Source of the DNA: Monoplex corrugatus
Lineage: Eukaryota > Mollusca > Gastropoda > Littorinimorpha > Ranellidae
Direction: 5' to 3'
Length of the DNA: 64,000 nt
Assembly (NCBI GenBank): GCA_030674185.1
Contig: JAPXFY010000013.1
Coordinates: 57,215,131-57,279,130 of the forward strand
The notes under the pieces were generated by a model, which saw only the letters and a list, made by a program, of their open reading frames with translations, did no database searches and had not been told where the DNA came from. Position numbers and translations under genes: made by a program. This document shows positions 1 through 64,000 of the stretch, in pieces (the stretch's first letter is position 1; the number at the start of each line of letters is the position of its first letter).

Positions 1-1225
1 TTATCATCCAGATCCACAATATGTTCCTTGTTTTATAATCCAGATCCACAATATGTTCTTGTTTTATAATCCAGATCCACAATATGTTCCTTGTTTTATC
101 ATCCAGATCCACAATATGTTCCTTGTTTTATCATCCAGATCCACAATAAGTTCCTTGTTTTATAATCCAGATCCACAATATGTTCCTTGTTTTATAATCC
201 AGACCCACAATAAGTTCCTTGTTTTATAATCCAGACCCACAATATGTTACTTGTTTTATCATCCAGATCCACAATATGTTCCTTGTTTTATCATCCAGAT
301 CCACAATAAGTTCCTTGTTTTATAATCCAGATCCACAATATGTTCCTTGTTTTATAATCCAGATCCACAATAAGTTCCTTGTTTTATCATCCAGATCCAC
401 AATGTGTTCCTTGTTTTATCATCCAGATCCACAATATGTTCCTTGTTTTATAATCCAGATCCACAATACGTTCCTTGTTTTATAATCCAGATCCACAATA
501 TGTTCCTTGTTTTATAATCCAGATCTACAATACGTTCCTTGTTTTATAATCCAGATCCACAATACATTCCTTGTTTTAAAATCCAGGTCCATGATGCACT
601 CCTTGGTTTAAAATCCAGATCCAAAATACATTCCTTGTTTTAAAATCCAGATCCACAATGCATTCCTTCTTTCATTATCGAAATCCACAATGCATTCACT
701 GTTTTAGAATCCAGATCCACAATGCATTCCTTCTTTTATGATCCAGATCCACAATATGTTCCTTGTTTTATAATCAACATCCACAATACATTCCTTGTTT
801 TAAAATCCAGATCCATATTACATTCCTTGTTTTAAAATCAGATCCACAATGCATTCCTTGTTTTAAAATCCAGATCCACAATACATTCCTTGTTTTAAAA
901 TCCAGATCCACAATGCACTCCTTGTTTTAAAACCCAGATCCACAGTGCATTCCTTGTTTTAAAATCCAGATCCACAATGCATTCCTTGTTTTAAAACCCA
1001 GATCCACAGTGCATTCCTTGTTTTAAAATCCAGATCCACAATGCATTCCTTGTTTTAAAATCCTGATCCACAATGCATTCCTTGTTTTAAAATCCAGATC
1101 CACAATGCACTCCTTGTTTTAAAATCCTGATCCACAATGCATTCCTTGTTTTAAAATCCAGATCCACAATGCACTCCTTGTTTTAAAATCCAGATCCACA
1201 ATGCATGCCTTGTTTTTTAATTCAG
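1..1225. repeat. 32-bp minisatellite
   Basis: About 38 units of ATCCAGATCCACAATATGTT plus CCTTGTTTTATA, drifting to ATGCATTCC/AAAATCC variants in the second half. Degenerate traces reach about 1480. Because 32 is not divisible by 3, translation gives a 32-residue period, so the reading frame at 219-485 is an artefact. Confidence 0.95.
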
Positions 1226-2847
1226 ATCTACAAAGCATGCCTTTTAAGTCACTGACATGATTTACACTTTGTTTTGAAATCAAGATCCATTGTTATTGCT
1301 GTTTAAAGCCCAGCAGACTATGTAGTATCATATCAGGGCTATAACAATGCATTCCTCCCAAGTCACCTCTATGATCTATATTTTGTTTTGAAATCAAGAT
1401 CCACAATGCATTCCTTGTTATAAAATCAAGATGCACAATGCTTTCCTTTTAAGCCACATTATGATCTATACTTCGTTTTAAAATCAAAAGTATTGTTTTA
1501 TTAGTTTTATTCTATCACACTAACAGAAATGGCAGGCTTGCAACATCACCTGAGACTGTGTGTACAACATATACTTAAAATTTTCACAAAATCCTGGGTT
1601 CAGTACAAGTGAACTAAACAAAAACAAAAACAAAAGAAAGCCAGACTAGCAATTACAACCAAAGTGATAAAGACGACTTGGCAAACACTGAAACTGCTGA
1701 CAAGAACCCATACTGAAAAACTTTTTTTTTCCATTGAACTTATCTGTCTGGTGATTTATTTGGTTGTTTTAATGTTTTACCTTGTTTCTTCTTACGTTGT
1801 ATTTAATGTTTTAGTTTGTTTCTTCTTATGTTTACTTTTTTTTTTTTTTTTGGTTGTTTATTTGTCGTTGCCACTAATCCACCCATCCTCCACAAAAAAA
1901 TGGCAAGCTCAAAATCATGTTTTTGTGACTTTCAGATGGAATAAAACTATAGCCCATATTTGGGGGGGAAGAGGGGGAAATCCACTCACAAACAACCGAG
2001 AAATCTTAACACCGCTTGTAGACAGACACACACAACCCCAACACTCATCCACCCCTCATCACGATCAACCTTGCCACAGGCAGATTTGATGCAATAAACA
2101 CCTAATATTTTTGAAAAAAAGAAAACAGGTCATCACAAATAAAAATGGAGCAAACAAAATGACACATAATGTGTTATTATTCCATAAAATGTTCTTGGCT
2201 TTCTCGTTTTCGCTGCCAGCAGCAAAATGATGAAACAAGCACAAATAATCGAACAAAAACTTTATGTTTTTCCTTTCACTGCAAACAGCAAACAGAAACA
2301 AGGGAAGCTTTGCATGAGGGCACGAACATTCTGAATCATGTGAATTGTAAAAGAAAAACAAAACAATAAAAAAAAAAAGCCATAAACACAAAACAAAATC
2401 GTAAAACCAAACCAAACATGAAACAACAACCAATAAAAAAAATAACAAATAAAACAGAGAAGTCTTAAAAAAAACACCATACACATATAGGAAAGAAGAA
2501 GAAAAAGAAAGAAAAACGAAAATAAGAAAAGCAAAGAAAGAAAAAAAAAAAAGTGGCAAAGATGAACACAAAAATGAACAACAACAACAACAATAAAGTG
2601 GGATGATCATATCAACAATCCATACTCATGACAGTGTCTGCATCACAGCTGAATGATGACACAGATTGTAACACAACATTAGCAAAACAAGCTGCAAAAT
2701 ATATCATGCTATGCATACATACACAACACACTGTGTGGTGATCAGCCTGTCACATGCACAATCTATTCAACTTGTCAGCTGTAAGCACATCAACCCTTTC
2801 ACTGCCTCAGCCAACCCATCAACTTTCTGAAATAACACAGTGTGCAT

Positions 2848-3345
2848 GATGAACGGAGTGGCTGAGTGGTTAGGGTGGTCAACTAGAAATCCACTGGGAT
2901 TTTCCTGCCCAGGTTTGAATCCTGTTGGTGACCTGAGTTTTCCCTGTGGACTACAGATAAGATATCTTGAGTTCAGTCCCAGCCCACAGCATTAAACACT
3001 GGCCTGTTTGCTGCCCATTTTAATGTTTACATCATTCTGCTGGTGTCAACTTAGTGTTTCATAGGTCCACTGGCCTGTTTGCTGCCCGTTTTAATGTTTA
3101 CATCATTCTGCTGGTGTCAGCTTAGTGTTTCATAGGTCCACTGGCCTGTTTGCTGCCCATTTTAATGTTTACATCATTCTGCTGGTGTCAGCTTAGAGTT
3201 TCAAAGGTCCTCCCCCTCACTCCCTACCCTTTCTGCTCCTCAGTTCAAGACCTTGCCAGCACATAGGGTTTTGTGCAGGCGCAGGGAGTCTGCCAGACAA
3301 CTGCTGGCAGATTTGGAAGGGAAAATGGGTTACAAAATAGCAATG
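2848..3345 (+). repeat. tRNA-derived SINE (family A) with triplicated tail module
   Basis: tRNA-like head with A box GTGGCTGAGTGGTTAGGG and B box GGTTTGAATCC. Next is a body module ACTGGCCTGTTTGCTGCCC repeated three times at exactly 71 bp (2998, 3069, 3140), then ACCTTGCCAGCACATAGGGT and CTGCCAGACAACTGCTGGC. Confidence 0.85.
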
Positions 3346-4285
3346 ACTGATTTCTCTACAGGCAGATATACATGCACACACACAAACAAAAAAATCAAAA
3401 TGTTCCTATACTTTTCACAATACTAGAGTACTGGCAGGGAGAACACCAACACAGTTCCCTAATGATAGCCATACACACATGCCCACACACACAAAGAAGT
3501 GAACAATCAACCATCTAAACAAACCAATCAACCAACAAACAAAATGTCACAAACTTTCACAAGTTTCATGTTTACATATTATGACAATGAAGCAGGACAT
3601 AAACACAGCTCTCTGAAGAGAAACAAAAGCATTTACACACTGGCACATTGCATGCACAAGCCTAAACACACATACAGATTTTCTGTTACTCTCAAATACA
3701 TACACCCCCTTCCGCTTTATAAACAGTTACGGTTACTAATCTTATGATAAAAAGTTATCATTAACTTTTCTTTCATGTCAACATTACTTGAAGTTTCTCA
3801 AGATGGTGTGTCTGTGATGCAAATAACTTCCATATGCACTGACGCCACAGAATCCATACGATGAATGAAATTCAGAATAATCATGGTTTTAGCCCTATAC
3901 CTGTGAAGAAGCCATACATGCTGGCAAGGTAGATTCTTACTTAGCATATGTTTTCTGTCTATCCATGTATCAATTTGTCAGTAGAACAATTCAGATATTA
4001 CAATAGTGAAATGTATCTCTACAGCTGATATATCCTTTTTAGTAAAACAACAACAACACAACCCCCAAGTATGATGCACTGTGCTAATGCTCCATAGATT
4101 CAAGTAATAGAAACCCATCTCTGGGGAACCCAACACACAACCACATCTCGTTTTTAGAACACAATTCATTATCCCCATCACTGTAATTCTCTTAAACGAT
4201 CCTCTATCCTTGATCTACAAAAACAAAACACAGGCAAATCCTGTGTCAGAACATCTGATCGTGCGCTGAAAGTGGCAAAGCGCAG

Positions 4286-4423
4286 GGCATGTATGAAAGG
4301 ATGAAGAAAGCCTTTGGACCCACTGCTGGCAAATTCATTCCACTAAAGTACAAGGATGGCAAAGTCATCAAAGACTGGAAGGGGATCTACGAAAGACTAA
4401 GCTGGCACCACCAGAGCGATTGA
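4286..4423 (+). pseudogene. Non-LTR retrotransposon relic (short RT-adjacent fragment)
   Basis: 44 codons from ATG 4289 read MYERMKKAFGPTAGKFIPLK and then a D-G-K-V-I-K-D-W-K segment, followed by TGA at 4421. The pattern resembles the linker before the RT of LINEs with an AP-type endonuclease (Y-E-x-I-K-x-A-x-G-P ... PLK). It is too short to classify. Confidence 0.5.
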
Positions 4424-4603
4424 AGCATTATGATGAGCAGTTACAGTACTTACAGAAATGAACTGAGAAATTACACCTTAAGTCAACAATTCCGTCATCA
4501 GTCCAAGACAACCCTCTTCACTGTACACCAAAGATAAACAAGCTGTACTAATCAGCTATATAAACAGTAACACTGCCAGTAGGTCAAGCTACAGGAAACA
4601 TTA

Positions 4604-4748
4604 CCCACTAATCAATAACACAGATATGAATACATATTACAGAGATTCATTATTCTCTGTTAAGCAAGCTATCAACCACTAATCAATAACACAGATATGA
4701 ATACATATTACAGAGATTCATTATTCTCTGTTAAGCAAGCTATCACCA
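4604..4748. repeat. 71-bp direct duplication
   Basis: CCACTAATCAATAACACAGA to TTAAGCAAGCTATCA occurs twice in tandem with near identity. Confidence 0.85.
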
Positions 4749-4889
4749 GGTTAGCTCAGAGCTTGCAGTACATGTGTTTGGGTGCTGCACATGTGATCAG
4801 TATACACAAGATAGCAAAGCTGGTGATCAACTGAAAAAGTGAGTACCCAACGAAATCACTTAGCTGCAAATTTCTATTAAATAATCTCT

Positions 4890-5100
4890 GGGGCAGCCGA
4901 CTCAGTTGACAGAGCCACAAAATCTGATTTGATATCATGAGTTCAATCCCAGCCTGCAGCATAAAATCTGGCCTGGTTGCTATGTTTTAATCATTCCCTT
5001 GGTGTAGGTTAGTGTTTCGTACATCCAGTTCTCTCCAACCTCCCCTTGCCCATTTCAAGACCTTGTCTGTCAGTGAAGTGCACACAATTTTCCTACTACC
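4890..5100 (+). repeat. SINE family A copy
   Basis: tRNA-like head (GACTCAGTTGACAGAG, GAGTTCAATCCC) followed by CTGGCCTGGTTGC and TTTCAAGACCTTG, parallel to 2848-3250. Confidence 0.7.
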
Positions 5101-5298
5101 ATGGTCTTGCTTGATAAACGCTAACAGTACGCACATGAGACTAAGAGCCTTTCGTCTGTGGTCGGCTCTGTCCTAAGCCCTCTGTAGCACCATGATTGTG
5201 TGACAGATCATGGTACAGGCCACTGCAGCAGAACAATAACTGACTGTGGCCCACAGAGTAAGCCAAGAGTCTCTCTTGATGCTTACGGTAGGACTTAC

Positions 5299-5386
5299 CA
5301 TGTTTGACACCAGAGGGGCCTGGCGTTGCACTGCCAGAACTGGTGGGAGTATTGGGCTTTGACACAGGTGTTGCTGCTTTCTCGTG
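5299..5386 (-). CDS. gro: Groucho exon, SP domain, second part (TPVSKPNTPT...)
   Basis: An 88-nt exon, phase 0 in and phase 1 out. It encodes HEKAATPVSKPNTPTSSGS followed by ATPGPSGVKH. The TPVSK-NTPT motif and the run of TP dipeptides are hallmark SP-domain residues just ahead of the WD40 part. The acceptor is TATGATTACAG and the donor GTAAGT. No further exon is recognisable to the left, so the WD40 exons must lie outside the window. Confidence 0.93.
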
Positions 5387-5638
5387 CTGTAATCATAATC
5401 ATATATAATAACTGGATTTTATACAATAATGAGTTGTACCATTTTGCGTTTTATTGTGCTTTGGTGTACTGTGTTGTGTTGCATTATGTTGTTACTGCAT
5501 TGTGCTGTTGTGTGTTGTAGCATACTGTGTTGTGTGTATTGTCCTGCATCACATTGTCTTGTACAGCGAGTGTACATGCATGTGTGTGCATGTGCGTTTT
5601 GTACTGTATTCTGCGTGTATACTACATTTAATGGATAT

Positions 5639-5674
<36 letters not shown>

Positions 5675-5796
5675 ACACACAGAGGAATCAAAATACACAC
5701 TGAAGAGTCAAAATATATATACACACACACAGAGATACAATCTCTCTCTCTCTCACACACACACACCTCACACACACACACACACACTGAAAAAGG

Positions 5797-5863
<67 letters not shown>

Positions 5864-5876
5864 TGAGAAAGGAATC

Positions 5877-5938
<62 letters not shown>

Positions 5939-6085
5939 AACCCACAAAGAGCACCAAAAAAAATGGAGAGATATGCGGAATACCAATACAATACACTGAA
6001 AAAATGCGATGACAGCCAGCCATCAGCTGTGCAGACAAGTGCCTATTCAAAGACAAAAAACAGCCAACAAGGAAGCAAGACTTAC
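5387..6085 (-). other. Groucho intron of 699 bp
   Basis: A short intron between the two SP exons, almost half of it a compound (CA)n microsatellite. The stretch at 5430-5600 is TTG/TGT-rich. No other feature is visible. Confidence 0.85.
5641..5934. repeat. Compound (CA)n microsatellite
   Basis: Several long CA runs separated by short AAAGGAATC-type spacers and one (CT)n patch. It produces His/Thr and Cys/Val pseudo-reading frames on both strands. Confidence 0.95.
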
Positions 6086-6229
6086 CTCTGCTTTGGGCTT
6101 TAAGGATGATGAGCTACCATGTGAGGAGGCATCACTGCGAGGACTCATTCTGTCTTCCTTCTTTGGAACATCCTTTAAACTGAGCTTTTCTCGTGGTGAC
6201 AGGTTACCATTCAGAGGAGACGTATTGTC
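6086..6229 (-). CDS. gro: Groucho exon, SP (Ser/Pro-rich) domain, first part
   Basis: A 144-nt phase-0 exon, 48 codons. It starts DNTSPLNGNLSPREKLSL and contains KKEDRMSPRSDASSHGSSSS. Spaced SP dipeptides, a KK-D/E segment and a run of Ser match the SP domain. In flies and vertebrates this region receives MAPK and other phosphorylation that tunes repression (family knowledge). The acceptor is TTATGTTCAG and the donor GTAAGT. Confidence 0.92.
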
Positions 6230-6239
6230 CTGAACATAA

Positions 6240-6395
6240 ACAACACAGTCAAGTTGTGTCAATATTCTCTCATTCTGTTTATGTCACCCTGAATACAAGC
6301 AAAATGGTCAAGTTATGCCAGTTATCTCTTATTCTGTTGTGCTATCCTAAAAACATGCAGAATGATCAAGTAATGTCAATTAACTCTCATTCTAG
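6240..6395. repeat. Degenerate 55-bp triplication
   Basis: ATGGTCAAGTTATGCCAGTT-type units, each followed by CTCATTCTG, repeat three times. Confidence 0.65.
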
Positions 6396-6998
6396 AACAA
6401 GAAAAAACATGAAAAAAGAATAACGTGTATTTGATACATCAAGACAAGACAGGCCCAAATTTTTGGCCAATTGGCCTGGCCTTTGTCAAGCGTAAGATCA
6501 CAAACAAACACCAGATACAAAAATTAGGAAAAAAAGACTGAAACTTCCCTGCTGCTCTGTCCAGTGTAAGAAAAGGATACCTTACATTAATTCAAATGTT
6601 ATTCTAATGTACAGAAAAACATTCCAATATAAACAAAAACAAGTAACTTATAACATCATTGTATCTTTCTACTGGGAAGACAAATATTTCGATACACACA
6701 AAATCAAGTCATGACAACGTGTTCTTTACAAGACAATGTGGATTTATTCTTGAAGAGGGAGGAGGTAGAATTAACCATAAGCATGACAAAATCAATTGCC
6801 TTGAAGATAATAACCATACAGAATATCTGTCTATCCCTAAAGAGAAACTAACTGAAACCCGTACATTAAGATTAATTTAAATCAACATTGATTTCATTCT
6901 TTACATTAAATTTAATTAAAAGCTGTAAACTTTTATTTGGAACATCTGCATCTGACATCAAAATTTACTGGTTGTTTGTTATGAGTAAATGGGTTTAA

Positions 6999-7077
6999 AC
7001 ACACACACACACACAACACACCACACACACACACGCACACGCACACAGCACACACACACACCACACACACACACAGA
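6999..7077. repeat. (CA)n microsatellite
   Basis: CA repeats with ACCACA and ACGCAC interruptions. Confidence 0.9.
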
Positions 7078-7377
7078 GGGACAGACAAACAGACAAAAGA
7101 AGAGGAGACGAGTTTACATTTCAAACAATTACCTTCTTGTGTTAATTGCGTTTCATTATGTTCAAATGTTTTTACTCCATTATCACAGACAAGTCAAGGC
7201 TATATCATTTCCATCAGGCCTTGTAGGGCACAGAATGTCATGAACAATAAAATGAAAATGAGACAAAACAATACAGCACACCACAACAAAACTTCTGCAC
7301 TCCATAGCAATAAACACGGTACACGAAAGCAATAGTCAACACTAAAAGCTGTTACCATAGCCCAGCATAATAAGTTT

Positions 7378-7454
7378 TCATTCACTGGCTCTTGACCTTT
7401 TTGTTCCCTCACCCCAGGAAGCTGGTTACAGGGTGAGGGAGTAAAAGGGTGAAC
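7378..7454. repeat. Inner-arm fragment of TTAA foldback element
   Basis: CCCTCACCCCAGGAAGCTGG followed by TTACAGGGTGAGGGAGT. Only the inner hairpin survives. Confidence 0.6.
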
Positions 7455-7527
7455 AGTTGTGACTTGTATTAAGGACAATCTATTTTGTTATACCAGAAAA
7501 GGAATAATTTCATATAACTACATAATG

Positions 7528-7606
7528 ACAACAACAAAAATTACACAATTTTTTGTAACGACACATTAAAACAAATTACACAATTTTTTGTAACGACACA
7601 TTATCA
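7528..7606. repeat. Direct duplication around ACAATTTTTTGTAACGACAC
   Basis: AATTACACAATTTTTTGTAA occurs twice about 40 bp apart. Confidence 0.85.
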
Positions 7607-7877
7607 TGAAACATGATCCAGGCAGCGGATAGGATGATCAAGCTGGCACATTCAACATGGAGGTTTAGGGGCAGCAAACTCCACAGCATTGTGTGGTCAG
7701 AAATGTGTTGAGACTTTTGTCTAGCCAAGTGGCTGGCTGTGTGTTTTGGGCCTGTCTTTACTGGCTGAATGGTAATGATGATGACGTGAACAGAAGATAC
7801 ACAAAACAAAAAAACAAAAAAAACAAAACCCAACAACAACGAAAATGTACAACACAAAAGGGACAAGTAAGACTTAC

Positions 7878-7928
7878 GTCGCCAACATCGACAACTAAAT
7901 TTTCGTCACTCTTTTCGCCATCACTTTC
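7878..7928 (-). CDS. gro: Groucho exon, CcN acidic/CK2 motif (ESDGEKSDENLVVDVGD)
   Basis: A 51-nt phase-0 exon encoding ESDGEKSDENLVVDVGD, the near-invariant acidic block of the Groucho CcN domain. Both Ser residues sit before acidic residues, the CK2 consensus. The acceptor follows a polypyrimidine tract (TTTTCCCTTTTTTCAG) and the donor is GTAAGT. This block directly after the KKRR exon confirms the order of exons across the giant intron. Confidence 0.95.
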
Positions 7929-8583
7929 CTGAAAAAAGGGAAAATCTAGGAATCATGAACATGTTTATGTGGTAATCTTTGTTTTAACTCACTCGCTACG
8001 TACAGTTATGCCCCTTGCCATTCTCCTGATACACACCATTTGTATAGGTCATGAGAAAAATTCTCAAACAAACAAATAAAAACAGCTTTGAAATTTGGCA
8101 GGTTATGTATTAAAAGATTGGTGTACAACATGCTGAAATTTCAACTGTCTAACCCTCATGGTTGCTGAGTAATGGTACAACTAAAATTAGATAAATTCTA
8201 AGGTGAAAATGTCTACAAAATACACAGTCAGGTCAATATATCAGTTCCTACAGTCACATTTTGAATAAAATTTCATAAAATCCAACTTGCACACATTCCA
8301 AGTGCACTGAAGGAAAAATCGTCTTGAAGAACGCTGAGATGTCAAGTGTTGTTCGGCCATTTGCTTTTCCGTCGTATGCTTCGCTGCAGAGCTAGTGGGT
8401 CGTGAACTTTGCACTGTCTACACACCAACTGCAGAGTACAGTGACCTAATGGCCTAAAACGAGGCTAAGAATGACCAAACAATCTATTTCTGGCCATTAG
8501 TTTTGGATAACAGAAATATTGAAAGCTCTAACTTGCTTTCTCATTCAAAGTAAAAGGCTAAAATGCATAGTTTAAAGACTTAC
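7929..8583 (-). other. Groucho intron of 655 bp
   Basis: A compact, mostly unique-looking intron between the NLS exon and the CK2-motif exon. I see no repeat or motif I can support in it. Confidence 0.8.
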
Positions 8584-8694
8584 ATTGCATTTGTTATCAG
8601 ATCTGCGTTTTTTACTACTTTCATGGAGATCTGGGGAATGACTTCGGTGTCTGTACTTGTCTCGATCGTTAGGAGCTGGAGACGAAGATCTTCT
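8584..8694 (-). CDS. gro: Groucho exon, CcN region with basic nuclear localisation signal
   Basis: A 111-nt phase-0 exon, 37 codons, starting RRSSSPAPNDRDKYRHRS and ending with SSKKRRSDNK. The KKRR cluster matches the nuclear localisation signal of the CcN domain. The SP dipeptides are candidate proline-directed kinase sites, in keeping with the cdc2/CK2-NLS naming of that domain. The acceptor is TGTGTTTCCAG and the donor GTAAGT. It lies at the 3' end of a 23-kb intron, and the following intron is only 655 bp. Confidence 0.9.
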
Positions 8695-9247
8695 CTGGAA
8701 ACACAAGACAAAAAAAATGGTATCAGACAAAACCAAAACCAACTTCCAATGAAAATTCCAACCACAGCACAGATACAGCCACTGTCTATATCTTCAGTTT
8801 CAAGATTCAATGTTATCATCTATCCTTTCTGAAACAAGGAAATTTGGTCTGTGGGCATGGCAATGTCATACATTATGCACATGACAGTGTATGTTTTGAT
8901 ATATATTTGTTTGTGGTTTTATTTTTATCGGTATGTTTGCTTCTTTCTTTTTTTGTCTGTAGTCTGATTCCATATATGCAACAATAAAAATGACTAGCTG
9001 TCTAATACAAAATCTGCTGATGTGATAAATCAGCACGTACTTGCATATTGCTCATTATTTCTTTGATAATGTAATGTCCATTGACCTTAAATTTTTTGCA
9101 TAGTTCAATAATACTGTATGTACTCTTCTAAATTGTGTTGAATGAACAATATCTGTTTTGTAATATGTATTTTACATCAGTTTCAAAAGGTTTGGAGCCG
9201 TGGAGGAAGACACCAGATACATGTACACTGTCATATCACTATACATG

Positions 9248-9440
9248 TTAACCTTTTGTCTCCTGCACCCTGTCCACCAGCACCCTGCACTGTCAACCAA
9301 GCTAGCAAAGCAAAAACTTAACCCTTTGATTCCCTCACCCTATCCACCAGCTTCCTGCAGGAAACTGGTAGATAGGGTGAAGAAATCAAAGGGTTAAGTT
9401 TATGCAGTTGGTAGACAGGGTGCGGAAGTCAAAGGGTTAA
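9248..9440 (+). mobile_element. TTAA foldback element
   Basis: 193 bp with TTAA ends and an inner palindrome centred on CTGCAG. The asymmetric arm (GTCAACCAAGCTAGCAAAGC) is on the left, opposite to the 57875 copy. Confidence 0.9.
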
Positions 9441-9635
9441 TACTGGAATCAAACTAACAATCAAACGAATCAAAACACGCAAAACTGCAAATTCAAATCA
9501 AACTGAAAAACAGTCATCCAACTATTCTAATAATAACACTGTAATAGTACTACTTTCCTCACTGCAGGCACGTTTACGAGTTTGTCGTTTGCTTGCAAAA
9601 TTCTCCCCCCCCCCCCCATCCCACCCTCCCACCCC

Positions 9636-9740
9636 GAGTCTTTATCCCCTCCCCATGTCAATACCTTGCCAGCACACTAGGTTTAAAAAGGTTCAAGGAT
9701 TCTGCCAGATAATTATTGGCATATATGATGGAGCACATAT
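9636..9740 (+). repeat. SINE family A tail fragment
   Basis: ACCTTGCCAGCACACTAGGT ... TCTGCCAGATAATTATTGGC matches the 3' part of the 2848-3345 SINE. Confidence 0.65.
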
Positions 9741-9824
9741 GGAATCACACGAGCACTTTAAAGCAATGATGATGATGATGATGATGGATGATGATGAGGC
9801 TGATGATATTGATAATGGTAACTG

Positions 9825-10240
9825 TTATTATTATAGTTTAAAGCCCAGCCAACTGCACAGAGCCATATCAGGGTTATAACATCTCAAAACACGCACATCA
9901 TCTCACTGACCCAGAAGAAAAAAAACTGAAAAGAAAATTTCGTACACATTTCGATGCATTCGCGCACATAATCTACGGGGATTTGCACCTGGTGTTGACC
10001 ATTCCGCCCAATTTATTACCATGGGGTTTAAACGAAAGCTGAATACAAATGTGCACTACAAAATAAAAAAAAATGGCCTAAATCAACTTGAACTGCCTCT
10101 GCACATCACACCTCCCTACAGCCAAACATGCACTTAATACAAGTATCCAATTATAAATCCCAGTGGAAAGTATGCAAGGCCTCAGAGTGAATGTATGCAA
10201 GTGAATAGGAAGGGGAAAAAACCCCTCTAAACTCAACTAT
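9825..10240 (-). repeat. Dispersed ~550-bp repeat (family B), copy
   Basis: GTTTAAAGCCCAGCCAACTG at the left is preceded by a (TTA)n run. Body similarity follows through ATTCGCGCACATAATCTACG. Read on the minus strand, the element ends in GGGCTTTAAAC plus a simple-repeat tail. Confidence 0.75.
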
Positions 10241-10740
10241 TTGACCTTCTAAATGGAGTATGTTGTGATTCCAAATCATCTGCAGCTTCACAACAGGCTG
10301 GACATTTGAAAAAAAAAATCTAGTTCAGATCCACCCATAACAGTCGACAAATTTATACTGACACATATTTGCTCTCAGAGGCATATACAACATATAGTGT
10401 CTTAATAAGTTTAGGAAATACAGGATTTAGATTAAAAAAAAAAAAAGGATGGGGGGGGGGGGGGGGGGTTGGTGGAAAAGGGATGGAGTCATATTACAAA
10501 CTCAATCAAATTAATTTGGTCTCCACAGAGACAGCAGACGGTAATTATTTCTTTAAAAGAAAAGTAAATAGCTCTGACAAACCTCAGAGCAAAATACTAT
10601 ATTATTCTCAACAGCTGGAAGCAAATCAGTAGACCCGCTTTCTACAATAGTGACAAATGAAAGCTAACCTTTTTAATGACGGATTTTCTTGTCATGGCTT
10701 GTACAATGTAAAACAATTGTTAACTGTATAGGTCCCTCCC

Positions 10741-10784
10741 TGTGTGCGTGTGTGTGTGTGTGTGTGAGTATGTGTGTGTGAGTG

Positions 10785-10825
<41 letters not shown>
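10741..10825. repeat. (GT)n-(GA)n microsatellite
   Basis: GT run followed by GA run. Confidence 0.9.
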
Positions 10826-10826
<1 letters not shown>

Positions 10827-10865
10827 CAACTTTTATGTTAAAATCTGATTATAATTCATTATGAT

Positions 10866-10866
<1 letters not shown>

Positions 10867-10905
<39 letters not shown>

Positions 10906-11040
10906 CGGGTGCGTGCATGTGTGTGTGTGTGTGCATGCATGCATGCGTGTGCACGCGCGTGCCCATCCATGCGCATGAGTGCATGCATGTGCTTGAGTGA
11001 GTTTTCATGCCTGTGTGCATGCATGCCCACATCTATCTGC
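10867..11040. repeat. (GT)n with GCATGC-rich alternating tract
   Basis: A GT run grading into GCATGCATGCATGCGTGTGC, an extended alternating purine-pyrimidine tract. Confidence 0.85.
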
Positions 11041-11114
11041 ACATACAAGGTGCCTGAGCATCCACATTGCACATGCACACACCCAATCTAAAATATTTTA
11101 CAAACTCTTTTAAC

Positions 11115-12240
11115 ACCTTCTCTCATCAACATCCTTCCTCCTCCCCTCGTCCACATCCATCTCCCTCAATAACACTTCTCTCATCCACATCCTTCTCCCT
11201 CAATAACACTTCTCTCAACCACACTTCCTCTTGCAAAACACTTCTCTTATCCTTCCTCCTCCCCTCATCCACATTCATCTCCCTCAATAACACTTCTCTC
11301 ATCCACATCCTTCTCCCTCAATAACACTTCTCTCATCCACACTTCCTCTTGCAAAACACTTCTTTTATCCATGCCCTTCCATCTGAAACATCTCTCATCC
11401 ACATCCTTCCACCTCAATAGCACTTCACTCATCCACATCCTTCCACCTCAATAGCACTTCACTCATCCACATCTTTCCACCTCAATAGCACTTCTCTTAT
11501 CCACATCCTTCCACCTCAATAGCACTTCACTCATCCACATCCTTCCACCTCAATAGCACTTTACTCATCCACATACTTCCACCTCAACAGCACTCCTCTC
11601 ATCCACTTCCTTTCACCTCAATAGCACTCATTTTGTCCACATCCTCCCAACTCAATAGCATTTGTCTTGTCCACATCCTTCAACCTCAATAGCATTTCTC
11701 TCATCCACATCCTTCCACCTCAATAGCATTTGTCTTGTCCACATCCTCCCACCTCAATAGCATTTGTCTTGTCCACATCCTCCACCTCAATAGCATTTGT
11801 CTTGTCCACATTCTCCCACCTCAATAGCATTTGTCTTGTCCACATCCTTCCACCTCAATAGCACTTCACTCATCCACATCATTCAATCTCAATAGCACTT
11901 TACTCATCCACATCCTTCAATCTCAATAGCACTTCATTCATCCACATCCTGCCATCTCAACAGCACATCACTCATCCACATCCTTCCACCTCAACAGCTC
12001 ATCTCTCATCCACATCCTTCCACCTCAACAACACTTCTCTAATCCACACTTCCTCCTCCAAAACACTTCTCTCATCCATGTCCTTCCATCTCAAACATCT
12101 CTCATCCACATCCTTCCACCTCAATGGCACTTCTCTCATCCACAGCCTTCCACTTCCATTACTCTTATCTCATCCACATTTTGCTATCTCAGTAACACCT
12201 CTTCTCATCTACATCCTGCCACCTCTATACCTTTCCCATC
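11115..12240. repeat. 34-bp minisatellite
   Basis: About 30 units of CATCCACATCCTTCCACCTC plus AATAGCACTTCACT. The plus strand is almost free of G. Confidence 0.92.
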
Positions 12241-12485
12241 TCCACAATACCATGCCTTTTATTCATTTCCTTTTTGTTGCTGTTTTGTTTTTCTTCCCAG
12301 ATCTGCCTCAGAAAGCTTATTCACTGTGGGATCAAGGACCAGAACTCCGGCAAACAGCCGGCCTAAATGATGCCGTTGGCGAGGAAAGCCCACCCATCCC
12401 CACCCCCCAGCACATAAAGTAGGATGAGACAGAAAGAGGAAAGGGCAGGGCAGGGGGCGGGGTGTAAAGAAAAAAATCCATCAAT

Positions 12486-12530
12486 TCTTCTCTCTCTCTC
12501 TCTCTCTCTCTCCCCCCCCCCCCCCTTTTT
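12486..12530. repeat. (CT)n-(C)n tract
   Basis: CT run followed by poly-C. Confidence 0.85.
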
Positions 12531-12799
12531 CCTCCTTACTGCAAGTTTCATTTGTCACAAGACCTACATCCGGGCAACAGCTCAGACACAGCAGCAGCTG
12601 AATAAAAAAAAAAAAGAAGTAAAAAAACAAAAACAAAAAAAGAAAAGAAAAGAAAGAAAAAAAGGTGTGTGTGTGTGTGTGTGTGTGTGTAGGGGGGGGG
12701 GATCAAATAAGGACAAGAAAAAAAAATAGAACAAGAAAAACAAACCACAGACACACTCTTCCAACCAACAACAGCGACGAAAATCAAACAAATAAAACA

Positions 12800-13085
12800 A
12801 CCAGTGAGGCAATGTAGATAGCACAACAAACCACCGGAAGGATGGAGGTTCAAGTCTTTTAAGTCAAAAGCATCATCAGATTTTTCCACTCCAACCCACA
12901 GCTGGGTGTGCTATAAAATTGGCATGTTAAAGATCCTGTACAAGTCATGTCGAGTGGCTTATGGATAAACAAAACCACCCGGTCTGCCCATCCATCAAAG
13001 ACAAGGTATGCAGACTATGCAGCAATACACCACCTGCACAGTGTGGCTAAAACACATCCAAGAAAACACTGCTTGGAAAATGCAA
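12800..13085 (+). repeat. tRNA-derived SINE (family C) copy
   Basis: Head around GATGGAGGTTCAAGTC. The body reads TTAAAGATCCTGTACAAGTC, then GTGGCTTATGGATAAACA and CAGACTATGCAGCAATACAC. A second copy is at 48370-48620. Confidence 0.65.
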
Positions 13086-13369
13086 GGGCACGCACACACA
13101 CACACAAACACACACAAAGAACTCCACAGAAACCATTCAGAATTAGACGAGAAATCCTTGATAATCTGTTTTCATTCTTCTCATTCTCCTTTCTCCCAGA
13201 CTGGGCTATTCCCCTTCACACTTCTATAGTTTTGGTCACCCACTGGAATCCAAATAACTATGCATGTCTAAAATTCGTTAAACAGCAATCCATAAAAACG
13301 TCTGCCACACACATGGTGACACAATTACGTTTGTGGACAGATATGTAAACTATTCTTTTACATACAGCG

Positions 13370-13680
13370 CTGGTTGGTTCTTTTGATATGACCATGGATG
13401 TACTCGAGGTTTACTATCTCAAGATCAATCCCATCCTGCCACATTAAAAACTGGCTTGTTCACTGCCCATTTAATGTTTCCATCATTCTGGTGGTGTCAG
13501 CTCATTGTTTCATAGGTCCTTTCCTCCCCTCCCCATTTACAGACCTTGCCAGTACATAGGGTTCTGCACAGGCTCAGGGAATCTGCCAGATAACTTGCTG
13601 GCAGGCTTGGGAGAGTACTTGGGAGGAGTGTATGAGGAATTATCCGAATGTGATTTCATGCGAGAGTCATGGACAGCAAA
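13370..13680 (+). repeat. SINE family A copy
   Basis: AACTGGCTTGTTCACTGCCC, CAGCTCATTGTTTCATAGGT, ACCTTGCCAGTACATAGGGT and CTGCCAGATAACTTGCTGGC appear in family order. Confidence 0.8.
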
Positions 13681-14644
13681 ATGAAATTTTGACCAACAAA
13701 AGAGAGCTACACTGGTCAAATTTGCTACAGTTTTTGAATGGGTGTGTATTAAGTTAAACTGACGTACCCTTTAAAACTAAATAAAAGCAAAATAAAATTT
13801 TATTTTGAAAAGAATGGGCAAAAGGAAAGAACGAGAAAGAGAGTATATGTATGTGTGTGTGTGGTGGGGGTGGGGGTGGAGGAAGGAGAGTTGGGGGGGG
13901 GGGGGTTGACAGGAGGGCAAGGACAGGAGATTGTCAGAGACATACAGACTGACTGACCGACTGACATCCTTATTGTCATATCTGCCATTGCTAAAAATCT
14001 ACATGAGATCTAACGCAAAAATCAAACAAATTGTTGGGTTAATATGAATAAGAACAACAGCACCAATAATAACTACCTGTGCAGCCTTCATCTTGCAAGA
14101 GCCGTAAGTATTTTACAAAATCATAAAAGATAATGGCAGACACACAAGCGCAGCAAACACACGTCAACCATTACCATCACGACCCAACCACAAAACATGA
14201 ATGTTAAAAACAACCACAAACAACAACAACACTACGACAACACGTCAATGGCTACTGCGTTATAACAATACCGACAGAGCCAGACAGAGACAGAAAGAGG
14301 AAAACCAAACAAAAAAACACTGCAACCACAAAATGTCAAAACTTCTTGGCACAATTGTTCTCCACCTCTTTCATACCCAGAACTTTCTATTTTCAACAGA
14401 TAAAATGATTGCGATGGTATTCAAACCGAGAATCTCCTTCCTGCATCCGTTTTTCATCCCACCCCCACCCCTCCCAACCATACACTCCTTCCCCCTCTCC
14501 CAGTCTCTCCTTTTCCGGGATTAGCTGGTTGTTACAGCTGCCCTGAAATTGATTTGTCAATTTGAACAGCCGCAGATATTATTAAAGTTCACCGCAATGT
14601 GAGGTTACAGAATATCTGGAAATGCGTAGCAAACTAGCATTTTG

Positions 14645-15260
<616 letters not shown>

Positions 15261-15496
15261 GCTTTGTTCAAGTTTTTTTCCCGTAGACTGGTTTGTCTCA
15301 ATTTTTGTCACAAACGTCGTTTTATTGTTACTGCAACTTGACTAAAGGTGCTTGGTCAGTCATCTACTCATCTATTCATTCATTCATTTCTAACATCGTC
15401 TTCTTCTGCTATTGTTTTCAAGGGAAGTCGAAGAAATGTTTAAACACACACAACATACATACATACATATACTCATATATATATGGGCCATCCACT

Positions 15497-15499
<3 letters not shown>

Positions 15500-15564
<65 letters not shown>
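15500..15564. repeat. (CT)n microsatellite
   Basis: Uninterrupted CT run of about 65 bp. Confidence 0.95.
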
Positions 15565-15567
<3 letters not shown>

Positions 15568-16014
15568 CTATCTGTGATTTAACGTTTTGATTCTGTTTTT
15601 CAGCCTACCTATTTCAGTCGGTCTATGGACACATACAGGCTACTAATTCTCATCGTTATGCGGTCTGCCAGTCTTCCATTCTACATAACCGCATTCAGTG
15701 GCGTTTGGGAAAACGCGTGTCTTCTTAGATGGTGGGTCCCTATTTCACAGGCACACGGAGGCGTGCTAATTGATGGCCCCACTATAACATAGTTTACAGC
15801 CCTATTCCACAAGTATCCACTAATCAGATCCCCCTGTCATTTCCCTCTGGAATCGTGCCCCCCCCCCCTTCCTCCCTTTCTCTCTTCTCTCACACACACC
15901 GTGCCATCCATCCATCCATTAACACATTCCTGCCAGCCACCCAGCCACAGACACACCCTCTTTCCTTCGTTCTTTCTCCTGCTAACCATACATAAACCAC
16001 ACACATTCTCTTTC

Positions 16015-16059
16015 AGAGAGAGAGGGAGAGAGAGAGGGGGGAGAGAGAGAGAGAGAGAG

Positions 16060-16136
<77 letters not shown>
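16015..16136. repeat. (GA)n-(GT)n microsatellite
   Basis: GA run directly joined to a GT run of more than 70 bp. Confidence 0.95.
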
Positions 16137-16137
<1 letters not shown>

Positions 16138-16285
16138 GTATGCAAAGAGGCTGGGAGTCATGTGTTTATGAGACAGACAGACAGACAGAAAGACAGATAA
16201 ACAGACAGACAGATGTTGGTGGGAAATGTATTCCAAAGGTGTTCTCCAGAGGGATTGCTGGCTGGGTCTTACATTGGTCTTTGTA

Positions 16286-16372
16286 GAGAGAGAGAGAGAG
16301 AGGAAGGAGAGAGAGAGGAGAGGAGAAGAGAGAGAGAGAAGAGAGAGAGAGAAGGAGAGAGAGAGACAGAGA
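16286..16372. repeat. (GA)n-rich purine tract
   Basis: GA repeats with AGGA interruptions. Confidence 0.85.
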
Positions 16373-16683
16373 GGACGCCCCCTCTCCTTCCCCCTCCCAC
16401 GCTCTCTCAAACTTAGGGGTGAATCAAATTACCCCTGACCAAGTATCAAAGTAGTGCGACATTTGAAACCTATAAAACCAACCCCAATAACACAGTCTCT
16501 TTCTTCCTCTAGCTGGCAAGCTAGATACTGCTATGTTCTGTAGTCTGGTCCCGCTTTGTTGTCATCGTCAGACACGCTTTACTTGATCCAGCCGGTTACC
16601 ACAGGCTTGGTGATAACACAGTCAGTCTTGGTATAAATGTCTGTGGTACACAAAGTTAGTCTTGGTATAAACGTCTGTGGTAC

Positions 16684-17270
16684 AACAGCCAATGTTGTTG
16701 TTGTTATTGATGTTTAAAGCCTGGCCGACTGCGCAAAGCCATATCAGGGCTACAACTGCTTCAAAACATACAAAACTTCAACAGGGGAAAAAAAAAAAAA
16801 ATATGGAAAAGAAAATTAAGTACACATATCAATGCATTCACGCACATAAACTAAGAACATGTCCCTAGCGCTGACCACTCCGTCCAATTTATCGCACAGG
16901 GGATTTAAAAAACACACCTGAATACAAATTCAAGCATACATAAGGACACCAAAACATAGGTCTATATAAAAACGGGCATAAATTACCAAAAAATTGCTTC
17001 CGCATATCTCACCTCCCTAGAGTCAAAAATGCACTTAATACATGTACCCAATTATCAATCCTAAGAAAAAGTACATAAAACTTTATCAAACACATACAGG
17101 TGGATGGACCAGCAAGGCAGAAAATGATAGGAAGAAAAAATGACAGAAAGCAAAGGAACAAGAAACAAAGAGAGTGACAGAAATGAGGACATTTCTAGTA
17201 CAGTACTTCCAGAAGGTGGGGATACTATTTATACTGAAAGAGCCCCCGGCATCCCATCCCCACGGGGGGA
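16684..17270 (-). repeat. Dispersed ~550-bp repeat (family B), best copy
   Basis: From a (TTG)n run through GTTTAAAGCCTGGCCGACTG to ATACTATTTATACTGAAAGA and GGCATCCC. The simple-repeat tail at the left suggests a retroposed element read on the minus strand. The reading frame starting at 17174 overlaps only its end and matches no family I know. Confidence 0.8.
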
Positions 17271-17688
17271 ACAGCCAATGTCATAGCCCCCTAGAGGAGG
17301 AAATACAGGTCGCCTCCCTTGCAATGACACAACCAACAGAAATCAAAACCGAGCAAACACAGCAGACCTTTTACTCCACAGGAAAATCTGTCAGGTCTAA
17401 AATACAAAACAAAACAGAAACCTTTCATGACGATAAGGCAAGAAAAAGGGAAAAAATCTTAAATCAGGAAAAAAAAATCTTTAATCAAAGCGACTACCAG
17501 CGTTCAACCAAGGATCAGAATCATTTTCTCCATCTCAACGAAATACCATCGAAGTTTGCTGATCTCTCGTGTAGCGAATAGATTTCTGTGGTGTCTTTTG
17601 TCTATGCCTAAAAAAAGCCATACAGGCTGAAAATGTGCACCTGTCTTATTATGTTAAATAAATATGATTTCATTCTATATATTCTGGT

Positions 17689-17691
<3 letters not shown>

Positions 17692-17745
<54 letters not shown>

Positions 17746-17750
17746 TGTGT
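17692..17750. repeat. (GT)n microsatellite
   Basis: Near-perfect GT run. Confidence 0.95.
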
Positions 17751-17837
17751 AGGTTTTTGTTTGTTTTGTTGAGATATATCTGCCGAGTCTATGATTTAGT
17801 CTCTTTGATGAGATAAGGAGAAAAAATTAAGTCAGAC

Positions 17838-18487
17838 TGCCTCTACTCAGCCTATATCTATGGCCTTACAGATTGATCGTCTCTACTCAGCCTATATCTA
17901 TGGCCTTACAGACTGTCTCTACTCAGCCTATATCTATGGCCTTAAGATTGATTGTCTCTACTCAGCCTATATCTATGGCCTTACAGACTGTCTCTACTCA
18001 GCCTATATCTATGGCCTTACAGATTGATCGTCTCTACTCAGCCTATATCTATGGCCTTAAGATTGATTGTCTCTACTCAGCCTATATCTATGGCCTTACA
18101 GACTGTCTCTACTCAGTCTATATCTATGGCCTTAAGATTGTCTCTACTCAGCCTATATCTATGGCCTTACAGACTGTCTCTACTCAGCCTATATCTATGG
18201 CCTTAAGATTGTCTCTACTCAGTCTATATCTATGGCCTTAAGATTGATTGTCTCTACTCAGCCTATATCTATGGCCTTACAGACTGTCTCTACTCAGTCT
18301 ATATCTATGGTCTTAAGATTGATTGTCTCTATTCAGCCTATATCTATGGCCGTAAGATTGATTGTCTCTACTCAGCCTATATCTATGGCCTTACAGATTG
18401 TCTCTATATCTATGGCCTTACAGAATGTCTCTATATCTATGGCCTTACAGACAGATTGTCTCTACTCAGCCTATATCTATGGCCTTC
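17838..18487. repeat. 36-40-bp minisatellite
   Basis: About 17 units built on CTACTCAGCCTATATCTATG plus GCCTTA, with spacers ACAGACTGTCT, ACAGATTGATCGTCT or AGATTGATTGTCT. Apparent reading frames there are repeat artefacts. Confidence 0.93.
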
Positions 18488-18884
18488 TCTCTTAACTGAC
18501 AAAAGCGGTGCACATGTCAACACTGCCATAATGTATGCACACACATCTAGGAGATAACCAACCCTCTTGACTTGATTAAGCATAGTCTATAGACTTACAG
18601 GTAAGACTGGAGTGCTACTCTGTTTGAACAGTACACACAAGAGACATTAAATGGAGTGACTATGACTCAACGCCGATAGACCCAACCCAAAAAACGTGCG
18701 CGACACGTATAAAGATGAAATGAAAAAGTTATTAGACTTGCATGCCTAAACATCATCCCTGTCATGATTTACCAATAAGATTAAAAGGTGATAAATTTTG
18801 CATTACCTATCTATCAAATCAATGACAACCTGGCTCACCATTTGAGATAAACAGGTCGTTAAATTTGCATTGCCATCGTTCGCC

Positions 18885-19310
18885 ATGATATAGTGGCTAG
18901 TACAACAGATTACTGACTGGAAGGTTGTGGGTTTGAATCCCCATCAATCCCTTCAAAAATCACTCGAGATTTTTCAGCTCCAACCAGCTCCTTCCCAAAA
19001 CTGATTGTGCTATGGGCTCTCAGGGAAGACTGGGACTACACATTCAACTCTCATCCACTTCAAAGATGCACTATCATGGGTGCTGCTCAAAGTCTAACCA
19101 ACACCACTGGTGACTGTATCTCTTGGGTCTGGTTGATGCCAAGGTATGTTACGATAATAAGCATAGAGTACAGCCTTGTCAAGTAGTCTCAATCCCAAAT
19201 GGAACTCCATAGTAGCACGATTATCATCCTCATCGTCATTATTAACATAATTAAAATTAAGCCAGCTTCTGTAGGCATTAACCCCTTCACTGTCGATGCT
19301 TCTTAACATT
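18885..19310 (+). repeat. tRNA-derived SINE (family D) copy
   Basis: A box ATAGTGGCTAGTACAAC, B box GGGTTTGAATCCC. The body has TTTTTCAGCTCCAACCAGCT, GAAGACTGGGACTACACATT and TATGTTACGATAATAAGC. A second copy is at 58975-59450. Confidence 0.8.
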
Positions 19311-19507
19311 CAATGTTTTCCATATGCTGACAAAAAAAAAAAAAAAAAAAAAAAGCTGCATCACTACCATGTGCACTAAAACTACAGTAGCTTTCATATT
19401 AGTGAGAATCTGCATGAAATTACACACAATGAAGCATTAGGCATAACAAGTTGTACTTTCAGGTGCTTTGTTTAGTATTTACTATGTGTTTACAATGTTT
19501 TGTGAAA

Positions 19508-19509
<2 letters not shown>

Positions 19510-19553
<44 letters not shown>

Positions 19554-19558
19554 ACACA
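19510..19558. repeat. (CA)n microsatellite
   Basis: CA run with one CTCA interruption. Confidence 0.9.
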
Positions 19559-20499
19559 TACAAACCCAAAAACAAACAAAAAACACCCTCATAACCACAG
19601 AAAACCAAAAACAAAACAAAACAACAAAACTGACAAAATCTGAAAGTGCTAAGACTGCGGATGACCACCTGCCGACGGATCACTGACAGCTGATGTGCTA
19701 AAAAAAAATTTAAAAAAAAATTTTAAAAAGCTGCCTACTAGTGCACAAAACAGTTGACTGGTCACGTCTTATGCTGCCCCCAAGTCCTCATTCCCTTATA
19801 CCACTAGTAATACTACCAAAGCGAATAGTAGTGGTGACCGATTTTACACTATCAGGGCTGTGTATTTCGTCACATGTTTGTGTGTTCAGTATTCACAATG
19901 TCTGATCTGTACAAAGCAAAGCATATTTCACACCAGCAGAAAGTAATTACTGATGTTTTCAACCTCTTTTTTGTCAGAATTGTCTTCTGAATCATCGTAT
20001 CATCCCTTCATAGTTTCCTGAATCACCTCAAATGCTTAGAAAAGTCGAAATCATGCAGGATCGCCAGACAGTCCTGGTATCACCGCTTTGGTGAAAACCA
20101 GTTTCTGCTTCTCGAGAAAATATTTCCGTGCTGGGAATAAATTCCACAAGCGCTGACGCCACTGATACCAAGTGATGGGGGAGATCCTCAATAATCATGG
20201 CATCAACTATAAGCCTTGGTCAACATAAGGACACAAATCTTGCGGATGTAAAACAACAAGGCAGCCATAAAACTACCAGACACAAAGACACTCTCAAATA
20301 GAACAGGCATCTTATCTTGACACATGTCTATCAAGATCAATAAAATCTTCCATAATCTGTCTTCAATGGCCATACAATCAAGAACCACCCATTTTACTTT
20401 CAAGGGTTACAAAGTGGAAACACTAGTCCAAATCCGTCTTGGTAACTTTTGTGTCAATATCCCTTTCCAATGATAACAGGCCAATCCCACGAACCAATT

Positions 20500-20750
20500 C
20501 TGAATAACAACATAAAAGCAGACTTCTTCACTGCCCATCTTCCTGCTTGAATCATTCTGGTGCTGTTTGCCTATTGTTTCATATGTCCATTCTCTTTCCT
20601 TCCCAATTCAAAACCTTGCCAGCACACAGCACTTTGCTCATGATCAAAGAGTGCCCAATAATTGCTGGAAGACTTGGGTGAAGTTTATATGATACTGCCA
20701 AAGAGCAATAAATGACTCTTGAACGAACTCTGATCAAAACTTTGAATTCC
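20500..20750 (+). repeat. SINE family A copy
   Basis: TTCTTCACTGCCCATCTTCC, ATTGTTTCATATGTCC, ACCTTGCCAGCACACAGCAC and a CTCTTGAACGAACTC end, all in family order. Confidence 0.7.
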
Positions 20751-21613
20751 TACAATAACATTTGATAATTACTATCTGAAGTCTCTGCAACACTACTGTT
20801 AAGACCATTCAAACCAATCCTGAATAACTGATCAATATTTTCTTAACTCGATGGCGACGCTCCGCAGCTATAGCTGCAGAGCTCCGTGTCTCGACTGTGA
20901 TGCTCTGCAGCCATAGCTGCAGAGATGATACCGGTTTTTTTCACCAAGACTACGTGTATATTACAATAAGGGAGATTATACTGACAGCAGAGTTTAACCA
21001 TTGACCTTTTAAAACATATATATAACATGATAGGTGTATTGTCGTTGGATATTCTCCATAATTTTTTTGAGAGTACCAAAAACTGTGCATCTCGAGAGTT
21101 TCAGCAGCCATTTTAGGGTGCGTCTCCAAAGAGTTAATCCCTCCTAAGTACTAAAACTGAGATCTTCCAAAGCAGTGAAGACGTTTTCTGAATCTCTCCA
21201 ATGATAATGTCAAGATCTCCCAAAGTAATCTCCACGAACCGCATTCATATACTCAATCATAATCAGGTTCTGAATAATCGTGTCAATAGCTTCTAAATCC
21301 TCTTCAATACCAGGATAACATTCAGGTCTCCTGTATCATCAGTCTGATAAGCTATGTCAATATCTTCACAATTCCTATGCAATGATAACACAAAGAACTT
21401 CCAAATAAGTCTTGAATAACACTTTGTCAACACGGTCTGAATACCTCTCCAGTGATAACAGCACGACCAGAAGAGCAGATTAACCATGTCATTATCTTCT
21501 GAACCCTTCTCCAGTGTTATGATCCTTTTAAGACCTTCCAAGTCAGTTTGAAATGACTGTGTTAACATCGTCTGATTCTCTCCCCAGTGATATCTCATTT
21601 CTGAATGAAGGGT

Positions 21614-21700
21614 AACACACACACACGGGAACGCAAACACACACACACACAAATACACACAAAGGACACGCGCGCACACACACACACACAAACACACACC
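21614..21700. repeat. (CA)n microsatellite
   Basis: CA runs with CGCGCG patch. Confidence 0.85.
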
Positions 21701-21873
21701 AAAACAACACTTCAACCTTAAAACCCGTTCACTACCGCCTATAGATACAAACACTGCACACCTCATAGAACTGACCTCATGCGATCTGTACATGGCCACA
21801 AACAAGACAATTAAAACAAGACAACCTAATAGATGACTTCCAAAAAAATTCGGGAACTAATTTCAAAATGGTT

Positions 21874-21909
21874 CAGTGTGTGTGTGTGGTGTGTGTGTGT
21901 GTGTGTGTG

Positions 21910-21971
<62 letters not shown>

Positions 21972-21974
21972 CAA

Positions 21975-22011
<37 letters not shown>

Positions 22012-22012
22012 G
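21874..22012. repeat. (GT)n-(GA)n microsatellite
   Basis: GT run with GCAAG interruptions ending in GA. Confidence 0.95.
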
Positions 22013-22170
22013 TGGTGGGTGGGGAGTGGGGATGGTGACAGCTACAGTAGTCTGTTTACAGGTCGTCAATCATGGATACACACTCTGCTTACAAGTTAAC
22101 AGGTCGTTGATCGGCAGCAGTGGAGGATAATTATGAATCATGTAAATGGCAGGAAGGCTAGCTATGAATC

Positions 22171-22171
22171 A

Positions 22172-22237
<66 letters not shown>

Positions 22238-22239
22238 AC

Positions 22240-22282
<43 letters not shown>
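22171..22282. repeat. (CA)n microsatellite
   Basis: CA run directly left of a family B repeat copy. Confidence 0.95.
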
Positions 22283-22284
22283 TA

Positions 22285-22812
22285 TACTGTTAGTTTTGTT
22301 TAAAGCCCAGCCGACTGCGTAGAGCCATAGGGCCAGGCCATACCTGTTTCAAAACATACACAGTACACATATATATATGCACTTGCGCACATACTCTAAG
22401 GAGATGCCCCTGGCACTGACCACTCCATCCAATTTATCACAGAAGGGATTTAAAAAACAAACCTGAATACAAATTTAAACATAACTAAGGACACTAAAAC
22501 ATATATAAAAAGGGCTTAAATCACCTTAAATTGCTTCCTCATATCTCATGTCCCTAGAGCCAAAAATGCACTTGGTAAGTGTACCCAATTATCAATCTTA
22601 CGAGACAGTATGTAAGACTTTATCGAACACATACAGATGAGTGGACCAACAAGGCAGAAAATAATACTATTAATAGGAAGAACTGACAGAAAGCAAAAGA
22701 ACAAGGCCGAAATTAAGAAAGTGACAGAAAAGAGGAAATTACTAGCACAGAATTTCCAGAAGGTGGGGATACTATTTATACTGAAAGAGCTCCCGGCATC
22801 CCCACGGGGGAA
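22285..22812 (-). repeat. Dispersed family B repeat, copy
   Basis: GTTTAAAGCCCAGCCGACTG to AAGGTGGGGATACTATTTAT and GGCATCCCC, collinear with 16684-17270. Confidence 0.8.
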
Positions 22813-23228
22813 CACAAACACAACACACACACAACACACACACACACACACACAAAACGGCCAGGCAGGAGAGTTATGAATCACCAAAAAAACGGCCATG
22901 TCAAGATCTTCCCAGTCTGGACCGCAGACCTCTCACGGCGGCGCTGACCACAACCTGCTGCAGACTCAGTCACTGCAAAGAGTCTGGTCACTGTGACAGT
23001 ACTGTGTGGCTTTGTGGCAAGTCTTTCAGACTGGAGCTCGTTGGAGCTTATCTGAACTAGACCTCTACATATCTGGTATACTGGAGGATGACTACGCAGT
23101 GCGCAGTGCGTGTAGAGACAACCAACCACAAGGGGCAGAAACACGTGAAGGCATTCCCTTATCTTCATCTTCGCTTCTAGTTAGAGCGAAAATTTCCCGC
23201 CTTTTCCAAAGCGTCCGAAAGTCCCATT

Positions 23229-23241
23229 GTGTGTTGTGTGT

Positions 23242-23300
<59 letters not shown>
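23229..23300. repeat. (GT)n microsatellite
   Basis: GT run ending in GGATCGCGCGCGCAC. Confidence 0.95.
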
Positions 23301-23302
<2 letters not shown>

Positions 23303-23628
23303 ATCGCGCGCGCACGCATGAGACAAAAAGAGAGAGACTGTGAGAGAGAGAGAGGGGGGGGTCAATGTCGTGGGCGTGTACGCGCATGGTTGCACAGAGG
23401 TGTATGGGGGGGGGGGGGGGGAGGTGCTGGGCACACAAAGCCAAACGTCTTTGATGGGTGTTCAATGATTACCACCCCCACCCCAACAACCCATCACCAT
23501 CGCCTCCTCCATGCAATTAAAACTTCATCCCACCCCCCCTCTGGGAGGCTGAATCCTGAGACCCCAACTCCTTACACACTCCGTGTGTCTCCCGAGGCCC
23601 TTCACCTCCACCCCTACCCCTTAATATG

Positions 23629-23915
23629 TTAACCCTTTCAGTGTCTCATCCTGTCCCTATCCATCCGCTTCCAGCAAGAAACCAGTGGGTAGTTTCAGTT
23701 TCAGTTTCTCAAGATGACGTCTCCGCGCTCGGAACGAATTCCATACCTAGTCTACATTTCATACTGGTATTTTATCAGCCTACCACTGGAATAATCTTGG
23801 TTACATGTAAGTGACATGTGTATCTGTGTATCTTACCTTCAAAAAAGGAACATATGTAAAGTAAATAAATAAATAATTAAGCTGATGGATAGGGTGAGGG
23901 AGTCAAAAGTATTCA
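23629..23915. mobile_element. TTAA foldback element split by a SINE
   Basis: The left part, 23629-23692 (TTAACCCTTTCAGTGTC... to GTGGGTAG), and the right part, 23881-23915 (GCTGATGGATAGGGTGAGGG), are separated by a SINE-like insert with an (AAAT)n tail. Confidence 0.7.
23693..23880 (+). repeat. SINE-like insert within foldback element
   Basis: Begins TTTCAGTTTCAGTTTCTCAA, continues GATGACGTCTCCGCGCTCGG and ends in AAATAAATAAATAATTAA. Related fragments appear near 3790-3870 and 20100-20165, consistent with a dispersed SINE. Confidence 0.6.
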
Positions 23916-23959
23916 AATTGATGGTGACATCATCTTGAGAAATTGAAACTGAATTGAAA

Positions 23960-24362
23960 CACACATCTCGCCGATCCTGAAAAGAAAAGGGGGAAAGACC
24001 TGAAAAAGAAAATCAAGCAAACATATTGATGCATTCCCACACATGCCCCTAGTGTTGACTGTTCCACTGAATTCATTAATAGTGCAGGGGATGTATAAAC
24101 ATCACTAAATTACCTAAAACTGCTCCTGCAAATACAATTTCCTTAGAAACAAAAATGCAGTTAATACAGGTGCCTAATTATAAACCCCAAGATATAGAGT
24201 ATGTAAGGCTTTACACAACAAGTACAGGTGAATGGATCAGCTATGCAAAAAATGATGACAACAAGCACAGGAGGAAAACAGAAACAAAGAGAATGACAAA
24301 ACATGAGAATATTCCAAGCATAGAATTTCCTGAGGGTGGGGATACTATTTATTCTCAAGATA
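23960..24362 (-). repeat. Dispersed family B repeat, degraded copy
   Basis: Collinear pieces: CATATTGATGCATTCCCACA, GCAGGGGATGTATAAAC, GGTGGGGATACTATTTATTC. Only the middle and one end are recognisable. Confidence 0.65.
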
Positions 24363-24387
24363 GATAAGAACACGATGAAGAAGTCAA

Positions 24388-24545
24388 GGGTTAAAATCAA
24401 TGAATAGGTTCGGGGTGTGAAATGGTCAAACCTGGTGGACATCCACACACTGACAGAGCGAAACGGTTAACGTTGGCTGATACAGACTGGTGGAGTGAGA
24501 GGGTTAAAGTTTCTGGAGCGGGTGAAGGAGTGAAAGCGTTAACAC
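24388..24545. repeat. Degraded TTAA foldback remnant
   Basis: Scattered arms (GGAGTGAGAGGGTTAA, GGAGTGAAAGCGTTAA) spaced like the family but heavily mutated. Confidence 0.5.
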
Positions 24546-24827
24546 TCTTGGCATACAGGCCTGCCAGCCTTAGGACACACACAGTGGAAGCCATCCCATT
24601 ATCCGCAGGTCCTCTTCCCCTCCTCGTCTGGACAGCCAGGAAATCAGATAGCATTGGGCCATGTCACTTTGTGCGTGCGTGTGTGCGTGTGTATTGGAGA
24701 GGAAGAAGTGAGAGTGGGAGCGGGGTGGGGAGCTGGTTACAAAACGAGAGAGGAAGCAATCAAGTCTATTCACATCTGACCAATGTGTGTCTAATCCGAT
24801 TGAGGACGGGATGGGGGATGAAAATCT

Positions 24828-24833
24828 CTCTCT

Positions 24834-24864
<31 letters not shown>

Positions 24865-24873
24865 CCCTCTCTC

Positions 24874-24927
<54 letters not shown>

Positions 24928-25025
24928 TTTCTATACACTGGTACGGTACGTGCGTGCGAGGAATGTGTGTATGTGTGGTGTGTATGCTGTGTGTTTGAGC
25001 GCGCGCACGCACGCACGTCAGTGTG

Positions 25026-25083
<58 letters not shown>

Positions 25084-25118
25084 ACGCGTGCACGCGCGTG
25101 CGGTCATGCGTGCGTGTG
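24828..25118. repeat. Compound (CT)n/(GT)n with CG-alternating patches
   Basis: CT run, GT run, GCGCGCGCACGCACGCACG, GT run, then CACGCGTGCACGCGCGTGCG. Confidence 0.92.
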
Positions 25119-25479
25119 TGTGAAAACATTCATTTGCCATTAAACCCCTACTAGGTAAGGCTACAAAAACATACTGTTTTTAATTGGTTGACGTGCATGC
25201 TGTGAAGTTGTTGTTGTTGTTGGATATTGTTTGTTTGCTGTATCATGAAACACGTCTGGCAGTCAAGTCTCGGGATGTGAATTAAAGGCAACATCATCTT
25301 GTTTGCTCAGGTCACGGTGCTGTTTATCAAGTACTGATCCAATCTAGAAACAGGAAGTAGTCTTGGTTTACAACGAGTCTTCGACTTCCGCCACATAAGA
25401 GTTGTTTCCCTTTAACTTCAGGCGTCACTGGTGTGATAGTGTGTTGTATAGTTTGTGGTGTGTATGGTGTATGTGATGT

Positions 25480-25499
25480 CTGTGGTGTGTGTGTGTGTG

Positions 25500-25531
<32 letters not shown>

Positions 25532-25570
25532 TTGAGTATATGTGTATTAGAGTGTGTGTGCGCGCGCGCC
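25480..25570. repeat. (GT)n with two (GC)n cores
   Basis: GTGCGCGCGCGCGCGCGTG near 25500 and GTGCGCGCGCGCC near 25560 within GT repeats. Confidence 0.9.
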
Positions 25571-25647
25571 AGAGAGAGAGACAGACAGGCAGGCAGAGAC
25601 AAAGAGTGTGTAGGTGCGGATGTGAAAGGCATAGAGAGAACACTGAC

Positions 25648-25675
<28 letters not shown>
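25648..25675. repeat. Poly-G tract
   Basis: An uninterrupted G run of more than 25 bp. Another G run is at 25817-25836. Confidence 0.9.
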
Positions 25676-25678
<3 letters not shown>

Positions 25679-26529
25679 AGAGGCGGGAAGGAAGAAGACG
25701 AAGCAAACAGGCCGCAGGCGGATCAATGCAACTCGACTCATTTCTGGGCAAACTGGGAGTAATCTTTTGTGGTGTGTGCGAACAAACAGCACTGTGTGTG
25801 TGTGTGTGTGTGCTGATGGGGGGGGGGGGGGGGGGGAGGCAGGCTGTTTGAGCAAGAGGTCCCCCCACCACCACCCTTCAGGTCCCTAAGGGCTGGCCCG
25901 CTCTCACAGATTGTACCGGCAGTGGAATTACGGCCAGCAGACGGCAAATATTGTGGCAAGGGACCATGAGTCAACAGGTAATATCTTATAACAACATAAC
26001 ACACAGCGGTCTGTTTGCGCTTCACAACCCTGTCTTCTTTCAGGCTCTTCACCCGCCCCCCTCCCCCCCACTCTACCACCACCGCCACCACTAACCCCTC
26101 TCTCCCCCTTTCCCACCCTCCCTTCGTTTCTTATCCACCCTCTACACAAGGCAAAATATTTGGTAAATATTGCTTCAATGGGGGTAAGGTGAAGTGTGTG
26201 TATGTGTGTTTATGTGTTGGGGAAGAGGGGGGTTGACGTGTATGTCGACACATGGACGGAAGGAGTAAAAAAAAAAGTGTGATGGGCGGAAGAGGAGAAG
26301 GGGGGGACGGGAGGGAGGGTGGGGGAGAGGGAGAGAGAGAGAGAGAAGAGAGGAGAGAGGGGAGAGATCTTACAAAAGAATGATATTGGCAACTCAAAAC
26401 ATGTTTCAACACTGAAAAGACTGAGAACTCAAAGAATGAGCGTGCGTATTATATATGTGCGAGTGTGTGTTGAGGAGGGGGAGAGGGCGAGGGGAGGGAA
26501 GACTCTACAGGACAGTATTTAAATCTACT

Positions 26530-26725
26530 TAACAAAGCAGGTCCGTTTGGAGTTTGTTCAAGAAAAGCTTAATCGCATTCGAAAAGTTCGACAGTTTCAT
26601 AATATGCTCCACCCAAATCTGCCAACAATTATCTGGCAGATTTCTCGAGCCTAGCCCACAGAAAAAGACGTCTGTGGTCTAGCCTGCACAAAAACCCTAT
26701 GAGATGACAAGGTCTTCAAAATGCA
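26530..26725 (-). repeat. SINE family A copy (minus strand)
   Basis: The complement reads AACCTTGTCATCTCATAGGG-like, then TCTGCCAGATAATTGTTGGC and a Leu/Glu-like CTTGAACAAACTCC end. A duplicated AGACGTCTGTGGTCTAG stretch lies inside. Confidence 0.65.
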
Positions 26726-26827
26726 AGGCCAGAAGTGAATGGATCTGCGAACACTACGCTGAAACCACCAGAAAAGTAGAACGACTCAAACGTTTAGACA
26801 GGCAGGGAACATGGCCAGATTTAAATT

Positions 26828-27014
26828 TTAACCCTCAGACTCCCCACCCTATCCACCAGCATCCCGCACCGTCAGCCATGCTGGTAAAGCAAAAACTTGA
26901 CCCTCTGACTATACCTCACCCCATCCACTAGCAGGAAGCTGGTGGATAAGGTGAGGGAGTCAAAGGGTGAAATTTTTGCAGTTGGTGGACAGGGTGCGGG
27001 AGTTAAAAGGTTAA
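26828..27014 (+). mobile_element. TTAA foldback element
   Basis: Outer ends TTAACCCTCAGACTCC and GGAGTTAAAAGGTTAA. The inner left arm has lost the CTTCCTG next to the centre, as small deletions at hairpin tips do. Confidence 0.87.
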
Positions 27015-27258
27015 TGTTGCCGACTGGGATTGAACTCAAGACCACTGATTTTGTGTCCATGGCCCTATCAAAAGAATCGAACAGATCGACCAATAAAAAT
27101 GGGGTGGGGGTGGGGATGGGGGTACGTGCGTGTGATGTAATGCGACGAGAAATTTTATAATGGTATCAGAGAAGTGTATGAAAACAAGGGAAACAAGCAA
27201 AAGTGTGGAGAAAACACGTTAAGTGCAAAGTGCCACGCAATGTAGGTACGCACTCCCG

Positions 27259-27347
<89 letters not shown>

Positions 27348-27362
27348 CGCGCGCGCGTGCCA
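27259..27362. repeat. (GT)n microsatellite with (GC)n end
   Basis: GT run ending in CTCGCGCGCGCGTGCC. Confidence 0.95.
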
Positions 27363-27481
27363 AACATACGCTCGCGAATGTGTTTGCACACGTAAGACAA
27401 AGGACACAGGCAGAGAGGGGTCCGGTAAGTACACCCCTCTTCAAACTTCCCATCAAGTGTCAGCATCAACAAAGAGGCCTT

Positions 27482-27772
27482 TTAACCTTTTGACTCCCAC
27501 GCCCTGTCCACCATCAGCAGCCTGTATTGTCAACCACGCTAGCAAAGCAAAAGCTTAACCTTTTGACTCCCTCACCCTATCCACCAGCTTCCTGCAGGAA
27601 GCTGATGGATAGGGTGAGGGAGTCAAAGGGTTAAGTTTTTGCAGGAAGCTGATGGATAGGGCGAGGGAGTCAAAGGGTTACGTTTTTTTCAGGAAGCTGA
27701 TGGATAGGGTGAGAGAGTCAAAGGGTTAAGTTTTTGCAGTTGATCGATAAGGGGCGGGAATCAAAGGGTTAA
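27482..27772 (+). mobile_element. TTAA foldback element with amplified right arm
   Basis: 291 bp. The normal left half is followed by three successive copies of the inner right arm (AGGAAGCTGATGGATAGGGY...CAAAGGGTTA), spaced about 57 bp apart, then the outer right arm. Confidence 0.88.
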
Positions 27773-27778
27773 AGTGAA

Positions 27779-28075
27779 ATGTGAGGCCTAATGGATAAGG
27801 CACCCGACAAACACACGAGAAACAAGGGTTCAAATCCCAGTCGGGCTGGGACTTTTCTTCCCCTTACTCCCCATCATTAACTCTTTGATGGTGGTGTGGA
27901 TGGTAATCCTTCAGAGGACAGGATATAGGGAGTGTCCATGTGCAGGCAGCACGTACTCAGTAGGCGTCAAAGACCCCACAGCCACAAGACAATTATTGTC
28001 CTGCCAAATTCTACACAAAAACCCGTGAAAATTTGAGGACTTCATCACTTCACTCGTCCTGTGACCTCAAGAGTT
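27779..28075 (+). repeat. tRNA-derived SINE (family E)
   Basis: tRNA-like head with A box GCCTAATGGATAAGGCAC and B box GGGTTCAAATCCC, about 65 bp apart. The body runs to CCTGCCAAATTCTACACAAA. Confidence 0.75.
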
Positions 28076-28083
28076 CTGGATTG

Positions 28084-28215
28084 GATATCCTGCAGGAAGC
28101 TGGTGCATAGGATAAGGATTGTACTTTGGATTGGATTTCCTGCAGGAAGCTGGTGCATAGGATAAGGGAGTCAAATGGTTAAGTTTCTGAAGCTGGTGTC
28201 TAAGGTGCTGTATAA
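28084..28215. repeat. TTAA foldback fragment with duplicated arm
   Basis: TTTCCTGCAGGAAGCTGGTG occurs twice about 58 bp apart, followed by GGGAGTCAAATGGTTAAG. Confidence 0.65.
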
Positions 28216-28469
28216 TGAAAACAGATCTGGTGACAACACACAACCTTGCCCGACTCCTCTTGATATTTTGGAAAGAGTTTATATCGTTTTCTATTCTCAC
28301 TTGCAGCTGTTTGTTCCCAATACATATGTCTGATTATTCGTAGATTTTCCCCCATCAATATTGTCTTTCTAGTTGGTTGATCAAGTCTTCATGTTGAGAG
28401 TTCCATGGACTGCTGAGAAAACAAACGAGACGATCATTCATAAGGAATATTAGGAGAAGACAGGCAACA

Positions 28470-28692
28470 TTTATACGCCATTTTATGAGGAAAGGTGAAT
28501 CAGAGCACCTGGTCACAACAGGAAAGCTGGAGGGAAAGACAGCACCAGGTAGACCCAGGGAAAAATATTGGACGGACTTGCAGAGTGGCTGAGGACAAAG
28601 AGGGTGGAAGATGTCCACGCGGCAATAAGGGTTAGATGCATAATTATGGAGGGCCATGACCGCCAACGCCATGTGGCAGGCCACTTGATGAT
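28470..28692 (+). pseudogene. Non-LTR retrotransposon C-terminal relic (+)
   Basis: Reads FMRKGESEHLVTTGKLEGK and then GRPREK. After a one-base shift it continues ILDGLAEWLR, ending near H-D-R-Q-R. This matches the C-terminal end of RTE/jockey-type LINE reverse transcriptases (LVTTGK-x-G-R-x-R-x-R-E-K-x-x-D). Part of the same family lies on the minus strand at 63671-63900. Confidence 0.75.
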
Positions 28693-28984
28693 GACGTATA
28701 GGGTGCGGGGGTCAAATCGATATAAAGTCTGTCTCCTGCGAACTTGGAACAAAAAGGGTGGCAACGTGGGCAAGACAAGTGATGACCAGGAACAGACCGA
28801 ACCATCAAGAGACAAAGAATGACCGATCCTTACAGACACACCACGAAAAAGGACACGAGCTGACAATAGGTGGGAAAGAAAGACCAAGAACGACGAGTAG
28901 TTTACAATGGCCAGTCACTCCGTGTCAACAAAACCGTGTCCCTCAAGTCAACATGCCGTTCCGTCATGACTATCAATGGAAGAC

Positions 28985-29022
28985 GCGGGGGGGGGGGGGG
29001 GGGGGAATTGGGGGGGGGTTAA
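28985..29022. repeat. Poly-G tract
   Basis: Two G runs separated by AATT. Confidence 0.9.
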
Positions 29023-29274
29023 GAGGGAATGCCGATGCGTCTACTCCACACCACCCAGTCTCTCCCAATCCCCCCCCCCCCCTCTTCAGACCCAATACAA
29101 ATCAATTCTGAATTGTCAGCCACTAACAAGGAGGCCTTTGAAAGGCCCCTTGTTGTAGCCAGGAGCGCGAGTGTTTGCATAGCGCTAGTCTTACCTCTCT
29201 AGTGGACCATACCACCTACTCCACTCTTTGAAAAGGTCCCCAAACGGCTCCCTTCTTTCTCACATACACTTTCT

Positions 29275-29460
29275 CAGAGAGAGAGAGCGAAAGAGAGAGA
29301 CCCACACACACATACCCAGGGAGAGACCGTGTGAGAGAGACTGAGACAGAGAGAGTAAATACACACACACGCGCACGCACGTACGCACAGGAAGAGACAG
29401 TAAGAGAGAGTAAACACACACACACTCATGGAGAGAGAGAGAGAGAGAGAGAGGAGAGAA

Positions 29461-29545
<85 letters not shown>
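29275..29545. repeat. (GA)n-rich purine tract
   Basis: About 270 bp of mostly GA repeats with CA islands. The last 120 bp are almost pure GA. Confidence 0.92.
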
Positions 29546-29546
<1 letters not shown>

Positions 29547-29639
29547 ACACATACACTGAGCGTAAGGCGCAAGAATGAGACAGATTAAACTTAGGAAGAC
29601 AGCGCGACCAGACAGACACACACACTAAGAGGGAGAGAG

Positions 29640-29805
29640 ATTATTGGTGTGTCTGTGTGGTTGTTGATTTCCTGTGGATAGTTTTTGATGAGTTTGTTTG
29701 TATTGTAGCCTGTTATTGGTTTATATATGTATGGTTTACTGATGTAAAGCGCTTTGAGGTTTCGGAAAGCGCTCTATAATGCACTATTATTATTATTATT
29801 ACTAA
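29640..29805 (+). repeat. CR1/L2-like retroposon 3' tail
   Basis: GTAAAGCGCTTTGAG ... GGAAAGCGCTCTATAATGCA followed by (TTA)n. The AGCGC hairpin plus (TTA)n is a common end of CR1/L2-type elements and their SINEs. Confidence 0.65.
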
Positions 29806-29993
29806 CACACACACACTGCAACAAACATACACACAGTCATACATTCACGTAAGTGCATGCCTTGGAAATACGGGAGTGTGCCACTCTGATGACTCTCTCT
29901 CTCTTTACCTCTGGCTCATTGCTTTCAAATGTTGTTTCGTCCATGGCAACAATCTGATTGAAAAAAAGCTGTCACCCTCTTTTGTGTATCTGT

Positions 29994-30130
29994 TTAACCC
30001 TTGGACTCCCGCACCCTGTCCACCAGCACCCTACACTACCAACCACGTTAGCAAAGCAAAAATTGGTGGATAGGGTGAGGGAATCAAATGGTTAAGTTCT
30101 TGCAGTTGGTGGATAGGGTTAAAGGGTTAA
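29994..30130 (+). mobile_element. TTAA foldback element lacking inner left arm
   Basis: The asymmetric arm up to GCAAAGCAAAAATT runs straight into GGTGGATAGGGTGAGGGAATC, so one side of the inner hairpin is deleted. It shares its right TTAA with the next copy. Confidence 0.85.
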
Positions 30131-30319
30131 CCCGTTCACTCATGCAGCCTGTCCATAAGCTGCAAAAACTTAACCCTTTGACTCCCTCACCCTATTCACC
30201 AGCTTTCTGCAGGAAGCTGGCGGATAGGGTGAGGGAGAGAAAGTTACAAATTTTTGCTTTGCTGTCATAGCTGACAATGCAGGATGCTGACAGACAGGGT
30301 GAGGGAGTCAAAGGATTAA
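30127..30319 (-). mobile_element. TTAA foldback element abutting the previous copy
   Basis: Opposite orientation to the element at 29994 and joined to it through a single shared TTAA at 30127-30130. The inner palindrome is intact around CTGCAG. Confidence 0.85.
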
Positions 30320-30412
30320 CAAATATAACATAATGCCTTTTTGAGGGAGTCAAAGGGTTAACAACTATAACATAATGCCTTTTTGAGGGAGTCAAAGGGT
30401 TAACAACTGTAA
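30320..30412. repeat. Tandem copies of a foldback-element end
   Basis: A roughly 43-bp unit (AACTATAACATAATGCC then TTTTTGAGGGAGTCAAAGGG) directly repeated after the element at 30127-30319. Confidence 0.8.
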
Positions 30413-30529
30413 CATATGCTCTTTTTAATCTTCAGTAAAGCAGTGTTGAAGTGACCTATCTTACTGCAAACGTCTCATTCCAAATCAACACACCAAAATC
30501 GCATGAACTGATCCATGACCAATACAAAT

Positions 30530-30640
30530 ATCATGAGTTATAAACCACCACCTAATACCCATGCAGGTTCAAACCCAGACCTTCCAACGTGAAGTCCTGT
30601 GACCTAATCACTCGACTATTGTGCCCGGTGAAAAGGATTC
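30530..30640 (-). repeat. tRNA-like SINE head (minus strand)
   Basis: The complement has A box TAGTCGAGTGATTAGGTC and B box GGGTTTGAACCTG. Confidence 0.7.
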
Positions 30641-31045
30641 AAACTTTGTTTCTGTTTTAAGTCTGTTATGCTGCTTTAAAAAAAACAACAACAAAAAACC
30701 TGCATAAACATGTGAGAAACTGGCGTTCCCAAAACTTTTTCTGGTCAGATCTAAGATGAGGATCAGGAAAAAAAATCGTTCTGTTTACAGAACATGCAAA
30801 TCAGGACTTCCACTCAAGCACCTGGGGAAAAACAAACAAAACAAAACAAAACAACAGGGAGAGGGCACAGACACAAAACGAAACAATAATCTCTGTATCA
30901 AGATAATCACAATGCCAACGATCTACATGGACGGCACAACATGACGACCGTTTCAGACAGACACGAAACAGGCACCTGCACATGATTTCCTAGCCTCAGA
31001 GCTCGACAAGAGCTGTGGACACACACACACACACACACATTAGCG

Positions 31046-31440
31046 CTGCAGAGCATTAAGCTGACTGACGTCACCGGAGTGAGCAAAATGGCATTGTTAG
31101 TCGTGTTTGTGATCACAAGCCTTTGTTTGATGTCCGCTTCTGTTTACTGGCCAGCATGAGAGGAGCCGGGACAATTTACGCCCATTAGGACAACCATTTT
31201 CCAACCTGAGTTCTGTCTGTGCTTTGAGACATGTGCGTGCGTCTGTTATGACCGCTGATCAATGTGGGGGGTGGCGGGGGGGGGGGGCTTCCTTCGTGAA
31301 TGATGACTTAATGACGGCTTTTGCCCTTGCTGGACATAAGAGTGACTCTGTCTCTAGCGTCGCCTGCATGCGTCAAACATCCATGTTTGCTGTTTAGTTC
31401 CACTAAGCAGAGCAAATATTAAATTGAGCTTGCATTTCCT
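31046..31440. promoter_or_regulatory. Candidate intronic regulatory block near the microexon
   Basis: Unique-looking, balanced-GC DNA amid microsatellites, about 400 bp upstream of the 14-nt exon in plus coordinates. It contains a perfect CRE palindrome TGACGTCA (31066-31073), CCTTTGTTTGATG (TCF/Sox-like) and TGTTTACTGG (Fox-like). Function is inferred only from motif content and lack of repeats. Confidence 0.35.
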
Positions 31441-31530
31441 TTACGTTTCTAATGGATCGTTTGTAGGAAAAAAAAAAAAAAAAAGAATATTTTCAGTATT
31501 TGACAGGCGAACATGTGAGGGCGCGCGGGC

Positions 31531-31538
31531 GCACAAAC

Positions 31539-31624
<86 letters not shown>

Positions 31625-31670
31625 TGCGTGCGTGCGTGCGTGCGTGCGTACGTGCGCGCGCGCGCGTGAC
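31531..31670. repeat. (GT)n with (GC)n core
   Basis: GT runs then GCGTGCGTGCGTGCGTGCGT and GCGCGCGCGCGCGTG. Confidence 0.93.
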
Positions 31671-31850
31671 AAAAACAAAGAACAACAGACAAAACAACAA
31701 TCACAAACTGACACAGGAGCGAAAGTGAGAGAAGATGTGAAAAGAGAGCGAGAGAGGAAAGGAAGGAGGAAGGGGAGGGAGAGAGAGAGAGGAGAGAGAG
31801 AAGAGAAAGAGACAGAGCGAGATAAACATACAACCAAAATCGCAACTCAC

Positions 31851-31864
31851 GTGTTTTTCTGCAT
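31851..31864 (-). CDS. gro: Probable 14-nt Groucho microexon (encodes D-AEKH)
   Basis: Fourteen nucleotides between a good acceptor (TTTTTATCTTTCAG) and a perfect donor (GTGAGT). They enter in phase 1, completing the split codon left by the GP exon, and leave in phase 0, exactly what the next exon needs. The product adds D-AEKH, and the family carries an AEKH- or SEKH-like motif at this point before an Arg. Splice signals, phase and residues all agree, but a 14-nt exon cannot be proven from sequence alone. Part of the family's intervening Ser-rich stretch is absent, so another exon could lie in the intron to the right. Confidence 0.72.
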
Positions 31865-31905
31865 CTGAAAGATAAAAAGGAAAAATAAGTTATTTTCAAA
31901 AATGC

Positions 31906-31913
31906 AACACACA

Positions 31914-31971
<58 letters not shown>

Positions 31972-31977
31972 TACATC
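31906..31977. repeat. (CA)n microsatellite
   Basis: CA run beginning about 42 bp into the intron upstream of the microexon acceptor, which on the transcribed strand is (GT)n. Confidence 0.95.
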
Positions 31978-32217
31978 TGTATGCTTCATAACCTACATGT
32001 ACCAACTATACATTTTTCTAACATTTCTTCATGAAATAATACAAACATCCTGTGGATCTGACGTAGATTGATAATTATGCCCGGTTCCTGCTTATTCATA
32101 ACACCTGGTTCAAGTTCAACTTGTTTTCCGCTTGAATTGGTCTTTTAATCTTTAATATAATCTACTACTGCATTAACATTACTTTCCCACCCTTCTGTTT
32201 TACTTCTCACGCAAAGT

Positions 32218-32410
32218 CAACTTCATTATCTCTCAAGGAGAAATTACACAGTAGTCATCACTCACAGATACTGTGTGTGTGTGGGGGGGGGGGGGGGGGG
32301 TGGAAGAAAAAAGAAACAACTTCATTATCTCTCAAGGAGAACTTACATAGTAGTCATCACTCACAGGTACTGGGGGGAGGGGGGAGGTACTGGGGGGGGG
32401 GAGATGGGAG
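32218..32410. repeat. Duplicated module with poly-G tracts
   Basis: CTTCATTATCTCTCAAGGAG followed by GTAGTCATCACTCACAG occurs twice, each ending in a G-rich run. Confidence 0.85.
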
Positions 32411-32439
32411 GAGAATAAAGAAACACACTCACATACACA

Positions 32440-32515
32440 TTAATGTCAGCAATTTATGACACGAGAAAAAAACACACTGAATATCACACTTACAAATTAT
32501 CATTCTAAACACACA

Positions 32516-32554
<39 letters not shown>

Positions 32555-32630
32555 TGCCAGCAATTTGTGACATGAAAAAAACCCCCACTGAACATTACAA
32601 ACACTAACACACAAATTATCATTCTAAAAG

Positions 32631-32690
<60 letters not shown>
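32440..32690. repeat. Duplicated module with (CA)n
   Basis: CAGCAATTTATGACACGAGA ... ACAAATTATCATTCTAAA occurs twice, each followed by (CA)n. Confidence 0.85.
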
Positions 32691-32692
<2 letters not shown>

Positions 32693-32929
32693 TCATTGGT
32701 TCACAGTCCTGTTAATGTATTGCTTTAAGTTTATGAAGTTTGTACTTTAGCATTAAATTTTCCCTTCGCATTGTTAATGTTAAGATTTTGTTCCATTTTT
32801 ATATTTACCCACTTACTCATGTATCATACTCATTCTCCCCTCTGCCCCCAATCCAACTCACCCATCTCCCATCCTCCATTTTCCCTCCGTCTAATACCAC
32901 TCATAGTGAACAGACGTTAAATCAAAGAA

Positions 32930-32941
32930 CGAACACACACA

Positions 32942-33003
<62 letters not shown>
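32930..33003. repeat. (CA)n microsatellite
   Basis: Long CA run. Confidence 0.95.
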
Positions 33004-33004
<1 letters not shown>

Positions 33005-33582
33005 CAGAATAACTTTCAATTAAATGTGCATGCATGCGTGCGCGCGCACACACGCACACACACTGCACAATAATTTTCAATTAAAAGTGCGCGCACACAA
33101 ACACATGCACACACAAAAGTGTGAAATCACTTCCATATCAGTATCAGAGTGCACATAAACAAACACACATGCAGACAGGGGAATATTCTCATCTTACAGC
33201 CAGGCAGATTTTCTCTGATTCTCATTCAAGAACAGAATAGATTCTCAGACAACAGTCGGATTATGTGCAGATGGTTTTGCGTTTTAAAGGATGAAAACGT
33301 CGACTACCCACTTTGTAGCAGGAGATATAAAACTACACCTGGATATGGTTGTGTGATATGGGCCGATTATAACTGTAAGCTGCAAAATTTCTATATTCTT
33401 CTTTCCCATCTTTTTTCCTACACGGTTCATTTATGGTTCATGTTATTGTGCATTTCTTCCCACTCTGTTCAAGAGCAGTGACTTTCTTGTGCACTAAAAT
33501 ATAAACACTGAACTTTGTGAATGGCAGGTTTGGTGGCTGTTGTTGTTTCACCCCACTATAAAGGCAGTCATATTGTTTTCTG

Positions 33583-34107
33583 GGATATGCTGGATGTTTT
33601 TATGTTTCCATAAACAGGTTCTTTTCATAAATCAGCATATGATGGATGTTTCTGTTTCCATAAACAGGTTCTTTTCATAGATCAGGATATGCTGGATGTC
33701 TTTATGTTTCCATAAACAGGTTCTTTTCATAGATCAGGATATGCTGGATGTCTTTATGTTTCCATAAACAGGTTCTTTTCATAGATCAGGATATGCTGGA
33801 TGTCTTTATGTTTCCATAAACAGGTTCTTTTCATAGATCAGGATATGCTGGATGTCTTTATGTTTCCATAAACAGGTTCTTTTCATAGATCAGGATATGC
33901 TGGATGTCTTTATGTTTCCATAAACAGGTTCTTTTCATAGATCAGGATATGCTGGATGTCTTTATGTTTCCATAAACAGGTTCTTTTCATAGTTCAGGAT
34001 ATGCTGGATGTCTTTATGTTTCCATAAACAGGTTCTTTTCATAGATCAGGATATGCTGGATGTCTTTATGTTTCCATAAATAGGTTCTTTTCGTAGATCA
34101 GGATATA
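33583..34107. repeat. 52-bp minisatellite, highly homogeneous
   Basis: About ten units of GGATATGCTGGATGTCTTTA then TGTTTCCATAAACAGGTTCT and TTTCATAGATCA. Inner units are identical apart from rare changes. The final unit runs into ATATCTTGAGTTCAGTCC of a SINE A copy. Confidence 0.95.
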
Positions 34108-34385
34108 TCTTGAGTTCAGTCCTAGCCAATAACATTAAACATTGGCCCGTTTGTTACCCATCTTAACGTTTCCATCATTCTGGTGGTGTCTGCTTAGCGT
34201 TTCAAAGGTTCCCCTCTCCCCCTTTTTGCTCCTTAGTTCAACACCTGGCCAGCGGACAGGGTTTGGCACAGGCTAAGGGGGTCTGCCAGATAACTGTTTA
34301 GCAGATCTGGGTGGAGCGCAAGTGACATTATCCGAATGTGATGAATCGCTCTTGAACAAACTCCAAACTCTATCAAATACTGGCA
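34108..34385 (+). repeat. SINE family A copy
   Basis: CTTGAGTTCAGTCC, CATTGGCCCGTTTGTTACCC, CAACACCTGGCCAGCGGACA, TCTGCCAGATAACTGTTTAG and ATTATCCGAATGTGATGAAT. The pol III head is replaced by the minisatellite. Confidence 0.8.
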
Positions 34386-34494
34386 CAGTGTGCAGGATAA
34401 TTAATGTGCGTATCTGATGTTCTGTGTATGTATCCACGCAACGATGATTCTGGCACTAGCAGGTCTGCACATACATTGACAGAGGAGACTGGAA

Positions 34495-34605
34495 CATTTT
34501 TTCATCTTCCATCCACCAGGTAGTACCCAAGCAGGTTCGAACATAAGACCTTTCAACTGGAAGACCCTGCCCTAACCACATGACCATCACGAAAGTCTGA
34601 TGGTT
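34495..34605 (-). repeat. tRNA-like SINE head (minus strand)
   Basis: The complement carries ATGGTCATGTGGTTAGGGC (A box) and TGTTCGAACCTG (B box). Confidence 0.65.
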
Positions 34606-34929
34606 CAGTTCACAAAGAAAAGAAAAAAAAACATTTGTATAACCATTCTCTATCCTCTTTCTCCATCCTCCATCTATGGAAACATTTATCTCATCTATTT
34701 CATAATTATTCACATCGTCTTCTTCAATCACTGACACTGATGTGTGAAAAAAACACTGCTAAGAAATAAAAGAATTTATGACATTCTACATGACTGTTTC
34801 GTTAGATATAAAAAGATTCTCATCATTTTTACGCATCACAGGTACTGAAGGTCTGTGTAGTACATTCTCCATTCAATACGAGTATATTCTTTTGAAGTAT
34901 ATCACACTTAGCTGAAAAGCAAATTCGGC

Positions 34930-35465
34930 TGTGTTTGGAGCATTATGTCTGACCGCTTACGTGATCAAAGCACAACCCCCTATGGTAGTTGTGATAAAGC
35001 GATGTAGGGGAAGCTTCCGACAGTCAAGTGTCAGGACTATAATAGGAAGAGAAGAGCTGTGGCAGCTATGCTGGCGGCTGCGCGGGCTGTCCAGTAGACA
35101 GCTGAAGGCCCTGACAAAGGCAAAGGTCTCTTTCATTGTTTCTTGGTCCGGTAGTTGGACTGGACCTGGGCTGGTGTTCGTTTGATGTGGCTATGTCCCT
35201 GGGCTGGTGTTCGTTTGTGTGGCTATGTCCTGGGAATTGTCATCTTCCCACCTTGCCATTCGGCTTGTTAACAAGATAACTGATGACTCGGTCCCCAATG
35301 TGTCATGCAGTGCATGGACAGCCTCCCCCCCCCCCTCCTCCCCTATGTTAGGCAAAATGGTTACTGTAAGGCTTAGGGAACTGGGCCGTAATTGTCCACT
35401 CAGTGGTGAGAGTGTTGTTCGTGAGTCCCATCCAGCACCCTCGGGTGTTTCTCAACTTTTATAAG
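34930..35465. other. GC-balanced unique block in GP-exon downstream intron
   Basis: No repeat family recognised except a 33-bp direct duplication (CTGGGCTGGTGTTCGTTTG). No coding match. Could be regulatory or an unrecognised repeat. Confidence 0.35.
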
Positions 35466-35617
35466 TATGTCTAAACATACCGTTGTCGTAATCCATTCAT
35501 TCCTGTTTGAGCTGATTCAGTGTGGACAGTATAACTGACAGATAAAAAAAGGGGGGGGGGAGGAAACGGAAGAATAGACAGGCATAGGGGAGGGAGAGGA
35601 AGACAGACAGACAACAC

Positions 35618-35625
35618 ACACACAC

Positions 35626-35659
<34 letters not shown>

Positions 35660-35692
35660 ACACCACACACACCACAACAACCACACACACAC
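35618..35692. repeat. (CA)n microsatellite
   Basis: CA runs with ACCACA interruptions. Confidence 0.92.
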
Positions 35693-35825
35693 AATAACAG
35701 AGCTTGCTTCATCTCCTCAAGCCACGAACAATCTATTCAATCAGACAGCTCACCCAATTACCTTTCCCACTCCACTTACCCAAATCTGCCACACCTAAGC
35801 ACTTGTGAACCAACTAAAGACTCAC

Positions 35826-36015
35826 CTTTGTCGCTGCTTTCCTTGAGGGCGGCCAGATGAGGAGGAATACCTGGAAAACCAGGTGGGAAAGCTGCCGACA
35901 GGAAGCTGGCAGAACTAGCTCCCGATATAGGCGGCTGAAGCCCCGCTGGGTGGGGGGTGAGCGGGATGGGGGGACCATGAGGGTGGTGTGGTAAATGCTG
36001 AGCCTGCATCTGTTG
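35826..36015 (-). CDS. gro: Groucho exon, GP (Gly/Pro-rich) domain
   Basis: A 190-nt exon entering in phase 0 and leaving in phase 1. It begins [20 protein letters not shown] and continues with [10 protein letters not shown], the signature start of the GP domain. It then runs through a Ser/Ala/Phe/Pro-rich stretch to ALKESSDK. The acceptor is TTTCTTCGCAG and the donor GTGAGT. In the family this disordered segment contributes to repression and histone-deacetylase contact. The exon is GC-rich relative to its AT-rich intron flanks. Confidence 0.94.
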
Positions 36016-36199
36016 CTGCGAAGAAAGCAAGACACCCACTTCAATATCTACCTCATGTACTGATGGAAATGAGGATGGTGACGAAACTACTACTACCATT
36101 GTTACTACTAAATACTACTACCACCACCAGCACAAATACTACACAACCCTACCACCAACACTACTACTACTACTGACTTCCATCATCACCTTTATCACT

Positions 36200-36785
36200 A
36201 TTTTTACTGATGATGATGATGATAATGATGATGATGATTGCCTTGATGATAAAAATATCTTAAATAGCTTGAATACATTTCAACATCACTAGATCTACTG
36301 ATGATCACAATAATGATGATGATGATCACCCTGACGATAAAAATATAATCAACAGCTCAAAAACATTTCAATGTCACTACTGATGATGATGATAATGATA
36401 ATCACAGCGATGATAATGATTATCAACAGCTCAGATACATCACAATATGACTACTGATGATGATGATAATGAAAGATCGCTATGATGATAATCATTATCA
36501 ACAGCTCAGACACATCTAAATATCACAACTGATCATGACAAAAATGATGATGATGACCACAGTAATGATAATGACTATCAACTGCTCAGATTCATCTCAA
36601 TATCACTACTGATGATGATGAAAATGATCAATGTGATTATGATTATCAACAGCTCAGATACATCTCAATATCACCACTGATGATGACGATGATGATAATC
36701 ACAGTGATGATAATGATTATCAACAGCTCAGATACATCTCAATATCACTACTGATGATGATGACAATGACAATGATGATAATGTA
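36200..36785. repeat. GAT-rich 75-bp tandem repeat
   Basis: Units of GATGATGATGATAATGA-type sequence followed by TTATCAACAGCTCAGATACA and TCTCAATATCACTACT. Confidence 0.85.
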
Positions 36786-37586
36786 ATTATCACTACCACC
36801 TGTTTCATCTTACCACTCCTGTACTACCAGCTGTTTCATCTTTCCATTATCACCTGTTTCATCTTACCACTACCAGTAGTACCACCTGTTTCATCTTACC
36901 ACTACCACCTGTTTCATCTTACCATTATTTATTATGTATTATCACTAATAACGATTATCAAGAGCTCAGATACATCTGAGAATCTCACATCCTGAACAGC
37001 CAGAAAGAAAAGTGCTGTCAGCTGTTAACTCTTTCCATCCTGAATTTGTGGTCTTATTTGTCTAAATTTTAATGACAAATGTTTGCATGCCTGACAAATG
37101 AGCAATGCAAAATCTTACATTAGTCTCATTTCTTAAACAACAACAACAACAACAAAAAAGAGTTTAATGATTCATAATCTGATTTTACTGTCTTCTTAGT
37201 TGTCAACTGGTAATGTTTAGCTAAGGAGCTGCAACAGTCCACATCCTACATTATTAATCTGACACAAGTTTTGCTGCTTCTAATTTTCCAAGCAGATTTA
37301 ATTAGCAACATTATCCAGTGTGATACGCTGAGCACGATAAACAACATCACCTTCTTGTGACTTGTAACCTAATCTGCGGCTGTATCACCTTCATGTGACT
37401 TGTAATCCAATCTGAAAACTTTTGTTCTAAGCTGACCCAAACGACAAGAATTGTGTGTTGTTTCAAAGGATGAAAGATGAGCTTTCCAGAACAATCTGTG
37501 TGCAGCATAAGATACTCCATATGTCTTTATAAACGGGGAACCAAATGCCCACCTTATTAGTTTCACAAAGCAATGATATCTAGATC

Positions 37587-37769
37587 TTAACCCTATCACT
37601 CCTGCACCTTACCCACTACCTGCAAAAACTTAACCTTTTCACTCCCTCACCCTACCCCCAGGAAGCTGGTGGATAGGGTGAGGGCGTTAAAGGTTTTAAG
37701 TTTTTGCTTTGCTGTCATGGCTGACAATGCGGGATGCTGACGAATAGAGTGAGGGAGTGAAAGGGTTAA
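37587..37769 (-). mobile_element. TTAA foldback element
   Basis: TTAA at both ends with the asymmetric arm (GCTTTGCTGTCATGGCTGAC) on the right. The palindrome centre has lost CTTCCTG. Confidence 0.87.
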
Positions 37770-37856
37770 ATAATTATGTTGAAGATCATTTCACAAAACT
37801 GCAATTCCTCCTACCAACGATATTATTCAGAAAATACAATAATCATACTTCTGGGG

Positions 37857-37857
<1 letters not shown>

Positions 37858-37950
<93 letters not shown>
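37858..37950. repeat. (CA)n microsatellite
   Basis: About 90 bp, nearly pure. Confidence 0.97.
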
Positions 37951-37951
<1 letters not shown>

Positions 37952-38019
37952 ATGAAATAAACTGACAGCCAGAGACGGACTGTTTTGAATTTGTCTCAAG
38001 AATTAGAAAAAACGCATGC

Positions 38020-38035
38020 ACGCGCACGCGCACAC

Positions 38036-38073
<38 letters not shown>

Positions 38074-38160
38074 TACATATCACCGAAACACAGACAAAAG
38101 AAGGTTTTGAATTTGCAGTCAAAGTATTGTGTGTGTGTGTGTGCGTGTGTGTGTATTTTG
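38020..38160. repeat. (CA)n and (GT)n pair
   Basis: A CA run at 38037-38070 and a GT run at 38128-38155 face each other, a potential imperfect hairpin. Confidence 0.85.
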
Positions 38161-38666
38161 CATTTTTTGTTTATTTAGTTGGGTTTGTTTTAATGACAGA
38201 TTACCGAGTGAGAACAGCAAAAACAAAAAAACAACAAAATCAACAACAAAAATGCTGAAGAGGAAAACTGGCATGCACGACAATAAATAAATAAATAAAA
38301 TAAAATAACAATAAAGGGGGGAGAGAAAAAAACATGTCAAGCCTGCTCGAACAATAATATTCATCTCATGTATTCGGACCAGTGTCAAAAAACAACAACA
38401 AAACAGAAAGGCTGAACAAAGGAAAAACAAAAACTAAACAAACAACGGAAAGATGAAAGAAAGACAAAACTTGAGGAAAATGTGAAACCCGACTCCAGTT
38501 TAAAAAGAAAAGTTCAACTTTTAAATGAGGTCAAGGGACAAGAAGAAAAACAATTCAGTAGAAAGACAAAAAGAACAGAAAGACAAAAATTATTTAAAAT
38601 GAAAACAATGTCAAAACATACCCTAATGGTACCATTCGAGTCATGCATAGCACTAAATAAGTAAAA

Positions 38667-38755
38667 CACACACACACACACACACAAAAAGAAAAGTATA
38701 TAAAAACAATCTCACAACACACACACACACACAACACACACACACACACACAAAA
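38667..38755. repeat. (CA)n microsatellites
   Basis: Two CA runs separated by an A-rich spacer. Confidence 0.9.
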
Positions 38756-39044
38756 GAGGAAAAGCAGAAAGTCGAAACAAACAATAGAAATGTAAATCAA
38801 AATGTCTAAACGTGTACAAACAAGTAGGAACCCAAAAAACAATACCACAATGCATATTCATTACAGCAAAACAAGACAAGCACAAACTTTCTCACTAAAT
38901 GGCCTACTGTCAAGAGCAGACAAAAGACAAAGGAACAAGTACTCAGATTGCAGGAGAAAAATATCAAGAAAACAATGGGAAGGAGGAAAAAAAATAAGAC
39001 AAGGAAAGATAACCCCAAGACCAAAACAAAACCCGGTAAAAAGA

Positions 39045-39089
39045 CAGCAACGTCCAGGCTGATCCCAATAACAGCATTCAACTTTTGCA
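39045..39089 (-). pseudogene. Decayed duplicate of a Groucho exon end
   Basis: On the minus strand it reads VQKLNAVIG, then ISLDVAV. The true exon reads MQELNAIIG and its intron continues with VSLDIVL. The GT donor of the true exon is AT here, so the duplicate cannot be spliced the same way. Confidence 0.65.
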
Positions 39090-39221
39090 CGGTGGTAAGT
39101 GGATACAACAAACAGTATTGCAAAGATACAATAAACAATAGACAACAAAGGAAGACGAAAAACAGAGGAGACACGACAGAAGGACAAAGTTGTGGACGAA
39201 TAACACAATGTCAAGGCTGAC

Positions 39222-39296
39222 CCCGATTATCGCGTTCAACTCCTGCATAGTGACCTGCTTTGCTCTTTCCACTGCGGCAGCCACTTGCTGCTGATG
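39222..39296 (-). CDS. gro: Groucho exon, Q domain end (HQQQVAAAVERAKQVTMQEL...)
   Basis: A 75-nt phase-0 exon, 25 codons, starting HQQQVAAAVERAKQVTM and ending ELNAIIG, the conserved end of the Groucho Q domain. The acceptor reads TAATGTTTCAG. The donor is GTCAGC, weaker than the GTAAGT/GTGAGT of most other exons here. A degraded second copy of the exon's 3' end lies about 180 bp downstream in the next intron (39045-39089). The next exon resumes with QQMQAQHL, the usual family junction. Confidence 0.94.
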
Positions 39297-39340
39297 CTGA
39301 AACATTATCCACAATACGATAATATTAATAATCTTCTAGC

Positions 39341-39670
<330 letters not shown>

Positions 39671-39740
39671 ATACCATCCTATCATTCCCCACCCCCCTCC
39701 CCATGCATGTATTTCTGGTAACCTGCGAAAGTGGATTTAT

Positions 39741-39963
39741 TTAAACTTTTGACTCCCGCACCCTGTCCAATAGCATCCTGCATTGTCAACAGTGCTAGCA
39801 AAGCAAAACCTTGTCCCTTTGATTCCCTCACCTTATCTACCTGCTCCTGCAGGAAGCTGATGGATAGGGTGAAGGAGCCAAAGGTTTAAGATGGATAGGG
39901 TGAAGGAGTCAAGGGGTTAAGATTTTGCAGTTGGTGGATAGGGTGCGGGAGTCAAAGGGTTAC
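39741..39963 (+). mobile_element. TTAA foldback element with partial arm duplication
   Basis: The left TTAA is intact and the right end reads GGGTTACC. An extra partial inner arm (GATGGATAGGGTGAAGGAGT) is inserted before the outer right arm. Confidence 0.83.
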
Positions 39964-40079
39964 CATAATCTTGCCAGGAATAACTCCTTTGCTGCCATGG
40001 GATCTTTGACATGCGCTTTGTGTGTCCTGCACATGGGATCTTGGTTTATAATCACATCCAACAAACTAACACCAAGACC

Positions 40080-40200
40080 AGCACATCAAATCTTGTGGAT
40101 GAGATGAGAAAGGGGAGAAACATCCCCGTTCAATCCATGATTCAACCCTGGATTTTTCGAATCTTAAGTGTAGTAACCACAAGGCCATGCACTCCTTCAG
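40080..40200 (-). repeat. tRNA-like SINE head (minus strand)
   Basis: The complement has TGGCCTTGTGGTTACTAC (A box) and GGGTTGAATC (B box). Confidence 0.6.
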
Positions 40201-40545
40201 TCCATACTCTACACTGCTGGTATAGAAGCATGAGCAAAACTGGCAAGTCATGCCTCTTTAGGCTACAGCGACTCAGAAGGAACCCAATCCTTTAGTCCAT
40301 ATTCTACACTGCTGATATAGAAGCATAAGCAAAACTGGCAAGTCATGCCTCTTTAGGCTACAGCGATCAGAAGGAACCCAATCCTTTAGTCCATACTCTA
40401 CACTGCTGATATAGAAGCATAAGCAAAACTGGCAAGTCATGCTCTTTAGCTACAGCGACTCAAGAACATCCTTTGTCCATACTCTACACTGCTGAATAGG
40501 CATAAACAAAACTGCAGTCAGCCTTGGCTACAGGATAGAAGGAAC
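40196..40545. repeat. 95-bp tandem repeat with an eroded last unit
   Basis: CCATACTCTACACTGCTG ... AAACTGGCAAGTCATGCCTC ... GAAGGAACCCAATCC repeats about four times. Units 1-3 are near identical, whereas 40440-40545 differs mainly by many 1-3-base losses. Confidence 0.85.
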
Positions 40546-41056
40546 CCAATCCCTACCCCGCACCATTAATTTCTCAGTGCCATTGCAAACACTGGCTTAC
40601 ATGCACTGTACAAGCTTACAAGGCAAGCAGTTCACCTGAAACATAATCAAGAGTTAAATGCGACCTCTGGTCCACGCTCCAACTTGCCCTGCCAATTAGT
40701 AGATTACTGTTGTCATCGGGCTGACAGAGGATACGTTGTGAAGATTCCTAAGGCGGGACAGATTACTGTGCATTGCAGGTGTGAAGCTGCCTATAAGCGT
40801 ATGACTATCATCAGAGAACCTATTCCTGGTTAAATCGCTGGAGTCGCGCACCCATAACCCACATCGTGCAATTACATCTAGAGACTGTTTTGTTTTTCTC
40901 TGGCTTAAAACGTGTATCTATGAATGCAATGCATATAATATCTGTGGCATGTGTGAAAAAGTGGGAAAAAGAGAGGAGGGGGAGAAAGGGAGAGAGAGAG
41001 AGAGAGAGAGGAGAGTGAGGATCTTTTAACATATATTCACATATGCGTTTTCAGCT

Positions 41057-41060
<4 letters not shown>

Positions 41061-41091
<31 letters not shown>

Positions 41092-41093
41092 GG

Positions 41094-41173
<80 letters not shown>

Positions 41174-41182
41174 CATAGTGGT
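41061..41182. repeat. (GT)n microsatellite
   Basis: Two GT runs split by TTTTGGTT. A GA run lies at 40990-41012. Confidence 0.95.
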
Positions 41183-42192
41183 GTGTGTGTGTGCTGCACG
41201 CATATGCATGCATGCCTACATGCATGCAAACTTACATGGCAGTGTGCATGCGCGTGTGTGTGTGACATGCATGTGCTCGTATCCGTCTGACACATCTGTC
41301 AGCATCATAAAAGCTTATGTTAATATTCACCTAAACACTCTTCGTCCTCACATCTCTCTGACACACGGCTACTTCTGTACCAAATTTAGAAGAGTACAGG
41401 ACACCTAAAATCAGCGGCAATCGTAATTTAATTTGAGTGACACGTCAGCTGTCCTAGCCAAAATCTATCGCAATCCAAAGCTGATCAAAAGAAAAAATAA
41501 CAATCTGACAGTGAAAAAAGAACATTTTCAACTTAGTTAAGCTGAATTCTGAGATAACTTGTAACAGCACAGCTTCACTCAGTACTGACTTCCAAGTACA
41601 CTCGTAACAGCAAACTCGATTCTAAAACTCATCCGTATCCAAGTTTTCTCAATCCATACCATGTTTCATGAGTTAATTCCCTTCATCAGTATTCCATCCT
41701 TCATCTGACTTGTTTTCGGCAATTTTGTTCGACTGATGTTAACATTTCAAACAGAGAGTACAAGCAACCCTATTTGTAAGGTTTTGGTGTTTAATTCTAT
41801 CCTATTCACTGTCAAAACAGAGCAATTTTTATTTGTTCACAAAATTTTGCCCATTTCAAAAATGGCTGCCACTTGGTTGCTAGGGCCACATATATTTTGA
41901 TTACACTCAACTAAAGCTTAATCTGCCCATTTCACGCCAAACTGGTCTACATTTAAAATCAATGGTGCTTTATCTCTCACTACTATTTTCTAACCATTTT
42001 TTAAGGCTGCCTCAGGCCGGGAGTGTTGCTTGCCTGAGGCAGCACTATCATGAATGGCTTAAAAATAACAACAAAAGATGGAGGTGGGGATGGAGGGTGG
42101 TGGTGGCAGGGATGAAAAACACACATCATCTCTTGTACAAACAACATCATTACACTTTATCTGATGATCAAAGAGCAAAAAATCAAACTTAC

Positions 42193-42255
42193 CTCTTGTG
42201 ACAGAAATGGAATGACCTGAGCACATATTGCATTTAATCTCTTGGCTATCTCAGT
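42193..42255 (-). CDS. gro: Groucho exon, Q domain (TEIAKRLNAICAQVIPFLSQE)
   Basis: A 63-nt phase-0 exon whose 21 codons run from TEIAKRLNAIC to IPFLSQE, a direct match to the second Q-domain helix of Groucho/TLE. The acceptor is TTGTGTTGCAG and the donor the strong GTAAGT. It continues in frame from the 45-nt exon 8.3 kb upstream. It is too short and too split by stops outside its splice sites to stand out as a reading frame. Confidence 0.95.
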
Positions 42256-42687
42256 CTGCAACACAACAAGCTAAAAATCAAATTATTCACAATATGATCA
42301 AGAAGTATTAACACCATCAACAACAACTAAAATGTGAAACTGTATAAATAAATGACTTTACATTGTTTAAAAAACATAACAGACTCATAGATATGACGTA
42401 TGAGTTTTGCTCAACCCATTGTATATAAATCTTGTTCAGTTTCCTCAATGATATTGTAATAATGTTCAGCAAACACTGTATTTATTTGCGTTTTGTCAAA
42501 AAAGAATTAAAAACAAGTTTGCCAAAAAAAGCTTGGTTCAGAACCAGCACTGAGCAACCCAAAGTGACCTACCAGCATTGCTAAGACTTATTTGCTGGTG
42601 ATTCTCACAGTGAAATGACTTCGTACAGTCAGACCCATTTGGCACTGAGATGGAAACAAACTAACCAAAAAACAAAAACTAAAAAGT

Positions 42688-42860
42688 ATCAACCCTCTTG
42701 ACTCTGTCCACCTATCCACCAGCTGCCTGCATTATCAGCCATGACAGCAAAATCAAAACTATAATCTTTCACTCCTTACTTCCTGCAGGAAGCTGTGTAT
42801 CTGGTGAGAGCCAAAGGGTTAAGTTTTTGAAGCTTCGAGGACAGGGTGAGGGAGTTAAAG
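42688..42860 (+). mobile_element. TTAA foldback element, degraded copy
   Basis: Both termini are mutated (TCAACCCTCTTGACT and GGGAGTTAAAG). The CTGCAG-centred inner arm and the asymmetric stretch are still recognisable. Confidence 0.75.
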
Positions 42861-43119
42861 TGCTCGTACATGTATGCAATTAGCACAGCACTATTAAACA
42901 AGTCAATTAAATGAATACCTATTATACTAGCATCAACAAGACTAGTCATCTGAATACATCCTAAAATCCAGATATGGGGAGGCTGAAATGATAATTGGTA
43001 AATTTATGAAAACCAATTGCAAATCAGTCATGTTCACAATTTATGCAAATTGTTTCAAAGTAGTTGTGTCATTACCATGAGGCTGACGAGGTGCGAAATG
43101 GTAAAGACCTAGACATTTC

Positions 43120-43302
43120 TTAACCCTTTGACACCCGCTCCCTGCCCACTAGCATCATGCGTTGTTAAGCATGCTAGCAAAGCAAAAACTTAATCCTCTG
43201 ACTCCCTCACTCTTCCTGCAGGAAGCTGGTGGACTGGGTGAGGGAGTCAAAAGGTTTAGTTTTTGCAGTTGGTGGGACAGAATGCAGGAGTCAAAAGGTT
43301 AG
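43120..43302 (+). mobile_element. TTAA foldback element
   Basis: TTAACCCTTTGACACCCG at the left, GGAGTCAAAAGGTTAG at the right. The inner arm lost CACCCTATCCACCAG on its left side. Confidence 0.85.
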
Positions 43303-43509
43303 GGCCAGATTAGATAAGGGCATGGCCTGTCTACTCCACCTCATTGCTTTACCTTGTCCAACCCTGATCAGGACAAGGCACACCTTTCGCTGGGCGGACT
43401 GGGGTTGCACTGAAGTTTATCTTGAGCCAGATTCAGCTAATTGTAACGTAGTCATACAGAGAGACTGGATTTCTTTCTAGAGCTATTAGTCTATACCAAC
43501 CTAGCTTCA

Positions 43510-43655
43510 TTAATTTTTTTTCCAAATGGCCACAGCAAAGGAGCATCCAGGAGTCATGACCTGGGTCCAGCTCAGGTCCCCTTATAGGGGCAAGAGCTAA
43601 GGACCTTTTGCTGTCTGCCTCTCCCCAGAGTTTCTCACTCACTACTATGCCAACC
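43510..43655 (+). repeat. Retrotransposon/SINE tail copy
   Basis: GGAGCATCCAGGAGTCATGA and CCTTTTGCTGTCTGCCTCTC, then CCCAGAGTTTCTCAC, match the last 165 bp of the 53934-57687 element in order and orientation. Confidence 0.75.
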
Positions 43656-44159
43656 TAGTTTCATTCAAAATGTAAAAAAGTATAATACTCTTGCCTAGAA
43701 CTTCTTGTTCTACAGTTATGTAGCCACTCAATAAGAATACAATAACCAGTATACATTACTGCAAGGCATCAAGATAGGAATAAAACATTACTGAAATGCG
43801 ACAAAAATATCATGACAAAAATTTATGAATACATTTATACCTCAAGGCAACAAAAATAAAGATGTACCCAAGCGCACACCTTAATTAAACAAACGAAAAA
43901 AAAAATCTATAAACTGAAAGAGGGCAGCCATTTACCAAGCTGGCAAACAGGAAGTAAAATATGTCCTACCCATTCATCCATCAATGGAGGCCAACCGAAA
44001 AATATTTACCTGCATACATAACGCTTTGATTACCTTCCAATCTAATTACCAACAACACGTTTGCTTCCAAACGCTCTCCAAACGCTTCTATAAGCACCCA
44101 GAGTAAGGGTTCAACAAGCGGGCTATACCCATCAGGAGAGAAAGGGAAGAGGGAGATTA

Positions 44160-44680
44160 AAAACAGGCTGTGTTTGTGTGATCTGGCTGCAAAACACTCG
44201 TGGTGTCATCAGTCCTGCCTCTAGAGTCCGCCTAGAGACAGAGTGTATTTGCCCGCCGCCATGGCACGGTTCGTGTTTGCTCACCTCTGCCCCTGGGGCT
44301 CTCTGCCCGCCTATCGACCAAACAGTCAAGTCAATATTGGCCCAACAGGCAAACAGATATCACACAACTGCTGGGCAAATATGTACCACGGAGGTAATAT
44401 TCCCGTCCATTAGGGAACATCATCCCTGTCTGACATGCCTGCATGTTTCCCTCCCCTGAACATGACCGCTGATATGGGTCACTTGTGTTGACCTCGCTTC
44501 GTTATCACACTGTCCGTTCCATTGTTTGCCCGATCAAATTTAGCAGAAGGAATTACTGAATGTTTAATGACAAAACGCTGCCTGGCTTTACAAATGAGTG
44601 TGCCGAGGAAGTTTGGTAAATATGTGCGCTGAATGAATCATTGATTCAATGTGATGACAAGTTTTTTTTTCTTTTTCTTT
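44160..44680. promoter_or_regulatory. Candidate unique intronic block
   Basis: Balanced GC, no simple repeats, motifs such as GGTAAATATG (Fox-like) and GAATCATTGATTC. It stands out from flanking repeats. Regulatory role is inference only. Confidence 0.3.
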
Positions 44681-44729
44681 TTTTTTTCTTTCAAGCCCAC
44701 AGCCTGTAGGCTCCATACTCATGACAGGT

Positions 44730-44815
44730 TAATTTAACCTTTGTTTTACTCCCTCCCCCTTTCCATCAGCTTCTCTCTCCTTCATCCTTTCCACCAGCTT
44801 CCTTTCTTTCCTTGC
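44730..44815. repeat. Possible TTAA foldback left-arm fragment
   Basis: TTTAACCTTTGTTTTACTCC and a later CCACCAGCTTCC resemble the arms, but divergence is high. Confidence 0.4.
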
Positions 44816-45394
44816 AATTTTCTGAAAACCATCAGTCAAAAATTACCACGCAAAAGAACCATCCTTTCCTCATAATCATATACAAGGCAAAATCATGAAA
44901 AGTTTATTCCAGACAGACACAGTAAGATTTTCACTGAAAAAAAAATTGACACTGGTTTCACAAGCTCTACCACACAACAAACTACACCCAACGTAAATGG
45001 CAAAAACACAGCATCCTCTCTCTCTCTCTCTCTCCCCATCCTCCCCCAATTTACCGCTAATCAAAATTCTGCTGTCTCATTTTCCACACTAGCTGCTAAA
45101 ATGTACCATCACACCCCTTATCTGGGCTCCCAAACATACTTGTCCTTGGGCCATAAAATTTTATGGTAAAGCCTATGGGACAGTTTACCAACCAAGCAAC
45201 TATCAATACCAGATGAAGTGCCACAACATTGACGCAATATCGACATGTCACCCTGACACAGTTTATTCTGGGTACGGCCTACATTTATTTGCCACCTGGG
45301 TGGCGCTGTATGTGGCCTCACACTGTACCTGATACAGCAGCCCAAATTCCACATGGCAAATCCATAGCGACAAAAACGGACATTGAAAAAAACA

Positions 45395-45445
45395 AAATAA
45401 TACAATATTTTATTTATATAGCGCAATATCTTGATAAAGTCAAAT
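45395..45445 (-). repeat. CR1/L2-like retroposon tail (minus strand)
   Basis: The complement reads TTAGCGCTTAGATTTGAC ... GCGCTATATAAATAAAATAT. Confidence 0.6.
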
Positions 45446-45466
45446 CTAAGCGCTAAAACAAACACA

Positions 45467-45473
45467 CACGCAT

Positions 45474-45527
<54 letters not shown>
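45467..45527. repeat. (CA)n microsatellite
   Basis: CA run preceded by GCACGCACGCACGCAC. Confidence 0.93.
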
Positions 45528-45530
<3 letters not shown>

Positions 45531-45859
45531 AAATAAATAAACCCCTAAGGACCAAAAAGTCTCATAATAAATCAACTGCTGAGCCACACTGACACTGAGG
45601 TTCCAGAACATTACTGGGCGACTTGTTTGAAATTCAAGAACAGCCAAAGCTATAACTTCATAACATAAAGCAGGTGTCTGACAGCAGGTATCTGAGAGTC
45701 AAGTGGTTAAGACATCTGTCACAAGAATTACTCAGCGTTGAGGCATCTGACCATCTTGGAGATGTTGGTTTAATTAAACCCAGGTGGAGTATTAAAAAAT
45801 GGCGATGGTGTAACAGTATCCAGAAATTATGATCTGAATGCATCCCAGCACCCTTTGGG

Positions 45860-46405
45860 TTATTGTTATTTGTGTGTTAAGTCTAGCCGACTGTGTGTAG
45901 AGCCATATCAAGGCTATAACTGTTTCAAAACATACACAATACTTCATCAGGAAAAAAATGGAAAACAAAATTAAGTAAACATATCAATGTATTCGTGCGC
46001 ATAATCTGAGGAGATGCCTCTGGCTTTGACTACTCCATCCAATTTATCACACAGGGATTTAAACAAAAACATACCTAAGTACAAATTTAAACATAGCTAA
46101 GGGCACAAAAACTTGAATAAAAACAGGCCTTAATTACATAAAATTGTTTCTGCACATCTCATTTCCCTAGAGCCAAAAAATGTGTTTAATACAGGTGCCC
46201 AATTATCAGTCTTTAGAGAAAGTACGTAAGATTTATTGAACACATACAGATGAATGGACCAGCAAGGCAGAAAATGTTAGGAAGAAATGACAGCAAAGGA
46301 ACAACATAGAAACAAAGAGAGTGACAGAAAAGCGAAATTTCTAGCACAGAATTTCCAGAAGTTGGGGATACTATTTATACTGAAAGAGCCCCCTGCATCC
46401 CACAG
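45860..46405 (-). repeat. Dispersed family B repeat, copy
   Basis: TTAAGTCTAGCCGACTGTGT to GGGGATACTATTTATACTGA, collinear with 16684-17270. Confidence 0.8.
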
Positions 46406-46500
46406 GGAACCCTTAAAGTTAAAGAATTTGTGGGCCCAAACACTAGCTTGAGGGGGGGGGGGGGGGACTTCTAATCAGGACCATCTGCTTTCCATTCTCC
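46405..46500 (+). repeat. Retrotransposon/SINE tail copy, divergent
   Basis: AATTTGTGGGCCCAAACACT, a poly-G run and GGACCATCTGCTTTCC parallel AATTCAGGGCCGAAACACTT ... GAAGACCTTCTGTTGTC. Confidence 0.55.
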
Positions 46501-46678
46501 CAACTATTACACATACTCATCTACAGTATGTTATCCAGCAAATAATCAGTGAGGAGCAATCAATCGGCACACTGTTGTTTAATCTCCTTGAATCTTCACA
46601 CCATACCTTCTTAGACCAAATACAAAAATCCAAACTGCTGGGTGTTTTATACATTCTGCTCACAATTTGTCTCCATCA

Positions 46679-46842
46679 TTAACCCTTTGACTCTCCCACC
46701 CTATCCACCAACTGCAAAAACTTAACCTTTTGCAGGAAGCTGGTGGATAGGGTGAGGGAGTCAAAAGGTCAAGTTTTTGCTTTGCTAGCATGGTTGACAA
46801 TGCAAGATGCAGGTGGGGAGGGTGCGGGAGTCAAAGGGTTAA
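46679..46842 (-). mobile_element. TTAA foldback element lacking inner left arm
   Basis: TTAA ends are intact. TTAACCTTTTGCAGGAAGCT shows the inner left arm collapsed to a few bases. Confidence 0.87.
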
Positions 46843-47455
46843 GGAAGGAGGGAAGAGGGGAGAGTGTGTGGTCTTTTCACTCCACTGACACAGGGACTAT
46901 GCCATGATACAGGTAATGGTAGCTCGTGGACAGTAGAGAACCAGACAGACAAAACTGCCTGGCTGTGGAAATGTTTGCTGTGAAAACCCTTCTTGGTCTC
47001 TTGATATGTACACAGCTGAATCAACGATTGCAAATCGTTCCTGGCTGCGTCAAGTGTTGGGTCAATGTCTATCCATGTATGTCTGTGGCTCTGAGACTTA
47101 TCGTGGTCTCTGCAGTCTGACCCTACTTTGGAGTAACCTTCCACAGTCAAGCCTTTTGCCGATGGCGCTTTTCCATGCAAAGCCAAATAGATCAACTGAT
47201 AATAATTAACATTCAATAGCACATTTTATATTTTTCATATTTATTTTCAAATCACAAAACTCATGCAAAACTGTATCCTTACGCTGTACCAAATACTGAA
47301 TTATGCAACAATGTCAATGAAGCATGAATGTATATAATTATATAATAATAATGATAACAACAACAATAATTCAACTTTCAAGCACTAATAATGATTAGAC
47401 CTACAGGATCTAATATGTAATAGTAACAGGCCTATAGGCCCTAATAGCATAACAT

Positions 47456-47608
47456 GCCACAGCATAACATAACATAACATAACAATATAATATAATATAA
47501 TATAATATAATATAATATAAATATAATATAATATAATATAATATAATATAATATAATATATATAATATAATATAATATAATATAATATAATATAATATAA
47601 TATAATTA
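47456..47608. repeat. TATAA-type AT tract
   Basis: Repeated ATAAT/TATAA units over 150 bp, giving Tyr/Ile pseudo-reading frames. Confidence 0.95.
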
Positions 47609-48325
47609 CACCTGTACAGCGCATGCAGTTCGAGTCAATGAAAACTCGTTACACTTTAATAAAACAAACAAAAAATGACTAAATAGCCTAAAAAAAACGA
47701 CCAAAAACATGTCAAATTACATACAACGCTACTAAGAGCCTCAAATATCTGCGTCAGTTTAGAGCAGATCACAGGCGTGACAAACAAACAGTGCCAGCGA
47801 CAAGTTTGGTGGGGATAGACACAGTGGACAGAATTCAAGGCAAAAGACTTGGGGCGAAAAGCGCCAGGGACAAATCTGACGGGAGAGACACCAGTGAATC
47901 GCTTCACCGACAACCTTCCTTTTCACCTCAGTGGCTGCTCAATGTTATCACACAAAATATTGACCAGACTGCAGGGGATCACACTCTGTCACTACACCTC
48001 CTCCCCCTCAGCCCCCCACCCCCACCCCACCCCGGCAGCTCTTCTCATCGGTCCTTCCAGCCTATGCCAACATGGTAACACAACATGATTCACAAATAAC
48101 TCCCACTGACTGTAGACACGCGGCTCTCCAAACACTCTACGACTACATCACACGTTTTCACTTCTGTCCTCAGTCCCAACGGGACCAGGAATGATAGGAA
48201 AAGAGGTGAGGTGGGGTCGCGGGGCTGGGGTTGGGAGAGACAGGTTGAGAAGGATGAGAGGGAGAGGGAATGATTAACTCACAAATAGTCGCTTTTTGTT
48301 TTTTGTTTTATTCCCTCCCCCCCCC

Positions 48326-48380
48326 AAAGGGTTCAGATTTTGCAGTTTTGTGGATAGGGTTCAGGAGTCATAGGGTTAAA
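48326..48380. repeat. TTAA foldback right-arm fragment
   Basis: AGGGTTCAGATTTTGCAG then GTGGATAGGGTTCAGGAGTC and GGGTTAAA: the outer right arm only. Confidence 0.65.
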
Positions 48381-48622
48381 GATCCTGTAAGTTATGTCTG
48401 TGTTTAGTGGCCTGTGGAAACAAAAATATCCAGTGTACATGCCCATCAAAGACGAAGTACACAGAATGTGCAGCAACCTTATACAGAATGTGCAGCGATC
48501 TTATACAGAATGCGCAGCAACCTTATACGCCTGCTCACTGTGGGCCAAACAACCTGCATACATGTACACAAGGAAGAAATATTGCTCAGAGTGGAAAAAA
48601 GACATTTTCAACAGTAGGTTAT
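48370..48622 (+). repeat. SINE family C copy
   Basis: TTAAAGATCCTGTAAGTTAT, GTGGCCTGTGGAAACAAA and a small CAGAATGTGCAGCAACCTTA triplication. Confidence 0.7.
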
Positions 48623-48894
48623 TCCTACAGAATGGAATGGAAAACAGAAAAAATTTCAACAGTAGGATATTCCCATAGAATGACATAGATTATGAAGTAG
48701 ATTTTTATAAGTCTGAGTCAGCCTACATCTATAAATCTAGAACACTTATTAAATTTTAAAACAACAGAAAATAGGATAATAAAAAATATGTTGTCAACAA
48801 TGGTAATTACAGAAAGAGTAAAAAGATTCAGAAAATGAGAACATGCCTAAAACAATTTTCCGACAATAATGTATTCATTTATTTTCCCTACCCA

Positions 48895-49440
48895 CTTCCT
48901 TCTCTTTCCTTCTTATAAAATACTGTCTATAACAAACAGTATCCTTCCCTCTTATAAAATGCTGTCTGTAATGAACAGTATCTTTCCCTCTTAAAAAAAA
49001 ATACTGTCTATAATGAACAGTATCTTTCCCTCTTATAAAATGCTAAGGATAACAAACAACATCTTTCCCTCTTATAAAATACTGTCTGTGATGAACAGTA
49101 TCTTCTCCTCTTATAAAATACTGTCTATAACGAACAATATCTTTCCCTCTTATAAAATGTTAAGGATAACAAACAACATCTTTCCCTCTTATAAAATACT
49201 GTCTGTAATGAACAGTCTTCTCCTCTTATAAAACACTGTCTATAACGAACAGTATCTTTCCCTCTTATGAAATGCTAAGGATAACAAACATCTTTCCCTC
49301 TTATAAAATACTGTCTGTAATGAACATTATCTTTCCCTCTTATAAAATACTGTCTATAACAAACAGTATATTTCCCTCATAAAATTCTGTCTATAATGAA
49401 TATCCTCTCCTCTTGTAAAATACTGTCTATAATGAAGTGT
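48895..49440. repeat. 39-bp minisatellite
   Basis: About 13 units of TCTTTCCCTCTTATAAAATA plus CTGTCTATAATGAACAGTA. Confidence 0.93.
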
Positions 49441-49596
49441 ATCTAACAATAGCACATAGCAAATTCCTCTTTGCACAAATGAGGTTGTTTCCCAATGGCC
49501 AAGCACTGTATAGTCTTGTCACTATGACAAAGAGCACTCATTACTGGTACAGTGCATAGCACAATGATTAGTATGCTGTAACATCAACATGAATGT

Positions 49597-49598
49597 GT

Positions 49599-49653
<55 letters not shown>

Positions 49654-49682
49654 TGTGTGTGTGTTGTGTGTGTGTGTGTACA
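49597..49682. repeat. (GT)n microsatellite
   Basis: GT run with GTGGTG and GTTGTG interruptions. Confidence 0.95.
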
Positions 49683-50508
49683 TGTGTTTCCTTTTGGATT
49701 TTTCAATGAGTAAGCCATAAAACTGACTCATAAACATCACGACGACTGAGCCATAAAACTGACTTATAAACAGCACCATGATGATGTACAGAATAGAAGA
49801 TATTATGGATAACATATGTTTCTAACATGCTAGCACACTTGGGCACAAGCGGTGAGACCGCTACATCCAGTAGTGAGGGTGAGGAAAGAAGTGTTTGCTA
49901 TGAACAAAGGCGTCATAAACAGAATTTTTATAATGTCTTTGGCTATAAAACTGATGCTAGGTGGAAGTAGATTTCAGCCTTTGTGCAGCGGTTATTTCAT
50001 AATAGAAGGCAGTCATCATCAAAACACAAAAGCAACTTGCACGACCGCCATCACTTCTGATCCTCTGAATGCTACATAGCTTTATTTTGCAAATACCTAG
50101 CCATGCTTGCCACAAAGTGGAACAAACAAATGCACCCATGTCGCATATTTCATGAAAATCTCGTCTGCTTAGTGTGTAAGAACTAAGATACAGGTCCCTA
50201 AACTCCATCAGCAAGGCAACAAAATAATTTAATAATCAGTGCTGTGTTAGGTCATCTATTTTTCTAACTGTAGCTACTACAAATTACTGTGATAATAAAC
50301 ACACATCCATCTCGGCATCTGCCTTGAATTTTCTTACAAGAGGACTCCACTGTATTGAGACATCAATACAGCAGAGACTGGAGACAGACAAACAAGCCGA
50401 GACTGGAGACAGACACTGGTACAGGGAGATGAGAGAAGCAGGGATAGACAGACAGACATGCATACATACAGACACACAGACAGAGGTAAAGAACTCTGTA
50501 CTACATAC

Positions 50509-50553
50509 CTGTTTATGCATTTCCACATTAAGCCCATAGGACATCTCGTAATA
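50509..50553 (-). CDS. gro: Groucho exon, Q domain (YYEMSYGLNVEMHKQ)
   Basis: A 45-nt phase-0 exon encoding YYEMSYGLNVEMHKQ, nearly invariant in the Q-domain coiled coil of Groucho/TLE. The acceptor reads TCTGTTTCAG and the donor GTATGT. The preceding exon, expected to end with the conserved HYVM residues, is not visible to the right in this window. The hydrophobic heptad positions belong to the amphipathic helix that drives tetramer formation and TCF/LEF binding (family knowledge). Confidence 0.95.
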
Positions 50554-50689
50554 CTGAAACAGATATTACATCAATCGTCACTACTTAATACTTATGCACT
50601 CACTGTTGTTGTGAGTCATTGCAGAAACACTTCTGCACCTAATACACAAACCAAACCAAACCAAAACGTACCACACGCGCGCGCACACA

Positions 50690-50748
50690 CACGCGCGCAC
50701 ACACACACAAACACACCCGAGTTTTTATCTCTCCCACCTATTAGCTCG

Positions 50749-50802
<54 letters not shown>

Positions 50803-50870
50803 TAGGCACACAGACACACACACACACACACACAGGTATGCACACAAACACATGACACACACCCTCCCCC
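50690..50870. repeat. (CA)n microsatellite with CGCG patch
   Basis: ACGCGCGCGCACAC followed by two CA runs. The phrase AGTTTTTATCTCTCCCACCT recurs at 50719 and 50893. Confidence 0.9.
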
Positions 50871-51054
50871 CCATACCCACCCCCAAAACCCAAGTTTTTA
50901 TCTCTCCCACCTATTCACTGACACACACTCCCCACCTCTCCAGTGAGAAGAGAACTGCTTATCAGTATCACTAAGCCATGCATCATCAGCTTCACTTTAT
51001 ATCACCCAGCTGCTGCCATTTCCCCAATAAATAACCCCAGCAGTGTATGAACAG

Positions 51055-51058
<4 letters not shown>

Positions 51059-51087
<29 letters not shown>

Positions 51088-51106
51088 TGACACATACACA
51101 CACAGC
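51059..51106. repeat. (CA)n microsatellite
   Basis: CA run. Confidence 0.9.
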
Positions 51107-51409
51107 CACTGTTGATAAACTGTTCATGATGAAGCATCTCATCATACTGTGCTCTAGAACGCATTAATTGTACACACACGCTCCTCATTGTTGTGACGAG
51201 AGTACAAGGAAGTAGAAGAAGAGTCAAAGTTAATAGTCCCTGGATGGCAGTATATCACAGAAGACATATATATATATACAAGTTTATGAAAGTTGGTGCA
51301 GTCAAATCTCTTTTTTCTGCGAAAACTTCGAAAATTGTAAAGAAAAAAAAACAAAAGCAAACAAAACAAGACCAATGAAAAGAAACTGACAGATTAATGA
51401 CTGAGTCAT

Positions 51410-51411
<2 letters not shown>

Positions 51412-51482
<71 letters not shown>
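51412..51482. repeat. (CA)n microsatellite
   Basis: About 70 bp of pure CA. Confidence 0.96.
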
Positions 51483-51485
<3 letters not shown>

Positions 51486-51871
51486 CCTGCACATTTGCAT
51501 ACTGTCCACATGAATAAAGCGTATGGGTGCATGCATGTGCATACATGTGTGTACTGATGAAATGTGTCTGGCTCCCAACCTCAAGCAGAATGACAATGAC
51601 AATGACAATGGGGGTGGGTGGAGATACAAAAATCCACACAACAGAGAGGGCTCTTAAATGTCCCTGCCTGATGAAGAGCTCTAACCACCACACAAGTTGC
51701 TGGAACCCTTTGTCATGGACAAAAGAGTCAAGAACCTAGACCACTATGTGAACTATTCAAAACGGCCAGTTCCAGATGTGGCAGAAATAAAACCAGAATT
51801 TGCAGCACGTCCCTATCATCACATCAGTGCAGGGCCTCAGGTGCTGTAGTGGGATAATTCAAGTTTATCGA

Positions 51872-52052
51872 CAGCTTAAATGTTCACAGTATGCTATATA
51901 CTATATTTATTTTATATAAATATAACAGCTTACAAGTTACATGTTCATAGTATGCTATATACTATGTTTATATCACAGCTTAAATGTTCACAGTATGCTA
52001 TATACTATATCTATATAACAGCTTACATGTTCATAGTATGCTATATACTATA
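51872..52052. repeat. 43-bp minisatellite, left of retrotransposon
   Basis: Units of the type CAGCTTAAATGTTCACAG followed by TATGCTATATACTATGTTTATATAA. About four units, interrupted at 52052 by the truncated retrotransposon copy. Confidence 0.9.
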
Positions 52053-53659
52053 CTGGTGGCCTCTTCAAGAATGAGGTTCAAACCTAAGAAATCCCGAAGT
52101 CTCTCACTGCGAAAAGGAAAAGTGGCAGATTCAGTCAAATTCATGGTAGCCAACCAAGCCATCCCCACTGTCACAGAAGAGCCAGTAAAAAGTCTCGGAA
52201 GATGGTATGATGACTCCCTGAAAGACACACAAAGGGGATGTGAAACCAAGCAAACAGCAGAAGAAGGCCTGAAGAAAATAGATAACTGCGGACTGCCAGG
52301 CAAATACAAAGTCTGGTGTCTACAGTTCATGCTGATACCAAAGCTGCTGTGGCCACTGCTAATCTATGACATTTGCACCAGCACAGTCGAAGCAATGGAA
52401 GCCAAAATCAACAAATACACAAGAAAATGGCTCGGTGTCCCACCTGGTCTCACTGATGTTGCATTCTACTGTCGTCAAGCAATGCTGAAGCTACCTCTCA
52501 AATCCATAGTGGGGAATACAAAGTTGGAAAAGCAAGACTGTTGAGCATGCTGGAGGAATCGGAAGACAATATCGTGAGATCAGTTCATCCAAAGCTGAGA
52601 ACTGGCAGAAAGTGGAAAGTCCAAGAGGCTGTAAACAATGCCAAGAGAAACCTCAGCATCAAAGAAATAATTGGACACACGCAAACCAACAGACAGGGAC
52701 TGGGAGCAACAAAAATGCAGTGGTGGTCCAAAGCCAAAGGGAAGGAAAAAAGAGACATGATCATACAGGAGTTGAAGGAAGAAGAAGATGTCAAAAGAGT
52801 GCAGAAGGCAGTCCAGCAAGGTCAACAGGGGCAATGGACAACATGGGACAGTGCACTCCAAAGAAGTCTCAGCTGGAACGATATGTGGCACATGGCTCCT
52901 CTAAGGATAAGCTTCCTCCTCAGATCTGTATATGACCTGCTCCCCTCGAATGCAAACTTAGTGAAATGGGGGAAAGCAGACGACCCAGCATGTCCGCTCT
53001 GTCAGAAGAAACAAACAGTGGAACATGTCCTAAGCTCTTGCAAAGTAGCGCTAGCCCAAGGAAGGTATACATGGAGGCACAACCAAGTTCTGAAAGTGAT
53101 CACAGATGTGGTTAGCGAAAAAACCATGACCCCAAACGCACCAATTGCTATGACAACGTTCTACAAAGCAGGAGGGAAACAGGTCTGGCCCGAAAGTGCT
53201 ATGACAACCAGCACATTGCCAAAGGGTCTTCTGGATGGAGCAGTCGACTGGGAGTGTACAGCAGACCTCCCAGAGTGGAGAAATTACCCAGATGTCATCA
53301 GCAAGACAGGCATGAGACCAGACATCGCTCTCCACTCTGACTCCTCGAAACAAGTGATTCTGATAGAACTCACTGTGCCATACGAAAGCAGAATGGAAGA
53401 AGCACATATCTACAAGACCGAAAAATACGCCGGTCTTGCCAGCACCCTGAAGAAAGCAGGTCTGCGGGTCAAAATCTTCGCCATAGAGGTCGGGGCAAGA
53501 GGGTTTGTGGGCACCTCCGCTTATGATCTCATGAAACAACTCGCCATTTCTGGGAAGAAGAGGACTAGAGCCCTTAAAGCGATGGCAGAGGCAGCAGAAA
53601 GGAGCTCAAGCTGGATCTGGGCAAGGAGGAACGAAAAAAGTGAACTTCATAAGGATTAA
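52053..53659 (+). pseudogene. Truncated RT/endonuclease coding region of the upstream copy
   Basis: Starts just after the FMDD motif, so the catalytic half of the RT is missing. One A is absent near 52513 (GTGGGGAATAC versus GTGGAGGAATAC downstream), which shifts the frame. From 52541 to the stop at 53657-53659 it reads cleanly. That part gives the intact C-terminal half: a C-x2-C-x7-H-x4-C knuckle (CPLCQKKQTVEHVLSSC) followed by a restriction-like endonuclease with RPDIALHS, then E-L-T-V-P and K-x2-K-Y. This C-terminal half is the undamaged reference for judging the indels in the downstream copy. Confidence 0.88.
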
Positions 53660-53933
53660 ATTCCCTACAGATGATGTGTGCCCCGTTAGCACATTGGTAA
53701 AACCGCGTACCGCAGTTCTGAAGCGCAGAATCGCCCAGGTTCGATCCCCGGCGTGGGAAAATTTTAAAAATAAAAAATAAGACAACAGCAGAAGGGCATC
53801 CAGGAGTCATGACCTGGATGTGGCCCGGCCCCCCGAGAGTGTAAGGAATTCAGGGCCGAAACACTTGTCTAAAGGGGGTTACTTCTCTGAAGACCTTCTG
53901 TTGTCTAGCTCTCCCTAGAGTTTCTTTCTACCT
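53660..53933 (+). other. Retrotransposon 3' UTR (upstream copy)
   Basis: Contains the tRNA-like module, an A/T stretch (AAAATTTTAAAAATAAAAAATAAG) and a roughly 165-bp tail ending CTCTCCCTAGAGTTTCTTTC. Sequences related to the tail appear at 43510-43650 (+), 46405-46500 (+) and 60477-60545 (-). Confidence 0.85.
53680..53758 (+). other. tRNA-like module in retrotransposon 3' UTR
   Basis: Has an A-box-like TTAGCACATTGG and a canonical B box, GGTTCGATCCC. The T-arm can be drawn as CCAGG/CCCGG around TTCGATC, and an anticodon-like stem as GTTCT/AGAAT around a 7-nt loop. The acceptor stem does not pair well, so this is tRNA-derived rather than a functional tRNA gene. It lies about 20 bp after the stop codon in sense orientation. 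Confidence 0.75.
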
Positions 53934-54167
53934 GCACATGGTCAGTCCATTGACTTCCGGGAATAGTTCGGAGGACATTCGGGAAAGACCGAAGGACACT
54001 GGGAAAGACTAGATCTGCGGGCTTTGTGGGTTGGCTTCCCACCTTGCCTTTGATAACATGCCACGAGTTTTTCAAATGAAAGATGCTCCCAGGATTCACC
54101 GAAAGGGGGAGAGAATGATGAATCCATCGGCACTGACTCCATCACGACTGGAAACGCACAACGGACC

Positions 54168-57100
54168 ATGATTAATGACCAGTTGGAATTTCCGTGTGCG
54201 TGTGGAAGGAGATTCACCACCAAACGCGGCATGAAGATCCACAGGACAAAAATGGGCTGTTTGAAGACACATACGAACCAGCAGCAGCGCACTGCGATAG
54301 CAGGTGAGACGTTGGATGACCAAGGCCAGGAATTAAACCATAGTGCCAAGGACATCCACGCTGACGGTTCTGATGCGGATTTTGCACAAGCTCTTAACGC
54401 CAAACGTGGAAAACTCAATTTGCCGCCTGCCGGTGCAAAAGAACAATGGGAGAAATTAGATGAGGAACTTGTCCTTAAGCTGAATGCGCTAATAGGGAAC
54501 AGTACGCTGGAACACAAACTTGACACATACGGAGACATCATATACTCTATCTGCAGGGACACTTATGGAGTGAAGCAGCCAAAGACAAAAACGCCTCCCC
54601 AGAAATCCAGAAGACAGCAACAGATGGAGAGCATCCGGAGGGAGAAAAGGAAGCTTAAAAAGCGAATGAAAACTGCCTCAGAATTCGAGAAGCAAGGGCT
54701 CCTGGAACTCTGGAAAGATCTGAAGGCCAAACACAATGCTCTCAGCAAAGTGGAATCAGCAAGGCGAAGAAAGAGCAAAAAGAAGAAGACTCAAGATCGT
54801 TTCTTCAAAGATCCCTTTGACTTTTCAAGAAAGCTGTTTGAACAACCCAAATCAGGGACTCTCACAGTGGGCAAGGAAACCCTAGAGCAGCATCTCAGGG
54901 AAACATATTCCGATTCTCAGCGCGAGGCACCACTTGAAATCCAGAATCTGGTTTGGCCTGCAGCGCCAGAAGGAAAATTCAATAACAAACCACCAACACT
55001 GGATGAAGTGAAGAACGTAGTAAAGAAAGCCAGAGCCAAGTCAGCACCTGGACCAAACGGAATACCATACCTGCTCTACAAGAAATGCCCAAAAGTGCTC
55101 GAGTGGCTCCACAAGATGATTCGATCAGCATGGAGGAACCAGAAGATCAGCGACCAATGGATGAGAGCTGAAGGAGTGTACATTCCGAAGGAGCAGAACT
55201 CCAGCAGCATCAATCAGTTCAGGCCAATATCACTTCTGAACGTCGAGGGGAAAATCTTCTTCTCTGTTATGGCAGCAAGATTGACAAAATACCTGACTGA
55301 AAACAAGTATCTGGATATGTCAGTCCAAAAGGGAGGCATACCAGGAATGCCTGGATGCTTGGAACATGCCACGTTGATTTGGGATGCCATCCAAAAAGCA
55401 AGAACAGAGAAGAGAAACATTGACGTAGTTTGGCTTGATCTGGCGAATGCATATGGATCAGTTCCACACGATATGATCCAGCTGGCTCTTGAAATGTATC
55501 ACATCCCAGAAAACATCCGAACAATGCTGAGGAAGTATTTCCAAGGGTTCTCAATGCGGTTCTCTACCAAAGAATACACCACGGACTGGATAGACCTTGA
55601 GGTGGGCATTGCAATGGGCTGTGCAATCTCTCCCATACTGTTCGTGTTGGCAATGGAAGTCATCTTGAAAGCTGCAATGAAGAGTTCAGGTCCAGTGAAT
55701 CTGGGAGATGGATACCAGATGCCTCCTCTGAAAGCTTTCATGGATGACACAACAGTCTTGTCCACGGATGAGGAAGAGACACACCAAATCTTAAAGCAGC
55801 TGGATGAGCTGGTGGCCTCTTCAAGAATGAGGTTCAAACCTAAGAAATCCCGAAGTCTCTCACTGCGAAAAGGAAAAGTGGCAGATTCAGTCAAATTCAT
55901 GGTAGCCAACCAAGCCATCCCCACTGTCACAGAAGAGCCAGTAAAAAGTCTCGGAAGATGGTATGATGACTCCCTGAAAGACACACAAAGGGGATGTGAA
56001 ACCAAGCAAACAGCAGAAGAAGGCCTGAAGAAAATAGATAACTGCGGACTGCCAGGCAAATACAAAGTCTGGTGTCTACAGTTCATGCTGATACCAAAGC
56101 TGCTGTGGCCACTGCTAATCTATGACATTTGCACCAGCACAGTCGAAGCAATGGAAGCCAAAATCAACAAATACACAAGAAAATGGCTCGGTGTCCCACC
56201 TGGTCTCACTGATGTTGCATTCTACTGTCGTCAAGCAATGCTGAAGCTACCTCTCAAATCCATAGTGGAGGAATACAAAGTTGGAAAAGCAAGACTGTTG
56301 AGCATGCTGGAGGAATCGGAAGACAATATCGTGAGATCAGTTCATCCAAAGCTGAGAACTGGCAGAAAGTGGAAAGTCCAAGAGGCTGTAAACAATGCCA
56401 AGAGAAACCTCAGCATCAAAGAAATAATTGGACACACGCAAACCAACAGACAGGGACTGGGAGCAACAAAAATGCAGTGGTGGTCCAAAGCCAAAGGGAA
56501 GGAAAAAAGAGACATGATCATACAGGAGTTGAAGGAAGAAGAAGATGTCAAAAGAGTGCAGAAGGCAGTCCAGCAAGGTCAACAGGGGCAATGGACAACA
56601 TGGGACAGTGCACTCCAAAGAAGTCTCAGCTGGAACGATATGTGGCACATGGCTCCTCTAAGGATAAGCTTCCTCCTCAGATCTGTATATGACCTGTCCC
56701 CTCGAATGCAAACTTAGTGAAATGGGGGAAAGCAGACGACCCAGCATGTCCGCTCTGTCAGAAGAAACAAACAGTGGAACATGTCCTAAGCTCTTGCAAA
56801 GTAGCGCTAGCCCAAGGAAGGTATACATGGAGGCACAACCAAGTTCTGAAAGTGATCACAGATGTGGTTAGCGAAAAAACCATGACCCCAAACGCACCAA
56901 TTGCTATGACAACGTTCTACAAAGCAGGAGGGAAACAGGTCTGGCCCGAAAGTGCTATGACAACCAGCACATTGCCAAAGGGTCTTCTGGATGGAGCAGT
57001 CGACTGGGAGTGTACAGCAGACCTCCCAGAGTGGAGAAATTACCCAGATGTCATCAGCAAGACAGGCATGAGACCAGACATCGCTCTCCACTCTGACTCC

Positions 57101-57414
57101 TCGAAACAAGTGATTCTGATAGAACTCACTGTGCCATACGAAAGCAGAATGGAAGAAGCACATATCTACAAGACGAAAAATACGCCGGTCTTGCCAGCAC
57201 CTGAAGAAAGCAGGTCTGCGGTGTCAAAATCTTCGCCATAGAGGTCGGGGCAAGAGGGTTTGTGGGCACCTCCGCTTATGATCTCATGAAACAACTCGCC
57301 ATTTCTGGGAAGAAGAGGACTAGAGCCCTTAAAGCGATGGCAGAGGCAGCAGAAAGGAGCTCAAGCTGGATCTGGGCAAGGAGGAACGAAAAAAGTGAAC
57401 TTCATAAGGATTAA
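54168..57414 (+). CDS. RT-endonuclease polyprotein of the full-length copy (frame broken near its 3' end)
   Basis: Open without interruption for 849 codons from ATG 54168 to a stop at 56715. The frame is open upstream only to 54057 (TAA at 54054), so 54168 is the first in-frame ATG. Residues C10-x-C12, H25 and C31 form an N-terminal CCHC finger. A Lys/Arg-rich linker spans about 140-210. RT runs from about 270 to 600, with D424 in WLDLANAYG, the GCAISPILF block and D526/D527 in FMDD. The thumb region contains KSLGRWYDDSL. Relative to the upstream copy, one missing C near 56697 shifts the frame, and two lost C's plus one extra T follow at 57170-57220. The coding sequence would otherwise end at TAA 57412, giving about 1080 residues. 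The reading continues past 56717 as CPLCQ...EHVLSSC and then the endonuclease PD...ELTVP motif. Confidence 0.88.
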
Positions 57415-57687
57415 ATTCCCTACAGATGATGTGTGCCCCGTTAGCACATTGGTAAAACCGCGTACCGCAGTTCTGAAGCGCAGAATCGCCCAGGTTCGAT
57501 CCCCGGCGTGGGAAAATTTTAAAAATAAAAAATAAGACAACAGCAGAAGGGCATCCAGGAGTCATGACCTGGATGTGGCCCGGCCCCCGAGAGTGTAAGG
57601 AATTCAGGGCCGAAACACTTGTCTAAAGGGGGTTACTTCTCTGAAGACCTTCTGTTGTCTAGCTCTCCCTAGAGTTTCTTTCTACCT
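57415..57687 (+). other. Retrotransposon 3' UTR (downstream copy)
   Basis: Identical to the upstream copy's 3' UTR except for one C fewer in a C-run near 57585. It abuts the minisatellite at 57688, which fixes the element's 3' end. Confidence 0.85.
57435..57513 (+). other. tRNA-like module in retrotransposon 3' UTR (second copy)
   Basis: Same sequence as 53680-53758, about 20 bp after the 57412 stop. Its presence at the same place in both copies shows it belongs to the element and is not a separate later insertion into one of them. Confidence 0.75.
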
Positions 57688-58740
57688 ATATTTATATCAC
57701 AGCTTAAATGTTCACAGTATGCTATATACTATGTTTATACCACAGCTTAAATGTTCACAGTATGCTATATATATACTATGTTTATATCACAATGTTCACA
57801 GTACGCTATATACTATGTTTATATCACAGCTTAAATGTTCACAGTATGCTATATACTATGTTTAAATAACAGCTTTAACCCTTCGACCCCCGCACTTTAT
57901 CCACAGCTGCAAAAACTTAACCCTTTGACTCCTTCACCCTGTCCAACAGCTTCCTGCAGAAAGCTGGTGGACAGGGTCAAGGAATCAAAGGGTTAAGTTT
58001 TTGCTTTGCTAGCATGGTTGACAATGCAGGATGCTGGAGGACAGGGTGCAGGAGTCAAAGGGTTAAATGTTCACAGTATGCTATGCACTATGTTTATAAT
58101 AACAGCTTAAATGTTCACAGTATGCTATATTGTTATTTACTGCGTTTACATAACACCTTAAATGTTCACAGTATGCTGCATACTATGTTTATACTTGTAA
58201 CCACTTAAATGTTCACAGTATGCTGCATACTGTGTTTACACAACCACTTAAATGTTCACAGTATGCTATATAGTATGTTTATATTACCACTTAAATGTTC
58301 ACAGTATGCTATACTATGTTTAAATAACAGCTTACATGTTTACAGTATGCTATGTGTTTATAATACAGCTTAAATGTTCACAGTATGCTATATACTATGT
58401 TTATAACAGCTTAAATGTTCACAGTATACTATATACTATGTTCAAATAACAGCTTAAATGTTCACAGTATGCTATATACTATGTTTAAATAACAGCTTAA
58501 ATGTTCACAGTAAGCTATATACATGTTTATATAACACCTTAATGTTCACAGCATGCTATATACTATGTTTATATAACACCTTAAAAGTTAAATGTCCACA
58601 GTATGCTATATGCTATGTTTATATAACGGCTTAAATGTTCACAGTATACTATATACTATGTTTAATATAACACCTTAAATGTTCACAGTATGCTATATAC
58701 TATGTTTATACAACACCTTAATGTTCACAGTAGGCCATAC
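57688..58740. repeat. 43-bp minisatellite, right of retrotransposon
   Basis: Continuation of the array found at 51872-52052, about 20 units of 38-44 bp, interrupted by a TTAA foldback element at 57875-58066. It ends in a TATATATA-rich stretch near 58740. Confidence 0.9.
57875..58066 (-). mobile_element. TTAA foldback element (piggyBac-type MITE), copy inside minisatellite
   Basis: 192 bp from TTAACCCTTCGACCCC to GGAGTCAAAGGGTTAA. The flanks AACAGCT and ATGTTCACAG rejoin to the minisatellite unit AACAGCTTAAATGTTCACAG, with one extra T on the left. This shows insertion into TTAA with its duplication. A nested palindrome is centred on CTGCAG. The orientation label is arbitrary, with the long asymmetric arm on the right. 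Confidence 0.9.
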
Positions 58741-58974
58741 ATATATATTATATATATAATATATACACGATGTGTTTTCACAAGACAAAAGAAACTTGAT
58801 TCAAAGCTAATGTATAGGTGACATTGTTGTTTGTACCAATTCAGCTGTGGGGATGCGCTGTACTACTTAATGCTCAGCTCTGAACTGCATTGTGCCTCAT
58901 GGTAATGCAATGGTAGTTCTGCATTGATTAAAAATGGACTCCTATCAACCTCTCCCAATGTGGTACTCTATCTT

Positions 58975-59450
58975 CCCCAGTCAGTGTGGTGGAGTGGTTA
59001 GTGTAGTGGACAATTGAATGGGAAGTTTGTTGATTCAAATCTGCACCATAAAAAAAAAATTACTAAAGGGGGGGGGGGGGGGGGGGTGTTTGAATGTTGT
59101 TTTTGGTTGTTGTTTTTTTGTTTGTTTGTTGTTGTTTTTTGCTCTTACCATCTTCTGCCTAAATTTGTAAATTTGAGGTGTTTACCAGCTTTTTTGGAAG
59201 ACTGGGACCACACAACCGAATCCCATCCACTCAAACTCATTCATTTTACCATATAAATGCATCATTCAAAGTGTTGCTCAAATTTCTTTATCAATACTGC
59301 AGGTATTATTAGTATCTCTCAATCCTGGCTGACACCAGGATGTATTATGAAAGTAAGTGTAAGGTAAAGCCCTATCATGCAATCTCAATCTTAATGGAGC
59401 ATCATCACCATCACTTCATTATCATCATCATAACAAATGTGAGAAATTGT
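58975..59450 (+). repeat. SINE family D copy with poly-G expansion
   Basis: A box GTGGAGTGGTTAGTGTAG and B box TTGATTCAAATC. The body has GGAAGACTGGGACCACACAA and GGCTGACACCAGGATGTATT. A G run at 59067-59087 interrupts it. Confidence 0.75.
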
Positions 59451-59790
59451 CCAAAACTCTGACACTCACTGTGCCATCCGTTTTGCTCTGCTCATGGAGA
59501 TCATCACTATAACTTCATTATACCAAAGAGTATACTCTTTGATTATACCATCATAAACATATGTGAGAAATTGTCCAAGACTGTGCTGTCCAAGACTGTA
59601 CTGTACTTTTCGCTCTGCTCATGGAGACCCCTGTTTTGGTAAATATGGAGCCGAAGAGAGTAGTATGGGGATAGTGACACAGAAACAGGGCAACGCACAA
59701 ACCCAAAAACATGAACAGAAAACAGGGCAATGCACAAAACCAAAAACATGAACAGAAACAGGACAACACACAAAACCAGAAACTTGAACA
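59440..59790. repeat. Local duplications
   Basis: TGTGAGAAATTGTCCAA with GCTCTGCTCATGGAGA occurs twice. AAACAGGGCAATGCACAAAA-type 32-bp units repeat three times at 59680-59780. Confidence 0.7.
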
Positions 59791-60476
59791 AACATCAAAA
59801 CAGCATATTGCTCATTTTGCTGTGTTAAGCTTGCCACTCCCGACCACAGCTATCGCCATGGTTCAGGGTTTATTGCATAGCCTCCTGTCAACCATGTAGA
59901 TACGGTAATTATATTCTCTATTTTCACCCATTTATTTTCCTTCAATAAAAACATTTTATTGTTAATGTTATACATCATTATTACTTTTGAATTATTTGAT
60001 TTTTTAAAACGAGGTTGGTGAATTTTTGGCAAAAATTACAAACAATTCCGGGAGTCAAAGGGCAAAGGTTTACAGAAAAATACATTCACAAGTCATAGTA
60101 CAGGTAACACCGATCCTGAAAACCATCAGAAAAGAAAAAAGTAATGGAGATAATGGGAGCACAACAGTGTTATGTGAGATGAAAGAAACAGACACTATTT
60201 GCATACTGACTTGGGCAACAAGTTTAAACTACAAAGGAATTGAACTGAATTTGATTGAGATGAGTCCATTTCACCAATTCACAAATTACCCAAACATGGG
60301 AAAAAATGTTAGCATGTATTTCTAAAATTTTGTTTGTCTGTTTGCTTTAAGTCACTATTTTAGATTTCTTAGTTTATACTTTAAAATTCATGGCTCTGAA
60401 TCTTTTGTTTGCCTGTTTGCTTAAGTTACTATTTCAGATTTCTCAGCTTATTTCCTTAAAATCTGTGGATTTGAAT

Positions 60477-60620
60477 GTTGTAAGTAGCAAGAAACTTTGG
60501 GGAGAGCCGGACAACAGAAGGTCCTCAGAGGAAGCCCCCCCCCCCATCAAGTAAGTTTTTCAGTCCCACCTCATAATCATATCTCACAGGTTGGGTTAGA
60601 AAATTGTAGACAGCATCAGG
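60477..60620 (-). repeat. Retrotransposon/SINE tail copy (minus strand)
   Basis: The complement reads GAGGACCTTCTGTTGTCCGG then CTCTCCCCAAAGTTTCTTGC, the last 45 bp of the 53934-57687 element. A poly-G run replaces its GGGGG stretch. Confidence 0.75.
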
Positions 60621-61540
60621 GCCTGTAATATCTGTGGAACAAGCTAATGTTAATGCTCTTTACAAAGAAAGTTAGAAACTGAAAAAAACGACAGCTGAAA
60701 TCAGAAACTGCTTGTATACCAGGTCTGTCCCTGTCTAAAAATCAAAGGCTGCAGGAACAAAAAAATCCTGGTACAACTGCAGATGTTTGAGAGAGTCACT
60801 GAATGAAAACTTTTTGTGGGTCTGGAGTGCACGCAGTTCATTGTGTGTGAATACTTACGTTCTAGGGGAAAATGTATGGTGTGGTAGTGGAGTGCACTAA
60901 AGTGGGGAAACATAGGAGAAAACGCTTTTTGAAGGATAGTGCGAAAAAGCATGTAGGCTAGAGCACGTGGAGAGCACATGAAAGGGAAAGTGTTGAAGCA
61001 AGGGGTTCAATGAAAAAGAACAGGACAGTGAAAGACTCTGGATGATCTGTTCTAAAAGCGGTCGAGTCCACTTCACCCACATGTTTGTAGAGCTCACTGA
61101 ATCCCAGTGAAAACACTTCTGCTGCTGAAAGACTGTTGTTTGAGAGATTGGAAATACTCGTGTTCAATGAACATTGATTATGCTTTGTGCAATTCTACTG
61201 GGGAAAACGTTTTAGCATTGTTGAGTAGTTAATCATTTCCAGCACATGTCTCAAGAGTACAATAATGGTAGTGATACATTTTTACTATTAGTATTACCAT
61301 CATTATTATTATCATGAATAATAAATCATATCAATATCATTACGGATTCAGGAGGTTAAGACAAGATTTCTTGATTTTACTTTAACTGTATGTCTCTGAA
61401 GATTTGCTCTTCATTTGTTCATTTTTTATTTTCATTTTCATTCTTTCAATCTTTCTTTCACAAGACTTTGCATTCATTCTTTAGATTAATAAAATGTATG
61501 TTCACCGATGAGGGAAACTGTTCATTGTAAAGAATTTATA
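60621..61540. other. Intronic stretch without recognised element
   Basis: AT-rich, no open frame that resembles a protein family, no repeat match that I can see within the window. Confidence 0.5.
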
Positions 61541-61610
61541 TATTCTATTCCTTGATCCCTTTGACAGATCATTTCTATCAGCTGATCACTATAACAACAA
61601 GCTGTACTCA

Positions 61611-61803
61611 TTAACCCTTTGACTCCCACATCCTATCCACTAACAGCAAAGACTTAACCCTTTGATTCCCTCACCCTATCCAGCAGCTTCCTGCAGGAAC
61701 CTGGTGGATAGGGTGAGGGAATCAAAGGGTTAAGTTTTTGTCTTGCTAGCATGGTTGACAATGCAGGATGCTGGTGAACAGGGTGCAGGAGTCAAAGGGT
61801 TAA
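61611..61803 (-). mobile_element. TTAA foldback element, well-preserved copy
   Basis: 193 bp, TTAA at both ends. The inner palindrome (TTAACCCTTTGATTCCCTCA... centred on CTGCAG) lies inside outer inverted arms. The right arm carries the asymmetric stretch GCTAGCATGGTTGACAATGC. Confidence 0.9.
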
Positions 61804-62039
61804 ACTACTTATTCACTTCATGCTAAAGAGTACTGAATTTCTCATCTTGTTTATTGATCTGATACTCTGGAAAACAACAGGAAAAGGCATGCTTGTGCAG
61901 TATCTATATTATTCATTTCTTTTTGTCATGATACATTTACCATGTGAAACTTGCGCTGCTCTCCCCGATAAGAGTGTTCGCTGCAATGCAGCACCAACCA
62001 ACTTTTTTTTTTCCCTTTTTGACTAAGACTTTAGAAAGG

Positions 62040-62340
62040 CGAGGCTAATTTGCCTTCCAGGTGAGGGACCTGGGAAATCAACCTATCTCTGTTTTATAGC
62101 AAGGCAGCCACGCGAATGCTATGCTCTTCACGATTTTCAACTGTCATGGGATATTTAGCATGCACATACCAAAAGGCATGTTGGCCCAGATCATTTTTCA
62201 TCCCCCTCGAAAGGATCCACATTCAGTACAATTTTCCAGTCAGACTCTGGAGTAAAGTCAAGGCCTCAACTGGAAACAGTTCTTGGAACCTTGAGTTAAG
62301 ATACTGGCAGGCGAACGTCTAAACCATTCTGCCACTCTTC
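62040..62340 (-). repeat. Possible tRNA-like SINE (minus strand)
   Basis: The complement starts GAGTGGCAGAATGGTTTAGA (A-box-like) with a weak B box, then ACTCCAGAGTCTGACTGG in the body. Confidence 0.5.
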
Positions 62341-62947
62341 TCATAATATTAATACAAAAACTAAGACACAATGAAAGTTTTCTGAATGTTCTCTTATCAA
62401 CATGTTTATATTATAATATTATCAACACATGGACTAGAAAACGTAACACCTTATTCAATTACTGTCAACAAAAGTGTTATTGGTGCACAGCCAAAAACTG
62501 ACTTCTTTTAAAGAGCCTCATGACAAAAACTTGCTCTATAAATAATATAATGCTACCCTTTCCCCATGAATGCTTCAAGCACGTGATGTTTTCCCTCAAT
62601 CTTTGCCCAGAAGAGTCTGGATAGAGAAACCTACCCTTGTATTTGTTTCCTTGCAATATAAACACAAGCACATGGATGACACACACTTCATGTAATTGAG
62701 AATATATAGTATAATTATGCTATGGAGATAATAATAAATAAATCAGAATTTGTACACTCTTATTCTGAATCATAAACGAATGTGCACAAATGTGTGAAAC
62801 ACATACTTTACGATGTGAGTGAACTGAATAGGAAGTATTCATGAACGTTCACAAATATCAGTATACATGTTTCCTTGTGGTATTTACATAATTTTTAGTA
62901 ACACTGAATGGAGTTGATATTACTTCAAAATAATGTTTACTTAGTCC

Positions 62948-63126
62948 TTAACTCTTTGACTCCTGCACTCTGTTCACCAACTGAAAAAATATTAACCCTT
63001 TGACTCCCTCACCCTATCCCAACAGCTTCCTGCAGAAAGCTAGTGGATGGGGTAAGGAATCAAAGGGTTAAGCCTATACTTTGCCAGCGTGATTAGCAAT
63101 GCAGGGTGCAGGAGTCAAGGGGTTGA
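62948..63126 (-). mobile_element. TTAA foldback element, slightly degraded copy
   Basis: Same structure. The right end has mutated to GGGGTTGAA and the inner palindrome centre reads CTGCAGAAAG. Confidence 0.85.
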
Positions 63127-63199
63127 ACTAGATACTGCTTTTTTTTTCATGTGAATTAACGCAAAATTTGTCAATACCACTTTTCACCAAACAACTACT

Positions 63200-63330
63200 T
63201 TAAAAATGTCATATGATCTCCCGTTGTCATAAGAAACATCTCTAACTTTATGCACAGCACTCGGACAGCTCCATACATGCTCCACCCAACCTTCAGATTC
63301 CTTAAGCCTGCACAAAAAGGTCTTGAAATG
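63200..63330 (-). repeat. SINE family A tail fragment (minus strand)
   Basis: The complement reads CATTTCAAGACCTTTTTGTG then CAGGCTTAAGGAATC and TGGGTGGAGCATG. Confidence 0.5.
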
Positions 63331-63347
63331 GACAGCAGGATGGAAGT

Positions 63348-63363
63348 GGGGGGGGGGGGGGGA
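63348..63363. repeat. Poly-G tract
   Basis: Short G run inside the SINE remnant region. Confidence 0.8.
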
Positions 63364-63670
63364 GGTGAGGGGGGAAGCAGGACCCACAATTAGTACAAAA
63401 TACATACAGACACAAACAGAACTACCAGAGTGTTATGATGGGCAGCTAACGGGCCATTTTCAAACAGCTGGCTGGGGTGAACTCAAGATATCAGATCTAT
63501 AATCTCTGCTCACTAGATCTCTCCCTCCCTCCCTCTCCTTTTACCCACCATCCCTCCCTCTGCTGGACTATCAATGTCTACATTTCTGCTGAATGCTACA
63601 TGTTGATTCCACTGGATTTTCATTTATTTCCTGTTATATCATGCCCCAACTAGGGTCATCATCATCACCA

Positions 63671-63900
63671 TCATGTGCCCTGCCGCATGGCGTTGGCCAT
63701 CATGGCCCTCCATATAACTGCAAGTACATCTTTCACTTTCTCTATCCTCAGCCACTCTGCAAGTCCATCCAATATTTTCTCCCTGGGTCTACCTGGTGTA
63801 CTCTTTCCCTCCAGCTGTCCTGTTGTGATTAGGTGCTCTGATTCCCCTTTCCTCATAAAACATCCTATAAATGTTGTTTTTCTTTTCCTAATATAGGGTA
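63671..63900 (-). pseudogene. Non-LTR retrotransposon C-terminal relic (-)
   Basis: The minus strand reads FMRKGESEHLITTGQLEGK, GRPREKILDGLAEWLRIEKV and AMMANAMRQGT before a stop. This is the C-terminal end of an RTE/jockey-type LINE and the same family as 28470-28692. It keeps the frame that the other copy has lost. Confidence 0.8.
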
Positions 63901-64000
63901 TAAAGGATAAATCAAACACTGAAATTATGTTTCCCTAACTCACCAAACACTTGACATGATTTTTGGTACAAGTTACAGAATCTAGAATGTAAACATATGA

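Follow-up and report, generated by a model that had tools for sequence, protein, structure and literature searches.

Nearly every exact 5' end of an R2-type LINE in Monoplex corrugatus directly follows a copy of the element's own 3' end

In the genome of the gastropod Monoplex corrugatus, an R2-type LINE almost always begins directly behind a copy of its own 3' end. The first 15 bases of the element, as found in the 64,000-nucleotide stretch of DNA that we analysed (the window), occur exactly 1,438 times in the window's own assembly (3.02 Gb in 7,621 contigs), and at 1,407 of these places (97.8%) they are immediately preceded by the exact 3' end of the element, TTTCTACCT. A preliminary description of the window had taken its pair of copies for a rare single dimer and had suggested a search for other starts at the same 5' sequence and for other 3'-to-5' fusions; both turned out to be abundant, and fusion is a near-universal rule at exact 5' ends, not a one-off.

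In the window, a 5'-truncated copy (copy A, the tail) stands before a full-length copy (copy B, the body), and element positions 1 to 3754 refer to copy B. The features used below are these:

51937 to 52052, no strand: 5' flank, a 43-bp minisatellite
52053 to 53933, plus strand: copy A, the 5'-truncated tail, equal to element 1876-3754 by alignment to copy B
52457 to 53659, plus strand: open frame of copy A with the C-terminal part of the protein, including a zf-RVT/CCHC region (amino acids 135-199) and an RPD...E endonuclease motif (53315-53323 and 53366-53368)
53925 to 53948, plus strand: junction 24-mer, TTTCTACCT followed by GCACATGGTCAGTCC, joining element 3754 to element 1; 1,407 exact genome copies
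53934 to 57687, plus strand: copy B, the full-length body, element 1-3754, from alignment and from its first 15 bases, found 1,438 times exactly genome-wide
54057 to 56717, plus strand: open frame of copy B with an N-terminal zinc-finger-like motif, CxC...H...C, and RVT_1 at amino acids 376-615 (about 55182-55901)
57442 to 57503, plus strand: tRNA-like stretch in the 3' UTR of copy B, with an A-box-like TAGCACATTGG and an exact B-box GGTTCGATCCC
57513 to 57536, plus strand: A-rich tract, variable in length among copies and a hotspot of tail starts
57540 to 57687, plus strand: predicted structured 3' end of the element RNA with a large hairpin, from a fold computation
57688 to 57875, no strand: 3' flank, the same 43-bp minisatellite as the 5' flank, in an array called from 57686

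The two copies form, as first described, a fused head-to-tail pair within one pair of minisatellite flanks: copy B opens with GCACATGG at 53934, zero bases separate it from the end of copy A at 53933, and both are embedded together in a single 43-bp minisatellite, with a direct repeat of at most 3 bp (ATA) at the ends of the insert. The earlier statement that the copies share their 3' end and differ by single-base indels alone over 1.88 kb also holds. Both end in TTTCTTTCTACCT, and alignment of copy A (1,881 bp) with the corresponding part of copy B (55809-57687, 1,879 bp) gives 99.68% identity, with six single-base indels and no substitutions. The reading frames of both copies are broken by frameshifting indels, as assembled; because differences confined to indels are typical of read error, the six fit long-read consensus error on identical copies.

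Genome-wide, about 0.005 occurrences of the nine bases TTTCTACCT would be expected by chance before 1,438 5' 15-mers, and reversed-pattern controls gave 0 + 0 hits for the junction 24-mer and 0 + 1 for the 5' 15-mer. Extra bases at the junction, or bases missing on its 3'-end side, occur at no more than 31 of the 1,438 places. The base before the exact 5' end is other than T just once, at a solo start that has no tail (L071). Exact 3' 19-mers number 5,945 against these 1,438 5' ends, so many 3' ends must belong to copies that stop short of element 1. Counts of this kind need the exact 5' word, and junctions lacking the first bases of element 1 escape them, except in 17 pairs that were chosen by 3'-to-3' spacing, independently of the 5' word. 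These are the same-strand pairs lying one unit apart among the first 100 3' 19-mers, and all 17 are fused at element 1, 13 of them with the exact 15-mer and four, each read individually, with a 5' word altered at one or two bases; the 15-mer thus undercounts, and the exact joint is no artefact of the search word.

We read 57 loci individually, comprising 37 from an identity search, the window, and 19 from one contig (C1), and found an upstream tail at 56 of them. The identity search, with the first 667 bp of copy B as query, returned 824 candidates; the 40 that were scored are all 100% identical, youngest by choice, and represent 37 loci, two of which are arrays. At 36 of these 37 loci, as in the window, the tail ends exactly at 3754 before position 1, and the remaining locus (L012) is a solo start with only two matching bases before position 1. 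The contig C1 places were taken in list order, omitting one that had been read before and three that lie inside arrays, and all 19 have tails. Three bodies (L011, L014 and L021) run into N, and L044 yielded no 3' end. Comparison of 33 5' flanks gave only three weakly similar pairs, and flanks that differ in this way between loci indicate independent insertions. Target duplications at 27 loci are short and irregular, with a mean of 2.6 against 0.4 in shuffled pairs (reached in 0 of 200 shuffles), a mean inflated by L019 and L035, which are long matches in tandem-repeat target.

The protein points to an R2-type LINE with a restriction-like endonuclease. Two window frames covering most of the protein match the Pfam families RVT_1 (9e-23) and zf-RVT (1.1e-07). 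The closest relative among the matches listed, P0001, matches 90% of the query (1,033 aa) at 98% identity, and a PDB search with P0001 as query gave R2 proteins as the best solved structures (E 3.8e-32). Across 14 aligned relatives the C, C, H, C and the R, P, D ... E residues are invariant, the latter forming the restriction-like endonuclease motif. An N-terminal zinc-finger motif, CACGRRF...IHRTKMGC, is found in the window frame and in most of the 14 relatives and is absent from P0001 and P0065 as given. Reverse transcriptase, CCHC knuckle, RPD...E motif and a single ORF with an N-terminal zinc finger together place the element in this class. A Penelope-like element was rejected on the enzyme, as no GIY-YIG endonuclease matched in Pfam at E up to 1 in the two frames that cover most of the protein. 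Like the R2 elements of arthropods and vertebrates, with which it shares homology of the reverse transcriptase and zinc knuckle and target-primed insertion, the element belongs with LINEs of this enzyme type; R2 inserts in 28S rDNA, whereas the flanks at the loci read here are diverse, several of them AT-rich minisatellite, and, judging from that diversity, a site-specific 28S element was set aside.

Elements of the HERO clade have one ORF with a zinc finger, a reverse transcriptase, a CCHC motif and a restriction-like endonuclease. A HERO-like affiliation is consistent with this architecture and with the protein relatives: among the best 120 of 638 matches, the named ones come from sea slugs, scallops and amphioxus, and HERO-clade elements share with ours both the single-ORF layout and relatives in Branchiostoma and scallops. 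The Branchiostoma relatives, 44-50% identical among the matches listed, serve here as a lead only. Other HERO families appear in the retrieved loci only as weak reverse transcriptase matches of 20-30% identity, in L028 and L024, and a look for relatives in viral contigs gave two pattern matches, neither confirmed. HERO-clade elements differ from ours in that the accessible portions of the open-access literature, among the matches listed, describe no tail-first organisation for them.

Tail and body appear to derive mostly from RNA of one locus. Over 30 loci where both parts could be read, with element 3572-3606 left out, tails differ from their own bodies by 28 substitutions, against 53.8 expected with other bodies. 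All but two of the 28 involve bases found in no other locus, as for new mutations or errors; the two others (L016 at 2811 and L036 at 3455) involve bases known from other loci and are either true disagreements or repeat mutations. Minority variants are common to a tail and its own body at 13 sites in eight loci and discordant at two, which argues that the two parts mostly have a single source, and nine of the 13 (seven loci) are private to their own locus among 36 tails and 32 bodies of varying coverage. The window's rare type of A-tract is concordant in tail and body at the window, L031 and L034, and other A-tracts often have unequal lengths in tail and body. L024 fits poorly, with five tail-body differences, four of them within the last 140 nt. 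Gene conversion between adjacent repeats could be an alternative or an added cause of the agreement.

Tails vary widely in length. At 34 loci they measure 11 to 2,901 nt, a set that leaves aside L015 (composite), L038 and L045 (beyond the 2,000 bases read) and L012 (none); the shortest, at L037, has only 11 matching nucleotides. In the C1 set, six tails end within the 215 bases read, and the other 13 extend through all of them. Tail starts fall inside the A-rich tract at element 3583-3603 at eight of 57 loci, which may reflect fall-off of the reverse transcriptase there, and no sharp peak resembling a transcription start site was found among them. Judged by spacing, a second junction lies at one unit's distance (3,744-3,934 bp) from six of the 85 C1 junctions, and C1 holds arrays of two to three full units, among them a chain with three 5' ends; of these arrays, only the one at 101.64 Mb (L028) was read. 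A constant stop rate over both rounds of copying was rejected, as a single-rate fit predicts 0.8% full second units against the six of 85 found by spacing. The second round seems less complete than the first (6/85 vs ~20%, p 0.01), a rough estimate to be taken as a hint only, in which the first round is derived from 30 junctions, three with a full upstream unit, and 56 solo 3' ends, and is scaled up by the share of bodies in which a 3' end was located (14 of 27).

These observations bear on where the template ends. If 53934 were the true 5' end of the element, as originally proposed, copies starting there without a tail should stand out; ordinary stopping predicts 1.4 (general tail rate) to 3.1 (shortest-tail rate) such solo starts, and the single non-T case in 1,438 does not exceed this. 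Solo starts no commoner than ordinary stops, with few extra bases, imply either near-perfect jumping or a continuous template, and we prefer a template that continues across the joint. Placed on the window frame from their protein sequences, relatives such as P0022 would start translation at about element 17. In our reading, a unit without its tail would then have almost no 5' UTR, and the tail would have to supply both promoter and leader.

We propose, as a favoured explanation held at somewhat less than even confidence, that each full-length insertion is a single event over a junction-spanning RNA, with the tail renewed along the way. One target-primed reverse-transcription event would copy the body, pass unbroken through the 3754/1 joint and run on into a second RNA stretch of the same source locus, stopping at a random point. 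The RNA template would already contain the junction. Transcription would start within the upstream tail, which would provide a promoter and a leader in the manner of a Penelope pseudo-LTR, and a tail-started RNA would bear the element's 3' end at both termini. At the RNA 5' end, the cDNA would anneal by its end to a second RNA copy, whose 3' end matches it, and copying would extend upstream, a strand transfer that would re-lengthen the tail and so renew the front end of the element in every cycle. The pair in the window would have arisen in this way, its tail being 1.88 kb long, and transfer to RNA of the same source would explain private variants shared far upstream of the likely start.

Towards a putative promoter in the tail, the sequence shows only A- and B-box-like motifs, with counterparts in copy A at 53687-53697 and 53738-53748; ARAGORN found no tRNA gene in the tRNA-like 3' UTR stretch. 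The 168-nt 3' end has a predicted fold of -54.7 kcal/mol (z -2.3, with 4 of 200 shuffles as good). A lineage specific to the tail predicts extra divergence near the tail's 3' end, and the excess in this direction is weak: 10 of 7,056 against 2 of 4,461 sites are diverged when the 3'-most tail stretch is compared with bodies, three of the ten coming from the single odd locus L024.

The dimer in the window had initially been interpreted as a template-jumping event. The order of truncated and full copy, the precise fusion, the varied flanks and the common source do argue for serial copying within one target-primed insertion and against crossing-over with target between the copies, so that part stands; the supposed rarity and the RNA 5' end at 53934 do not. 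End-to-end jumping in the strict sense, in which the RNA would begin at element 1 and the enzyme would there switch to another RNA from the same locus, entering it at its 3' end, seems to us unlikely, while deserving serious weight. The order, the same-source tails and the two discordant loci (L016 and L036) would suit two RNA molecules, but jumping demands an efficiency of at least ~99.5% and zero added bases at no fewer than 97.8% of junctions, and solo copies beginning exactly at element 1 are no more frequent than stops at any ordinary position would be. Jumps at RNA ends by such enzymes commonly carry extra bases. R2-type enzymes switch templates in vitro (PMC11371274 and PMC12180492, in the text available from each), and the accessible part of PMC11371274 defines a tandem 5' junction category in engineered human-cell insertions and gives head-to-tail repeats as the major 3' junction class with an endonuclease-dead protein; R2 template jumping in vitro and head-to-tail repeats in engineered insertions are to that extent already known. 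Excerpts of PMC2718515 indicate that Drosophila R2 5' junctions pointed to a mechanism different from a jump onto target DNA, and those of PMC12039810 describe a phage-defence reverse transcriptase that makes tandem cDNA repeats by jumping on linear RNA.

A circular RNA template strikes us as less probable again. Here the enzyme would start at 3754 on a unit-length circle, and products that pass element 1 would gain a tail, which would explain why element 1 does not behave as an end, why the junction is exact and why tail and body agree; the lower second-lap completion, rough as that estimate is, would suit copying of RNA already paired with cDNA. Relative to the pseudo-LTR model it requires one assumption fewer (the transfer) and one more (circularisation), and we know of no circular RNA template for a LINE. 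Against it, the 12 Rfam matches with E no higher than 10 over 51500-58300 (ten miRNA rows, SR1 and RAGATH-8 at E 9.7, all under the gathering score) include no self-cleaving ribozyme family, in a search that a divergent ribozyme could escape; a CTGAAGA core lies at 53887, but no fitting GAAA arm was seen in the next 90 bases. With no such family and an ordinary predicted fold for the first 167 nt of the element, a junction ribozyme seems improbable. Drosophila R2 has an HDV-like ribozyme at its 5' end (PMC3774820, available in part), and the circular forms in the accessible text of PMC3510499 arise as products of LINE retrotransposition and do not serve as RNA templates.

We consider it very improbable that new copies inherit the source locus's tail as is: this would account for the exact junction, but inherited tails could only shrink, yet tails of 2.9 kb are found and, judged by spacing, full-length ones, and private variants in both tail and body at seven loci are unexpected under separate inheritance. 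Unequal crossing-over, tandem duplication or assembly error is the least credible reading. The arrays of two to three units, the six C1 junctions one unit from another and the indel-only differences in the window speak for it, but it poorly explains the same exact joint at 1,407 places, with flanks and tails that differ from locus to locus where read.

The arrangement that we favour has a parallel outside the LINEs. As far as the available text of PMC3846280 and PMC11167929 goes, pseudo-LTRs of Penelope-like elements consist of a 5'-truncated and a full copy in direct tandem, possibly active, in which the repeated part carries a putative promoter, and AT-rich targets are favoured. Our element likewise has a truncated copy fused ahead of a full one (56/57 loci; 1,407/1,438 exact 5' ends), but Penelope elements encode a GIY-YIG endonuclease, whereas ours has an R2-type reverse transcriptase, a CCHC knuckle, an RPD...E motif and a near-universal tail. 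HeT-A and TART also place the 3'-end sequence of one copy before the next, in head-to-tail arrays where that sequence can hold the next element's promoter (PMC5537684, in the portion accessible); their arrays sit at telomeres and grow by one insertion after another, whereas our copies are dispersed, with tail and body mostly from one source. Tandem R1 elements in Drosophila rDNA are head-to-tail LINE copies too, and result from repeated insertions with a 14-bp target duplication between them (PMC2718515, same excerpts); here no bases intervene. Of the matches listed in our search of the open-access literature, none describes a LINE with a restriction-like endonuclease and a near-universal front tail.

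On balance, if narrowly, we think that an R2/HERO-class LINE has evolved, by convergence, the kind of cycle seen in LTR or Penelope-like elements, with a junction-spanning RNA, a pseudo-LTR rebuilt at each insertion and no 5' end of its own. How a LINE keeps its promoter while losing its 5' end on most insertions is an old puzzle, and this LINE seemingly puts a fresh copy of its 3' end before itself at nearly every full-length insertion, a result that LTR elements obtain by strand transfer. Linear, tail-started and circular templates lead to different predictions about the RNA that are easy to check. Some 1,400 natural junctions in one genome constitute a large in vivo record of an R2-type reverse transcriptase at the end of its template.

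The 3' UTR of this R2-like LINE carries a tRNA-like segment, which was found in both of the fused copies at window positions

57442-57503, a tRNA-like A-box with an exact B-box, 3' UTR of the full-length LINE copy
53687-53748, the same pair, 3' UTR of the 5'-truncated LINE copy

Within this tail region the two boxes come first, followed by an A-rich tract and then by the structured end; that is, the LINE's own tail has a SINE-like anatomy. Two other places in the window resemble this 3' end. At 43532-43635 (+) the structured end is matched in two pieces (91% over 33 bp and 85% over 34 bp), with no match there to the tRNA-like part, and this is another old tail relative. At 60484-60530 (-), 47 bp are 87% identical to the element's last bases, so this piece is either left over from an older relative or belongs to a SINE with the same 3' tail.

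A near-perfect inverted repeat lies at 57919-57994, where Rfam reports a match to mir-4716 on both strands, below the gathering score. A related word, GGGAGTCAAAGGGTTAA, recurs with variants in minisatellites at 27593-27739, 30300-30426 and 39859-39923.

Elsewhere in the genome assembly, the array L026/L027 (contig C2:68915972-68927495) comprises a tail and three full units, each ~30 bp longer than the full-length copy in the window; in the first unit, the added length sits in the A-rich tract. The bodies at loci L009 and L015 carry internal deletions, with element position 988 joined to 3510 and 2527 joined to ~3627, and they resemble the outcome of template switching within the element or of deletion. 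At a further locus, L024, the tail has zero substitutions relative to its own body across element positions 3321-3571, and several changes plus a small deletion in the last 140 nt (3614-3741), possibly a strand-transfer breakpoint or conversion. Finally, at element position 12 the 5' variant GCACATGGTCAATCC is present in three of the four read in this assembly and GCACATGGTCAAACC in the fourth, marking a further subgroup in which the fused junction is the same.
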